NCBI GenBank assembly: GCA_001787405.1
Contig: MFWV01000001.1
Span: forward strand, 1-62,056
Source: Candidatus Pacebacteria bacterium RIFOXYA1_FULL_38_18
Lineage (GTDB): Bacteria; Patescibacteriota; Microgenomatia; UBA1400; PJMF01
Direction: 5' to 3'
DNA: 62,056 bases
The translations under genes and the position numbers were made by a program. Shown piece after piece: positions 1 through 62,056 of the stretch (position 1 is its first letter; every line of letters starts with the position of its first letter). The notes under the pieces were generated by a model that was not told where the DNA came from, searched no databases, and was given only the letters and a program-made list of their open reading frames with translations.

Positions 1-874
1 TACCAGGAATTTGTAAATTCAATGGGTATTCTTGATCTTGATAGTTAAAACTAGCTTGAGTGTGACCGGCTTGAGATTGATATTTGGTGAGTTGAAAATC
101 AGCAGTTTCTGTTTCGCCGAAAGTGATAATTTGCGCTGATGATTTTTTGGCTAATCTCAAAAGTTGATCATCATCATTGTTCACGACCAAGGCCCCCCCG
201 CTATTAATTTGATCAAAAAATTTGCCAAAGATTTCTTTGGTATGATCAAAATCTTTATAGACATCGGGGTGATCAAAACGCAAGTTGGGAGTGACGATCA
301 TGAAGGGTTTGAGATAAGCAAAACGAGGGGTGATATCTCGATTGGGGTTGATGATGGTGGGGTCTTCCACGTACTCATCAGCTTCTGCTACAAAATATTT
401 GGCATCAGTCCAAGCCCCGGTTCTATCTATGCCAGGAATATTGCCTACCCCTACAGAAAAAGAAGGATTCATTTTGAGTGAACTTAAAATCCAAGTAATC
501 ATGGCGGAGATAGTAGATTTTCCTCCCACTCCACAGACAGCAATGCCTTGTTTTTGATTGAAAAAGAAAGCCAAGGCTTGCGCATGAGTAATGGTGGGCA
601 AATTATTTTCTTTGGCCCAGATGACTTGCGGATTAGTTTGGCCACCGTGAGCACCAGTGTGAATGACACAGTCGATTCCGGCGGGCAATGGGGTGGAAAA
701 GGTGGTATCGATTGCTAAACCCAGCCTATCTAATTGAAATTTGGTAGGAAAATCTTCCGCTACGTCGCTACCTCTAACTTGTTTTCCAGCATCAAGTAAA
801 AGTTGAGCTAGCGAGCTCATGGCGACTCCTTTGATGCCTACGAGATAAAAAGAATCGTACTGTAAAAGGTCCAT
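1..874 (-). CDS. murC: UDP-N-acetylmuramate--L-alanine ligase (MurC-like Mur ligase), C-terminus cut off by window edge
   Basis: Reverse-strand reading from ATG at 874: MDLLQYDSFYLVGIKGVAMSSLAQLLLDAGKQVRGSD...GIAVCGVGGKSTISAMITWIL...; Rossmann start, P-loop and Mur ligase layout; open at left edge so absent from the ORF track. Confidence 0.75.
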   Translation of the reverse strand, partial: MDLLQYDSFYLVGIKGVAMSSLAQLLLDAGKQVRGSDVAEDFPTKFQLDRLGLAIDTTFSTPLPAGIDCVIHTGAHGGQTNPQVIWAKENNLPTITHAQALAFFFNQKQGIAVCGVGGKSTISAMITWILSSLKMNPSFSVGVGNIPGIDRTGAWTDAKYFVAEADEYVEDPTIINPNRDITPRFAYLKPFMIVTPNLRFDHPDVYKDFDHTKEIFGKFFDQINSGGALVVNNDDDQLLRLAKKSSAQIITFGETETADFQLTKYQSQAGHTQASFNYQDQEYPLNLQIPG

Positions 875-875
875 A

Positions 876-2096
876 TTATTTTTTCTTATTTAGAGCTTGT
901 TTTATTACGGCCTCTTCACTCCAAGGATATTCTATCTTGCCATATGCCATGCTTTTTTCTGGTCCTTTGCCAAAGAAAGCAACCAAATCACCTCGGCGAG
1001 CCAAATGATTAATGGCAAAATCAATGGCCTGTTCACGATTGGCAATAGAAATGATGCGATTGTGACCGTTGGTGAGTTGTTCTTTCATTTGACGGATGAT
1101 AGACCAAACATCTTCGGTGCGCGGGTCTTCTGCGGTAAAGACGACTAGGTCAGCTAGATTTATTCCGATTTGGCCCATCATGGGACGTTTGGCGTAGTCA
1201 CGCAGACCCGCGCACCCATAAACAGCAATGAGACGACCAGTCAGTTTTTCTTGACGCATATATTTTTTGAGTGCTTCCAAAGCCTCTGTCAAAGCATTGG
1301 GAGTGTGAGCAAAATCAACCACTACTTTGAAACCGCGTTTGTTGGGAATAAAATCCATTCGCCCCTCTACTCCAGCAAAAGCTTCAATTCCTTGAGCTAT
1401 TTGTTCAGTACTTAATTTGAGTTGATCGGCAATAGTAATCACCAAACGAGCATTCATTTGATTGTAGGATTCTGGTAGTTTTTTTTCTAAAGCATCTCGT
1501 ATTTTTTTGGGTAAATGAAGGGCGGTGTTATAGCTGACAACTTTATTTTTACTACTCAAATATTTTTTTAATTTGGAGAAAGATTGGTCGTCTTCATTCA
1601 AGACCACTGTTTTAGCTTTAATTAAGAGCATCGCTTTGGCTTCCAAATAATTTGAGTAATTGAGATGATAATCAAAATGTTCATGAGTAATATTTGTCAC
1701 TCCAGCAATTAAAGGTTTAATTCCCCACAAACGATTTTGGTAGGCTCCGTGAGAAGTGAATTCCAGAACCAAATAATCCATGCCGGCTCCAACCATACGA
1801 TTCATGATTTTTTGTAAATCATGAGCATCGGGAGTGGTGACATGGAACCCAGTCTCGATTTTTTCATCACCAATATAAGCAGCTACGGTAGATAATAAAG
1901 CCACTTTTTTGCCGGCAGATTTAAGGATTTGATAAAGTAGCGTGGAGGAAGTGGTTTTGCCGTCTGTGCCGGTAATGGCAATGATTTTTAGTTTTCTGGC
2001 TGGCAAACCATAGCGAATAGAGGCCGGCAATCCCTTAAATAAACCAGTTTTCAAAAAGTGATACCAAAATTTGAAAAGATAGATCAATTCTTTCAT
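876..2096 (-). CDS. murE: UDP-N-acetylmuramyl peptide synthetase (MurE-like Mur ligase)
   Basis: ITGTDGKTTSSTLLYQIL P-loop, TTPDAHDLQKIM, TNITHEHFDYH, C-terminal EDPRTEDVWSII; starts just upstream of murC. Confidence 0.85.
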   Translation of the reverse strand: MKELIYLFKFWYHFLKTGLFKGLPASIRYGLPARKLKIIAITGTDGKTTSSTLLYQILKSAGKKVALLSTVAAYIGDEKIETGFHVTTPDAHDLQKIMNRMVGAGMDYLVLEFTSHGAYQNRLWGIKPLIAGVTNITHEHFDYHLNYSNYLEAKAMLLIKAKTVVLNEDDQSFSKLKKYLSSKNKVVSYNTALHLPKKIRDALEKKLPESYNQMNARLVITIADQLKLSTEQIAQGIEAFAGVEGRMDFIPNKRGFKVVVDFAHTPNALTEALEALKKYMRQEKLTGRLIAVYGCAGLRDYAKRPMMGQIGINLADLVVFTAEDPRTEDVWSIIRQMKEQLTNGHNRIISIANREQAIDFAINHLARRGDLVAFFGKGPEKSMAYGKIEYPWSEEAVIKQALNKKK

Positions 2097-2154
2097 GATT
2101 TTTCATTATACCAGTGTTACACCTGCTGTCAGAAATCAAGTTTAAACTGATTTT

Positions 2155-3639
2155 ATGTTTGCCAAATGTTCCTCAATGGTCATGACTGGCCTGCAGGCTA
2201 TTCCGGTTGAAGTAGAAGTAGATGGTACCAGAGGTCAGCCGAGTTTAATTATGATTGGTCTACCAAACAAAACCGTAGATGAAGCCAAAGAACGTATCTC
2301 TTCTGCCCTGCAAAACTGTGGCATAAGAATTCGAAGCATCAGAACGGTGGTAAATCTGGCTCCGGCTGAGGTGCGCAAAACTGGTAGTGCTTTAGAACTG
2401 GCTATTGCGGTGGGTTTACTCAAAATGTATGGAGAGATTGATTGGGACACCACCCAAACTATGTTTTTTGGCGAGCTATCACTGGACGGTAGTTTAAAAT
2501 CAGTCAAGGGTTTGTTCCCGATGGTTTTGGCAGCTCAAGAACTAGGGGTAAAGCGAGTCTTTTTTCCTCAGGGGAATGCCAAGGAAATCTCGATGATTGA
2601 AGATTTGGCTCTTTATCCAATCAATCATTTGCGAGAATTATTGTTTTTTAAAAATCAATCACCCAAGCCGTTGATTAATTCGCTCTCTAGTAAGCCCCAA
2701 GAACCCAAGATTGATGTTTTGTCACAAATGGTAGGTCAAGAACAAGCCAAGCGAGCCATTCAGATTGCGGCGGCAGGTCGACACAATATTTTGTTAATTG
2801 GTTCTCCTGGTGCCGGTAAAAGCATGTTGGCCAAAGCCATGCGCAGCATCCTGCCGCCGCTCACCAAAACAGAATCAGTGGAGGTAACCAAGCTTTATTC
2901 ATTGAAGGGTTTGGCGCAAACAGGATTGATTAAAGAGCGCCCTTTTCGAGAACCACATCACTCAACTTCTACAGTAGGTTTATTGGGTGGTGGACATTTA
3001 CTTCAACCAGGAGAAATCTCTTTAGCCCATCAAGGAGTATTATTTTTAGATGAATTTACTGAATATCAAAGTTCTGTTCAAGAAGCACTTCGCCAGCCAC
3101 TAGAGGATGGTCGCATCGTTATCACCAGAGCAATAGGTAGTGTGGAATATCCAGCTCGTTTTATGTTGATAGCTGCAGCCAATCCTTGTCCCTGTGGCTA
3201 TCAATATCACGAAGCAAAAGTTTGTAAATGTACTCCCAGAGAAATTGCTAATTATCAAAAACGTTTATCAGGACCTATTTTGGATAGAATTGATTTGCAG
3301 TTGAAGATTCAATCGATTGATCCTCAGCGCTTTATTGAGCCAAAACCAAAAATCAATCAAACAGCGCTCGCCAATCAAGCCGCGAGTGTTGCTCAAATCG
3401 TTCAGCTTGAACGACAACAAAAAGCCAATGCTTTTTTGAGCTATAAAGAATTACAAAAATTTGCTCAAATAAAACTTGTTTCTTGGCAATTTTTATCTCA
3501 AGCTGCCAAGAAGTTTTTATTATCTAGTCGTGGTTATTTAAAGGTTCTACGAGTGGCTAGAACAATCGCCGATCTAGAACAGAGTGAAGAGGTTGACAAA
3601 AAACACGTCATAGAAGCTTTGGCTTATCGGATTAATTGA
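2155..3639 (+). CDS. comM: YifB/ComM family Mg-chelatase-like AAA+ ATPase
   Basis: MFAKCSSMVMTGLQAIPVEVEVDGTRGQPSLIMIGLPNKTVDEAKERI; GSPGAGKSMLAKAM; GVLFLDEFTEY; AANPCPCGY. Confidence 0.93.
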   Translation: MFAKCSSMVMTGLQAIPVEVEVDGTRGQPSLIMIGLPNKTVDEAKERISSALQNCGIRIRSIRTVVNLAPAEVRKTGSALELAIAVGLLKMYGEIDWDTTQTMFFGELSLDGSLKSVKGLFPMVLAAQELGVKRVFFPQGNAKEISMIEDLALYPINHLRELLFFKNQSPKPLINSLSSKPQEPKIDVLSQMVGQEQAKRAIQIAAAGRHNILLIGSPGAGKSMLAKAMRSILPPLTKTESVEVTKLYSLKGLAQTGLIKERPFREPHHSTSTVGLLGGGHLLQPGEISLAHQGVLFLDEFTEYQSSVQEALRQPLEDGRIVITRAIGSVEYPARFMLIAAANPCPCGYQYHEAKVCKCTPREIANYQKRLSGPILDRIDLQLKIQSIDPQRFIEPKPKINQTALANQAASVAQIVQLERQQKANAFLSYKELQKFAQIKLVSWQFLSQAAKKFLLSSRGYLKVLRVARTIADLEQSEEVDKKHVIEALAYRIN

Positions 3640-4388
3640 AATAGGATTACTCCCCCACCCAATAAAAAGCAGTACCAGCTAAAAACAGTAAATCTAGCTT
3701 GAGAGATCAATTTTTTTAGTATTTTGAGACTCAACAAACTAGTGACCAAGGTTCCCAAACTGCCTGCCAATAAAATTGATCCCCCCGGAATAGGAATTTG
3801 CTCAGTAAAAAGTTCGAGCATTTGCCAGGCGCTAGCTCCCAAAATAGCAGGAATGGCCAGCAAAAAAGTAAAAGCAAAAGCTTTTTGTCTGGTAAGTCCT
3901 TGAGAAAAACTACCCAACAAAGTAGCTCCAGATCTAGAAATGCCGGGAAGAATTGCCACCGCCTGAAACAAACCAATCATCAAGCTTTTTGAAAACGTCA
4001 GCTTCTCGGTTGAGGCCAGTGGTTTGTCCATGGCTTTCTGAATAAATAAATTAATAAAACCAGTGATTAATAATAAAATCCCGACTAAGATTGGTACGGC
4101 CACTACCAAATCAACTATTTCTTGGCTTAACAAACCGGCAATAATGGCCGGAATAGTTGCCAGACCCAGCCACTGATAATCTTTAAATTTCAATTTTTTG
4201 ATGTTTGGCCAGAAAAAAATAACAATAGCAATCAAGCTAGCTGCATGAAGAAAAACCTCAAAAAACAAACCAGGTTCTTGTAATCCCAACCAATATTGAG
4301 CCAGAGCCAAATGACCAGAACTAGAAACAGGTAAAAACTCAGTTAAGCCCTGGACTATTCCCAGTATTAGGGCTTGATTGATGTTCAT
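3624..4388 (-). CDS. uppP: Undecaprenyl-diphosphatase UppP/BacA
   Basis: QGLTEFLPVSSSGHLAL and PGISRSGATLLGSFSQGL motifs, multiple TM helices. Confidence 0.95.
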   Translation of the reverse strand: MNINQALILGIVQGLTEFLPVSSSGHLALAQYWLGLQEPGLFFEVFLHAASLIAIVIFFWPNIKKLKFKDYQWLGLATIPAIIAGLLSQEIVDLVVAVPILVGILLLITGFINLFIQKAMDKPLASTEKLTFSKSLMIGLFQAVAILPGISRSGATLLGSFSQGLTRQKAFAFTFLLAIPAILGASAWQMLELFTEQIPIPGGSILLAGSLGTLVTSLLSLKILKKLISQARFTVFSWYCFLLGGGVILFQLIR

Positions 4389-4391
4389 AAA

Positions 4392-5099
4392 TTATTTTTT
4401 CTTTTTATTTTTGTTGGAAAAATCTTCGTACCAATCCTCTAGTACTTTTTCCACCAATTTTTTGCCGCCCAAACCCAGGGCCAAACCAAAGCCCAGTGTT
4501 AAAGTGGCGACCAGTCCAATGAACATCACTGTCAAAAACTGTTCAGCAATCCCCAATTCAGAGAAAGCTGACATGGCAGCTAATGTCACTACAAAGTAAC
4601 CAGAAATTTTGCCCATCACTCGACTAGTTTTTTGATCGATGGCTCTGACACTATTTTTAACCAAACTTTCCACCCAACCAGCTACCAGTACTCCAAACAG
4701 CAAAATAAAGATGGCAGAAATCACACTGGGAATGTAACCCAAGATATTTTCCAAAACTACGGTTACGGAACTCAAGCCCAAGATAGCTACCATGATGTAG
4801 ATGACAACTACCACACTCACCCAATAAAAGAGATTGGCGATACTTGCTTGGATTTTTTGACCAATTTTTTCGTCTTGGAAAGCTAATTGTAATGGAGTTT
4901 TATCGATCATTTTACTAAAGCCTACGGCTTGTAAAACTTTTTGAACTAAACTGCGCACAGCTTTTGCCAACAAAACACCCACTACTAAAGCAGTAAAAGC
5001 TCCCAAAACTTTTGGCAACAAAAGTGCCAAACTATTGAGAGTCGTAACAGCCAAATAATTCCAGGAATTTTGTAAAGCTTCGTTCATCGTGCCTTTCAT
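4392..5099 (-). CDS. Conserved TM-helix / mechanosensitive-channel-like membrane protein
   Basis: Paired hydrophobic helices in small-conductance channel style (LPKVLGAFTALVVGVLLAKAVRSLVQKVL; ILGYIPSVISAIFILLFGVLVAGWVESLVKN). Confidence 0.6.
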   Translation of the reverse strand: MKGTMNEALQNSWNYLAVTTLNSLALLLPKVLGAFTALVVGVLLAKAVRSLVQKVLQAVGFSKMIDKTPLQLAFQDEKIGQKIQASIANLFYWVSVVVVIYIMVAILGLSSVTVVLENILGYIPSVISAIFILLFGVLVAGWVESLVKNSVRAIDQKTSRVMGKISGYFVVTLAAMSAFSELGIAEQFLTVMFIGLVATLTLGFGLALGLGGKKLVEKVLEDWYEDFSNKNKKKK

Positions 5100-5116
5100 T
5101 ATAATTTATTTTATTT

Positions 5117-5475
5117 GCGCACAACTCGTAAGCCGGATTCTGTTTAAGCAAGATTTATCTATGCCGAAGCCTGATGACCTTGTGCCGCCGAGGCGGAACG
5201 ATAGGGAGTAGGTCCATTAAGGTCAAGGTCGTTCGTTGCAGCCGGGAGGATTGCCATCTCGCCGAGGCGGGATACCCAGAAGCTTGGTCGTTTCACTCGG
5301 CGCCACCCGATTCGTCACTGTTGCTCTAACTGGCTCTCATCTGGCCGAAACCTGATGAGATCTCCGCTTTTCAACGGACACCGTCTACTCTGCTGTCCGG
5401 ACTTTCCTCTTTTAGTCTTTTTTTTTCGATTGTGTCGAAAGCCAAAGTTTTCGAAGTGCTTGCCCGGTTGTGCGC
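5117..5475 (-). ncRNA. rnpB: RNase P RNA (bacterial type A-like)
   Basis: Reverse strand contains GAGGAAAGTCCGGACAG (5' core) and ACAGAATCCGGCTTA (3' core); P1 stem GCGCACAAC (5117-5125) / GTTGTGCGC (5467-5475). Confidence 0.95.
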
Positions 5476-5523
5476 TCCTCTATTATAGCTTTTTAGCGTC
5501 AGGAAAGCAATTTAAATTCAGTC

Positions 5524-6492
5524 TTATTTTAGCCTGGGAACAATGATTTTCCAAGCTTTTTCCTCTAGATTCTCTTGATCGGTTTTGAACCACTCGATTT
5601 GAGTTTGTTTTTTCCACCAAGTTTGTTGACGCTTGGCATATTTAAATTCAGCCAAAACCCAAGCTTCTTTGAGTTTTTCCAAGGGTAGTTCTCCATTTAG
5701 ATAATGATTGATTTCTGAGTAGCCCAAACTAGCTTTGGCTTGCAAATCTGGTTTGGGATGATGAAATTCAAACTGTTTTACCTGAGCCATCACTCCCTGT
5801 TCAATGCGATCATCAACTCGTTTGGCAATTTTTGCTTGAAGAACTTTGAGCGGTAATTGTAAACCAAATTGGACCACTGGCCGACAAATAATTGGCGATC
5901 TAGTGGGTAGTTTGGCTCGAGCCAGTTCAAGAGCTCTAATTAATCGCCGAGGATTATTTCTGTCAGAATGATTCATTTTTTCCCAGCGAGCAGTCCAAGC
6001 TTTTTTGAGTTTGGTTTGCAACTCTGCCAATGATCTCAGTTCTAGTTTTTTTCTTAATTGTTTATTTGGCTCAATCATCACGGTGGTGGCTGGATTGAAG
6101 ATTTGTTGATGATAGAGTCCGGTACCACCTACCACGATTAATGCTGTTTTTTCATCAATAGTTTGCCAAAGAAGCTGAAAAAGTTTTTGAAAATGAGCCA
6201 CTGACCACTCTGCTTCCCCAGGCACACAAGCAATACCATGCAACTCTATTGATCGATTGGTTTTTTGAAAATAAGGATAAGGAAAATGATCATTTTTGAG
6301 TTGTTGAAAGCCAGTGGGAATATCAGCTCCGGTAAGAATTTCCAAACCTGCAAAGACTTGTTTGGAATCAGCAGAAAGCAATAAAACTTTTTTAAAGCCC
6401 TGATCAATCAATTTTTCTGCCAATTGCAGTGCCAGATTGGTTTTTCCAGTGGCGGTTTGACCGACAACAGTTAACAACAGTTTTTTTTCCAT
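5524..6492 (-). CDS. miaA: tRNA dimethylallyltransferase
   Basis: TVVGQTATGKTNLALQLA; SADSKQVFAGLEILTGA; IVVGGTGLYHQ. Confidence 0.93.
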   Translation of the reverse strand: MEKKLLLTVVGQTATGKTNLALQLAEKLIDQGFKKVLLLSADSKQVFAGLEILTGADIPTGFQQLKNDHFPYPYFQKTNRSIELHGIACVPGEAEWSVAHFQKLFQLLWQTIDEKTALIVVGGTGLYHQQIFNPATTVMIEPNKQLRKKLELRSLAELQTKLKKAWTARWEKMNHSDRNNPRRLIRALELARAKLPTRSPIICRPVVQFGLQLPLKVLQAKIAKRVDDRIEQGVMAQVKQFEFHHPKPDLQAKASLGYSEINHYLNGELPLEKLKEAWVLAEFKYAKRQQTWWKKQTQIEWFKTDQENLEEKAWKIIVPRLK

Positions 6493-6516
6493 AATTAAAC
6501 TACTTTTATTTCCAAC

Positions 6517-7671
6517 TTAAACTACTTTGGGTCGGACAGACAAATTATCTTTATTGATAATTTGATCCAAAATATCCCAACGTTTCTTTTTGACAGTATA
6601 CGGGATATCGTCTTGGTAAAGTCGATCAGCTGCTGTTCCAGGACGAGGTGAGTACATGGCCACAAAACCCACTTTCCAGTTGACACTTTTGGCAATCTCT
6701 ACTGTTTCAGCAAATTCAGCCTCTGTTTCGCCAGGAAAACCAACAATAATATCTGTGCCCAGCACGATGGTAGAATCACCGTCTGTCAGTTTTTTGGCAA
6801 TTTTAAGATAATCAGTTTTGGTGTAACCGCGATTCATGCGTTTTAACACACTGTCACTGCCAGATTGAATCGGTAAATGCACATAACGATCAATTTTTTT
6901 ATTTTTGATGATTTCCTCGATCAACTCATCATGAAAATCCCAGGGGTTGCTACTCATAAAACGGATTTTTTTGATTTTTTTAAACTCACTGATAGCTCTT
7001 AACAACTCAACAAAGGGGGGTGTGCCTTTGGGTTTTAAATATTGTGAAGCATTGGAGGGCAAATCTTTTCTAGTCAGTTTTTTATCACTTATCAGCATTT
7101 TGCGCAAACCAATACCAACCTTCTCCAGTCCCCAAGAATTAACATTTTGACCCAATAAAGTTATTTCCGAATAGCCCCGAGCTACCAAGTCTCTAACTTC
7201 AGTAAGAATTTCCTCCATTCCTCGTGATTGTTCACGGCCACGCGAATAAGGCACGATGCAATAAGTGCAAAAAGAATTACAACCAGCAGAAATGGGAATC
7301 CAAGCATGTTTTTTATCCCTGCGTATAGCTGTTTGATTAAAACCAACCTCGTTAACCGGTAAAATTTCATCAATGGCGGGAATCATTTCCATGATTTTAT
7401 TTTTGCCATGATGCAACATACAACCAGTGAAGATGATTTTGGGGCGTGGTTTTTTTTGTTTTGCAAAGTAAGCCACGATGCTATTGATATAAGCGCGTGC
7501 ACGATGTTCGGCGCGTTGACGAATAGCACAAGTATTGATCACTACCTCATCGGCTGATTTCCAACTATCAGCCAATTTATAGCCCCTTGCCTCGTAATCT
7601 CCGGCAATACGCTCTGAATCACTCTTGTTGGATTGGCAACCAAAAGTATGAATAAAATAAGTATTTTTCAC
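6517..7671 (-). CDS. miaB: tRNA-2-methylthio-N6-dimethylallyladenosine synthase (MiaB, radical SAM); GTG start proposed at 7671
   Basis: VKNTYFIHTFGCQSNKSDSERIAG; CNSFCTYCIVPYSRGREQSR; GTDIIVGFPGETEAEFAETVEI. The listed ORF start (7776) would run through tRNA-Cys. Confidence 0.9.
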   Translation of the reverse strand: MKNTYFIHTFGCQSNKSDSERIAGDYEARGYKLADSWKSADEVVINTCAIRQRAEHRARAYINSIVAYFAKQKKPRPKIIFTGCMLHHGKNKIMEMIPAIDEILPVNEVGFNQTAIRRDKKHAWIPISAGCNSFCTYCIVPYSRGREQSRGMEEILTEVRDLVARGYSEITLLGQNVNSWGLEKVGIGLRKMLISDKKLTRKDLPSNASQYLKPKGTPPFVELLRAISEFKKIKKIRFMSSNPWDFHDELIEEIIKNKKIDRYVHLPIQSGSDSVLKRMNRGYTKTDYLKIAKKLTDGDSTIVLGTDIIVGFPGETEAEFAETVEIAKSVNWKVGFVAMYSPRPGTAADRLYQDDIPYTVKKKRWDILDQIINKDNLSVRPKVV

Positions 7672-7674
7672 TGA

Positions 7675-7747
7675 GGCACGGATGGGATTCGAACCCACGA
7701 ACGAAGGTTTTGCAGACCTTGCCATTAGACCACTCTGGTACCGTGCC
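7675..7747 (-). tRNA. tRNA-Cys (GCA)
   Basis: GGCACGG...CTGCAAA loop (anticodon GCA)...GGGTTCGAATCCCATCCGTGCC; acceptor stem GGCACGG/CCGTGCC. Confidence 0.95.
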
Positions 7748-7929
7748 AGTGAGTGAATTATAGCTGGCAGTGGCAAAAAGCGCGAGGGAAGGGTTCGGTC
7801 TTAATTATTTTATGCTTTTTCTTAAATGTTTATTTTTAAAATAATCTTAACAACGAATGCTTATTAAATAATTATTTTTTCAATCTCTGCTATATATTTT
7901 GGAAAATTAACCTACAATTAAAAAAATAA

Positions 7930-9222
7930 ATGAAAAAAAACTTTTTATTTGTTTCATTTGATGCTCTTATTACTGATACCGCTTGGCAGGTAGTTAAAGA
8001 GGGTCACAATGTCAAGTTTTCTATTGACGACAAAAGCTGCCAAGATATCGGCAATGGTTTTATTCCCAAAACTAAAAATTGGCGCGCAGAATTGGATTGG
8101 GCAGATATTGTCATCTTTGATGATGTTTTGGGACATGGAAAATTGGCAGAAAAATTGCGCAAGACTGGCAAATTGGTAGTGGGTGGCACCAAATACACAG
8201 ATCGATTGGAAGATGATCGCTCATTTGGTCAGAAAGAGCTACTTCGTCATGGTATTAAAGTACTCCCCTATCAAGAATTTAATTACTTTGATGATGCCAT
8301 CAAATTTGTTAAAGATCATCCAGGTGCTTATGTGATTAAACCCAGTGGTGAGGCTCAAAACATTAAAAAATTATTATTTGTTGGTCAAGATGATAATGGT
8401 GAAGATATTCTGCGAGTTTTGGAAGCTTATCGCAAAACTTGGAGTGAAGAAATTAAAGAATTTCAATTACAGAAAAAAGTTAGTTCTGGAGTAGAAGTTG
8501 CCGTGGGTGCTTTTTTTAATGGTCATAGATTTATTTTGCCTATCAACATCAATTTTGAACATAAAAAACTTTTTCCTGGAGATTTGGGAGTGGCAACCGG
8601 TGAAATGGGTACTAGTATGTTTTGGAGTAAGCCTAATCGTCTCTTCAATGAAACGCTCAAAAAAATGGAGCCAACCTTGAAAAAAGAAAAATATGTTGGT
8701 TATATCGACATTAACTGTATTGTTAACGGTCAAGGGATTTATCCTTTGGAGTTTACGGCTCGCTTTGGTTATCCCACTATTCACATTCAATCAGAATCAA
8801 TGTTGACACCCATTAGTGAGTTTTTATTGAAGCTGGCTAGTGGTGAGGATTTTGAGTTCAAAACTAAAGCAGGTTTTCATTTGGGCACTAGAATTGTTGT
8901 ACCACCCTTTCCTTACAACGATAAAAAGACTTACAATTCTTTTTCCAAAAACAATGCCATTATTTTTAAAAAGCCACACTTGGAAGGTGTTCATTTGGAA
9001 GATGTTAAACTCAAAAAAGGTGAATGGACAATTGCCGGCAATTCTGGAGTAATTTTGGTAATTGCTGCTTCTGGAACAACTATGAAGCAGGCACAAACTC
9101 AAATGCGCAACCGCATCAAAAACATCGTGATTCCCAATATGTACTATAGAATTGATATTGGCAATCGTTGGTATGAAGATAGTGATAAGCTTCATTCGTG
9201 GGGTTATTTGCGAGAAATTTAA
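7930..9222 (+). CDS. PurD-like ATP-grasp protein (phosphoribosylamine-glycine ligase family)
   Basis: VGGTKYTDRLEDDRSFGQKELLRHGIKVLPY, AYVIKPSGEAQNIKKLLFV, GDLGVATGEMGTS, YPLEFTARFGYP parallel PurD motifs. Confidence 0.75.
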   Translation: MKKNFLFVSFDALITDTAWQVVKEGHNVKFSIDDKSCQDIGNGFIPKTKNWRAELDWADIVIFDDVLGHGKLAEKLRKTGKLVVGGTKYTDRLEDDRSFGQKELLRHGIKVLPYQEFNYFDDAIKFVKDHPGAYVIKPSGEAQNIKKLLFVGQDDNGEDILRVLEAYRKTWSEEIKEFQLQKKVSSGVEVAVGAFFNGHRFILPININFEHKKLFPGDLGVATGEMGTSMFWSKPNRLFNETLKKMEPTLKKEKYVGYIDINCIVNGQGIYPLEFTARFGYPTIHIQSESMLTPISEFLLKLASGEDFEFKTKAGFHLGTRIVVPPFPYNDKKTYNSFSKNNAIIFKKPHLEGVHLEDVKLKKGEWTIAGNSGVILVIAASGTTMKQAQTQMRNRIKNIVIPNMYYRIDIGNRWYEDSDKLHSWGYLREI

Positions 9223-9226
9223 TAAT

Positions 9227-10447
9227 ATGATAAAAAACATCGCCAAAATTTTATTGGTTTTGTTGTTTTTGTTGATAACAGTCAATCCTATTTTTGCTCA
9301 GGAGCAAAAAGCCAATATCTATTTTTTTTGGGGCGAAGGTTGTCCGCATTGTGAGCGAGAAAAACCATTTTTAGAAACACTGGAAGAACAATATACTGGA
9401 GTTAAGGTTTATGATTTTGAAGTTTGGCACAATGCTGATAATCGAAAATTAATGATTGAAGTTGGTCAAAAACTAAACACCAATATCAATGGAGTTCCTT
9501 TTACAGTAGTGGGAGAAGAGTATTTTGTTGGTTGGCTGGATGAACAAACTACTGGTACAGCCATTGAAAATGCCGTGCAGGATTTTTTGGAAAATGATGG
9601 ACACGATTTGGTGGGAGAAATTCTAACTGCTAGTTTACAACCGACTGAAACAAAAGAAACTCAGCGTGAATCAGAGAATCAAACAAGATCGGCGGTACTT
9701 GAAGAAATTGATTTGCCAATTGTTGGCAAGATCGATACCAGCAATCTTTCTTTGCCTATTTTAACGATTATTCTGGGTGGTTTGGATGGATTCAATCCCT
9801 GTGCTATGTGGACACTCATCTTTTTAATCGGTTTACTACTGGGCATGGAAAATAAAAAAAGACGTTGGATTCTAGGAATAACTTTTATTGTTGCCTCTGC
9901 TTTTGTTTACTTCTTATTTATGGCAGCTTGGCTGAATTTACTTTTATTTGTTGGTTTTATTATTTGGGTAAGAGCCTTGATAGGTTTATTGGCTTTGGTG
10001 GGTGGTGGTTATAATTTGAAAGAGTTCTTTGTTAATAAGGATGATGGTTGTAAGGTAACGGGCAATGAAAAGCGTCAAGCTGTTTTTGAAAAATTGAAAA
10101 ACATCACTCATCGCAAACAATTTTTACTGGCTATGGGTGGTATTATTCTTTTGGCTTTTGCAGTCAACTTGGTTGAATTGATTTGTTCAGCTGGCTTGCC
10201 GGTAGTTTTTACTCAAATTTTGGTTTTGAGTAATTTAGCCCCGTGGCAGCATTATGCCTATATGTTGCTCTATATTTTTATTTTCATGCTAGATGATTTA
10301 TTGATCTTTTTTATGGCTATGTTTACTTTGAAAATGACTGGTATCAGTACCAAGTACAGTCGATTCTCTCACCTTGTTGGCGGTTTGCTGATGCTAATTA
10401 TTGGTTTGTTATTGATTTTCAAACCTGAATTATTAATGTTTGGTTGA
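9227..10447 (+). CDS. Secreted thioredoxin-fold domain fused to CcdA/DsbD-like transmembrane domain
   Basis: Start refined to ATG 9227: signal peptide, IYFFWGEGCPHCEREKPFLE (CPHC), then TM region with FNPCAMWTLIFLIGLLLGM and ELICSAGLPVVF cysteines. Confidence 0.8.
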   Translation: MIKNIAKILLVLLFLLITVNPIFAQEQKANIYFFWGEGCPHCEREKPFLETLEEQYTGVKVYDFEVWHNADNRKLMIEVGQKLNTNINGVPFTVVGEEYFVGWLDEQTTGTAIENAVQDFLENDGHDLVGEILTASLQPTETKETQRESENQTRSAVLEEIDLPIVGKIDTSNLSLPILTIILGGLDGFNPCAMWTLIFLIGLLLGMENKKRRWILGITFIVASAFVYFLFMAAWLNLLLFVGFIIWVRALIGLLALVGGGYNLKEFFVNKDDGCKVTGNEKRQAVFEKLKNITHRKQFLLAMGGIILLAFAVNLVELICSAGLPVVFTQILVLSNLAPWQHYAYMLLYIFIFMLDDLLIFFMAMFTLKMTGISTKYSRFSHLVGGLLMLIIGLLLIFKPELLMFG

Positions 10448-10513
10448 GTTTAAATGATCAATGCGATTTTTATTTTTTAGAATTCAAACTAAATCGTGCG
10501 GTAGAATAAAAGT

Positions 10514-11500
10514 ATGAATAGCATTTTTCCCAAAAAATTAAAACCAGGAGATCATCTTCGAGTAATAGCTCCATCAAGATCTTTGGGTTTACTAGGTCAA
10601 GAAACTATTTCAATTGCCAATAAACGTTTGCAAAAAATGGGTTTTGAGTTAAGTTTTGGTAAATACGTCAAAGAAATGGATGATTTTGCTTCAACAACTA
10701 TTGAACATAGATTGGCAGATTTACACGAAGCATTTGCGGATCAATCAGTAGACGGAATTTTGACTGTCATTGGTGGCTTCAACAGCAATCAACTGCTCCA
10801 ACATCTTGATTGGGCAATTATCAAAAACAACCCCAAAGTTTTTTGTGGATATTCTGATATTACGGCTCTCAATAATAGTATCTATACCAAAACTGGCTTG
10901 GTAACTTACTCGGGCCCCCACTACTCTACTTTTGGTCAAAAACTCAACTTTGAGTACACTCAAGAATATTTTGAAAAAATACTGATGAGTGACCAACCAA
11001 TTGAAATCAAACCTAGTTCGCATTGGTTTGATGATATGTGGTGGTTAAATCAAGATGAACGCCAAGCAGAAAAAAATACTGGTTATACAGTGATCAATCC
11101 TGGCACAACTAACGGAACTATTCTGGGAGCCAATTTATGCACCCTGAATTTACTTCAAGGCACCGAGTTTATGCCTGATTTGACTGGAGCAGTGGTGTTT
11201 GTGGAAGACGACGACCAAACATTCCCCGCTCTATTTGATCGTGATTTGCAATCATTGATTCACTTGCCAAATTTTAAAAATGTAAAGGGTTTGGTGATTG
11301 GTCGTTTTCAGAAAAAAAGCCAAATGACCGCCGAACTACTCCGTCAAATCATCAAGTCCAAAAAAGAGCTAGCTCATATTCCGGTAATTGCTGAAGCCGA
11401 TTTTGGTCATACTGATCCCAAAATTACACTCCCAATCGGCGGAAAAGTGGCATTATCTGCTGATCAGAATGGAGCTAAAATAACTTTTCTTGAGCATTGA
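10514..11500 (+). CDS. LD-carboxypeptidase (peptidase family S66)
   Basis: LKPGDHLRVIAPSRS; FCGYSDITALNNSIYTKTGLVTYSGPH; GTTNGTILGANLCTLNLLQGT. Confidence 0.9.
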   Translation: MNSIFPKKLKPGDHLRVIAPSRSLGLLGQETISIANKRLQKMGFELSFGKYVKEMDDFASTTIEHRLADLHEAFADQSVDGILTVIGGFNSNQLLQHLDWAIIKNNPKVFCGYSDITALNNSIYTKTGLVTYSGPHYSTFGQKLNFEYTQEYFEKILMSDQPIEIKPSSHWFDDMWWLNQDERQAEKNTGYTVINPGTTNGTILGANLCTLNLLQGTEFMPDLTGAVVFVEDDDQTFPALFDRDLQSLIHLPNFKNVKGLVIGRFQKKSQMTAELLRQIIKSKKELAHIPVIAEADFGHTDPKITLPIGGKVALSADQNGAKITFLEH

Positions 11501-11562
11501 TAATTGAGCCATTTAATCAATCACGAAAGAAAACTGATTCAAAATGATACAATGCTGTTATT

Positions 11563-11958
11563 ATGAAATATCCAGAGCAAAAAGAACCATGGATTCAAAG
11601 AATTGATGGCATTCCTAATCCTACTGGTCAGGCCGCAAAAGAGTTTGTAAAAAGAAAAGGAAGAGCAATTGGAGCTGGAATTCATACGGTAGAAGAAAAA
11701 GTTATTACTGGTTGGGGTGATGAATTTAATTATGACGAATTAAGTCCAGAAAATAAGCAATTAATTGATTGGTTGTTTGATACAGATTTAGACCTTGAGA
11801 TTGAATTTCAGGGTTTGAAAGCAGGTGAAGTCTGCGCTGATTTATTAAATGGCTATTATCCGCAGAATATGAATTTAGAGAGCTCTATGACGTGGATTGA
11901 GAATCTTAGAAAAAAAATCCTTATTAAAAAAATAATCAAAAAAAGACGCCCAAAATAG
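11563..11958 (+). CDS. Hypothetical protein
   Basis: 131-aa ORF with consistent coding composition (MKYPEQKEPWIQRIDGIPNPTGQAAKEFVKRKGRAIGAGIHTVEEK...). Confidence 0.6.
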   Translation: MKYPEQKEPWIQRIDGIPNPTGQAAKEFVKRKGRAIGAGIHTVEEKVITGWGDEFNYDELSPENKQLIDWLFDTDLDLEIEFQGLKAGEVCADLLNGYYPQNMNLESSMTWIENLRKKILIKKIIKKRRPK

Positions 11959-12189
11959 TTTTTTTTGTGTTTGTGACCATCCTAGAACTTCCTAATATAA
12001 ACTCAATAATTACTGACCTAGTTGTTAAACTCGAGCAAGACTTTCTTGCTTGATGTCTAGACTGCTCACCGCCATAGCGAATTTATGAAGTGTGCGATGA
12101 GTGTAAAACCTTTTGGAGTCCTTCATAGTGTCAGAGAGTGAGTAAAGGTTGTGCCGTACTCAAAATGAACATATCGGAAGTAATAATAT

Positions 12190-12246
12190 AAAAAAACCTG
12201 GTGGTTATCGATGAGTGGTTACTCAAAGATAATTATTCCACCAGGC
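12190..12246 (-). terminator. Rho-independent terminator-like structure for the reverse-strand gene at 12288-12797
   Basis: Reverse strand: CCTGGTGG ... CCACCAGG followed by TTTTTTTATATT; loop contains nested GAGT-AACC-ACTC. Confidence 0.65.
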
Positions 12247-12287
12247 TTATTGTTGCACTTCTCGCGAAGTTCAATTCGCCTTTGCTT

Positions 12288-12797
12288 TTAGTTTCGGTTA
12301 CGCCAGTGGTGGGGCTTCTTGCCCCTCCAGCACTGCCTTGAAATGTCCGCTTCGTTGTGCTGTTTCTGACGGGCACGCTTCTGCTTTACGTGCTGTTTTT
12401 GAAGGGCGCGCTTCTGCTTTGCGTGTAATTTCTCATAGGCACGCTCCTGCTTTATGCGCTGTTTCTGACGGGCACGCTCTCGCTTTGCTTCTCTGCGAGC
12501 CTCAATCTTTTTTTCCCTGTCGAATGGAATTTCGTTGGGATAGGGCCCAATATCAGATATTCTGCTGTCGGTAAGCGCTCGCTTCCACCAATAAAAAATG
12601 AGGTTTGGTTTCGAGAACCTAGTCACGGTTATCTTGACCTCGTTGAACATGAAAGTGATTGGTCGACCTTCACGTTTCGACAGCGTAATGGCTTCCGCGA
12701 TAGTATTACTTATTCTCGACCCCGCCATTACATCAAAAACACCATCCACTTCTTCATAAAGGTTCATTATATCCTCCAGATTCAGATTGTTTGACAT
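12288..12797 (-). CDS. Hypothetical protein with basic 11-aa C-terminal repeats
   Basis: 169-aa ORF; repeats RARQKQRIKQE / RAYEKLHAKQK / RALQKQHVKQK / RARQKQHNEAD. Confidence 0.6.
   Translation of the reverse strand: MSNNLNLEDIMNLYEEVDGVFDVMAGSRISNTIAEAITLSKREGRPITFMFNEVKITVTRFSKPNLIFYWWKRALTDSRISDIGPYPNEIPFDREKKIEARREAKRERARQKQRIKQERAYEKLHAKQKRALQKQHVKQKRARQKQHNEADISRQCWRGKKPHHWRNRN
12355..12490 (-). repeat. ~33-bp tandem repeats (about 4 units) inside the 12288-12797 ORF
   Basis: Plus-strand units such as ...CTTCTGCTTTACGTGCTGTTTTTGAAGGGCGCG / CTTCTGCTTTGCGTGTAATTTCTCATAGGCACG / CTCCTGCTTTATGCGCTGTTTCTGACGGGCACG. Confidence 0.75.
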
Positions 12798-13526
12798 GCT
12801 TTCGCATGGCTATCCGAATGGTATAGCACTTTAGGAACCAGTAAGTGTTTCCCAAGGTGCTATCCACTCGGTAAGGAGGATAAACTTTCCGCAATTTTTT
12901 AAAGTGCAAGATTCCAGAAGGTAAGCCGCTACCAAGCAACAATTGCTAGGCTTAAACCTGCCCTCTTTCGTCTGGGGGAGAATACACAATCCCGGCAAAA
13001 AGTCAATATTATAGGGTAGTATTTTAAAGTAAATTGGTATACGAAGACACAAATTATCACTTAGTTATTTATACTACAAGTATGGAGCCTCAGCCTGGAC
13101 GCTGACGATCAACAAAATACAGCATAAGGTTATTGAAATATGTAAACAATTACACGGCCAACTGCCTCTTAGGGGTATATTCCCTACAATTGAGGGGTTG
13201 GTGGCGGTTTTAGGTAAAGGATAGCGAACAATATATGATAGGGAGTTGTGGTGCACGCACCCAACGTCGTGCGGGCGATCACTTCTCCACGGGATCAATT
13301 TTCACTATTTGTGAACCAACTGTCTCTGGGGTGGAACACCTTAGTTGATTATATGAGGAAAGTTGAGTTAATTATACCCAGGTTCATTTCTCCGGAGAAA
13401 ATAGGAATCCAGACGTTAGCAACTGACTACTTACCCACTGGGTAATGGAATAAAATGATCGAATCAATAGATGAACATTGAATTCTCGGAAAAATTCTTC
13501 AAATCAATGCTAGAATCATTAATTAT

Positions 13527-14093
13527 ATGAAGAAAATTCTAATTTTTTTGGGGTTAGTTTTTTTACTTTTCTTAGTACTTAAGACATTTAAGAACAACTC
13601 AGGAGAACCTGTTTCACAACCAATGGATGAAAACGAGAAATTGCAAGAAGTAGTGGATAGCAGTGTTGAAGTTGTCGAAAAAGCCAAGAAAGCTATCTTG
13701 GACGAAGATATAGATTTTTTAGTAGAAGAAACTACAACATTTGATTTTGAATGTGAACAAGAACTTATGGGAAATAAACCAGGAGAAAACGTTGAAGAGT
13801 GTAAAACACAAGATTATTTTGTTGCCTACCCAATAGGAATAATTGAAGCCAATGGCACTGTTGTTCCCGAAAGACAGTACAGAGAGTTTTTAAAAAGTTT
13901 ATTTGATCAGAACAACTTTGAGTTCTCCAAGGAGTATAAAGAGGGAGATTTTCTCTATCTTGGGGAGGGCTACAGTCTAGGATTTTTAGATAAAGAACAG
14001 GGAGTATTTCTTTTGGTTGAAATTAATCAGGATGGAAAAATAGTATTGGCTTATCAAACTAATCAGGATCTTTTTGAAGATTATTTAAGGTAA
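13527..14093 (+). CDS. Hypothetical membrane-anchored / secreted protein
   Basis: N-terminal hydrophobic segment MKKILIFLGLVFLLFLVLKTF followed by acidic soluble region, 188 aa. Confidence 0.6.
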   Translation: MKKILIFLGLVFLLFLVLKTFKNNSGEPVSQPMDENEKLQEVVDSSVEVVEKAKKAILDEDIDFLVEETTTFDFECEQELMGNKPGENVEECKTQDYFVAYPIGIIEANGTVVPERQYREFLKSLFDQNNFEFSKEYKEGDFLYLGEGYSLGFLDKEQGVFLLVEINQDGKIVLAYQTNQDLFEDYLR

Positions 14094-14100
14094 TTTAGCT

Positions 14101-14349
14101 ATGAAAAAGAATAAAATTCTATCTTTAAACTCACTAATTTTTCTACTCATCGGAATAGCACTGGGTTTTCTCCTCTCACCCAATGACTCAAACTCTAAGT
14201 TAGAATATGGGGAAACAGGGCTTCCCAAGAACTGCAGAGCTATAATTAGATCTAATTATGTGGGCTATAGGTTGGGAGAGTTTGATGCCGATGGAGCTTT
14301 AGATTCTATTAATAGGAACTGCGGTGAGTTTGGTTATTCTTGGAATTAG
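14101..14349 (+). CDS. Small hypothetical protein with N-terminal TM/signal
   Basis: 82 aa, MKKNKILSLNSLIFLLIGIALGFLLSPND...; 7 nt after previous gene. Confidence 0.5.
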   Translation: MKKNKILSLNSLIFLLIGIALGFLLSPNDSNSKLEYGETGLPKNCRAIIRSNYVGYRLGEFDADGALDSINRNCGEFGYSWN

Positions 14350-14377
14350 ACTTATTATTTTGGGGAAAACATTTTCT

Positions 14378-14698
14378 TTAACTTTCAAAACTCTTGAAAA
14401 TCACATCATTCTCATAATCGTTCATCAGCCTGATTGGGATTGGAACTTGTTTATCAACTAGAGTTGGTTTCATTTGTTGCTTCGCTTTGCCATCTATCCT
14501 ATCGCCAATTTCCTTAATAGCTGTAATATCTCCGCTTATCGCCCTGTTGAACAACGCCTCAGCTACCAATTGCTTGTAATTCTTGCCAGATTTATCATCC
14601 ACTCTCTCAGACACCTCCTCAATTACTTCAGACCAAGCTCTGCCCTTATGAGGTCTGCCAGCTCTGTTAATATTTGGGTCGTTTTTAGTAAAAGGCAT
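14378..14698 (-). CDS. Small protein resembling DUF5681 / phage terminase-small-subunit-associated proteins
   Basis: FTKNDPNINRAGRPHKGRAWSEVIEEV...LVAEALFNRAISGDITAIKEIGDRIDGKAKQ resembles the GRPxG ... GDxxAIKEIxDRxDGKP layout. Confidence 0.5.
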   Translation of the reverse strand: MPFTKNDPNINRAGRPHKGRAWSEVIEEVSERVDDKSGKNYKQLVAEALFNRAISGDITAIKEIGDRIDGKAKQQMKPTLVDKQVPIPIRLMNDYENDVIFKSFES

Positions 14699-14859
14699 TG
14701 TTTAACTATGGAATAACAATAACTACTAACTCTATTTTACCCGTTAGTTCGCATAGCCTTTACATTTTTGAGCAATTTAGCCAAGTAGTGATCTGAGGTG
14801 TAAAGTAGTTGCTCCAACTTTGAAATAATACTTATAGGGCTAGATTTAGCCAACGTATT

Positions 14860-15018
14860 ATGACAATTGGAAAAGCTAGAAAACTACTAGGGAGAAAAGC
14901 AAATCATCTTACTGATGAAGAGGTAAGAATAATATTGAATTCAATGAAGATGTTTGCAGAAGTTTGCTATATCAAGTTACTCGATAATAGAAGCACGTTA
15001 GCAAATCAAGTAGAATAA
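14860..15018 (+). CDS. Small 52-aa ORF directly upstream of the recombinase
   Basis: MTIGKARKLLGRKANHLTDEEVRIILNSMKMFAEVCYIKLLDNRSTLANQVE; stop 4 nt before recombinase ATG; below the ORF-track length cutoff. Confidence 0.5.
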   Translation: MTIGKARKLLGRKANHLTDEEVRIILNSMKMFAEVCYIKLLDNRSTLANQVE

Positions 15019-15022
15019 CAAT

Positions 15023-16720
15023 ATGAAACCCCAAGCAGTAATTGTCGCACGTGTATCTTCTTCGAAACAAGCCAATGAGAACGATTCGCCTAATCAACAA
15101 ATGAGAGATGGTATAGATTTTGTTGGAAAACAAGGATGGGTAGTTGACAGGACAATGAGTTTTGTAGAATCAGGAAGAAAATCAGAAAGAGAGTTTTTTA
15201 ATGAGGTTATTGACTATTGTGTTGATAGAAAAAACAATATTTCTTATTTAGTTGCAAGGGATATTAGTCGCTTTACTCGTGGAGGCGGCGTTGAGTACAG
15301 GCAGTTGAAAGATAGATTAAAAAAAGCAGGCGTCCAACTTCAAGATACGCAAGGGACGATACAATCAGACAAGAACTCAATGGAAAAGTATGGGCTTGAG
15401 TATTCCTGGAGTCGTTATTCTCCATCTGAAGCAGAGGAAATAAAACAAGCTGACCAAGCAAAAGATCAAGTTAGGCAATCTTTAACACTAATGTTGGGTG
15501 CAGAAATTGAATATGTTAGAGAGGGATATTGGAACAGGAGACCTCCATATGGGTTTGCAAATAAAAAGATTCAGACTGAGGAGCACGGCATAAGAACCAT
15601 TCTGGTTGAAAAACCCAGCGAAGGTATATTTATAAAGAAATTGTTTAGTATGCGATCAAAAGGGATTCATTCTGATGAAGAAATAGTAAGAGAAGTAAAT
15701 GCGTTGGGTTATAAAAGTAGGAAGTATTTCAGAAGAGATAAAAGAACCAAAAAGCCTATTGGTGCGGGAGGAGAAAAACCTCTTACAATCAAACAACTTC
15801 AAAAATATGTTAAAAATCCTATCTATGCAGGGGTAATCTGTGAAAAATGGACTCACTACAAGCTCGTTAAGGGCAGATTTAATGGTTTGGTTGACGTAGA
15901 TACCTTTAATCAGGCAAATGTCGGAAAGGTGATGATTAATGAAGACGAGACGGGAGTCTTCTTCTTAAAGCACGGAAAGCAAAATGAGGATGGGAGAATA
16001 ATAAAAAGAAGAACTAACAACAACCCTTTTTACCCTTATAAAAATGTTGTTTTATGCCCTATCTGCAAAAATCCACTTAAAGCGAGTGCGTCTACAGGAA
16101 AACTGGGTAAAAAATATCCTGCCTACCATTGCAATAGGAATCACGAATATTGGAGGAAATCGAGAGAAGATCTCCACGAAGTTGTTTATTCTTTTATCAA
16201 GAAGATACGTTTTAGCGATGAGTACATTACGTTATTTGAAGCCTCTTTTCTTGAGGTATGGAAAAATAAAAGAGATGAGACTCTGATGGAAAGTGAACAA
16301 GCAGAGAGAAATGTTGTTGATCTATTAGTAGAGCAAAAAAGTATTCGAGATGCAATCAAGATAACTACGAACAAGGCTATGATTCGTGCTTATGAAGATG
16401 ATTATGAAAATATTGAATTAAAAATACAGTCTGCCAGAGAGTTCAGAGCAGGCAAAGAAAAAAGGGAGCTTGACGCCAAGCTCGCAGTTAAAAGTGCAGT
16501 TTACTTAATGGAACACCTAGAAGAATTACTGATAGATCAGGAAAATCCCCTACAACAACAACAGTTGTTCGGACTGATGTTTGAGGAATTCCCTAATTAC
16601 AACGATTTACTTAGTGGAACACCAAAATTATCCCTTGCTTTCAAGCTAAATCAACAAAATGTTTTGTTAAAATCCGATATGGTGACCCCACGGGGAATCG
16701 AACCCCGGTTGCCGGGATGA
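15023..16720 (+). CDS. Large serine recombinase (resolvase N-terminal + recombinase + Zn-ribbon)
   Basis: AVIVARVSSSKQANENDSPNQQ, ISYLVARDISRFTRGGGVEY, LTIKQLQKYVKNPIYAGVI, CPICKNPLKAS...CNRN; C-terminus MVTPRGIEPRLPG is encoded by the antisense of tRNA-Glu. Confidence 0.92.
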   Translation: MKPQAVIVARVSSSKQANENDSPNQQMRDGIDFVGKQGWVVDRTMSFVESGRKSEREFFNEVIDYCVDRKNNISYLVARDISRFTRGGGVEYRQLKDRLKKAGVQLQDTQGTIQSDKNSMEKYGLEYSWSRYSPSEAEEIKQADQAKDQVRQSLTLMLGAEIEYVREGYWNRRPPYGFANKKIQTEEHGIRTILVEKPSEGIFIKKLFSMRSKGIHSDEEIVREVNALGYKSRKYFRRDKRTKKPIGAGGEKPLTIKQLQKYVKNPIYAGVICEKWTHYKLVKGRFNGLVDVDTFNQANVGKVMINEDETGVFFLKHGKQNEDGRIIKRRTNNNPFYPYKNVVLCPICKNPLKASASTGKLGKKYPAYHCNRNHEYWRKSREDLHEVVYSFIKKIRFSDEYITLFEASFLEVWKNKRDETLMESEQAERNVVDLLVEQKSIRDAIKITTNKAMIRAYEDDYENIELKIQSAREFRAGKEKRELDAKLAVKSAVYLMEHLEELLIDQENPLQQQQLFGLMFEEFPNYNDLLSGTPKLSLAFKLNQQNVLLKSDMVTPRGIEPRLPG

Positions 16721-16754
16721 AAACCCGATGTCCTAACCGCTAGACGATGGGGCC
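16680..16754 (-). tRNA. tRNA-Glu (TTC), CCA encoded
   Basis: Reverse strand GGCCCCATCGTCTAGCGGTTAGGACATCGGGTTTTCATCCCGGCAACCGGGGTTCGATTCCCCGTGGGGTCACCA. Confidence 0.95.
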
Positions 16755-16790
16755 GAAACTTCAACTTGAAAGTTGAGTTATGGCTGGCCG

Positions 16791-17204
16791 TTATGGCCAA
16801 GTGACATTTTCAAAGTGCTCTACTCCGCCAGGAGTAACTGCTATGATATCAAACCGATAGAGATTTCGTAAGTCTGTGGTTCGTAAATATTGCTGAGCCA
16901 CATATTGCAATGATTTGAGTTTAGTTTTTCCCACTGCATTGCTAGGATTGCCAAATTGTCCGGTTTGACGTGTTTTTACTTCTACAAAGACCAATTCTTG
17001 ATGCCGTTTGTCCAGGGCTATCAAGTCAATCTCATGTTTTTTAAAGACCAAGTTTCTGTCCAAGATTTGATAACCATTTTTAACTAAGAAATCACAAGCA
17101 ATTTGTTCTCCGATCGCTCCAGTGATGAAATGACTAAATTTATTTTGCTTTGGTGAAAGTATTCTCTTCTTTAACTCTGGTAGCAGCTTTACCGATTTTG
17201 TCAC
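16791..17204 (-). CDS. YraN/UPF0102 family endonuclease-like protein
   Basis: [23 protein letters not shown]...HEIDLIALD...[10 protein letters not shown]; true start may be internal because of overlap with rplS. Confidence 0.85.
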
Positions 17205-17484
17205 GCAGATAATATAACTTATTTCTTCTGACGTTTCCCTGACTTTTTATCTCGATTTTTTTCAAAGAAGGTAAGAGAACGGGAAAGATTTTTTCAACAC
17301 CAATGGCGTTGGCGCCGATTTTTCTGACAGTAAAAGATTTACCAGTGCCACGATTTTTAATAGCGATAACTAGTCCTTCAAAAACCTGAACACGTTTTTT
17401 ATCACCTTCGATGATTTCTTGATGAACACGCACCGTATCACCGGAACTGATTTGCTGGTTTTGATAAGTAAAGTATTGAGCCAT
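17140..17484 (-). CDS. rplS: 50S ribosomal protein L19
   Basis: [43 protein letters not shown]...[18 protein letters not shown]. Confidence 0.95.
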
Positions 17485-17549
17485 AATTTTTCTTGATTAG
17501 GCGAGCATTGTACCACCCAGAGGGTTGCTAGACAAGAAATGAACTAAAT

Positions 17550-19274
17550 TTATTTCTGTTTTTTAGTTTTTGCTTGGGCGTGTTTTTGCACGGCTTTAAG
17601 ATATTCTACATAAATGGGATGTGGGTTTAATGGCTTTGATTTGTATTCTGGATGAGCTTGAGTGGCAAGAAAGAAAGGATGATCTTGACGTGGAAGCTCA
17701 ATCATTTCTACAAAAAAATCATCGGGACTGGTGCCGGAAAAAACAAAGCCTTTTTCGGCTAATACCTTGCGATATTCGTTGTTGAATTCATAACGATGGC
17801 GATGGCGTTCAGAAATAAGGTTTTGTTTTTTATTTTTGAAAGCTTTGTGTTTACTGTAAATTTCATGAGCAAGGGTACCTGGTTTGAGAACACAGTCATA
17901 AGCACCTAGACGCATGCTAGCCCCCACTCCCTTGATGCGTTGATATTTTTTCTCAAAGGGAATGTCATGAATGATGGGATATGGAGTTTTCTCATCTACT
18001 TCTTTGGTATGAGCGCCCTCCAAACCAACTATGTTTCTAGCAAATTCAACAGAGGCCAACTGCATTCCGTAACAAAGTCCTAAATAGGGTATTTTATTTT
18101 CTCTGGCGTATTGAATGGCATCTATTTTGCCTTCCACCCCTCGTTTGCCCCAACCAATAGGAACAATGATGCCGTCAACTCGTCGCAGATCCTTGAGGGC
18201 TTGACTGTTTTTGTTTTGTAGTGCCTCGGCATTAATAAAAACAATATCCAGTCCTACGTCTTCGGCCCAACTAGCATGTTTTAGAGATTCCAAAAGTGAA
18301 GTGTATGAATCTTGCAGTTCATAATCACCGGTGGCAATGTATTTGGCAATGATAGCGATCGAGATTTTATTCTTTTTTTCAGTCTTAATTTTTTTAACTA
18401 GTTCTTGCCAGGTTTTGAGCTGTGTTTTTTTGACAGGTAGTTTCAGTTTTTGCAAAATACGTTTATCAAAATTTTGTTGATGAAAAAGTAAGGGAATCTG
18501 GTAAATGCTTTTGACGTTTGGATTGGAGATGACATCCTCTTTATGCATGTTACAAAAATAAGCCACTTTTTCTTTACGCTTATCATCAATATCTGATTCT
18601 GCCCTGCCCACGATAAAATCTGGTTGAATACCCATGGCTTGTAAATTTTTGACCGATAATTGAGTGGGTTTGGATTTCATTTCACTGATGTGTGAAGGGG
18701 TGGGAAAGTAAGTGACATGCACCAAAATGACGTCATCAGGGAGAGTTTGCTTCATCAGGCGATAGGCTTCATAGTAAACAATGTTTTGATATTCACCAGC
18801 AGTGCCTCCCAGTTCGATCAAAATAATGTCGTAACCATCAATAGTTTCTCTGATGCGACGAATTATTTCTTCTGGTATGTAAGGAATAGCATCCACAGTA
18901 GCACCCTCGTACTCCAGGTTTTTGGCTTTTTCGATGACCGTAGAGTAGATTTGGCCCATAGTGACGAAGTTTTTGAAACCAACTTCTTGGTTTAAAAAAC
19001 GCTCATAAGTACCCAGATCCAAATCAGCTTCCAAACCATCTTCGCATAAAAAAACATCACCATGTTCTATTGGGTTGATGTTGCCTGAATCCAGGTTGAG
19101 ATAATTTTCGCACTTGAGATTGGTAACGGAATAGCCTTGTTCTTTGAGTAAGACACCAATAGAAGCAGCAGTTGCTCCTTTACCCAAACCAGACAATACG
19201 CCTCCAGAAACGAAGATGTATTTTTTTGGTTTTTTGCTAGAAAAGTGTAAAAGCCCGTCTAATCTCACGGGCAT
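17550..19274 (-). CDS. pyrG: CTP synthase
   Basis: KYIFVSGGVLSGLGKGATAASIG; LCYGMQLA glutaminase Cys; ATQAHPEYKSKPLNPHP. Confidence 0.95.
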   Translation of the reverse strand: MPVRLDGLLHFSSKKPKKYIFVSGGVLSGLGKGATAASIGVLLKEQGYSVTNLKCENYLNLDSGNINPIEHGDVFLCEDGLEADLDLGTYERFLNQEVGFKNFVTMGQIYSTVIEKAKNLEYEGATVDAIPYIPEEIIRRIRETIDGYDIILIELGGTAGEYQNIVYYEAYRLMKQTLPDDVILVHVTYFPTPSHISEMKSKPTQLSVKNLQAMGIQPDFIVGRAESDIDDKRKEKVAYFCNMHKEDVISNPNVKSIYQIPLLFHQQNFDKRILQKLKLPVKKTQLKTWQELVKKIKTEKKNKISIAIIAKYIATGDYELQDSYTSLLESLKHASWAEDVGLDIVFINAEALQNKNSQALKDLRRVDGIIVPIGWGKRGVEGKIDAIQYARENKIPYLGLCYGMQLASVEFARNIVGLEGAHTKEVDEKTPYPIIHDIPFEKKYQRIKGVGASMRLGAYDCVLKPGTLAHEIYSKHKAFKNKKQNLISERHRHRYEFNNEYRKVLAEKGFVFSGTSPDDFFVEMIELPRQDHPFFLATQAHPEYKSKPLNPHPIYVEYLKAVQKHAQAKTKKQK

Positions 19275-19407
19275 AGATTTTACTTGGAATTGTAAGTGAC
19301 GGAAAGGGTCAATTTTCTTGACGAAATACTAGATGTTGTGTTTTTTGATGATCAATTTTGTCTATTTTGTAGTTAGGTTGATTGTCAATTGGTTTACAAT
19401 AACAAAG

Positions 19408-19974
19408 ATGCTCAATGTTTCAACCAAAACCGGTGATGATGGTCAATCTTCTTTGGCAGATGGTACGCGACTTAGTAAAGATCATTTGGTTTTTGAGGTG
19501 ATTGGCACGATTGATGAACTCAATTCTCATTTGGGATTGGCAGTGGCTTTGCTCAAGAAACTAAAAAGTAAAAAAATCATGACGCAAACAGATTTTTTGG
19601 AAACGATTCAACATGAATTATTTACACTGGGTGCGAAAGTAGCTGGAGCCAAATTAAAAATTTCCCAAGAGTTTTTGGACAAAATTGAAAAAACCTCAAC
19701 CGATTTACAGACATCGATGGCCCCCAATTGGCACCATCAATTTGTTTTACCAGGCGGACACGAAGCAGCAGCGCAAGTGGATATTGCTAGATCAGTGTGT
19801 AGAAAATTGGAGCGGAGAATAGTATCTTTAAGCAAAAAAAGAACAATTTCTGAACAGATTTTACAGACTATTAATCGATTATCTGATTATTTATATGTAT
19901 TGCGTTGTTTTATCAATCAAGCATTGGACCAAAAAGAAAAATATTTTATTCGGTCTGAGAAGGTTCATCATTGA
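19408..19974 (+). CDS. Cob(I)alamin adenosyltransferase, PduO type
   Basis: STKTGDDGQSSLADGTRLSKDH...IGTIDELNSHLGLA...LPGGHEAAAQVDIARSVCRKLERR...LNRLSDYLYVL-type ending; ATG at 19408 preferred. Confidence 0.85.
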   Translation: MLNVSTKTGDDGQSSLADGTRLSKDHLVFEVIGTIDELNSHLGLAVALLKKLKSKKIMTQTDFLETIQHELFTLGAKVAGAKLKISQEFLDKIEKTSTDLQTSMAPNWHHQFVLPGGHEAAAQVDIARSVCRKLERRIVSLSKKRTISEQILQTINRLSDYLYVLRCFINQALDQKEKYFIRSEKVHH

Positions 19975-20230
19975 TTAATGATGCTAATCCAATCAATAAA
20001 TCAACCATTTGAATATCATCTTCGGTAATTGGATTTTTCAAAACAGAGCCTAGTTCGTGGGAAACATCTTTTAAACTATCTTGAGGTCTTTCAGGATTTT
20101 TAAGGTAAGCTGTCCAAAAAAGAGTTAGATAAATATACAAATGTCTTCGTCCTTTTAATTCTTTGGACGGAAACTGAGCGTTGATAAATTTTTCCAACTC
20201 ATTGTATCGCCAGCGTTTTGCTTCACTCAT
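19946..20230 (-). CDS. Hypothetical protein
   Basis: 94-aa ORF 5 nt downstream of lexA, coding-like composition. Confidence 0.5.
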   Translation of the reverse strand: MSEAKRWRYNELEKFINAQFPSKELKGRRHLYIYLTLFWTAYLKNPERPQDSLKDVSHELGSVLKNPITEDDIQMVDLLIGLASLINDEPSQTE

Positions 20231-20235
20231 AGAAC

Positions 20236-20856
20236 TTAATAGCGAAACTTACGAATTAACCCTACTACTCTGCCCTGAATCTGAACATTGGTGGCATAGA
20301 TCGGACTCATGTTGGCATTGGCTGGTTCCAGGCGGACTCTAGTGACTTCTTTGTAAAAGCGTTTCAAGGTAGCCAAACCATTGTCTAGCAAAGCTACCAC
20401 GATGTCGCCATTATTTACTTCTTGAGTTTCTTCGATTACCACGTAATCGCCGTCATCAATATGATCCTCAATCATTGATTGGCCTTTTACTTGTAGAATA
20501 TAGGCGCGTTTTTTACTGGTTACCATCTCTGGTGAAACCTTAAAAGTTGCCTCTGGATCAGTATAAGGCTCGATGGGTGAACCGGCAGCGATAAAGCCCA
20601 AAATAGGCAGATCAATGCTGTCTGTAACCCTTAAAAAGGTGCGATCTACCATTTCAATACCTCTGACTGTTCCTTCGTGACGTTTAATCACGTTTTTGCG
20701 TTCCAAAGCTTGTAAATGTTCATGAACGGTAGCTAAAGAAGAGACACCGATTGCTCCAGCAATTTCTTTCAAAGTAGGAGAAAAACCATTTTTTTGAATG
20801 TATTGAACGATATAATCTACGATTTGTCGTTGACGTTTGTATAAAGTGACGGCCAT
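20236..20856 (-). CDS. lexA: LexA-type transcriptional repressor
   Basis: RQRQIVDYIVQYIQKNGFSPTLKEIAGAIGVSSLATVHEHLQALERK; S24 domain IEEGDYV-like QVKGQSMIEDHIDDGDYVVIEE. Confidence 0.93.
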   Translation of the reverse strand: MAVTLYKRQRQIVDYIVQYIQKNGFSPTLKEIAGAIGVSSLATVHEHLQALERKNVIKRHEGTVRGIEMVDRTFLRVTDSIDLPILGFIAAGSPIEPYTDPEATFKVSPEMVTSKKRAYILQVKGQSMIEDHIDDGDYVVIEETQEVNNGDIVVALLDNGLATLKRFYKEVTRVRLEPANANMSPIYATNVQIQGRVVGLIRKFRY

Positions 20857-21030
20857 GGCAGTTCCTTTTTTTAATTTACTTATTTATTTTTAACCAAATA
20901 AATCCCAAAGATTACCCAGAGTATATGCAAGGAAAGCCCGAAGAGCAACATCATCTTTTAGTAAAATAATATATCAAAATATCTCAAAAACTGTTTGAGA
21001 GCTTTCGGGTAAAGATTTGTTGGATAAAAA

Positions 21031-21672
21031 TCAGCGACGGCGAAAAAAATTGACGATTTTGAACCACCAAGAGTTCTGACGCATAAATCGTTCTTGGAGA
21101 TAAGGCAATAATAATTTGTAAAAAGCTACTCCTGCCAGAAGAACGATGGTACCGATGAGAATGGTCAAATCAAATTTATTTTCTAGGAACCAAGCTACAC
21201 TTTCTCCAAAAATAGCAATAGAACCAGTGATGAGCATGTATCGTGTTCCCCTGCCCAAAATAGAGGCCAGTAAAAATCTGCGGAAATTCAGATCGAAGAC
21301 TCCAGCAGAAAGAGTGAATACTTTAAATGGAATAGGAGTGAAGGCAGCGATAAAAATTGCTTTTGAGTCATATTTTTGAAAAAGTTTTTGTACAGTAGTG
21401 ATATGGTCTTGTTTGAATAATTTATGCAAAATAGGCTTGCCTCCTTTTTTCCCCAACCAGTACCCAAACATGGCTCCCAAAACAGAAAAGAGTGTAATAA
21501 AAAGTCCATACCACAGTGAGAATTGGGGAGTGGCCAGACTCATGGGAATAACCATTACCTCTGGAGGAATGATAAAAAAAGCACTTTCTGAAAAAGAAAA
21601 CAATCCCAAGATTGCTAAAGCATAGGGACTAGTCATCCAAACCTGAACGGCTTCACTGGTAAAAAAACTCAT
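21031..21672 (-). CDS. DedA / SNARE-associated (YqaA-like) membrane protein
   Basis: FSESAFFIIPPEVMVIPM...GAMFGYWLGKKGGKPI...FKVFTLSAGVF. Confidence 0.8.
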   Translation of the reverse strand: MSFFTSEAVQVWMTSPYALAILGLFSFSESAFFIIPPEVMVIPMSLATPQFSLWYGLFITLFSVLGAMFGYWLGKKGGKPILHKLFKQDHITTVQKLFQKYDSKAIFIAAFTPIPFKVFTLSAGVFDLNFRRFLLASILGRGTRYMLITGSIAIFGESVAWFLENKFDLTILIGTIVLLAGVAFYKLLLPYLQERFMRQNSWWFKIVNFFRRR

Positions 21673-21739
21673 AATTTTAATTCTTTCTAACTAGCAATGA
21701 TACTCAAATACTTATAAAACGAAATAATGTTTTTTATTT

Positions 21740-23683
21740 TTAAGCTGTCGGTTCACTAGGATTTGGAACGGGAGTGCTGGTTGGCTCAGTGCTTCCAGTT
21801 GTTGGTGGTTGAGCAGCCCCGATTTCTTTTAGAGTGCTATCAATGGTTTGTTGTACCTCGGCTTCCAGTGGTTTCTCTGTTGCTGGCTGATCAATTGCTG
21901 GTTTTGGCTCTGCTGTTTGCTGTTCAGTTGGTTTTGGCTCAGTCGGCTTGGGAGTAGTCATGGGAGTTGCAATGGGAGGAGTGTTCATGGGTGCTTCTGT
22001 GGGAGCTGGCATTGGAGAGACCCCAGTATTGGTTGTAGAAGCAGGTGGAGTTGTTGATTCAGTTGGCTTGGGAGCAGTCACAGGCATTGGTTCGACTGCT
22101 GGATTTAAAGTAGGAACGGTTAGTGTTGGTTCCGGGGTTGCTGGTGTTGTTGAGCTAGGAGCTACTGGAGTTTGTCCCAAAGCTACTTCCTCTGTAATAC
22201 CTTGACTACCAGTCAATTCATTGGGTGCTGATGCGGGTTGTGGCATAGAGGGTGAGCTTGCTGGTATTGCTGGTGTTGGAGTTGGCTCAGATGTTAAAGT
22301 TGGCTTTGGTGTGGGTACTGTTTGACCACTTGATTCACTGGTAGGTTCAGTGGTGACTTGATTGTCATCAGTAGGCTCATTTGCCAAATTGGTTTGTTGA
22401 TTGAGTTGCATCTCAGTTCCTTCCCTAATAATTTTTTCTAAAGCTAAATAAATATCAGCTAGTCGATTATATTTAGCCACGGCCTCTCCGCGATTGGTGG
22501 GTCCAAATTTAACAAACTCGGCTCCAATTCCTACCGCAAAATCAGCTAGAAAATCATCATTGGTTTCACCAGTACGCTGGGAAACCACGATACTCCAACC
22601 AGCTGCTCTTGCTATTCTGACGGCTTCTAGCGTTTCTGTCAAAGTACCTATCTGGCTGGGTTTGACTACTAGAGTATTGCCGACCTGGTTTTGAGTGGCT
22701 TGCGCTACCAATTTGGGATCAGTGGCAGTCATGGCATCAACGGCTATCCGAGTGGTTTGACCTAAATCGGCAGTAAAGGTTTTCCAAGAATTGATGTCTT
22801 TGATCAGAAATGGATCTTCAAAATAGGTAAGACTATATTTCTTTTGTAAATCTTGGTAATACTCCAATAATTCTTTTTCTGTGTAACCAGTGTTTTTATC
22901 TTTGATGAGGTATTTATTTTTTTCTTGTAATTGTTCAGCTCCAGAGTCAACACCAAAGAAAAAATCTCTGGCCAAAATATAAGAAGTTTTACGAGCTGCT
23001 TCAATAATAAATTCAAAAACATCAGTATTTTTTTGTAAAGAGGGGGTGAAGCCACCCAATTCACCAGTAGAATAATTGGCTTTTTGATCTTTGAGGATTT
23101 TTTGCAAAGTAGCTCGCAGAGAACTCTCTATTTCCAAACTGACCCGATAATCAACGTGGCTGGCTGGAATGACCAAGAATTCTTGGAAATCAAGATTGCC
23201 AGAACCGTATTGCCCGCCATTGATCAAACCATAAAGACAAACCGGCAGAGCAAGATGGTCAGTAAGCTGATATTGATTGATTAAATATTGATAAAGAGGG
23301 AAATCGCTGGCTACTGCTCCAGCTTTCATCACTGCTTGGGAAACGGCACTCAGTGTATTAGCTCCCACCTGAGCTTTATTGGGGGTACTATCCAATTGTA
23401 AAAGTAATTGATCAATGCTGGTTTGATCTTGAGGATTTTGTCCAATCAGTTGGGGGGCAATGGTTTTATTTATTAAATTAACCGCTTTTTGCACTCCCCT
23501 GCCTGCCATATGTTCTGGATCTTGATCAAAAAGAGCCTTGGCAGCATGAGGATATTGAAGAACACTGTTGGGTACACTGGTATCTACTAGTTCACCACTA
23601 TCCAGTTCTAGATCAACCCAAATAGTGGGATTACCCATGGAATCAAGAATCTCTTTGGCCTGCAGACTTTTAATGGTAGCCAT
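21740..23683 (-). CDS. eno: Enolase-like protein with divergent active site and ~215-aa Pro/Thr/Ser-rich C-terminal extension
   Basis: AKEILDSMGNPT, KGV-like RGVQKAVNLIN, VGANTLSAVSQA, FQEFLVIP, IGTLTETLEAVRIARAAGW, SQRTGETNDD; tail ...TVPTPKPTLTSEPTPTPAIPASSPSMPQP... Confidence 0.85.
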   Translation of the reverse strand: MATIKSLQAKEILDSMGNPTIWVDLELDSGELVDTSVPNSVLQYPHAAKALFDQDPEHMAGRGVQKAVNLINKTIAPQLIGQNPQDQTSIDQLLLQLDSTPNKAQVGANTLSAVSQAVMKAGAVASDFPLYQYLINQYQLTDHLALPVCLYGLINGGQYGSGNLDFQEFLVIPASHVDYRVSLEIESSLRATLQKILKDQKANYSTGELGGFTPSLQKNTDVFEFIIEAARKTSYILARDFFFGVDSGAEQLQEKNKYLIKDKNTGYTEKELLEYYQDLQKKYSLTYFEDPFLIKDINSWKTFTADLGQTTRIAVDAMTATDPKLVAQATQNQVGNTLVVKPSQIGTLTETLEAVRIARAAGWSIVVSQRTGETNDDFLADFAVGIGAEFVKFGPTNRGEAVAKYNRLADIYLALEKIIREGTEMQLNQQTNLANEPTDDNQVTTEPTSESSGQTVPTPKPTLTSEPTPTPAIPASSPSMPQPASAPNELTGSQGITEEVALGQTPVAPSSTTPATPEPTLTVPTLNPAVEPMPVTAPKPTESTTPPASTTNTGVSPMPAPTEAPMNTPPIATPMTTPKPTEPKPTEQQTAEPKPAIDQPATEKPLEAEVQQTIDSTLKEIGAAQPPTTGSTEPTSTPVPNPSEPTA

Positions 23684-23731
23684 ACCACTACTATAAAGGT
23701 TGGCTCAACAGATGTGAAGAGAGAGGGTTTT

Positions 23732-24817
23732 CTACTTCCCTAGCTCTTCTTTGAACTGATCCACAAATGGAACGGGGCAGGGATCGATACCCTCCAACAT
23801 GGCAGTATAAAAATTGGTATAAGACATGAGGGTAATGAGTTCAAAAACTTGGGTTAGTTTAGTATCGGCTTGCAACTCAACGGCCAAGGTATCAATCTGG
23901 TTTTGTTCGACAATTTCCTGAGTTAGCTTCATTCTTTTTTGATTTCTGGGTTGATAAAACTCGGAATTGAAAAACAAAAAGACATGACTACCGATATTGC
24001 TAGCTGGAAAACGCAAACCCTCCATCAAATGATGATTAAGCTCCGGCACCACTTTGAAGTCTGCAAAAAGCTTGGCGTTTTCATTAAACTGATTGGTAGC
24101 TACATGGGTAGCTCCTACCAGAAACTCACTCGCTACTAGGATTGGTCGGCGCTCAAGACAAGTGTAAGCCAAGATTTTGGCTTGGTTTTCTGCTTGTTTG
24201 GTTTCCGGTCCCAGTTTTTCTGCAGTGCGAATGATGGTGGTGATAACTTCTTCAATTTCCGCATCAGTGATCTTCACCAAACCTGCTTTGACCAATAAAC
24301 CAATCAAGCCGATGATGGCATAGCCAATAGCCATGCGTGGTTGATTAGAGGGGTTGTGGACAGGATCGATAAGATAGGTAGGGTAATTTTCTGTTTTAGC
24401 AATTTCTGCCAACTTGCCACCAGCAGTAATCACGGCTACTTGAGCGCCTTTGTCTTTGGCCTGCTTAGCGCAAAACAACACTTCCTCGGTAGAGCCAGAA
24501 TAACTCGATAAAATTACCAGCGTGTCTTCATCTACGTAAGCGGGCAAGTTATAGCCGTTATAGACCTCGAAAGGTTCTGGCAGTCGGTCGGCGTATAAAT
24601 GTTTAAAAACATCAGCGCCCAGAGCTGAACCCCCCATGCCTGCTACCACTACGTTATAGATGTTGCCTGAGGGGGAGAACTTAACTGACTGAGTACCTTC
24701 CCAAGCATGTCTAACCTGATCAGCCAATGCTTCGACAGAGCCTAAAACATTTGATTTATCTAGTTTGCTGATTTCTTCGCGAGAATCCAAAACAGAATTT
24801 TTTTTAGTATTTTCCAT
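23732..24817 (-). CDS. Bifunctional phosphoglucose/phosphomannose isomerase (SIS domain)
   Basis: VVVAGMGGSALGADVFKHL; LSSYSGSTEEVL; NQFNENAKLFADFKVVPELNHH. Confidence 0.88.
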   Translation of the reverse strand: MENTKKNSVLDSREEISKLDKSNVLGSVEALADQVRHAWEGTQSVKFSPSGNIYNVVVAGMGGSALGADVFKHLYADRLPEPFEVYNGYNLPAYVDEDTLVILSSYSGSTEEVLFCAKQAKDKGAQVAVITAGGKLAEIAKTENYPTYLIDPVHNPSNQPRMAIGYAIIGLIGLLVKAGLVKITDAEIEEVITTIIRTAEKLGPETKQAENQAKILAYTCLERRPILVASEFLVGATHVATNQFNENAKLFADFKVVPELNHHLMEGLRFPASNIGSHVFLFFNSEFYQPRNQKRMKLTQEIVEQNQIDTLAVELQADTKLTQVFELITLMSYTNFYTAMLEGIDPCPVPFVDQFKEELGK

Positions 24818-24841
24818 AATCCCTTTCTTTATTTTTTTAAT

Positions 24842-26263
24842 CTAGTCCAAGGCGTGAGTATTTACTCCTTTTGTCCAATCAATTTCCGGATGAGCACTCA
24901 AGATTTTTTTAAGAGTTTTCTTCATGTTCTCATATTGAGCTTGAGTTTTACCTTCAAACTTGACCGTGATGTATGGTCCGTTTTGGGAAGCACGCACGAT
25001 CGCCATCTCCTCAGCTGTATCCATGCGAATACCATCGATATCTACGTATTTGGCGTCAGGCCACTGTTTTTTAAACTCAGTGCGGATGACGGTATCGATG
25101 AATTTAAACTTAATTTCATCAGCCAAACCAAACTTAATTTCTGGACTACTGACATATTTAGCTAGTTGCTCAGCTGCTTGGCTCAGACTCATTTTTTTAC
25201 GTTCCAAATAAGCGAGTAAGCGCAAGCTGGCATAAGCTCCGTCATCGTGACCATAAAAATTATCCATGAAGAAAATGTGGCCAGATAATTCGCCACCAAA
25301 AGGTGAGCGCTCTTCTTTTACTTTAGCTTTAATAAAGGAGTGACCAGTCAGCCACATCACTGGCTTGCCACCAGCTTCCTCGATTGCTTCAGTCACTTGT
25401 CTAGAACAGAGGGTGTTGTAAACAATGGGTGCGCCAGGAAGGAATTCCAGTACATCTTTGGCAAACAAAGCCACGATGCTATCCATCCACAATACTTGCC
25501 CTTTTTCATCCACTACGGCCATGCGATCACCATCGGTGTCATAGGCAAAACCCAAATCAGCACCATGTTTTTTGACTCCTTCTGCTAAACGATTCAACAC
25601 TTTCTCTTCAGTCGGATCAGGTGCACCTAGAGGGAAGTTGCCGTCTGGCTCACAGTTTTGCTGGATCACTTCCAGACCAGCCTTTTCGAAAATCTGTGGA
25701 TAGAAAACTCCAGAACCAGTATTGCAAGCATCCACTACGATTTTCCATTTTTTTTGTAAATCAAAGTATTTAAGAATTTCATCACGATAGATGGGGAATA
25801 AATCGAAGTCACGATTCGAGCCCTGACCTTCAGAGAACTTCCCTTTTTCTACCAGCTTACGCATCATTTGAATTTCTTCAGTGATCATAGTGTCGGAATA
25901 TCCCACTCCCAGCTTCACGCCGTTAAATTCTTTAGGATTATGAGAAGCAGTAATCATGGCACTACCTTTAGTTTTAAATTCATAGGAAGAAAAATAAACA
26001 ATTTGGCTCATACTCAAGCCCAAGCTAATTGTATCGATTCCTCCATCATTTAAACCTTGAATGAAAGCCTTGGTGTATTGCTCGCTGGTGAGTCGGTTGT
26101 CATGACCGACTGCTGATTCAGCGATTCGTCTTTCAGCTAGAAAAGTGGCATAAGCTCTGCCCAAGGTGTAAAAAACATCCTCGTTGAGTTGTTCATCAAC
26201 CACTCCCCGAATGTCATAGCCGCGAAAAATGGTGGGGTCAATAGTTTTGATTAATTTGTACAT
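24842..26263 (-). CDS. Phosphomannomutase/phosphoglucomutase
   Basis: IFRGYDIRGVVDEQL; ITASHNPKEFNGVKLG; FAYDTDGDRMAVVDE; GELSGHIFF. Confidence 0.93.
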   Translation of the reverse strand: MYKLIKTIDPTIFRGYDIRGVVDEQLNEDVFYTLGRAYATFLAERRIAESAVGHDNRLTSEQYTKAFIQGLNDGGIDTISLGLSMSQIVYFSSYEFKTKGSAMITASHNPKEFNGVKLGVGYSDTMITEEIQMMRKLVEKGKFSEGQGSNRDFDLFPIYRDEILKYFDLQKKWKIVVDACNTGSGVFYPQIFEKAGLEVIQQNCEPDGNFPLGAPDPTEEKVLNRLAEGVKKHGADLGFAYDTDGDRMAVVDEKGQVLWMDSIVALFAKDVLEFLPGAPIVYNTLCSRQVTEAIEEAGGKPVMWLTGHSFIKAKVKEERSPFGGELSGHIFFMDNFYGHDDGAYASLRLLAYLERKKMSLSQAAEQLAKYVSSPEIKFGLADEIKFKFIDTVIRTEFKKQWPDAKYVDIDGIRMDTAEEMAIVRASQNGPYITVKFEGKTQAQYENMKKTLKKILSAHPEIDWTKGVNTHALD

Positions 26264-26286
26264 GATTTCCTTTCGTGTGCTTCACT

Positions 26287-26967
26287 TTATAAGTTTGCTC
26301 CCAAGAGATCAAGCTCCTGACCCACTGACAAAAAACTGCCAGAAGTTTTGGCATTGATGTCAATGGTGTAGAGCTGATGGTGAATGCTGAGTAACTGAGC
26401 TAATGAAAAGCCTTGGGCTTGTTTTTTGAGTTTGGCAATGACGAAGGGCGGGCCACCGGGCGTGGTGCCGTCTTTAATTTGAATCAAGAGTCTGACTTGA
26501 CGAACCAACATGGCAAAACAAGTATGTTCTCCATCCGCACTTTGGGCTTTTTGAGAAAGCTCAAAGTATTTTTGCTTGGCCGTTTGTGGACTAAAAGCAT
26601 CCAGCCAAGCAAACAAAGTATTGGTCAATTTGAATTGTTCCACCTGAGCTTTGGGAAATTTTTTGAGCATGGTGGGAGTGAGATCTCTTTTTTCCCACAA
26701 AATAACCGTCACATTGGCTTTACTAACAATATCGATTAATTGGTTTTTTTTGGCACTGCGAGGTAAAGAATGCAGTTCTTCAATAATGACCATCTGTTCC
26801 GTACCAAATAATGAAGTTTTTTGCAATGCTGTTTCCAGCATGGCTGGACTGAGTTGTTTGGCAGTCAGTCGCTCAATTTCTTTGCCATTGAATTTGGCTT
26901 CCGTCAGCAACTTCACCAATCTTTCTCTAGATTTTATGACATTTTCGCCATGTAGAATAATTGTCAT
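26287..26967 (-). CDS. holA: DNA polymerase III delta subunit-like (short HolA)
   Basis: MTIILHGENVIKSRERLVKLL...TSLFGTEQMVIIEELHSL...CFAMLVRQVRLLIQIKDG. Confidence 0.65.
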   Translation of the reverse strand: MTIILHGENVIKSRERLVKLLTEAKFNGKEIERLTAKQLSPAMLETALQKTSLFGTEQMVIIEELHSLPRSAKKNQLIDIVSKANVTVILWEKRDLTPTMLKKFPKAQVEQFKLTNTLFAWLDAFSPQTAKQKYFELSQKAQSADGEHTCFAMLVRQVRLLIQIKDGTTPGGPPFVIAKLKKQAQGFSLAQLLSIHHQLYTIDINAKTSGSFLSVGQELDLLGANL

Positions 26968-27013
26968 ATAAAGATCATACTTATATTTAATTTAACTGTA
27001 AAGTAAGAATGAA

Positions 27014-27673
27014 TCAACTCACTCCTATTCCTTGACGTTTAAGCCAACCGCGTTGTAAACGATAATCTGGTGCAAACTGTTCCACAAATTGCCAAAAGGC
27101 TTTTGAGTGATCCATGTGTTGTAAATGTGCTAGTTCATGAACGATAACATAATCAATGACTGCAGGCGGAAAATGCACCAATCTCCAGTTAAAATTCAAG
27201 CTTCCCCTACTGCTACAACTTCCCCAGCGAGTAGTTTGGGCGCGCAGAGTAATTTTTTTAAAGCTCATCTTCATTTTTTTGGCCAACTGATGAATTTTGG
27301 GGACTAAATAATGAGAGGCGGTATCTTTGAGAAACTTGTTCAAAACAGTTTCTGCTGATTTGCGACTTTGCTCATGAAGAAAAATAAACACGGTTTTTGA
27401 GCGAATTTTGACAGTAGAGGCATCCTGGCTTGATTTAGTTTCCAATTTATATTGTTTGCCAAATAGCATCAAATTGGTTGCTGAAATAAACTTGGCTCTA
27501 CTTTCTTGTTGATGAGCTTGACGAGTCGCAATCCAATCTTGGTGCTCGGTCACGAATTTTTTAACCAAAAACCGAGGAGTAAAACGTGGCACGGTTACCA
27601 CTACCTGACCATTTTTAGCTAGGCGCAAAGTGAGGCGTTTGGCTTTGGGATGAGTGCGAAGTTGATAATCCAT
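27014..27673 (-). CDS. YgjP-like (DUF45) M48-type metallopeptidase
   Basis: RWGSCSSRGSLNFNWRLVHFPPAVIDYVIVHELAHLQHMDHSKAFW. Confidence 0.9.
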   Translation of the reverse strand: MDYQLRTHPKAKRLTLRLAKNGQVVVTVPRFTPRFLVKKFVTEHQDWIATRQAHQQESRAKFISATNLMLFGKQYKLETKSSQDASTVKIRSKTVFIFLHEQSRKSAETVLNKFLKDTASHYLVPKIHQLAKKMKMSFKKITLRAQTTRWGSCSSRGSLNFNWRLVHFPPAVIDYVIVHELAHLQHMDHSKAFWQFVEQFAPDYRLQRGWLKRQGIGVS

Positions 27674-27677
27674 TACT

Positions 27678-28082
27678 TTAGATTAGCAGATCAATCAATG
27701 GTTGCACGAGAATGCCGGAGTCTTGATTTTTTAAATAAGCCCACAGCCAAGTATTAATTACAATTACACTCAAGCTAATAAGAATGGCCAAGGTTTTGGT
27801 GGCTTGAGTTTTGGAGCGAGTAAAAATACTGGCTAAAAGGAAACTAATCAATGCGGAGAGCACCATCAAAATAGCATCATTAATCAAAAAATTAACATCA
27901 ACTTGAGTTAACTGCCCCAAAGCTAGTTTGGCCTCGCTGGCTGGAATTTCTATGAGAATCAATTTGCTAGTTTGCCAAGTAGAACGCAAGGCTTGAAAAG
28001 TTAAGACCCAAATGACGATACGATGAAGCCAAAAACTCACTTTAGTCATTGTCTGAGAAAAACTAGGACTAGCAAATTGCAT
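27678..28082 (-). CDS. Hypothetical membrane protein
   Basis: 134 aa with about 3 hydrophobic helices. Confidence 0.55.
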   Translation of the reverse strand: MQFASPSFSQTMTKVSFWLHRIVIWVLTFQALRSTWQTSKLILIEIPASEAKLALGQLTQVDVNFLINDAILMVLSALISFLLASIFTRSKTQATKTLAILISLSVIVINTWLWAYLKNQDSGILVQPLIDLLI

Positions 28083-28200
28083 ATCATCATCCTACCCTAC
28101 TCTTTTTGGCACTGCCAATAGGGTTTTTGTTCCAAAAAGGTATAATTGGTTGATCTTGATCCAAATTAAAAATTAAAATATACAGAAACGTTGTATAAAC

Positions 28201-28281
28201 GCCGGAGTGGCGAAATGGTAGACGCGCACGGTTTAGGACCGTGTGGAGTAATCCTTGGAGGTTCAAGTCCTCTCTCCGGCA
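28201..28281 (+). tRNA. tRNA-Leu (TAG)
   Basis: GCCGGAGTGGCGAAATGGTAGACGCGCACGGTTTAGGACCGTGTGGAGTAATCC...GGTTCAAGTCC...CTCCGGCA; anticodon loop TTTAGGA. Confidence 0.95.
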
Positions 28282-28305
28282 CTTTATTGTTGTTATAATC
28301 AGTCA

Positions 28306-29949
28306 ATGCGAGATTTTTTAAAAGCAAATTATTTTTCCAAATGGGTTTTTATTTTTTTAATCTTGGCAATTTTTGTTCGTTTTTATAATTTTCGGGAATT
28401 TTTATTTTTTACGGCTGATAATGGTAGGGATATCCAGCAAGTTCAGCAAATTGCTCAAGGCAACCTCACTTTGATCGGTCCCACCAGTGGTTTGCAAGGC
28501 TTTTATCTGGGTCCTTTTTGGTATTATCTAGGAGTGCCTGGCTATCTGCTGGCTCAAGGCAGTCCTTATGGGGAAGCGCTTTGGTTGATTGCTTTGGCTA
28601 GTTTGGCGGTGCCATTATTTTTGATGATTGGTAAATCATTATTTCCTGATCGGCCCAATTGGGCATGGCTTACTTTTTTATTACTAGCCTTTGTGCCAGG
28701 TAGTATTTGGGGAACTATTTTTGTTTTAAGTCCCATGGTAACTTTACCGCTGATGGCGGGAGTTTTGCTGTCATTTTGGCGAGCTCGTCACTCACGCTGG
28801 TGGCTCATGATTGGGTTTTTACTTTTGGGCTTGGTTTTACAAGCAGAGTTTGCTTATGGAATTTTTTTTGTACCTGTTATTTATGTCTTGATCGCTTGGA
28901 TTCGACAACGTTTTTCATTACTTGATTATGTCTTGGGTGGTTTGGCAATCTCGGTCACTTTATTGCCACAAATGATGTTTGAGTTGCGTCATCAATTTAT
29001 CATGACCAAATTTCTTTTCCAGGGTTTAACTACCACGGCTGATGAAAAGATGAACTGGCTGGAGTTTTTAGTACAAAGGATCGGGCAATTGTTTGGCAGC
29101 TTCAACTCATTGCTCTTGGGAAAAATTCAAGGAACATTTTTATTAGGTTTGGCACTGGCAATCTGTTTTGGTTTAGCACTACGTTATGTTTGGCGCAATC
29201 AAACGTTTTTAAAAAAGTCAGCCGAACAAGTCTATCGTTGGCAGTTATTGACAATCTTTGCCATTATTCCTTATGTGGGGTTTTTATTGTGGCGAGGCAA
29301 TCACAGTAATTTTTTTGATTATTATTTGACACCTCACTTCATTTTCTTAGTTCCTCTGGTGATACTGGGTATACAAAAATTGCCAAGCATCATCACTCAA
29401 TTCTTTCGTAATCATCAAAAAATAGATCAAGCAAGATTACAAATTATTCAAACAGTCTTGATTGCACTGATATTGAGTATTGCTTGGCTAAATTATCATT
29501 CCGCCATTATTTCTTTAGATAATCAAGCAGGCATGCAGTCTATTGAAACCGCTATTGTCAAAGTGCTTGCTTGGCAAGAAACTGATCGACAGCTAGTCGT
29601 TTCTCAAGAGGGTAGTTTTTCCAGTAGTATGATGACTTTTACACCCAATTATTTGACTGCCCAATATGACTACATGACGGCTTGGCAAACCGAAAAACAA
29701 GGTTTGCCTATCCCCTACACGCAGGTTTTGCCAGAGCAAGCGGTGGTTTATGCAGTTTTGGAACCAGATCGAGAATATCCAGAAATTCGTTTTACACCTT
29801 GGTATACAAAGATTACTACTGGCAGAATCTTGATTCGTCGAGAAAAAGTGGGTGTTTTGACACTGGAAACCTGGATGAAGCCTGATTTTGCCGAACAGTA
29901 TGGTTTTCAGGCGTATCAAGTTACTCCACAAGAGAGTTTTGGTTGGTAA
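28306..29949 (+). CDS. Multi-TM glycosyltransferase-like protein (GT39/ArnT-like)
   Basis: Start refined to ATG 28306 because the listed ORF begins inside tRNA-Leu; TM-rich, FFTADNGRDIQQVQQIAQGNLTLIGPTSGLQGFYLGPFWYYL early loop. Confidence 0.65.
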   Translation: MRDFLKANYFSKWVFIFLILAIFVRFYNFREFLFFTADNGRDIQQVQQIAQGNLTLIGPTSGLQGFYLGPFWYYLGVPGYLLAQGSPYGEALWLIALASLAVPLFLMIGKSLFPDRPNWAWLTFLLLAFVPGSIWGTIFVLSPMVTLPLMAGVLLSFWRARHSRWWLMIGFLLLGLVLQAEFAYGIFFVPVIYVLIAWIRQRFSLLDYVLGGLAISVTLLPQMMFELRHQFIMTKFLFQGLTTTADEKMNWLEFLVQRIGQLFGSFNSLLLGKIQGTFLLGLALAICFGLALRYVWRNQTFLKKSAEQVYRWQLLTIFAIIPYVGFLLWRGNHSNFFDYYLTPHFIFLVPLVILGIQKLPSIITQFFRNHQKIDQARLQIIQTVLIALILSIAWLNYHSAIISLDNQAGMQSIETAIVKVLAWQETDRQLVVSQEGSFSSSMMTFTPNYLTAQYDYMTAWQTEKQGLPIPYTQVLPEQAVVYAVLEPDREYPEIRFTPWYTKITTGRILIRREKVGVLTLETWMKPDFAEQYGFQAYQVTPQESFGW

Positions 29950-29985
29950 TTTGTTCAATAAAAAGCTTGAATTAAATACAAAAAA

Positions 29986-30008
29986 CCCCACTCAAGAGCG
30001 GGGGCCTT
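29986..30008. terminator. Bidirectional Rho-independent terminator between convergent genes
   Basis: AAAAAACCCCACTCAAGAGCGGGGGCCTTTT; T-run on both strands. Confidence 0.75.
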
Positions 30009-30012
30009 TTGT

Positions 30013-30050
30013 CTCAGAACGTACTTCCCGGTGAGAGAAAACCTTCTGAG
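30013..30050. other. Conserved-looking hairpin adjacent to terminator
   Basis: CTCAGAA(30013-30019)...TTCTGAG(30044-30050), inner GGT...ACC. Confidence 0.4.
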
Positions 30051-30128
30051 TTATCCTCTAATATATCAAAATAGGTCACATTGTCAACACTCAAAAGCCT
30101 ATAAGTAGTTTTTATGGCCTAAAACTAG

Positions 30129-30206
30129 TAAAAAAGGGGTTAAAAGGGATTAAAAAAGGGATTAAAAGGGATCAAAAAAGGGGTTAAAAGGGATCAAAAA
30201 ATGATT
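30129..30206. repeat. 22-bp tandem repeat, about 3.3 units
   Basis: TAAAAAAGGGGTTAAAAGGGAT / TAAAAAAGGGATTAAAAGGGAT / CAAAAAAGGGGTTAAAAGGGAT / CAAAAAATGATT. Confidence 0.9.
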
Positions 30207-30885
30207 ATTGGGCAAATTCTAGGACATTTGTGTCATCTTCTTTAAGCTCTCGGCCAAGGGCCCGATCGTCATAACGCATTTCTGCCATAAATTGATTGAC
30301 ACCGTCAGCCCAGGTTTCACTAGAAGCATATTTTTGACCAACCATTTCAGTGGTAATTCTGCCTTGATCTACATAGTAAGCTCGTAATTCTTTAGCTGCT
30401 CGTTCAAAACCCTCTTCATAACTAGCAAAATCCAGAGTGCCATCAGAATGAATGCCAAAGCCCAAGCAGTTATGTGGCGCTCCAGAGTGAGTTTTTTTAC
30501 ACAATTCACTCTCTCTCATGGCAATAGCCGGCAGTAAACGAAAATCCAGATTGTAATTATCTGCAATCTCTACCAAACGCTGGGCATAATAATCATAAGG
30601 AGTCATGGGCGAATTGTATCTTTTCAAAAAATTGGCCACGATTACGGTACGAGCGTCTTGGTTTTCTACAATGGTTTGTACTCCTCTCACATCAGGATTA
30701 TTCAAACCGGTACCTGCCAAGGTTTCGACTGGTTCTGATTCAAGTTCTTCTTGAAAAGCAAACATTTTTCTTTGTACTAGATCAGAGTAGTGCACGCCGG
30801 CAATACTGATCAAAATCATTCCAGCAGTGAGTAAGAGCCAAGCATAGGTCAAAAATAGTGATTGTAATCGTAATTTCTTAAACAT
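30205..30885 (-). CDS. Membrane-anchored lysozyme-fold / glucosaminidase-like protein
   Basis: N-terminal TM; YYAQRLVEIADNYNLDFRLLPAIAMRESELCKKTHSGAPHNCLGFGIHSDGTLDFASYEEGFERAAKELR. Confidence 0.65.
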   Translation of the reverse strand: MFKKLRLQSLFLTYAWLLLTAGMILISIAGVHYSDLVQRKMFAFQEELESEPVETLAGTGLNNPDVRGVQTIVENQDARTVIVANFLKRYNSPMTPYDYYAQRLVEIADNYNLDFRLLPAIAMRESELCKKTHSGAPHNCLGFGIHSDGTLDFASYEEGFERAAKELRAYYVDQGRITTEMVGQKYASSETWADGVNQFMAEMRYDDRALGRELKEDDTNVLEFAQ

Positions 30886-30965
30886 TTTAGATTATTTTAG
30901 TATATCAGCTCTCGACAAAGTTAGTAAAAAATGTTATCCTATAATAATTGATATATCAGGTAAAT

Positions 30966-31955
30966 ATGAAAAGAATCTTTGTTAGCACTCTCTTAGCTTT
31001 TTTGCCAATCTTGACTTTGACTGCATCAACGGTCCAGGCTAGTGAATTTGGTATGCATATTTTACATCCGCAAGAAATTTCTCAAGCAAAAACTTTTCTG
31101 ACCGATGAAACAAATCAAGCTAATTGGCACTATATCACGATTCCTCTCACTCTGGATGATTTAGATAGAACTGCCCAGTGGCAAGAATTTTTTCGTATCG
31201 CCAGAAAAGAACAGTTAATTCCTCTCATTCGTTTGGCTACTCGCTTTGATACCAAGCTTGGTGCTTGGCAAATTCCCACCCATAAAGACATTGTTGATTT
31301 ATTTACTTTTCTCAATCAATTTGAATGGCCTACTGACGAGCGATATGTGATTGCTTTTAATGAAGTGAATCACGCGCCTGAATGGGGCAATCAACTTGAT
31401 CCGGCTTCTTATGCGCGTGTTTTGAAATTTACAGCCAGTTGGGCTCATACCGAGAACAAAAACTATCAAGTTTTACCGGCAGCTATGGACCTGGCCGCTC
31501 CCAATGGCGCTCAAACCAGAGAAGCCTTTGATTATCTAGCGCAAATGTATGCTACTGATCCCGAAATCTTTGATTATCTTGATGTTTGGAACTCTCACTC
31601 CTATCCCAATCCAGGTTTTAGTTCCTCCCCCACTCGCTCTACTCAAAACTCAGTGCGTGGTTTTATTCACGAATTAGCTTGGTTAAAAAGTAAAACTGGA
31701 CGTGATTTCGAAACTTTTATTACCGAAACCGGTTGGATTAACACCCCGCAAACTTCTCGTTGGTTGACTGATTATTATCTTTACTCTCTTCAACATGTTT
31801 GGTCTCATCCCCAAGTAAAGGGTGTCACTCCTTTTTTGCTCAAAGGAGATCCGGGTCCGTTCTCTGAATTTGGTTTCTTGGATTACGCCGATCAACCCAC
31901 GGCTCAATATGACGCCGTGAAGGAAGCGCTGAGACTTTTCAAAGAGAAATCTTAA
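30966..31955 (+). CDS. Secreted glycoside-hydrolase-like TIM-barrel protein
   Basis: Signal peptide MKRIFVSTLLAFLPILTLTASTVQAS; YVIAFNEVNHAPEWG and FETFITETGWI acid/base-like Glu motifs. Confidence 0.65.
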   Translation: MKRIFVSTLLAFLPILTLTASTVQASEFGMHILHPQEISQAKTFLTDETNQANWHYITIPLTLDDLDRTAQWQEFFRIARKEQLIPLIRLATRFDTKLGAWQIPTHKDIVDLFTFLNQFEWPTDERYVIAFNEVNHAPEWGNQLDPASYARVLKFTASWAHTENKNYQVLPAAMDLAAPNGAQTREAFDYLAQMYATDPEIFDYLDVWNSHSYPNPGFSSSPTRSTQNSVRGFIHELAWLKSKTGRDFETFITETGWINTPQTSRWLTDYYLYSLQHVWSHPQVKGVTPFLLKGDPGPFSEFGFLDYADQPTAQYDAVKEALRLFKEKS

Positions 31956-32039
31956 GCTGGACGAACTATCCCCTATATTTTAGAATAACTTGGTTGTCTT
32001 ACTCAAGAATTATGGTACAGTTGGAGAGATCAACACTGT

Positions 32040-32114
32040 GCGGGTGTAGCTCAACGGTCAGAGCTTCAGTTTTCCAAACTGATGACGAGGGTTCGACTCC
32101 CTTCACCCGCTCCA
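32040..32114 (+). tRNA. tRNA-Gly (TCC), CCA encoded
   Basis: GCGGGTGTAGCTCAACGGTCAGAGCTTCAGTTTTCCAAACTGATGACGAGGGTTCGACTCCCTTCACCCGCTCCA. Confidence 0.95.
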
Positions 32115-32123
32115 AAAGTGACA
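32110..32123 (+). repeat. Junction J1: tRNA-Gly 3' CTCCA followed by GTGACA
   Basis: CTCCAAAAGTGACA, then ATGAGATGTACATAAAATGACA. Confidence 0.6.
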
Positions 32124-32158
32124 ATGAGATGTACATAAAATGACAAAAATCAACAAGC

Positions 32159-32383
32159 ATGAAAGAACAAGTTCAAAATTGTAATGTGGGTAAGACTTTT
32201 GAAGTAGTTATCAATAGTCCATTTTTTCCAGTAAATGGTTCTGGTGTTGTTTTTCAAGAATGGTGTAATAAAGAGACAAGTGAATTTCCTGACGGTTACG
32301 CGCATCTTTGTACTGATACTAATCGACAAAATTTACTCTGCCATAATACAAGGTGCGAAAATCAAAAAGCTGAAGGAAGCTAA
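32159..32383 (+). CDS. Hypothetical small protein (first ORF after tRNA-Gly)
   Basis: 74-aa ORF MKEQVQNCNVGKTFEVVINSPFFPVNGSGVVFQEW... Confidence 0.35.
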   Translation: MKEQVQNCNVGKTFEVVINSPFFPVNGSGVVFQEWCNKETSEFPDGYAHLCTDTNRQNLLCHNTRCENQKAEGS

Positions 32384-32460
32384 ACGTCTTTTAGTATTTT
32401 ATAAAACTTGGAATATCCATACGGATTTTTAATTGATCAGGTTTTAAAATAAGCTCAGGA

Positions 32461-32550
32461 GAGTGAATAAGACGGAATAAGTTTTCGAAAAAGCAATGGG
32501 AACAGGCTCGAGCTGTGTGCCGTCACCAACTCCAGACGTGACAGAAATAT
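32461..32550 (+). repeat. Junction J2: R-element plus tRNA-3'-end-like junction
   Basis: GAGTGAATAAGACGGAATAAGTTTTCGAAAAAGCAATGGGAACAGGCTCGAGCT-N14-ACTCCA-GAC-GTGACAGAAATAT. Confidence 0.6.
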
Positions 32551-32587
32551 ACATAAATTAACAATAAAGTTACAATAAATAACATCC

Positions 32588-33259
32588 ATGAATCCAATAG
32601 ACATATCAGCAATAACGTCAGAACAGCTTAGAGCTAAAGCATATTTAGCTTCATTTCCTGAATACTACGAATTGGCATCAGTGATAGAAAATAGTCTTTG
32701 GCATAATAATCAAAATGTTTTAGATCATATGATTGGAGTTTTTGAAGGATTGGAAAAAATACTTAAGTTTGAAAATGTTTCCAATTCACAAAAGAGCTTA
32801 ATAAAAAAGTATTTATCAGAGGTTATTGGCAACAAAACTAGACTGGAAATTCTCACTGTTGCAACTTTACTTCATGATATTGCCAAAATTGACGTGTTCG
32901 TTAAAAGACCAGATGGAACAGCTGGATGTCCAGGGCATGAGCTAATTGCAGCTGGAAGAGTAAAAAACTTTGCAGAAAGATTTGATCTCGATGATAAGGC
33001 AGAATCATATGTGGAACGGATAGTCAGATATCACGGTTTTATATCCGAAATACTCAACTTGATGATCGCTAGTGGAAATCGGGAAAAGTATTTGACTATA
33101 TTTACTAAAACAGTGGGAGATATTTCAATTGAACTGATATTACTAATGCACGCTGATTTATTAGGTTGTGACTTAGAGCAAGGCGATAAAAAGGGATACG
33201 ACGATAGAATTGATTTCTTAGGTTGGATGTTGCAGAAGCAACTTAAAGAAATGAAATAA
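32588..33259 (+). CDS. HD-domain phosphohydrolase-like protein
   Basis: HNNQNVLDHMIGVFEGLEKIL...VATLLHDIAKIDVF...GHELIAAGR...VRYHGF. Confidence 0.75.
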   Translation: MNPIDISAITSEQLRAKAYLASFPEYYELASVIENSLWHNNQNVLDHMIGVFEGLEKILKFENVSNSQKSLIKKYLSEVIGNKTRLEILTVATLLHDIAKIDVFVKRPDGTAGCPGHELIAAGRVKNFAERFDLDDKAESYVERIVRYHGFISEILNLMIASGNREKYLTIFTKTVGDISIELILLMHADLLGCDLEQGDKKGYDDRIDFLGWMLQKQLKEMK

Positions 33260-33383
33260 AATTCTGTCTCTGTGGCTAAAATGGATCACTTGTGCGCCAC
33301 CAGTTCCCTAAAAGTAAGGTATTTTTACCACGATGATCATTTGGTAGTCTAATTATATTTTCGACGAATGATTGGAATAATTT

Positions 33384-33749
33384 TCACAGACGATAACGGG
33401 GATCCATCAGAGATACAGATATAAAATATATTACAAGGAATAGAAGAGAGATCATTACATATTTTTCGAGTTTTGAGTTTTCTTTATTTTTCATAACTTT
33501 TGGTATTGCCACGATAAGAAAGACTTCAATCCCAAATGAAATAAATCCTAAAGCAATAATTATTTGTTGGATAAGTGGTGGAAATGCTGATAAATCTTCA
33601 TTTACATTTCCAAGCAAATCTAAAAAAGTAGGAATTTTAAGGACATCTTGAGTAATATCTTTCAAAAAATGAACAATAATAATCAAAAAAATAATGGGAA
33701 GGGAGAAATGCCAAATTCTATTTAAATATTTCTTCATAAAGCAAGCCAA
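33384..33749 (-). CDS. Hypothetical membrane protein
   Basis: 121 aa, several hydrophobic segments; opposite orientation to neighbours. Confidence 0.5.
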   Translation of the reverse strand: MACFMKKYLNRIWHFSLPIIFLIIIVHFLKDITQDVLKIPTFLDLLGNVNEDLSAFPPLIQQIIIALGFISFGIEVFLIVAIPKVMKNKENSKLEKYVMISLLFLVIYFISVSLMDPRYRL

Positions 33750-33910
33750 TTTTACTCCATTTGTTAAGACCCCATCTTCAAATGTTTTTTAAAGCCTGAA
33801 GTTGTAAAATAAGGTCAGTTGTAATGTAATAGTGAAGACCGTTTTTTACTTTAGAAATAAGAGGTAAATCTGGGTCGAGTAGATATCCTTTGATATACTC
33901 GTCCTAGCTA

Positions 33911-33960
33911 AACAGGTTCGAGCCAATTACGGTTACCCGCTCCAATAGTGACAGAAATAA
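33911..33960 (+). repeat. Junction J4: tRNA-3'-end-like junction
   Basis: AACAGGTTCGAGCC-N14-GCTCCA-ATA-GTGACAGAAATA; contains ACCCGCTCCA identical to the tRNA-Gly 3' end. Confidence 0.65.
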
Positions 33961-34007
33961 ACAGAAAATTACTAGGAAATTACATAAATTTATAATGAAT
34001 TTACAAT

Positions 34008-34751
34008 ATGACTGCTGAAATGAAGAATATTACCTTTGATCAAATACAATTGGAGGCAGAATCTTTCGCAGTAAATTATAGAAAAACTCACGATGTTCCA
34101 CCTTTCCCATCAGATGTTCAATTACAAAAATATAAGAAAATATTAAATACAAAATATTCTCAAGTTGTTGAACTAGTTAAAAAACGGTTGTCGGAAGTAG
34201 AGTCCGAAGGCGGACATGGTTATGAGCATCTAGAGGATGTTGCAACTAGAGCTGGATTCATAGCCGAAACTGAATGCGATTTCAGGGGTATTAAAAACGA
34301 CCAGAGAAAAGAAATTATTAATGAGACAGTACTAGCTGGCCTGTTACACGATATTGAACGACACTTAGGATTTGGCGAAGACCACATGGTCAATGGGGCT
34401 GATACTGCAATAAGAATTCTTGCCGCAGTTGGGATTAAGGGTAATGTTGTTGCCACAGTTGTTAGAAATCACGACCATATGAATTTTAGCCCAACAGACC
34501 AACTTTTAGAAATAGTTTTTGGTTCAGTTTTTGACGCAGATCATTTTAGATATGGATTGGAAAGAGAAGATACTTTTTGGAGAATGGAAGAGAAAAAAGG
34601 AAAGGAAGCTTCAGAGGTAATTCATGATTATAAGTTTTTGCCAGCTTATATTCACGTTTGGAAAACTAACTACGGAAAAGAAGTGGGCCCGAAGTATATT
34701 GAATTTGGATTAGCTGTGGCGAAACATGTTGAAAAAACTTTTAGCGTGTAA
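34008..34751 (+). CDS. HD-domain phosphohydrolase (YedJ-like)
   Basis: GGHGYEHLEDVATRAGFIAE...LAGLLHDIERHLGFGEDHMVNGADTAIRIL...VVRNHDHM. Confidence 0.8.
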   Translation: MTAEMKNITFDQIQLEAESFAVNYRKTHDVPPFPSDVQLQKYKKILNTKYSQVVELVKKRLSEVESEGGHGYEHLEDVATRAGFIAETECDFRGIKNDQRKEIINETVLAGLLHDIERHLGFGEDHMVNGADTAIRILAAVGIKGNVVATVVRNHDHMNFSPTDQLLEIVFGSVFDADHFRYGLEREDTFWRMEEKKGKEASEVIHDYKFLPAYIHVWKTNYGKEVGPKYIEFGLAVAKHVEKTFSV

Positions 34752-34753
34752 AG

Positions 34754-34799
34754 TCGGTCCCTGCAGCTAAAATGAATTGCCAGCGCACCAATAGTGACA
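34754..34799 (+). repeat. Junction J5: GCGCACCA-ATA-GTGACA
   Basis: GTCGGTCCCTGCAGCTAAAATGAATTGCCAGCGCACCAATAGTGACA; upstream half resembles 33264-33302 (GTCTCTGTGGCTAAAATGGATCACTTGTGCGCCACCA). Confidence 0.5.
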
Positions 34800-34823
34800 A
34801 TGGTCACTACAAATGTACATAAA

Positions 34824-35405
34824 ATGACAGAAAATAACATTAAAGCAATACTCTTCGATTTTATGGGCGTTTTATTATTCAAAAGAGGCAATTACGTTCC
34901 AGATCCCCTTGTTGACGAAATAGATAACATAATTGGAAGTGTTACTAATGATCAACTATTTGAAGAAGAAACTTGCAAAAAATTCCATTTAACTAAAAAT
35001 GAATTTGATGGTATTCTCGACAAAGTTATAAACAAGTATGAGCCTTATCAACCACTTTGGGACTCATTACCTAATTTACGAAAGAATTACAAATTGGCAA
35101 TCGTAAATAATGGCACTAGTTTGACTCTGTCAAAATTTAAATCCAAACTTGGTTTAGATATAAAATTTGATGCTTTTGTTTCATCAGCATTAAAAGGTAT
35201 GAAAAAACCTGAGCCAGAAATCTACTTATTCTCGGCTAAAAAACTTGGTGTTATTCCCAGTGAGTGTCTGTTTATGGATGATTCGTATGAAAACATAAAA
35301 GGCGCAAATCAAGTGGGAATGAAAACGTTGTGGTGGAACAAAGAGAAAGAGAGAGATGAAATGTTACAAGAGCTTATCTCTTTAGTTAATATTTCTCAAA
35401 GCTAG
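34824..35405 (+). CDS. HAD-superfamily hydrolase
   Basis: IKAILFDFMGVLLFK...LAIVNNGTS...KGMKKPEPEIYLFSAKKLGVIPSECLFMDDSYENIKGANQVGMKTLWW; ATG 34824 preferred. Confidence 0.85.
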   Translation: MTENNIKAILFDFMGVLLFKRGNYVPDPLVDEIDNIIGSVTNDQLFEEETCKKFHLTKNEFDGILDKVINKYEPYQPLWDSLPNLRKNYKLAIVNNGTSLTLSKFKSKLGLDIKFDAFVSSALKGMKKPEPEIYLFSAKKLGVIPSECLFMDDSYENIKGANQVGMKTLWWNKEKERDEMLQELISLVNISQS

Positions 35406-35452
35406 AAATACTCAGATGTTCTTTTTGCAAATTTAGTTTTAGGATAGGATCA

Positions 35453-35508
35453 AGAGTGATAAGACGAAATAAGTTTTGAAAAAGCCATAATGGGAACAGG
35501 CTCGAGCT
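35453..35508 (+). repeat. Second copy of the R-element of J2
   Basis: GAGTGATAAGACGAAATAAGTTTTGAAAAAGCCATAATGGGAACAGGCTCGAGCT, near-identical to 32461-32514. Confidence 0.85.
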
Positions 35509-35588
35509 AGTTAAAACATTTTTTTCACCTAGTTAAACTCTAGCGTTCCCCACTTTGCAATTTTTGCTAATTGATGTAATATTCTGAT

Positions 35589-36266
35589 ATGAATAGATTG
35601 GGAAAGATAGAAACTGCGGTATTAGATTTTGATGGAGTGATGGCTATTTTACCTCCTGAATTCTGGATTGATGTCAGGATAAAAGCGTTGGAAGAGATCG
35701 CCGGTAAGAAAGTAACTACAGATGACGAGCTTTATAGGAAATTTGTAAAGCTGGGTGAAGATCCTCAAATAGGTTGGAAAGAAGCATATCTTCGTTTGGG
35801 AGGTGATTTCTTATTCTTTTCAAGGATTGTAAATAGTGCAGAAAAAGCGGCATATCTCAAATTTGATTCCGAACTTTTGGAAACGATCAATGCTTTGCGA
35901 GAAATAGTAAAAAAGATAGTGGTTTTTTCTGGTTCCAATTATGGGTCGGTGGTGGATGGTTTGAACGTGCTTTTTAATGATATGGGTACATTGAAAATGA
36001 TTGATCGAATCGTTACATCAGATCTTTTGCAAGAAACGACCAAGCCAGATTTAACTGCTTATCAACAAATGTTAAAAAAATGCAGTATTAATCCCAAAAC
36101 AGCAATGATGGTGGATGATTCTCCTGCAGAAATTGCCAGTGCTAAAAAAGCAGGAATGAAAGGAGTGTTGGTAGGCAATCATCCAGAATCAGTTTTAAAG
36201 AAAATCAAACCAGACTTACAAATCCCCAATATTTATAGTTTAATATCGATTTTGGCTGGAAATTAA
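35589..36266 (+). CDS. HAD-superfamily hydrolase
   Basis: IETAVLDFDGVMAIL...KIVVFSGSNYGS...TKPDLTAYQQMLKKCSINPKTAMMVDDSPAEIASAKKAGMKGVLV. Confidence 0.85.
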   Translation: MNRLGKIETAVLDFDGVMAILPPEFWIDVRIKALEEIAGKKVTTDDELYRKFVKLGEDPQIGWKEAYLRLGGDFLFFSRIVNSAEKAAYLKFDSELLETINALREIVKKIVVFSGSNYGSVVDGLNVLFNDMGTLKMIDRIVTSDLLQETTKPDLTAYQQMLKKCSINPKTAMMVDDSPAEIASAKKAGMKGVLVGNHPESVLKKIKPDLQIPNIYSLISILAGN

Positions 36267-36334
36267 AGATTGTAAAAACACACAGGTAAAAAATTGAGGA
36301 AGTGGGTTGAGTAAAGTATATAATTGCCAGTAAG

Positions 36335-36793
36335 ATGATTTTTTTTCAGAAAATATTTCTACTTTGTTTTGCTTTTTTCAATCTAATTGTTTTTTTTAAA
36401 GCTCTTCATGAATGCAAAGTCAAGAAAAATGCTTTTGGTTTGACTCCCCCACTCACTTTAATTGGTGCTTTTGTTTGGGCAGATGCGGTAGTATTTGGTT
36501 TGTTTTGGACATTAATTTCATTGGTTAGCTGGTGGCTTGATGATTGGTTGTTATTTTTATTGATAGTGTCACTGTTTTGGGTGGTACGCAGTGTTGGAGA
36601 AACGATTTATTGGTTTAATCAACAATTTTCGACTATTGATCGTAATCCACCAGAAAAACATTTATTTTATTTTATTTTTCAGAATGATTCTGTTTGGTTT
36701 GTTCATCAAATTATTTGGCAATCTATAACCGTAATTTCCTTAGTGGCTTCTCTTTATTTTGGCTGGGCTTGGTTACAGGCACTGCCCAAGTGA
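36335..36793 (+). CDS. Hypothetical membrane protein
   Basis: 152 aa, 4 hydrophobic segments. Confidence 0.55.
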   Translation: MIFFQKIFLLCFAFFNLIVFFKALHECKVKKNAFGLTPPLTLIGAFVWADAVVFGLFWTLISLVSWWLDDWLLFLLIVSLFWVVRSVGETIYWFNQQFSTIDRNPPEKHLFYFIFQNDSVWFVHQIIWQSITVISLVASLYFGWAWLQALPK

Positions 36794-36817
36794 GTTTAAA
36801 TTTGCTTTAATAGTGAG

Positions 36818-37756
36818 GTGAATGAAATTATTATTTTTATCATTGGTCTAGTCGGTTTGTGGTTTGGTGCCGAGTTGGTGATCAAAGGAGCGCTGGGGCT
36901 GGCTCGTCAATTTGGTTTATCTGAAAGCTTTATTGGTTTGATTGTTTTGGCACTGGGTACTGATTTACCAGAAATTATGGTGTCAGTAACTGGAGCGATA
37001 GAACAACTTCATGGAGTCAATACTTCCGGAATTATTGTGGGTAATGTGATTGGTTCCAATATGAGCAATATGGTGTTTGTGCTGGGTGCAGTGGGTTTGT
37101 TGGGTGGCTCGATGGTGATTAAGAAAAAAGAAATGTGGAGACAGAGCCTGGTGGTGGTGGCGGCCACATTGTTATTTTTGGCATTCGCTTCTGATGGAGT
37201 ACTCAATCGTAGTGAAGGATTAATATTTTTGGTTGCCTATTTGCTTTATTTTATTTTTGTCAGCAAAACCCAAACCAAATCACCCAGGAAAAAACATCAA
37301 AAACAATCCTTGTGGAAATTAATAGGAATCTTAATGGTAGGTATTATTCTGTTGGGTGAGGCCTCCAATCGAGTGATTGGTTCGGGAATAGAGATTGCTA
37401 CTACTTTAGGAGTGAGCCAATTGGTAGTAGGAGCAATTTTGGTGGGTGTGGGCACTAGCCTGCCGGAATTGGTTGTGTCTACCAAAGCAGTTTTGCGTGG
37501 AGCAGATGATTTATCAGTTGCCAATTTAGTTGGTAGTAACATCATTAATATTTTATTGGCCTTGGGAATTCCGGCCGTAATTTCTGGTTTGACTATTGAA
37601 CGACACGTGGCTCAGTTTGATTTGCCGTTCTTATTATTTACCATGATCGTGGTGGCACTTTTTACTCTTTCGCGAGGCAAATTGGAACGCAAGGAATCGT
37701 TTTTACTATTGGGCTTGTATGCTGTCTATGTAGCTCTCAAATTATTGGGTTGGTAG
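36818..37756 (+). CDS. CaCA-family Na+/Ca2+ exchanger (YrbG-like), GTG start
   Basis: LALGTDLPEIMVSVTGA, GNVIGSNMSNMVFVLG, GTSLPELVVSTKAVLRG, NLVGSNIINILLALG duplicated alpha repeats. Confidence 0.9.
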   Translation: MNEIIIFIIGLVGLWFGAELVIKGALGLARQFGLSESFIGLIVLALGTDLPEIMVSVTGAIEQLHGVNTSGIIVGNVIGSNMSNMVFVLGAVGLLGGSMVIKKKEMWRQSLVVVAATLLFLAFASDGVLNRSEGLIFLVAYLLYFIFVSKTQTKSPRKKHQKQSLWKLIGILMVGIILLGEASNRVIGSGIEIATTLGVSQLVVGAILVGVGTSLPELVVSTKAVLRGADDLSVANLVGSNIINILLALGIPAVISGLTIERHVAQFDLPFLLFTMIVVALFTLSRGKLERKESFLLLGLYAVYVALKLLGW

Positions 37757-37799
37757 TTACTCATGACAATTTCAGTTTTCTCGGTTAAAATCTCTTCTT

Positions 37800-38366
37800 A
37801 TGACTAAAGTTAAAGCTGGCAATATCAAAAAAGGCATGTACATTGCTCATAATGGTAGACCGCATATAGTTACTTGGACGCACTTCGGATCAATGGGGCG
37901 TGGTTCTGCTTTTATGCGCACCAAACTCAAAGATCTCAAGTCTGGTTCTACTGTGGACTATACTTTTAAATCTCATGATATTGCGGAAGAACTAGACGTA
38001 GAACTCAAAGAATTACAATTTTTATATCGCACTGAAACAGAGGTAATTTTGATGGATCCTAGAAGTTTTGAACAAATGAGTATTGAAATAGAATTATTGG
38101 ATGGGAAAGAAGAATTTTTGGCACCAGAAATGAAGGTTTATGTGCAACTTTTTGAAGAAAAACCGATCGGTATTAGTTTGCCACCAAAAGTGGAAATGAT
38201 AGTAGAACAGGCAGAAGAAGCGGTAGCCGGAGATCGTCAAACAGCAGGTAAAAAATCCGTGACTATGGAGTCAGGTTTGATTATCCAGGCTCCATTATTT
38301 ATCAAAAAGGGTGATCGATTGGTAATTGATGTGGAAACTGGTCAATATATTTCTCGCAAAAATTAG
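37800..38366 (+). CDS. efp: Elongation factor P
   Basis: KVKAGNIKKGMYIAHNGRPHIV...GSAFMRTKLKDLKSGSTVDYTFKSHDI...RTETEVILMDPRSFEQ. Confidence 0.95.
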   Translation: MTKVKAGNIKKGMYIAHNGRPHIVTWTHFGSMGRGSAFMRTKLKDLKSGSTVDYTFKSHDIAEELDVELKELQFLYRTETEVILMDPRSFEQMSIEIELLDGKEEFLAPEMKVYVQLFEEKPIGISLPPKVEMIVEQAEEAVAGDRQTAGKKSVTMESGLIIQAPLFIKKGDRLVIDVETGQYISRKN

Positions 38367-38410
38367 ACTGATGATGATGCTCTCTTGCGGTATAATGTGT
38401 CTTAACAAAT

Positions 38411-38487
38411 GGGTCCGTAGCTCAGTTGGTTAGAGCGACAGCCTTTTAAGCTGTGCGTCCCGGGTTCGAGTCCCGGCGGACTCACCA
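38411..38487 (+). tRNA. tRNA-Lys (TTT), CCA encoded
   Basis: GGGTCCGTAGCTCAGTTGGTTAGAGCGACAGCCTTTTAAGCTGTGCGTCCCGGGTTCGAGTCCCGGCGGACTCACCA. Confidence 0.96.
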
Positions 38488-38552
38488 TTTTTAACTAGTT
38501 GATCCTTGCCCTATTTTCCTCCATAATAAGCTTATTAGTTTTTTCATGATCT

Positions 38553-40307
38553 ATGGCTGATATCAAACACCTCCTCTATATTTTACCTGATGTAGCTTAT
38601 GCCGTAGAACTAGTGCCAGGCAAGGATGGTGGTGCCTATGCGATTCGCGATTATTTACAGGTCAATGGTGATTTTATGAACGAAGACGAGCTTTTGGAGA
38701 ATAATCTCAAAAAGCTGGTTGGAAAATTACAACCTCAAGCCTACGATCTTGTTTTGCCAGATTTTTTATTTACTAATACGATAGTCAATGTCAATGAAAC
38801 TGGTAGTGAGAAAGTTAAGAAATATTTGGAAAGTGAGTTAATCCCTAGCCTAGATATTTCCTCAGCCAGTCATGCTATTCAGACTTTTGTGTTAACCGAG
38901 TTAAAAGGCTCATCCAGAGTTCAATTATCTGCTCTAGAATTGAGTGTGTTGGAGCCACTGCAAACTACTTTTGTAGATGGTCCATCAATCAAAAATATCT
39001 ATCCTTTGAGCTGGACGCTGAAATCTCTAATCTCTCTAGAACCCTCGATAAGTTTGGTACAGATGGGAGCTAATTTATATTTGGTCCAACATTATATTGG
39101 AGTAGATCAGGCAATTTCTGCCAGCGCAGAAGATGCGGAAAAATTGGTAGAAACAATCAAGACTCTGAAAGGAGCCGAACCAAATATCCAAACTCTTTAT
39201 TTACTCTCTAGTGCTCTGGTAGAAAGCAAACTCAAAGAAGGTTTAAAGAATACTCTCCCCATTCAACAGTTGGCTGATGATAGTGAAGAATCAGAAATGC
39301 CTTCATACATCAAACAAGTGGCGGAAGCGAGCGCAAAGACTTTATCGGTTGCAGATTACAAAATTCCAGTGTTTACTATGAGTGTTGGTAAAAATAATAT
39401 GTCAGTGGCAGATTCAGCTACTGCGAAAGAAGTTATGCCGGATAAAACCCCAATTACGACAGACTTACCTGCTCCCAGTACAGCAGACGATGAAAAGGTA
39501 GAACCAGAATTAGAGTTTGCCGACAAAACTGAGCTGATTGATGATTCAGCAGATAATGAATCAGAATCTGAAGAAACTTCAGCTGAAAAGACCGAAGTAA
39601 ACGAACCCGAACTAGTCAAGCCTGAAGAAGTGGACTTGAGTCAGTTTTCCAGCAAAGAAGAAACAGAATCAAATGAAGAAATAGAGTCAAAAGAAATTGA
39701 ATCAAAAGAATCAGAAACCAAGTCAGAAACATCAAAAGGAAAAACTGCTGTTGAAAAAGCTAACGCCTCAGTAAAAGAAAAAACAAGTGAAGAAAAATCA
39801 TCCTCAAAACCAAAAGCAGTGATCAAGAATGATCGAGGAACTAATTATATGGTAAAAATGATTTTTATTGGTTTGACCAGTTTTTTTGTGACGGTTGGCA
39901 TTGGTTTGGGTATTGGTTTGGGACTGCTCACTTTTACCAAATCCGAAGAAGCAGAGCCAACTCCCACCGCAGAGGTTAGTCCTACTCCGGAACCGACACC
40001 TACTCCTGTTCCCGCTCCAGAACTCAATCGTGCTGATTATAAGGTCAAAGTAGTCAATGCGACTACCAAGGCTGGTTACGCCAGTGAAATTGCTGATCTT
40101 TTGGAAGCAGCAGGTTTTGCATCAGTAGCAGCTGGTAATGCACTGGGAGATTATGAGGCAGGCAATTATGTTTTAATGACGGAAGAGAATAAAAATTTGA
40201 TTGAGTTGTTGAGCAAAGATATTGATTTGGAATTAGTTTATGCTTCTGATAAAGAAGTGGAAGATGCCGCTGAAGCGTATACAGTAATAGTAGTTTTGGC
40301 AGAATAA
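38553..40307 (+). CDS. Multi-domain protein: PilM/GspL-like N-domain, acidic linker, TM helix, PT-rich linker, LytR_C-like C-domain
   Basis: TM IFIGLTSFFVTVGIGLGIGLGLLTF; TPEPTPTPVPAP linker; KVKVVNATTKAGYASEIADLLEAAGF (LytR_C-like). Confidence 0.6.
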   Translation: MADIKHLLYILPDVAYAVELVPGKDGGAYAIRDYLQVNGDFMNEDELLENNLKKLVGKLQPQAYDLVLPDFLFTNTIVNVNETGSEKVKKYLESELIPSLDISSASHAIQTFVLTELKGSSRVQLSALELSVLEPLQTTFVDGPSIKNIYPLSWTLKSLISLEPSISLVQMGANLYLVQHYIGVDQAISASAEDAEKLVETIKTLKGAEPNIQTLYLLSSALVESKLKEGLKNTLPIQQLADDSEESEMPSYIKQVAEASAKTLSVADYKIPVFTMSVGKNNMSVADSATAKEVMPDKTPITTDLPAPSTADDEKVEPELEFADKTELIDDSADNESESEETSAEKTEVNEPELVKPEEVDLSQFSSKEETESNEEIESKEIESKESETKSETSKGKTAVEKANASVKEKTSEEKSSSKPKAVIKNDRGTNYMVKMIFIGLTSFFVTVGIGLGIGLGLLTFTKSEEAEPTPTAEVSPTPEPTPTPVPAPELNRADYKVKVVNATTKAGYASEIADLLEAAGFASVAAGNALGDYEAGNYVLMTEENKNLIELLSKDIDLELVYASDKEVEDAAEAYTVIVVLAE

Positions 40308-40321
40308 CTCGAAAATATCCC

Positions 40322-40349
40322 TTGCATCAAGAAGAGTACAAGGTATAAT
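40322..40349 (+). promoter_or_regulatory. Sigma70-like promoter for the ATP synthase operon
   Basis: TTGCAT - 16 nt - TATAAT upstream of atpB. Confidence 0.65.
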
Positions 40350-40410
40350 CGGGACTGTTGTTTCGTTTTTTTGTCTGTCAAAATCAACTAAATAAATAGA
40401 AGAGGAAAAA

Positions 40411-41319
40411 ATGGCTACGGAATTACATATTTCTATTTCCGCAGAACGCGTATTTTCTTTTGGACGTCTCAATGTTTCTAATTCTATGTTGGCTAGCATA
40501 ATTGTTAGCAGTTTATTAATCTTATTTTTTGTGGCCGTCAATCGTAGTTTAAATACTAAGGATAAAAAAATTAGGCCTTTGCAAAACTTGGCAGAATATA
40601 TTGTGGAAGGTTTTTATGGTTTGGTACAGGAAGTAACGGGAAATCATCAAAAAACCCGTTTTTTTCTGCCTTTTTTCATTACTTTTTTTCTTTTTATTAT
40701 CATGAATAATTGGTTCGGTTTGTTGCCTGGCTTTGGTACGATTGGTTTTGTCGAATCAGAAACAGCTACTGAACACGCCGTTCTCTTACAGAAAGAGATT
40801 GATTCACCCGTTCAAACTGTTCAAGCGGCAACTGATCAACCAGCAGTAGCTACTGAAGAAGAAGTAATAGTGGCTGAGAATGCAGATGTGAAAGAAGAGA
40901 CAAGTGAACATGCTAAAAAATTATTTGTGCCTTATTTACGAGCTGGCACTGCTGATTTAAATACCACTTTGGCTCTTTCTTTATTTACTATGACCATGGT
41001 GCAAGTAGTGGGTATTAAATATTTAGGTTTTTCTTACTTCAAAAAATTCTTTAATTTTAAAACACCCATTACTATTTTTGTTTCTATTTTAGAAGCTGTT
41101 TCTGAGTTCGCCAAAATAATCTCTTTTTCTTTTCGGTTATTTGGTAATATTTTTGCCGGAGAAGTTTTGTTAATGGTGATTGGGGCATTGATTCCGTTAT
41201 TGGTACCTATGCCCTTTTATGGTCTGGAGATTTTTGTAGGCTTTATTCAAGCTTTAGTTTTTTCGATGTTGTCGGTAGTGTTTTATAATGTGGCCACGAT
41301 AGGCCATGATGAACACTAA
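40411..41319 (+). CDS. atpB: F0F1 ATP synthase subunit a
   Basis: ADLNTTLALSLFTM; SFRLFGNIFAGEVLLMVIGALIPLLV; acidic insertion after the NNWFGLLPGFGTIGF segment. Confidence 0.93.
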   Translation: MATELHISISAERVFSFGRLNVSNSMLASIIVSSLLILFFVAVNRSLNTKDKKIRPLQNLAEYIVEGFYGLVQEVTGNHQKTRFFLPFFITFFLFIIMNNWFGLLPGFGTIGFVESETATEHAVLLQKEIDSPVQTVQAATDQPAVATEEEVIVAENADVKEETSEHAKKLFVPYLRAGTADLNTTLALSLFTMTMVQVVGIKYLGFSYFKKFFNFKTPITIFVSILEAVSEFAKIISFSFRLFGNIFAGEVLLMVIGALIPLLVPMPFYGLEIFVGFIQALVFSMLSVVFYNVATIGHDEH

Positions 41320-41335
41320 TTTGAATAAAAAATAA

Positions 41336-41593
<258 letters not shown>

Positions 41594-41605
41594 AAAGGAG
41601 GTTTT

Positions 41606-42091
41606 ATGGATATTCAGTTACCACAAATTTTGTTTCAACTGGTAAATTTTTCAGTGGTGCTGGGCGCCTTGATTTACTTGTTGTATAAACCAGTACAAAA
41701 AATTCTTGATGAACGAGCTCAAAAAATAGCTGAGAGTCAAAAAGAAGTGGCTCGCATTGAAGAAGAAGGTAAAAAAATAGAGGCTCTAAAAGCAAAGATT
41801 AAACGTGAGGCAGAAAAAGAAGCCGCTGAAATTTTGGAAAATGCCAATAAAGCCGCTATCAAAAAAGAAGAAAAACTCATTGAACAGGCCAAAGCTAATC
41901 TTAAAGAAAATCTCAAAGAGGCCGAAACTCGTTGGCAAGAAGAGAAAAAACAACTAATCACCAACTCCAAATCTCAAATGGTAGATGCTGTGATTAAAGT
42001 GAGTGGATTGGTATTGGGCAAGAATCTAGATAAGAAAACCGATAAGAAAATAATCGAAAAAAGATTGGCTGAAGTTTTACAAAATCTTTAA
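41606..42091 (+). CDS. atpF: F0F1 ATP synthase subunit b
   Basis: N-terminal TM then long charged coiled coil KPVQKILDERAQKIAESQKEVARIEEEG; operon position. Confidence 0.92.
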   Translation: MDIQLPQILFQLVNFSVVLGALIYLLYKPVQKILDERAQKIAESQKEVARIEEEGKKIEALKAKIKREAEKEAAEILENANKAAIKKEEKLIEQAKANLKENLKEAETRWQEEKKQLITNSKSQMVDAVIKVSGLVLGKNLDKKTDKKIIEKRLAEVLQNL

Positions 42092-42101
42092 AAAAACAAT
42101 T

Positions 42102-42326
42102 ATGCTAAAGGTTATTATCACTACTGCTACTACTGTTAGCGAAAAAGAACTAGGTGCTTTCAAGAAAGCTTTGGTCAAAAAATATGATCAACCAATTGAG
42201 TTGGAACTCAAAACCGATCCTCAAGTAATTGGTGGAGTTAAGGTAATGGTTGGTTCAGATGTAGTTGATTTGACGATAGCCAATCAATTGGAACAACTTA
42301 AAAAACAATTATTGAAACAACTGTAA
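42102..42326 (+). CDS. atpH: F0F1 ATP synthase delta subunit, C-terminal domain only
   Basis: 74 aa: ELELKTDPQVIGGVKVMVGSDVVDLTIANQLEQLKKQL matches the delta C-terminal region; operon position between b and alpha. Confidence 0.85.
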   Translation: MLKVIITTATTVSEKELGAFKKALVKKYDQPIELELKTDPQVIGGVKVMVGSDVVDLTIANQLEQLKKQLLKQL

Positions 42327-42336
42327 TTAAGTTTAT

Positions 42337-43902
42337 ATGCCTACAAAAAAAACCACTGCAAAAACCACCAAAAAAACAAAAATCCCTCAACAAATGTTTG
42401 ATTTAACTGCTCTTTTGGACAAAGTAGAGTTTGTGCCCACTGCCGAATCAGTAGGAGAAGTGATTGCCTATGCAGACGGTGTGGTACGCGCATCAGGACT
42501 AGATGACGTTCAGGCTGGTGAAATTGTGGAGATTAGTGGTAAGAAATTTGGTTTAGCGCTGAATTTGGAAGAAAACTCAGTCGGTATTGTAGTAATGGGT
42601 GACTCCATGGGTATTAAAGTGGGTGATTTGGTAACCAGAACTGGCAGAATTTTGTCGATTGGTGTCTCAGATTCCATTATAGGCAGAGTTATCAACAGTC
42701 TAGGTCAACCGCAAGATGGCAAGGGTTTTTTTCCGATTACTCAATATATGCCTTTGGAAAAAATTGCTCCAGGAGTGATGGCCAGACAATCAGTTTCAGT
42801 GCCTCTGCAAACGGGTATAAAAGCCATTGATGCAATGATTCCTATCGGTCGTGGTCAGCGCGAATTGATCATTGGTGATCGCTCTACAGGCAAAACAGCT
42901 ATTGGTTTGGGTGCGATCATCAATCAACATGATCAAGATGTAATCTGTGTTTATGTAGCTATTGGTCAAAAAAGAGCTGCAGTAGCTCAAACCATGAAGA
43001 TTTTTGAGGATCATGGCGCTCTGGATTACACCATTATTGTGTCTGCTAGCGCTTCTGATAGTGCTGCCGAACAATTTTTAGCTCCCTACACTGGTTTGGC
43101 TGTTGCGGAATATTTTTTGGAACAGGGGAAAGATGTCTTGATTATTTATGACGATCTTTCCAAACACGCTCAAGCCTATCGGGAGATTTCTTTGCTACTT
43201 CGTCGTCCTAGTGGTCGTGAGGCTTATCCAGGAGACGTTTTCTATCTCCACTCTCGTTTATTGGAACGAGCTTGTCGTCTGAACAAAGAACATGGCGGAG
43301 GTTCTATTACTGCACTGCCCATTATTGAAACTCAAGCCAATGATGTTTCTGCCTATATTCCCACCAATGTAATCTCTATTACCGATGGTCAAATTTATTT
43401 GGAAGCTGATTTGTTTAATGCCGGCATGAAGCCAGCCATCAATGTAGGTTTATCAGTATCGCGGGTAGGTAGCGCTGCTCAGGTAAAAGCGATCAAACAA
43501 GTAGCCGGTACTATGAAATTAGATCTAGCTCAGTTTAGAGAATTACAAGCTTTTGCTCAATTTAGCTCTGACTTGGACGAACGCACCAAAAAAACTCTGG
43601 ACAGGGGCATTAGAGTAAATGGAGTTTTGAGACAAGGTTGGGATGATCCATTGAGTATGGCAGAACAAGTGACCGTGATTTTTGCAGCAGTTAAAGGTTT
43701 GCTAGATACTGTCCGTGAAGAAATGATTCAAAAATGGGAAGCAAGCTATGTGGAATACCTACACGCCTCTCATCAAACTTTATTGGATAAAATTACTGCT
43801 GAACAAAAGTTAGATGATGATTTGAATAAAAAACTTCAAGAAGCAATCGAAGTTTTCAATAATTTACATCCAGAATTTATGATCGAAAAAGAAGTGAAGT
43901 AG
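42337..43902 (+). CDS. atpA: F0F1 ATP synthase subunit alpha
   Basis: [55 protein letters not shown]. Confidence 0.97.
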
Positions 43903-43903
43903 C

Positions 43904-46257
<2,354 letters not shown>

Positions 46258-46259
46258 AA

Positions 46260-46679
46260 ATGAAAACCTTTCCGCTTCATATTGTTTCTCAAGAAAGAAA
46301 GCTTGTCTCGGTAGAAGTCGAGTCAGTTTCGATTCCTACTTCAGAAGGAGAAATCACGATTTTGGCAGATCACATCCCCCTTTTTACCAAAGTAAAAACT
46401 GGTGAACTAGTCTATCGTCAGGGATCAGAAATTGTTTCGGTAGTGGTTTCAAATGGATTTATGAATGTTTCGCCTGAAGGTGAAGTAAAAGTGATGGTGG
46501 ATAGTGGAGTATTGGACAGAAACATCAGTTTGGAAAAAGCCCAAACAGCGATCAAAGCAGCTCAAGAAACCATGGAAAAAACTCAAGATCAAAGAGAATT
46601 AATGATGGCTGAGGCCTCTCTTCGTCAAGCAATGATGGAAGTCAAGGTAGCTCAAAAAACCAAAAAAACCAAAATTTAA
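46260..46679 (+). CDS. atpC: F0F1 ATP synthase subunit epsilon
   Basis: FPLHIVSQERKLVSVEVESVSIPTSEGEITILADHIPLFTKVKTGEL. Confidence 0.92.
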   Translation: MKTFPLHIVSQERKLVSVEVESVSIPTSEGEITILADHIPLFTKVKTGELVYRQGSEIVSVVVSNGFMNVSPEGEVKVMVDSGVLDRNISLEKAQTAIKAAQETMEKTQDQRELMMAEASLRQAMMEVKVAQKTKKTKI

Positions 46680-46741
46680 TTTTCACTTTAATTGATTTTT
46701 TTACTTTTTAATTTGGCAAAATAATTTGTTTAGGATTACGC

Positions 46742-46769
46742 TTGCTTCAATAAAAAAACCCTTTATACT
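46742..46769 (+). promoter_or_regulatory. Sigma70-like promoter for greA
   Basis: TTGCTT - 16 nt - TATACT, 9 nt before the greA ATG. Confidence 0.5.
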
Positions 46770-46778
46770 ATCTCCATT

Positions 46779-47255
46779 ATGGTAATAGACAAAGTACAAC
46801 TTACTCAAGAAGGCCTAGAAGATCTCAAGGCAGAACTTCTTCAGCTTAAAGAGGAAAAACTCCCTCAAATCATCAGTCGAGTATCTTCGGCTCGTGATCA
46901 GGGTGATCTTTCAGAAAATGCTGATTATCATAGTGCCAAAGAAGAACAAAGTTTTGTAGAAACCAGAATCAGTGAAATTGAAGATATTTTAGCCAACTCA
47001 ACAGTAGTTAAAAAATCAACCAATAATCAGAATCAAGTAGGCATTGGTTCCAAAGTAGAGGTTAATATTAGTGGTAAAGCGAATAAGACTTTTACTTTTG
47101 AGATTGTGGGTGAGTTTGAAGCAGATCCAGAAGAGGGTAAGATTTCCTCTGTTTCTCCATTGGGTAAAGTCTTGATTGGCAAGAAAAAGGGGGAAGAAGC
47201 AACTGTTATTACCCCAGCGGGAGAAGTAATCTACACAATCAAAAATATTAAGTAA
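46779..47255 (+). CDS. greA: Transcription elongation factor GreA
   Basis: VQLTQEGLEDLKAELLQLKEEKLPQIISRVSSARDQGDLSENADYHSAKEEQ. Confidence 0.96.
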   Translation: MVIDKVQLTQEGLEDLKAELLQLKEEKLPQIISRVSSARDQGDLSENADYHSAKEEQSFVETRISEIEDILANSTVVKKSTNNQNQVGIGSKVEVNISGKANKTFTFEIVGEFEADPEEGKISSVSPLGKVLIGKKKGEEATVITPAGEVIYTIKNIK

Positions 47256-47276
47256 TATTTTATAAAAAAAAGACTT

Positions 47277-47304
47277 AAAACCCCCGCTTTTGACGGGGGT
47301 TTTT
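47277..47304 (+). terminator. Rho-independent terminator after greA
   Basis: AAAACCCCCGCTTTTGACGGGGGTTTTTA. Confidence 0.92.
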
Positions 47305-47329
47305 ACGTTTATAATAATAGGTATACAAA

Positions 47330-48985
47330 ATGACAATCATTCAAGCTAAACACTGGGCGGATAAAATAGTCGAAGAGATTTTTGAGTGGCAAACCAACCA
47401 ACCTCAAAAAATTACTTTGCATGTGGATGATATGAAAACTCCCTCTGGTAGAGTGCATACTGGTTCATTGCGTGGAGCGGTTTTACATGATGTGATTGCT
47501 CAAGTATTGATGATTAAATCAGCTGAAAAAATAGTAAGCACCTATGTTTTCAACGATATGGATCCCATGGATGGTTTGCCAAGTTATTTGGATCAATCAG
47601 AATACGCCCCACACATGGGGAAGCCTTTATATCAAATTCCCGCTCCCCCCTTGAATCAATCAGGGCTCAATTTGGACTTAATCACTGCTGAAGAAAAAAA
47701 ACGCTTTCAAGGCGCCAAGACCTTTAGTGAGTTTTATGCCTTGGATTTTATTGATGCTTTTAGAAGAATTGGTTGCCAGCAAGAAATTGTTTGGAGTCAT
47801 GAGCTTTATGAATCAGGCAAAATGGATAAAATAATTCGTCTCAGTTTGGATAATGTTGAGAAAATCAAAGAGATTTATAAACAGGTAGCTGACTATAATT
47901 TACCTGATAAATGGTATCCTTTCCAAGTTATTTGTCCAAAATGTGGCAAAGTGGGCACTACCCTAGTGACTGATTGGGATGGCAATGAGGTTAGTTTTGA
48001 GTGTCAATCCGACAAAGTTGAGTGGGCTCAGGGCTGTGGATATATTGGTAAAATTAGTCCTTTTGGCGGAACAGGTAAATTGTTGTGGAAAGTTGATTGG
48101 CCGGCTCATTGGGCAGTTTTGGGGGTGACCGTAGAGGGAGCAGGTAAAGATCATACTTCAGCTGGTGGTTCACGAGACATGGGTAAGGCAATCGTTGAAG
48201 AAGTTTTTGCTTGGCAAAATCCTTTTGATATTCCTTACGAATGGATTTTGGTGCGAGGGGCCAAGATGAGCTCCAGTAAAGGAATTGGTACTTCGGCTAG
48301 AGAGTTTGTTCGACTTTTTCCAGCAGCCATTGGTCGCTTTTTATTTGTCAACAAACACTACAACCAAGTCATCGATTTTGATCCGAAAGGAATGGCTATC
48401 CCTGATTTATTTGATGAATATGATCAAGCAGCCAGGATTTTTTGGGGAGAAGAAAAAGGTGATCAGCGCTTGAGTAGAGCTTTTGAATTATCACAAATTG
48501 ATCAAGTACCTCAACCTCATTTTTTACCTCGTTTTCGTGATCTTGCCATTTGGATGCAACATCCAGAACTTGACCTAGAAGAAGAATTTGGCAAAATTAA
48601 AGGTTCAACCTTGACCAAAACAGAGTTGGCGGTTCTGGCGGATCGTCAAACATATGCTCAAATTTGGATAGATCAATATGCGCCTGAAGAATTTCAATTT
48701 ACTTTTCGATCAAATAACTCCCCTACTCTAGAGCTAACTACTGCAGAACGGGAATTTTTGCAAACAGTGGGAGAATTAATCGAGAGCAAGGCTTGGCAAC
48801 CGGCAGATTTTCAGCAAGCACTTTTTGACTCAGCCAAGCAAACCATCGGTGCCAAACAGGGTTTTCAAGCTATTTACAAGGCTTTTTTGGGTAAAAAATC
48901 AGGACCCAGAGCAGGTTGGTTTTTATTAAATATTCCAGCGGAACAACGCCAGCAACACTTTCTTCAAGTGATAGAAGGAAAATAA
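47330..48985 (+). CDS. lysS: Lysyl-tRNA synthetase, class I
   Basis: DDMKTPSGRVHTGSLRG; CPKCGKVGTT...; KMSSSKGIGTSAREF. Confidence 0.93.
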   Translation: MTIIQAKHWADKIVEEIFEWQTNQPQKITLHVDDMKTPSGRVHTGSLRGAVLHDVIAQVLMIKSAEKIVSTYVFNDMDPMDGLPSYLDQSEYAPHMGKPLYQIPAPPLNQSGLNLDLITAEEKKRFQGAKTFSEFYALDFIDAFRRIGCQQEIVWSHELYESGKMDKIIRLSLDNVEKIKEIYKQVADYNLPDKWYPFQVICPKCGKVGTTLVTDWDGNEVSFECQSDKVEWAQGCGYIGKISPFGGTGKLLWKVDWPAHWAVLGVTVEGAGKDHTSAGGSRDMGKAIVEEVFAWQNPFDIPYEWILVRGAKMSSSKGIGTSAREFVRLFPAAIGRFLFVNKHYNQVIDFDPKGMAIPDLFDEYDQAARIFWGEEKGDQRLSRAFELSQIDQVPQPHFLPRFRDLAIWMQHPELDLEEEFGKIKGSTLTKTELAVLADRQTYAQIWIDQYAPEEFQFTFRSNNSPTLELTTAEREFLQTVGELIESKAWQPADFQQALFDSAKQTIGAKQGFQAIYKAFLGKKSGPRAGWFLLNIPAEQRQQHFLQVIEGK

Positions 48986-48989
48986 TTTT

Positions 48990-49526
48990 ATGAAATTTCC
49001 TGATTTAAAAGAATCAACGGCAGTTTTGGCAAAATACGTCAAAAATAAAGCCTTGCGCCAACATTGCCGATTGGTAGCCTTGGCCATGGAGGCTTATGCC
49101 GAAAGCCTGGGTGAAGACAAAGAGCTTTGGTATCAAACAGGTTTATTGCATGATTTGGATTGGGAAATGTATCCAGACGAGCATCCCAAAAGGGCAGTTG
49201 AGGAAATTCTGATCAACTACCCCGCCGAACTGACTGCAGCAATCAGCGCGCACGCACCTGAAAGAACCGGTAAAGAGCCAAAAACATTGATCGAGCGCTA
49301 TCTTTTTGCTTGTGATGAGTTGTCTGGCCTGATGTATGCCGTATCACTGATGCGACCGAATGGCTTTGCTGATATGAGTCCCAAATCAGTCAAAAAAAAG
49401 CTGAAGGATAAATCTTTTGCAGCCAATGTAAATAGAGCAGATATCAAGAAAGGGTTCGAATTGATTGGCAAAAACCCCGATGAACATATATCATTCTTAA
49501 TTGAGGTATTTAAAAAAGAAAAGTAA
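48990..49526 (+). CDS. HD-domain protein (HDIG-type hydrolase)
   Basis: GLLHDLDWEMYPDEHPKRAVEEIL...AISAHAPERTG. Confidence 0.8.
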   Translation: MKFPDLKESTAVLAKYVKNKALRQHCRLVALAMEAYAESLGEDKELWYQTGLLHDLDWEMYPDEHPKRAVEEILINYPAELTAAISAHAPERTGKEPKTLIERYLFACDELSGLMYAVSLMRPNGFADMSPKSVKKKLKDKSFAANVNRADIKKGFELIGKNPDEHISFLIEVFKKEK

Positions 49527-49528
49527 AT

Positions 49529-50800
49529 ATGTTGGATATTAATTATATTCGTAAAAATGCTGAAGTTGTCAGAAAAGCTTGTCAAAACAAACAGCTCGAT
49601 TCTTCAGTGGTAGATCAAGTATTAGCAGTTGATGAACATCGTCGAGAATTAATGGTTGAGGTGCAGACTCTGCGTCAGCAAGCAAATGAAAACGCCAAGA
49701 CGGTTAAACAACAAGTCGCCGATGGCCAGCGACCGACCGAGGAAGCAATTGCCAAAGGAAAAGAGATTAAAGAACAACTAAAAGCAATTGAACCACAGCT
49801 CAAAGAAATAGAAGAGAAATTTGATGAATTGATGCTGGCTGTGCCCAATGTGCCAGCAGAAGATGTGCCGGTGGGTAAAGATGAAACAGGCAATCAGGTT
49901 TTACGTCAAGAAGGAGAGCTTCCGCAATTTGATTTTAAACCCAAACAGCATCAGGAATTGATGGAAAAGCTAGATATGTTGGATACAAAGCGAGCAGTGC
50001 GCATTGCTGGTTTTAGGGCTTACTTTTTGAAAAATAATGGCTTATTGCTAGAACAGGCCTTGCTGGCTTATGCATTAGATTTGATGGCTAAACATGGTTT
50101 TACTCTCATGAATGCTCCTGTACTGGTTAATAAAGAAGCCTTGATTGGTACTGGCTATTTTCCTTGGGGAGAGGAAGATCATTACGTAACTCAAGATGGC
50201 TCAATTTTGACTGGTACTTCAGAAGTAGCTTTGACGGCTTATTATGCTGGAGAAACTTTAACCGAAAAAGATTTACCTATCAAACTGACTGGCATTTCAC
50301 CTTGTTTCAGACGCGAAGTGGGCTCATACGGTAAAGATACCCAAGGCATTATTAGAGTTCATCAGTTTAATAAAGTAGAACAAATGGTCTATACGGTGGC
50401 AAATGAAGCAGAAACCAGAGTTTGGCACGATAAAATGTTGGGATTTTCAGAAGAATTATTAAAGAACTTGGAGTTGCCTTATCAAGTTTTATTGATGTGT
50501 ACGGGAGACATGGGAGCTGGGCAGTGTAAAAAGTATGATCTGGAAACTTGGTTTCCGGCTCAAAATAAGTATCGCGAAACTCACTCAGCTAGTTATTTCA
50601 AGGATTTTCAATCAAGACGATTAAACATTCGCTACCAGGCTCAAGATGGCAGTTTGCAGTATGTTTACACACTCAATAATACCGTGGCTGCTTCACCTCG
50701 TTTATTGGCAGCAATTATAGAAAATTATCAACAAGCAGATGGTACGATTGGTGTGCCCAAAGTTCTTCAACCTTATTTGAACAAAACCAAGCTTGATTGA
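49529..50800 (+). CDS. serS: Seryl-tRNA synthetase
   Basis: MLDINYIRKNAEVVRKACQNK; TGTSEVALTAYYAGE; SPCFRREVGSYGKDTQGIIRVHQFNKVEQ. Confidence 0.97.
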   Translation: MLDINYIRKNAEVVRKACQNKQLDSSVVDQVLAVDEHRRELMVEVQTLRQQANENAKTVKQQVADGQRPTEEAIAKGKEIKEQLKAIEPQLKEIEEKFDELMLAVPNVPAEDVPVGKDETGNQVLRQEGELPQFDFKPKQHQELMEKLDMLDTKRAVRIAGFRAYFLKNNGLLLEQALLAYALDLMAKHGFTLMNAPVLVNKEALIGTGYFPWGEEDHYVTQDGSILTGTSEVALTAYYAGETLTEKDLPIKLTGISPCFRREVGSYGKDTQGIIRVHQFNKVEQMVYTVANEAETRVWHDKMLGFSEELLKNLELPYQVLLMCTGDMGAGQCKKYDLETWFPAQNKYRETHSASYFKDFQSRRLNIRYQAQDGSLQYVYTLNNTVAASPRLLAAIIENYQQADGTIGVPKVLQPYLNKTKLD

Positions 50801-50855
50801 GATTTTGTGAGATTTGTCTCAAAAAATACACCAAGTTACTTTATAATAAACCCCT

Positions 50856-53816
50856 ATGTTGAAGTTTTTATCCAAAATTTTTGACGAAAATCAGCGCAAA
50901 CTAAATTCCTATCAAAAAATGGTTGATGAGATTAATGATTGGGAACCCAAGATTAAGAAATTAAGTGATACCCAGTTGGCTGCTCAGACAGATAAATTTC
51001 GTCGCGAGATAGAAACAATCCGTACCAAAGTTACCCCGGGAGATGTCGAAGCTCTAGCTATAGCCGAACAAAATATATTGGATGAATTATTGCCAGAAGT
51101 TTTTGCTACGGTGAGAGAGACTGCTCGCAGAGTATTGGGCATGCGCCACTATGATGTTCAGCTTTTGGCTGGTATTGCTTTACACAAAAAAAACATTACG
51201 GAACAAAAAACAGGTGAGGGCAAAACTCTTACGGTGAGTGCCCCTCTCTATCTCAATGCTCTACTGGGCAAGGGTGCTCATTTGGTAACGGTCAATGATT
51301 ATTTGGCCGAAGTAGGTGTGGGTTGGATGGGACCTATCTATCATTTTCTAGGCTTGAAAACAGCGGTTATAGTTCACGATCATGCCAAACTTTACGACCC
51401 CAGTGTAGATAGTGAAGACAGAGGCGATGAACGCTTGGAGCATTTTCTAGAAATTTCCCGGCAAGATGCTTATTTAGCTGATATTACCTATGGCACTAAC
51501 AATGAGTTTGGTTTTGATTATTTGCGCGATAATATGGTGCAAACTTTGGATCGCATGGTTCAGCGTCAAAACTATGCTCATCATTTTGCTATCGTTGACG
51601 AAGCCGACTCAATTTTGATAGATGAAGCTCGTACGCCATTGATTATTTCCGCTCCCGATACCGAGCCCACCCAAAAATATCATGAAACCGCTCATATGGT
51701 GAAATCTCTGGTCAAAGATCAGGATTATTCGATTGATGAAAAATCAAAATCAGCTACCCTGACGGACTTAGGTGTCAAGCGAATTGAGCAAAAATTGGGT
51801 GTAAAAAATCTTTATGAAGAAAGTTTTGAAACCATTCATCACATTGAATCAGCTCTTAAAGCCATGACTCTCTATCATCGTGATAAAGAATATATTGTTC
51901 GTGATGGACAAGTGGTGATTGTTGATGAACACACTGGTCGGCTCATGTATGGCAGACGTTATTCGGACGGACTTCACCAAGCTATCGAAGCCAAAGAAGC
52001 AGTCAATATTCAACAAGAATCTCGTACTTTGGCCACTATTTCCATTCAAAATTATTTTAGAATGTATCAAAAATTGGCAGGTATGACCGGTACTGCTGCC
52101 ACCGAAGCCGAAGAGTTTAATAAAATTTATGAAGTGGATGTTTTGGTTATTCCTACCAATAAGCCGATTGTTCGCAATGATCGCTCTGACATAGTTTATA
52201 AAACTACTACTGCCAAATATTCAGCAATCATCAAGGAAATAGAAACTTTGCACGCCAAAGGCAGGCCAATTTTGCTTGGAACAAGATCAATCGACAATAA
52301 CCAAATTATTGCTAGTTTTCTGACCAGAAAAAAAATTCCTCATCAAATTTTGAATGCCAAAAATAATGAAAAAGAAGCCTTCATTATTGCTGATGCTGGT
52401 AAAAAAGGTGCCATTACGGTAGCTACCAATATTGCTGGTCGCGGAGTAGATATTGTTTTGGGAGGGGCTCAGCCAGAATTGAAAGAATATCGTAAAAAAA
52501 CCACCACCAAAAAAAGAACAACTCTTCCCAAAAAATATGAGAGCTTGAGACTGCCAACCAATATCAATCCTGCCAATTACAAATTGGCCGAATATGCGCA
52601 AGCGATGGATAAATGGCAAAAAGCTCATGATGAAGTAGTCTCTTTGGGTGGTCTGCATATTTTGGGTACGGAAAGACATGAATCACGACGAATTGATAAT
52701 CAGCTAAGGGGTCGGGCTGGCAGACAAGGAGATCCTGGTTCTTCACAGTTTTTTGTGAGTTTGGAAGATGAAATTATGCGCATTTTTGGTGGAGAACAAA
52801 TTGCCAAAATCATGGATTTTCTAAAAATTGACGAGAATCAACCGATTGAACATTCAATGGTGGGCAAATCAATCGAATCAGCTCAAGTAAAAGTAGAAGG
52901 CTTTTTCTTTGATCAGCGCAAACGCTTGGTGGAGTTTGATGATGTGATGAATAAACATCGGGAAATTATTTACAAACGCCGTCGTCGTTTATTGGAACAA
53001 GCAGAGGCAGAAGTTCGTCAGGAAACAGTTGGCGAGCCATTGGAAGAGCAAATCAAGGGATTTTTAGAAAAAGAAATTCACGCTTTGGTGGGCAAACATC
53101 TCTCTCATGATTTTGCTGATGAAGAGCTTGATGCGCTAGTAAAAGAATTTATTACGATTATTCCTTTCGATAATGAGTCACAAAAAAGACTTTTTAAAGA
53201 TTTGAAAAATCTTGGTAACGAAGATGATATAGCAGATCGATTGTTGAAAATTGTGGATGACACTTATAGTTCGCGAGAGCGGGTGCTGGGCAAAGATCAG
53301 TTGCGCAATTTAGAAAAAATGGTGGTTTTATCTACTATTGATGAGAAATGGATGGATCATTTGGACGAAGTAGAAAGTTTGCGTGAAGGGATTTGGCTCA
53401 GAGGTGATAAACAAACAGTTATTTCAGAGTATAAAAAAGAAGCTTTTGGATTATTTGAAGAATTGATTGACAGCATTGACGTTACTATTGCCAAACGTAT
53501 TTTCCGAGTGCATCCCATCTCGCAACCCATTCAACCAGTCATGCCGACTGATATTGAACTGAGAAAAGAAGACATTCATGAAAGCATTGCCAAAGAAGTA
53601 GCTGATGCCACTCCCCCCTCTGCCAGCAAAACCCCGCAAAAACAAGCTGGTTCATTGGGAGATTTGGCGGCTGCACTGGGATCTGCCAAGGCAACTCCAT
53701 CCAGAAAACCTGGCTCCAAGCGGGCCAAAATCGGTCGTAATGATCCTTGTCCTTGTGGTAGTGGCCTGAAATACAAAAAGTGTGGCTTGATCAATGCTCC
53801 AGAACATAAAGGATAG
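50856..53816 (+). CDS. secA: Preprotein translocase subunit SecA
   Basis: TGEGKTLTVSAPLYLNAL; VDEADSILIDEARTPLIISAP; GTERHESRRIDNQLRGRAGRQGDPGSSQF; C-terminal CPCGSGLKYKKCG. Confidence 0.97.
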   Translation: MLKFLSKIFDENQRKLNSYQKMVDEINDWEPKIKKLSDTQLAAQTDKFRREIETIRTKVTPGDVEALAIAEQNILDELLPEVFATVRETARRVLGMRHYDVQLLAGIALHKKNITEQKTGEGKTLTVSAPLYLNALLGKGAHLVTVNDYLAEVGVGWMGPIYHFLGLKTAVIVHDHAKLYDPSVDSEDRGDERLEHFLEISRQDAYLADITYGTNNEFGFDYLRDNMVQTLDRMVQRQNYAHHFAIVDEADSILIDEARTPLIISAPDTEPTQKYHETAHMVKSLVKDQDYSIDEKSKSATLTDLGVKRIEQKLGVKNLYEESFETIHHIESALKAMTLYHRDKEYIVRDGQVVIVDEHTGRLMYGRRYSDGLHQAIEAKEAVNIQQESRTLATISIQNYFRMYQKLAGMTGTAATEAEEFNKIYEVDVLVIPTNKPIVRNDRSDIVYKTTTAKYSAIIKEIETLHAKGRPILLGTRSIDNNQIIASFLTRKKIPHQILNAKNNEKEAFIIADAGKKGAITVATNIAGRGVDIVLGGAQPELKEYRKKTTTKKRTTLPKKYESLRLPTNINPANYKLAEYAQAMDKWQKAHDEVVSLGGLHILGTERHESRRIDNQLRGRAGRQGDPGSSQFFVSLEDEIMRIFGGEQIAKIMDFLKIDENQPIEHSMVGKSIESAQVKVEGFFFDQRKRLVEFDDVMNKHREIIYKRRRRLLEQAEAEVRQETVGEPLEEQIKGFLEKEIHALVGKHLSHDFADEELDALVKEFITIIPFDNESQKRLFKDLKNLGNEDDIADRLLKIVDDTYSSRERVLGKDQLRNLEKMVVLSTIDEKWMDHLDEVESLREGIWLRGDKQTVISEYKKEAFGLFEELIDSIDVTIAKRIFRVHPISQPIQPVMPTDIELRKEDIHESIAKEVADATPPSASKTPQKQAGSLGDLAAALGSAKATPSRKPGSKRAKIGRNDPCPCGSGLKYKKCGLINAPEHKG

Positions 53817-53835
53817 TTAGTTTAAATTAAATATC

Positions 53836-54684
53836 ATGCCGGAACTTCCAGAAGTTGAAACAGTAGTACGCCGTTTGGCTAAGGTTTTACCAGGTAAGGT
53901 AATTAAATCAATTGAAGTGTTGCGTGATAAAAGTTTTCAAGGAAAATCAAATCAACTCAAGGCTCGTCAAATTATTAGAGTTAACCGGCGGGCTAAAATG
54001 ATTCATTTGGAAATTGAAGGTGATCATGATTTATTAATTCACCTCAAAATGACTGGCCAGTTAGTTTTTGTTGGCAATGGTCAAAAAATTGGAGGTGGTC
54101 ACCCCACTGGAGATTGGGTGAATGAATTACCCAGCAATCATACGAGAGCAATCATCAATTTTCAGGATGGATCGATTTTGTATTTTAATGATATGCGTGT
54201 TTTTGGGTGGATGAGAATGTTGGATCAGCCAGCACTTGAAAAAGAATTTAATCGTTATGGACCAGATGCCAATAGTGATGAATTAACTGTTGATTATTTT
54301 AAAAAAGTATTTGCCCATCGCAGTATTCCTATTAAACAGGCAATCATGGATAATGTTCTACTTTCTGGTATTGGCAACATTTACGCTAGTGAAGCTTTGT
54401 TTTATGCGGGTATTCATCCTCAGCGGTCAGCAAAATCTCTAATTCATGCTGAATGGAAAAAACTACATCAAGCAATTAGAATGGTATTGGATGAGGGAAT
54501 TAAAGCTGGTGGAACGACTTTTGATGGTAAATATGTCAATGCAGATGGATTAGCCGGTCATTATCAAGATAAATTGATGGTTTATGGACGAGCCGGAGAA
54601 CTTTGTCTAAATTGTCAAACAAAAATCGGAAAAATTAAGCTAGCTGGTCGTGGTAGTTATTTTTGCCCTCGGTGTCAAACTTGA
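53836..54684 (+). CDS. mutM: Formamidopyrimidine-DNA glycosylase
   Basis: MPELPEVETVVRRLAKVLPGK; GIGNIYASEALFYAGIHPQR; CLNCQTKIGKIKLAGRGSYFCPRCQ. Confidence 0.96.
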   Translation: MPELPEVETVVRRLAKVLPGKVIKSIEVLRDKSFQGKSNQLKARQIIRVNRRAKMIHLEIEGDHDLLIHLKMTGQLVFVGNGQKIGGGHPTGDWVNELPSNHTRAIINFQDGSILYFNDMRVFGWMRMLDQPALEKEFNRYGPDANSDELTVDYFKKVFAHRSIPIKQAIMDNVLLSGIGNIYASEALFYAGIHPQRSAKSLIHAEWKKLHQAIRMVLDEGIKAGGTTFDGKYVNADGLAGHYQDKLMVYGRAGELCLNCQTKIGKIKLAGRGSYFCPRCQT

Positions 54685-54691
54685 TTGGTTT

Positions 54692-55189
54692 ATGAAAAAA
54701 ATTATTTATTCAGTTACCAACTTCGTGCATTGTGGGGATGATTATTTATTTATTCATCGAACCAAAAAAACTGATTATAAAGTGGATAGCGGTCGTTTAA
54801 ATGGCATTGGTGGCAAGTTAGAACCAAATGAAAATTTTTTACAAGCAGCGATTAGAGAGACCAAAGAAGAAACTGGTTTAGTAGTTGAGGCTAAAGATAT
54901 TAAGCTAGCCGGCATAGTGCGCATGCAGGGTGGTTATGAACAGGATTGGTTGATGTGTTTTTTCAAGATTTCCGTACCGGACAAATCAATTCCAGCCGGG
55001 ATGGAAAATCCAGAGGGTCAGTTAGTATGGTTACCCAAAGATCAAGTATTGAAGAGCGATTTTGAATTAGTTGATGATCTTAATTATTGTTTTACTGATA
55101 TTACTGAAGAAAGAATCCCCTTTTTTGTTCATGCTGAAATGAATGAAGATGAGACGGTAAAAAAATGGAACGCAGATTATTTAAAATAA
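54692..55189 (+). CDS. NUDIX hydrolase (MutT/8-oxo-dGTPase-like)
   Basis: NUDIX box GGKLEPNENFLQAAIRETKEETGL. Confidence 0.9.
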   Translation: MKKIIYSVTNFVHCGDDYLFIHRTKKTDYKVDSGRLNGIGGKLEPNENFLQAAIRETKEETGLVVEAKDIKLAGIVRMQGGYEQDWLMCFFKISVPDKSIPAGMENPEGQLVWLPKDQVLKSDFELVDDLNYCFTDITEERIPFFVHAEMNEDETVKKWNADYLK

Positions 55190-55225
55190 TTATTTTAATT
55201 TTAAAATAAAATAATTAAAACAAAA

Positions 55226-56158
55226 TTATAAATATTTTTTCAAAGTATTAACAGATTTTTCAAAAAGTTGTTTTTCATCCCAGGAAAGTTTGATTTCAAT
55301 TGCCTGCTCTACTCCACCTCTGCCGATAACACATGGTACGCTCAGGGCCACTCCGCTGTGTCCTTGGTAATTGTGAAGCGGTATGGAAACTGGAAAAACT
55401 TGCTTGCTATCACGCAGAACAGTCTCTACAAGTTTGGCAGTTGCCACGGCAATAGCATAATAAGTAGATCCTTTGGTAGCAATAATTTTATAAGCAGCAT
55501 CTCTAGTTTTTTGATAGGCAGCCTGAGCTTTTTCAATGGTCATGTTTGGTAGAGATAACAAATTTTGACCACCGACTAGAGCGCTAGCTAGTGCTGGAAA
55601 AGAAGTGTCGCCATGCTCGCCTAGAATATAGGCATGAATACTTTTAGGATTGATTTTCAGACTTTCTGATAGGTGAAAGCGGAAACGAGAACTGTCCAAA
55701 GTAGTTCCAGTGCCAAAGATTTGTCCTTTTGGTAGATTGGCAATTTTGTAAGCCTCATAGGTGAGGACATCAACAGGATTGCTGATGATGATAATGATTG
55801 CTCCAGGTGCATATTTAACAACTTTGGGAATTATTTCTCTGATAATTTCTTTATTTTTGGTTGTCAGGTCCAGTCTAGTATCTCCTGGTTTTTGTGCGCA
55901 ACCAGCAGCAATTACCACCACATCAGTATTCTTCAGATCTTCGTAATTGGCAGAGGAGTGAACTTGGGCAGAGTTCATGAATAGCGAACCATGCTCTAGG
56001 TCAAGTTCCTCACCCTTTATTTTATCTTCGGAACGGCTGATGAGCAGTAATTCGTTGGGAATGTTTTTCAAAAGTAAAGCAAAAGCCACCGACATACCCA
56101 CACGACCACAACCAATGATGGCGACTTTATTATTATCGTATTTGGGCAGTGTAGTCAC
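55226..56158 (-). CDS. ldh: L-lactate dehydrogenase
   Basis: VAIIGCGRVGMSVAFAL; GCAQKPGDTRLDL (Gln at specificity position); SNPVDVLTYEAYK; LGEHGDTSFP. Confidence 0.92.
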   Translation of the reverse strand: MTTLPKYDNNKVAIIGCGRVGMSVAFALLLKNIPNELLLISRSEDKIKGEELDLEHGSLFMNSAQVHSSANYEDLKNTDVVVIAAGCAQKPGDTRLDLTTKNKEIIREIIPKVVKYAPGAIIIIISNPVDVLTYEAYKIANLPKGQIFGTGTTLDSSRFRFHLSESLKINPKSIHAYILGEHGDTSFPALASALVGGQNLLSLPNMTIEKAQAAYQKTRDAAYKIIATKGSTYYAIAVATAKLVETVLRDSKQVFPVSIPLHNYQGHSGVALSVPCVIGRGGVEQAIEIKLSWDEKQLFEKSVNTLKKYL

Positions 56159-56216
56159 AGATTTATTCTATTACTTTTATATTGATGAAAGCAAACTCGA
56201 TTAATTATTTGCCAAA

Positions 56217-59200
56217 TTAACTCAAGATGTTTTGAATTTCTTTTTCTAGATCCTCACTCCATTTCACGCCATAAGGTAGCATGATGCGTTCTGGTTTACC
56301 ACCATTGGGAATCAAGACGGCAACTCTCATTTTTCCAGGATATTTTTTTAAAAGATTGCCTAGATTTTGTAAGGTTTTTTTCTCGGTTTTACGAGGAATG
56401 AAGATTTCTTTGGCATTATCTCTATGATTGTTATTGGTATTTTCTGCGGGAGTGCTGATTTTTTCTGCTACCAACTTTAATTCATCTTCACGATATTGCA
56501 CGGTAGCTTTGATGAGAACAACTTTATTTTCTTGGATGATATCTTTTTCTTGTTGATAAAGTTTGGGAAAGAAAACTATTTCTATACTTCCCGTAGAATC
56601 TTGCAAAACACCAAAAGCCATTTCAGAACCGTTTTTTTTGGTTCTGGTAACCTTGACTCGATTCAAGATTCCACCAAAAATAAAAACTTTATCTTTATGA
56701 ATGTGATGATCTAGTTCATTAATATTTTTATTTGACTGACCGCTAACCATTTCCAGCTGATCTGCCAATGGATTATCGGTTAGATACATACCCAATAATT
56801 CTTTTTCGAAAGATAATAATTCTTTCACAGAATACTCTTTGAGTTTGGGAAAACTATCTTGAATAGTGGTGCTATCAGTAGAGACTTTGGCAAAAAGATT
56901 GTCTTGACCATCCACATCAGATTGAAATTGAGCAGCTGTTTGACGAATATCTTCTAGATTTTCCAACATGCTGGATCTAGTGCCAAAACTATCCATTGCT
57001 CCTACTTTGATCAAACTCTCAATCACTTTTTTATTAACTTTTCTACCATCAGTTTTATGAATGAATTGAGTGAGTGAATGAAATTTACCTTTCAATTCTT
57101 GTCTGGTTTGCAAAATATTTTCAATAGCTGCAATGCCAACATTTTTGATAGCAGAAAGACTAAAGCGAATCGCCTTTTTTTCCAAAGATTGCTGGTTTTT
57201 TTCAATAGTGAAAGTATCATCCGATGAATTAATATCCGGTGGTAAGATTTTAATACCCATTTCTCTACTAGCTTCAACTGCCACGGAAACTTTTTCATCT
57301 CTGCTCAAAGAAGTGGCATTTGATTCAACGCTCAAAAGAGCAGCCATATATTCCACTGGATAATTGGCCTTAAGATAGGCAGTTTGATAAGCAATCATGG
57401 CATAACTGGCTGCGTGAGCTTTATTAAAACCGTAATTGGCAAAGGCTTCAATAAAGCCCCAAACTTTTTCTGAAACATTTTTTTTGTAACCTTTTTTAAC
57501 AGAATCTCTGATAAATCGCTCCCGATTTTTATCCAACATTTTGCGTTGTTTTTTACCAATTGCACGTCGCAAAACATCAGCTTCACCCATGGTGTAGCCA
57601 GCCATATGGTGCACAATTTCCAAAACTTGCTCTTGGTAAACCATGATTCCATAAGTTTCTTCCAAGATAGGCTTGAGTGAATCATGAGGATAAGTAACAC
57701 TTTTGGGATTATGCTTGCCCTCAATAAAACGAGGAATAAGATCCATTGGTCCTGGTCGATAAAGGGCCAGCATAGCGGTAATATCAGAAAATTGAGTGGG
57801 TTGTAAAGATTTGGCTACTCGGCGCATACCGCCAGACTCCAACTGGAAAATGCCGACGGTTTCTCCAGAAGCCAATAATTGATAGGTCTTTTTGTCATCA
57901 ATGGCAATCTTGTCGATATCCAATTTTTTATTTTGGTATTTTTCAATTAAATTAACAGCAGTCTGAATAGTGGATAAGTTGCGTAATCCCAAAAAATCAA
58001 ATTTTAGCAAACCAATGGCTTGATCATCAATATTGCAGTCCAGTGAATACATATCATATTGAGTAATCATTTTGCCGGTACGGCTATCTTTTTGAATCGG
58101 AGTGTATTCAGGCAGTGGTTTATCAGCAATGATGACGGCGGCGGCGTGAACGCTACTGTGGCGAATAGTTCCTTCAACTTGTTGGGCTAAATCTAGTAAT
58201 TTTTTGAAACGAGGTTGTTTATAGTATTCTCCTAGTTCTGGTACATTTCTCAAAGCAGAAGCGATACTGGTTTTTTTGCCAGGTACATTGGGAATGAGTT
58301 TGGCGATTCGATCAGGTTCTTCATAGGGCATGCCCAACACTCGGCCAATATCTCGCACAGCCACTCTTGCCTCCATTCGACCAAAAGTAATCACATGAGC
58401 TAAATGATCGCGACCATATTTTTTGGCTGCATATTCAATCACTTCCTCGCGCCGATCATCAGCAAAATCAATATCAATATCAGGGGGTGTGGGACGCTCT
58501 GGATTCAAAAAACGTTCAAAAGGCAAACCATGTTCTAAAGGATTGAGGGTGGTAATATCCAAACCATAAGATACCAGTGAGCCGGCAACAGAACCTCTAC
58601 CCGGACCAACACCAATACCCTGTTTTTTTGCCCAGGTAACAAAATCTTGAGTAATTAAAAAATAAGTGGCATAGCCTTTATTGTTAATAATATTTAATTC
58701 ATATTCCACGCGATCTTTGACTTCCTTGGTTATTTTGTCAAATTTATGCTTCAAACCTTCATAAGTTTTTTTGCTCAGCCACGATTCGGTAGTTTCATTT
58801 TTGGGTAATTTAAATTCAGGAAAAATAAGTTGGCCGGTAGGAATTTCCAAATTGCACTGTTTGGCAATTTTGACAGTATTTTCAATTGCTTCTGGATAAT
58901 CACTAAACAAATCCTTCATTTCTTCAGTAGATTTCAAATAAAAAGAAGGCATGTCAACCATGCTCATACGTTTTTTATCGGAAATTAATTTTCTGGTTTG
59001 TACACAAAGTAGAGCATCCTGAGCTTCTACCTCTGTGGCTTCTACATAGTGAACGTCATTGGTGGCGACCAAAGGAATATCCAAATCTCTAGAAATCTTG
59101 ATTAATTTTTTATTAAGCTCTTTTAACTCGGTTGCTCCTGGGTGATTTTGTAATTCAATATAAAATCGATCGCCAAAGATTTCTTTATATTTTTGAAATT

Positions 59201-59672
59201 TTTTGAGAGCAGTTTTGTCTTTTTTACTACGCAACAACTTATTAAAAACACTATTCATACAACCGCTCAATACAATTAAACCTTCATTGAGTGCAAAAAG
59301 TATTTCATCATCGATTCTGGGTTTATAAGAAAAACCCTCCAAATTGGCAATAGAAATTAACTTCATCAGATTTTTATAGCCGGCAAGATTTTGAGTGATG
59401 ACAGTCAGGTGAGCTTGATCGCCACCCATCTTGGTTTGTTTATCAAAGCGAGATTTTTGAGCTATATATAGTTCACAGCCAATAATGGGTTTAATACCTT
59501 GATTGCGACAAGCATTATAAAAAGCAATTGCACCATACATACCGCCATGATCGGTCAGACCAATGGCGGTTTGGTGATGATCTTTAACTTTGGCCAAAAG
59601 CTTGGGAATTTTGGAAAGTCCATCCAACATGGAGTATTCAGAGTGAACATGGAGGTGGACAAAGTCGGACAT
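56217..59672 (-). CDS. dnaE: DNA polymerase III subunit alpha
   Basis: FVHLHVHSEYSMLDGLSKI PHP domain; GPGRGSVAGSLVSY; PDIDIDFADDRR; NYGFNKAHAASYAMIAYQTAYLK. Confidence 0.97.
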   Translation of the reverse strand: MSDFVHLHVHSEYSMLDGLSKIPKLLAKVKDHHQTAIGLTDHGGMYGAIAFYNACRNQGIKPIIGCELYIAQKSRFDKQTKMGGDQAHLTVITQNLAGYKNLMKLISIANLEGFSYKPRIDDEILFALNEGLIVLSGCMNSVFNKLLRSKKDKTALKKFQKYKEIFGDRFYIELQNHPGATELKELNKKLIKISRDLDIPLVATNDVHYVEATEVEAQDALLCVQTRKLISDKKRMSMVDMPSFYLKSTEEMKDLFSDYPEAIENTVKIAKQCNLEIPTGQLIFPEFKLPKNETTESWLSKKTYEGLKHKFDKITKEVKDRVEYELNIINNKGYATYFLITQDFVTWAKKQGIGVGPGRGSVAGSLVSYGLDITTLNPLEHGLPFERFLNPERPTPPDIDIDFADDRREEVIEYAAKKYGRDHLAHVITFGRMEARVAVRDIGRVLGMPYEEPDRIAKLIPNVPGKKTSIASALRNVPELGEYYKQPRFKKLLDLAQQVEGTIRHSSVHAAAVIIADKPLPEYTPIQKDSRTGKMITQYDMYSLDCNIDDQAIGLLKFDFLGLRNLSTIQTAVNLIEKYQNKKLDIDKIAIDDKKTYQLLASGETVGIFQLESGGMRRVAKSLQPTQFSDITAMLALYRPGPMDLIPRFIEGKHNPKSVTYPHDSLKPILEETYGIMVYQEQVLEIVHHMAGYTMGEADVLRRAIGKKQRKMLDKNRERFIRDSVKKGYKKNVSEKVWGFIEAFANYGFNKAHAASYAMIAYQTAYLKANYPVEYMAALLSVESNATSLSRDEKVSVAVEASREMGIKILPPDINSSDDTFTIEKNQQSLEKKAIRFSLSAIKNVGIAAIENILQTRQELKGKFHSLTQFIHKTDGRKVNKKVIESLIKVGAMDSFGTRSSMLENLEDIRQTAAQFQSDVDGQDNLFAKVSTDSTTIQDSFPKLKEYSVKELLSFEKELLGMYLTDNPLADQLEMVSGQSNKNINELDHHIHKDKVFIFGGILNRVKVTRTKKNGSEMAFGVLQDSTGSIEIVFFPKLYQQEKDIIQENKVVLIKATVQYREDELKLVAEKISTPAENTNNNHRDNAKEIFIPRKTEKKTLQNLGNLLKKYPGKMRVAVLIPNGGKPERIMLPYGVKWSEDLEKEIQNILS

Positions 59673-59697
59673 ATTTTATCTCAGAATGGCACAGATA

Positions 59698-61047
59698 CTA
59701 GTCAGCTTCAAGAGCAGTTTGCAATGTTTGTCGTACTATTTTGGGATCTATTTTTTTATTGATGTTTTTCATTACTTGACCAATCAAGAAACCCATCACC
59801 TGAGTTTGTCCGGCTTGATATTTTATTACGGCATCTTGATTATTTTTTAACACAGTTTGCATAATATTATTTAGCTCTGTTTGATCGATTGTCTCAGTGT
59901 CGTGAAGTTTTCTAAACTCCAGAATAGTTTGTTTAGCGTCTTTTTGAATAGAAACCTTGATTTTTTTATTAACCAAATCATTAAAAAAATTGATCAAGTT
60001 TAAATCTTGACTCTTTAGTTCTGCCAAGATTTCATTTAACCGGTCAAGTTTGACTTGAGAATTATGAATGATTAATACCCGATTGATTAAATCGAGAGGT
60101 AAGTCAAGTTCTGCCTGCCATTTTTCTGCTTGTGCTTCTGGTAATTTTGGCAGAGTTTCTCTGAGTTTTTCCAGATATGATTTTTCAAAAGTAAAAGGCG
60201 GAATATCTGGTTCTGGAAAATAACGATAATCTTCTGCCTCTTCTTTACTGCGCTGAGCAAAAGTTTTGTTTTTAACTGAATCCCAACCGCGAGTTTCTTG
60301 AGTGGGAACTTGGCCCGCTTCAAGTAAAGTGGCTTGTCGTTCTAACTCAAAATCAATGGCTTGTTCCATGAAACGAAAAGAGTTAATGTTTTTGACCTCT
60401 ACTTTATAGGGTGGCAAGTCGGTTTCGCCTATTTTTCGAAGAGAAATATTGGCTTCTAGACGCATTCCACCTTGTTCCATATCGCAATCGGCCACTTCCA
60501 GAAAGCGAAGCAATTGACGAAGTTTCTTGCCAAATTCTTTGGCTTGAGCTCCACTAGTAATATTTGGTTCAGTAACGATTTCTACCAAAGGCACACCACT
60601 GCGATTGAAATCAATGAGGGTTATTTTTTTATCTTGAATTGTTTTGTGTAGTAATTTTCCGGTGTCTTCTTCCAGATGAATTCTAGTGATGTCCACGATA
60701 CCTTCACTAGTTGACAAATGGCCGTTATAACAAAAGGGTAGATCGTGCTGACTAATTTGATAGCCTTTGGCTAGATCGGGATAAAAATAATGTTTACGGT
60801 CAAATTTGGAAAAATTATTGATTTGGCAATCAGTAGCTAGACCAATTTTGAGCGTCCATTCAATGGCTTTTTTATTTGGTACAGGTAATCCCCCCGGCAT
60901 GCCCAAACAAACAGGACAAGTATAGCTGTTTGGTTTCTCCGCACCAAAAGGATCATTTACGCAACCACAAAACATTTTAGAGTCAGTTTTGAGTTCTGCA
61001 TGTACTTCCAAACCAATCACCGGTGTATATTTATCTTGCCATTTCAT
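59698..61047 (-). CDS. gatB: Asp-tRNA(Asn)/Glu-tRNA(Gln) amidotransferase subunit B
   Basis: MKWQDKYTPVIGLEVHAELKTDSKMFCGC; CPVCLGMPGGLPVPN; RIHLEEDTGKLLH; ATGA overlap with gatA. Confidence 0.96.
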   Translation of the reverse strand: MKWQDKYTPVIGLEVHAELKTDSKMFCGCVNDPFGAEKPNSYTCPVCLGMPGGLPVPNKKAIEWTLKIGLATDCQINNFSKFDRKHYFYPDLAKGYQISQHDLPFCYNGHLSTSEGIVDITRIHLEEDTGKLLHKTIQDKKITLIDFNRSGVPLVEIVTEPNITSGAQAKEFGKKLRQLLRFLEVADCDMEQGGMRLEANISLRKIGETDLPPYKVEVKNINSFRFMEQAIDFELERQATLLEAGQVPTQETRGWDSVKNKTFAQRSKEEAEDYRYFPEPDIPPFTFEKSYLEKLRETLPKLPEAQAEKWQAELDLPLDLINRVLIIHNSQVKLDRLNEILAELKSQDLNLINFFNDLVNKKIKVSIQKDAKQTILEFRKLHDTETIDQTELNNIMQTVLKNNQDAVIKYQAGQTQVMGFLIGQVMKNINKKIDPKIVRQTLQTALEAD

Positions 61048-62056
61048 GATTTTGATCTCCAAGTGTTCCAGTTGGTATTTTTTTCAAAAGCATCAGCTAC
61101 CTGAACAGCCAAGGCTTCTTGCCACATGGGAGTAATAAAATTCAACCCCAAAAATAGGTTGGTTTCTGGATCGCGATAATAAGGCACGTTTATTCCTGGT
61201 AAACCGGCCAAAGAACTGGGTTCCAAAAGCATGTCTTCCAGCTCACCAAACATGGCTGCTCTTTTTGTAACACCGATTTTTTTTGCAAAACCTGGAGAGG
61301 TAGGTGCAATTAATACATCATATTTTTCAAATAAATGATTGAGATCTTCTATAAAAAGAGTTCTGATTCTTTGAGCTAATTCATAATATTTTCCGGCATA
61401 GCCAGCACTCAAGGTGTAAGTACCCAGCATTTGGCGACGTTTGGCCTCCGCTCCAAAATGCGAGCGATTTGATCCATAACGAATTCCATCATAGCGAGCT
61501 AGATTGCTACTCACCTCTCCTCTTTGGACAACGGTATAAACGCTGATGGCGTAGCGAGGATTGAGGGCAGGAGTTTTTTCCACGATTGCGCCTAGGTCTT
61601 TGAAGACACTCAGTTGTTTCTCCAGTTGTTCATTTACCATTTCCAGTCCTGCAATATCTTGATAGAGCACGCCAATTTTTATGCCTTTCAAGCTTTTTCC
61701 TAACTGGGCAGTAAAATCTGGTACTGGTTGGCTGGAAGTAGTAGCGTCATTGGAGTCAAATCCGGCTAAAAAGTTGAGCATGATGGCCGCGTCTTCTACG
61801 GTTTTGGCGATTGGTCCTGGACTATCAGTGGATGAAGCCATAGCAGCTACTCCGTAACGGCTGACGCGGCCATAGGTTGGCTTCAGTGCGACTGCGCCAC
61901 ACCACGCAGCTGGTTGGCGCAAAGAGCCGGCGGTTTCACTACCAATCGCAATAGTGCAGAAATCAGCTGCTACAGCAGCAGCACTGCCACCGGAAGAGCC
62001 ACCCGGCAGATGATCAGTGTTTCTGGGATTGAGGGTGCGACCATAATCACTGGTTT
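61044..62056 (-). CDS. gatA: Asp-tRNA(Asn)/Glu-tRNA(Gln) amidotransferase subunit A, N-terminus cut off by window edge
   Basis: Reading frame continues to window end: ...LNPRNTDHLPGGSSGGSAAAVAADFCTIAIGSETAGSLRQPAAWCGAVALKPTYGRVSRYG. Confidence 0.95.
   Translation of the reverse strand, partial: TSDYGRTLNPRNTDHLPGGSSGGSAAAVAADFCTIAIGSETAGSLRQPAAWCGAVALKPTYGRVSRYGVAAMASSTDSPGPIAKTVEDAAIMLNFLAGFDSNDATTSSQPVPDFTAQLGKSLKGIKIGVLYQDIAGLEMVNEQLEKQLSVFKDLGAIVEKTPALNPRYAISVYTVVQRGEVSSNLARYDGIRYGSNRSHFGAEAKRRQMLGTYTLSAGYAGKYYELAQRIRTLFIEDLNHLFEKYDVLIAPTSPGFAKKIGVTKRAAMFGELEDMLLEPSSLAGLPGINVPYYRDPETNLFLGLNFITPMWQEALAVQVADAFEKNTNWNTWRSKS

Follow-up and report, generated by a model that had tools for sequence, protein, structure and literature searches.

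A conserved operon enolase of Microgenomates that lacks the catalytic glutamate: a candidate pseudo-enolase

The gene at positions 21740-23683 (minus strand) of the analysed DNA (hereinafter the window, the whole 62,056-nucleotide stretch of contig MFWV01000001.1 of Candidatus Pacebacteria bacterium RIFOXYA1_FULL_38_18) encodes a 647 aa protein, denoted Eno2, which retains the enolase fold and, judging from its active site residues, is strongly predicted to be catalytically dead as an enolase. The observations presented here suggest a long-preserved job for this protein other than that of an enolase. To the more specific reading, that a displaced native enolase became a non-dehydrating pseudo-enolase which probably still binds PEP or 2-PG and plays a regulatory or scaffold role, we assign an even chance. 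No description of this paralogue was found in the open-access literature, to which the search was confined.

The enolase fold, already recognized in the initial annotation, is apparent from profile matches far above the Pfam cut-offs, namely Enolase_N (residues 4-134, 128.1 bits against 35) and Enolase_C (residues 145-412, 199.8 bits against 21.5). As delineated by profiles, alignment, AlphaFold and Foldseek, the enolase-fold core comprises residues 1-415 (22439..23683, minus strand); its AlphaFold model has pLDDT mostly above 90 and superposes on solved enolase structures, and all the best Foldseek matches are enolases, with TM (target) of 0.88-0.94. The location on the minus strand, the restriction of the enolase homology to the core, the Pro/Thr-rich tail that follows, the family-wide loss of E211, the status of Eno2 as the native operon copy and the decay of a neighboring PEP-synthase homologue are all additions to that annotation.

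Comparison with the Bacillus subtilis enolase and 86 relatives (yeast numbering throughout) reveals the substitutions R14M, S39N, G40S, S42L, H159Y, D210E, E211L, N347S, H373Q and S375T, along with the conservation of Q167, E168, D246, E295, D296, D320, K345, Q348, R374 and K396. In the numbering of Eno2 itself, the principal changes are M16 (R14), N39 (S39), Y159 (H159), L209 (E211) and Q369 (H373), and the principal conserved residues are E168, D246, E289 (E295), D316 (D320), K341 (K345) and K392 (K396). Each of the losses claimed previously (R14, the Mg-binding Ser of loop 1, H159, E211 and H373), as well as each of the residues claimed to be retained (E168, the Asp/Glu/Asp Mg ligands, K345 and K396), is borne out by the alignment. 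Thus, the Mg ligands of the enolase superfamily (D246/E295/D320) and the base K345 are present, whereas Leu replaces E211, the acid/base for the loss of the C3-OH in active enolases (EC 4.2.1.11), and, in the mobile loops and at the second Mg site, H159, H373 and S39 give way to Tyr, Gln and Asn, respectively. E211 is essential in yeast enolase. Largely the same losses recur in three relatives (G001, G002 and G010), so that neither chance nor sequencing error can account for them. The dimer salt-bridge positions are changed in the window protein too (R8K, E20W and R414D), but an Eno2-specific loss of the salt bridges was rejected as a candidate because R414 varies also in intact operon enolases.

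The closest experimental parallel comes from the Mycobacterium tuberculosis enolase, for which a published study (PMC10619443) reports that E204, the equivalent of E211, is essential, the E204A mutant being non-functional, and that crystals of this mutant (7e4f) contain PEP in the active site and lack the second Mg; one mutant, apparently S42A with loss of the second-Mg serine, kept about 5% activity. Eno2 resembles E204A in the loss of the same position from a protein that folds and, in the case of the mutant, binds PEP without turnover. However, E204A is an engineered single mutant, whereas at least four further active site changes are present in the window Eno2.

With enolase proper (TIGR01060 / PF03952+PF00113), Eno2 shares the full-length fold, the Mg triad, K345, K396, E168 and R374, but it differs in the absence of E211, H159, H373, S39 and R14, the long disordered tail and the coexistence with an intact enolase. 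The barrel, the Mg ligands and the Lys base are also common to the MR/MLE-type enzymes (MenC, muconate cycloisomerase, Ala-Glu epimerase); nevertheless, the sequence of Eno2 is far closer to that of true enolase, exceeding the cut-off of the NCBIfam phosphopyruvate hydratase equivalog (360 against 300 bits), whereas the best MenC/MLE/epimerase equivalog match is at 31 bits against 200.65. Loss of key catalytic residues, conservation of the fold and the ligand-site residues, purifying selection and the presence of an intact, active paralogue in the genome are features that Eno2 has in common with pseudoenzyme regulators and scaffolds. Unlike the case of the usual pseudoenzymes, it is the native operon copy that is predicted to be dead and the active copy that appears to have been acquired, and the neighboring PEP-synthase homologue has decayed as well.

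The host genome (831,884 bases in 13 contigs, 96% complete) belongs to Microgenomates, close to 'Ca. Pacebacteria'. The search for a second canonical eno and for gpm and pyk proposed in the initial annotation was successful on all counts: Eno1 (L001), encoded on contig 3, keeps all checked catalytic residues, differing among the positions read only by D210N and L343V; a single iPGM gene lies about 4 kb from it; and one pyruvate kinase is present. Accordingly, the genome can account for these steps of lower glycolysis without Eno2. No PEP-utilising enzyme was detected in this genome. The two enolases are 36.6% identical and belong to different clades, so that an origin of Eno2 as a recent duplicate of the canonical enolase of its own genome was rejected. 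We also observe a distinct enolase clade, the main enolase in several genomes (L040, L043, L045, L047, L054, L056, L058, L060, L068 and L071; also L178-L180), with R14G, S39Y and S375G, where the Mg-binding Ser of loop 1 is Tyr and E211, H159, K345, H373 and K396 are intact.

Across the family, sampled with 30 genomes (G000-G029) of about 0.7-1.3 Mb, Eno2 is present without exception, two of the copies being fragments at contig ends, and a second enolase accompanies it in 29 genomes, the exception being G025, which is 76% complete. None of the 29 copies in which the position is readable has E211, which is replaced by V, L, N, T, D, C or G. By contrast, K345, K396 and E295 are invariant among the 28 full-length copies (K396R occurs outside this set, in L101), with D246 kept in 25, D320 in 23, E168 in 26, H373 in 19 and H159 in 21. 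The window protein belongs to a subclade that is among the most altered, and in three Eno2 proteins of the family (G005, G006 and G024) two Mg ligands are lost through D246N/Q together with D320C. The switches specific to Eno2 (P145C, A178S, L239F and A393P) include no new conserved catalytic residue. Between Eno2 cores of the same genus, which are about 71% identical, comparable to Eno1, dN is 0.22-0.26, slightly below the 0.29 of the intact enolase in the same genomes; because of the saturation of synonymous sites, we give no dN/dS ratio. The low dN of the core at saturated dS indicates that Eno2 is a maintained protein, and together with the family-wide retention leads us to reject the status of a relic or pseudogene.

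The site of Eno2 corresponds to an ancestral operon with the order holA-PMM-PGI-(PEP synthase)-eno-iPGM. In the window, profile matches and conserved operon neighborhood identify a phosphoglucose/phosphomannose isomerase (SIS + bact-PGI_C; 23732..24817), a phosphomannomutase/phosphoglucomutase (24842..26263) and a holA-like gene (DNA polymerase III delta; 26287..26967), all on the minus strand, and a VTT-domain membrane protein, identified by profiles (21031..21672, minus strand), occupies the place of the iPGM gene found in most of the family. All Eno2 proteins are monophyletic (SH-aLRT 100) and nested in the operon-enolase clade of the order. Other families of the order possess a sole enolase in much the same PMM-PGI-PEP synthase-enolase-iPGM order, and E211 is preserved in 10 of the 11 enolases that occur as single copies. 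Given this placement and the gene order shared with families that have a single intact enolase, Eno2 is the native copy. In the exceptional genome, G048 (L080), the only detected enolase carries E211G; in its relative G037 no enolase was detected. Monophyly of Eno1 is rejected (AU p 1.5e-30), and hence the intact enolases would have been acquired separately several times. In the part of their article available to us, Jaffe et al. (PMC7304191) report that CPR enolases, those of Microgenomates included, fall into clusters, suggestive of lateral transfer and loss, and make no mention of a paralogue without catalytic residues.

Several other genes of this neighborhood are pertinent. The PEP-synthase/PPDK homologue upstream of the operon enolase keeps the phospho-histidine motif GGQTSHAAIV outside the family wherever this stretch is covered, except in f2. 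Within the family, the motif is lost in all 13 copies, the whole mobile-domain stretch is missing in 8 of these, and a strong PEP-utiliser match elsewhere in the genome is found only in G001 and G008. In the genus of the window organism, both this homologue and the iPGM have left the operon, so they are not obligatory partners in cis. The operon iPGM of the family is probably active, given that its sequence keeps the metal and substrate residues (the K336 column, ambiguous in the alignment, was left out) and that frequently no other iPGM is found in the genome; by the same residues, decay of iPGM in parallel with Eno2 was rejected for this family. In many genomes of the order (e.g., L081, L048, L050 and L053), Ser62 of iPGM, the phosphorylated nucleophile, is Thr (GNTETGH); this variant is the only iPGM detected in several genomes and occurs also alongside an intact enolase. 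A promoter-like site (TTCACA-17-TATAGT; 23683-23718, minus strand) ends 7 bases ahead of the ATG of Eno2, a spacing that would be compatible with a leaderless transcript; across the whole region, such sites are fewer than in shuffled sequences. Upstream of the region studied, a putative serine-recombinase-like ORF of 565 aa (15023-16720, plus strand; start MKPQAVIVARVSSSKQ) is possibly a mobile element.

The C-terminal tail of Eno2 (residues 416-647, 232 aa; 21740..22438 with the stop codon, minus strand), delineated by composition and AlphaFold, is a Pro/Thr/Glu-rich, low-complexity region (21% P, 20% T) that is predicted to be disordered. Near its end, AlphaFold predicts a short helix (residues 607-622; 21818..21865, minus strand) with pLDDT of only 57-73, the motif of which, Q..ID.TL.EIG, is conserved in all four long-tailed proteins (G000, G001, G002 and G010). 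Several other family members have shorter tails, many have none, and the tail is much less constrained than the core (dN about 0.6). The operon iPGM of L049, L051, L048, L034 and L061 has a Pro/Ser/Thr-rich N-terminal extension of 100-200 aa, which occurs where the preceding Eno2 bears a similar C-terminal tail.

Decayed operon-type enolases are not limited to this family. A scan of the genome collection identified further cases in three or four CPR lineages, in Falkowbacteria (E211L, H373Q), Levyibacteriota (E168Q, E211D, H373A) and Roizmanbacteria (D320G, H373Q, K396R, plus a milder H159Y case); in the tree, each of these enolases joins its own lineage, away from the Eno2 of the family. All four genomes with a decayed operon enolase also encode a second one in which every residue checked is intact; of the 24 control genomes, whose enolase is intact, 2 have a second enolase and the other 22 have a single one (Fisher p 0.0007, or 0.003 without the mild case; given that the genomes do not constitute independent samples phylogenetically, these values are indicative). 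The same association within the 52 relatives (p 9e-5) is driven mainly by the one family of the window. In the Falkowbacteria genome, a truncated iPGM of 281 aa that lacks the iPGM_N domain comes after the decayed enolase (L144:4001-6100).

Taken together, these data are best explained if Eno2 is the operon enolase that this Microgenomates lineage received by vertical descent, with the dehydration job passed to separately acquired Eno1 enolases. From established enolase chemistry, a protein without E211 (and in this case, also H159, S39 and H373) would not convert 2-PG to PEP at a useful rate. By analogy with the E204A mutant, Eno2 should bind PEP or 2-PG without interconverting them, and might still close around either ligand with one Mg, given that K345, K396, E295 and usually E168, D246 and D320 remain. 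The other active site residues vary among Eno2 proteins, and accordingly, one shared ligand is not certain. Least certain are the subsequent steps, whereby such a protein, binding its ligand without turnover, might provide the sugar-phosphate module of PGI, PMM and iPGM with a sensor or scaffold, and the Pro-rich tail with its terminal helix might be a tether or docking segment. Our preference for a regulator or scaffold is based on the conserved place in the operon and on the invariance of the lysines that contact the ligand.

The initial annotation proposed a pseudo-enolase or a repurposed superfamily enzyme, and as a pair these two options find support in the presence of the second enolase, iPGM and pyruvate kinase and in the essentiality of the E211 equivalent in M. 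tuberculosis. The repurposed enzyme, the main rival although on balance unlikely, would put the retained Mg/Lys half-site to new chemistry, with K345 abstracting the alpha proton of a Mg-bound carboxylate and a different second half of the reaction (epimerase, lyase or other). Strong purifying selection and the retention of the Mg triad with K345 and K396 in the window protein and most other Eno2 would be in line with this possibility, and the weak additional similarity to profiles of MenC and the MR/MLE type reflects only the shared fold. However, the diverse replacements of E211 bring in no common acid/base, the Eno2-specific switches supply no new conserved catalytic residue, and three members have lost two Mg ligands. 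A purely structural or moonlighting role without a ligand (at the surface, in an RNA degradosome or in a cytoskeleton) seems quite improbable: the disordered tail and the precedent of enolases as structural partners (the RNase E complex 5ohg is among the Foldseek matches) speak for it, but it does not predict the invariance of K345, K396 and E295, we saw neither a secretion nor an anchoring feature in Eno2, and the tails are variable.

That Eno2 is a still-active enolase with an altered active site we consider very unlikely, notwithstanding its score above the phosphopyruvate hydratase cut-off and the E211G in the sole detected enolase of G048, in view of the essentiality of the E211 equivalent in the M. 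tuberculosis enolase (PMC10619443) and of E211 in yeast, the second enolase beside Eno2 in 29 of the 30 genomes and the simultaneous absence of five active site residues from the window copy. Already disfavored by the rate analysis, a decaying relic heading for loss has the slimmest chance of all; a functional replacement does exist and the neighboring PEP-synthase homologue is decaying or lost, but Eno2 persists throughout these small genomes, the full-length copies have open frames, and their cores are as similar as those of Eno1.

Returning to the preferred pseudo-enolase, a broader and tentative extension, itself more doubtful than probable, is that the ancestral lower-glycolysis operon was converted as a unit: the enolase and the PEP-synthase homologue would now be non-catalytic ligand binders in a sensing or scaffold complex with the sugar-phosphate enzymes, catalysis would have moved to horizontally exchanged enzymes, and a similar conversion of enolase would have begun independently in other CPR lineages. 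Redundant genes are expected to be lost from genomes about 1 Mb in size, and yet a crippled enolase is kept in place across more than 20 genera, often adjoining a similarly crippled PEP-synthase homologue. If the pseudo-enolase interpretation is correct, CPR metabolic models that label Eno2 'enolase', as its passing of the NCBI equivalog cut-off invites, count a dead protein, and the family would provide a natural series for the conversion of a central metabolic enzyme into a pseudoenzyme.
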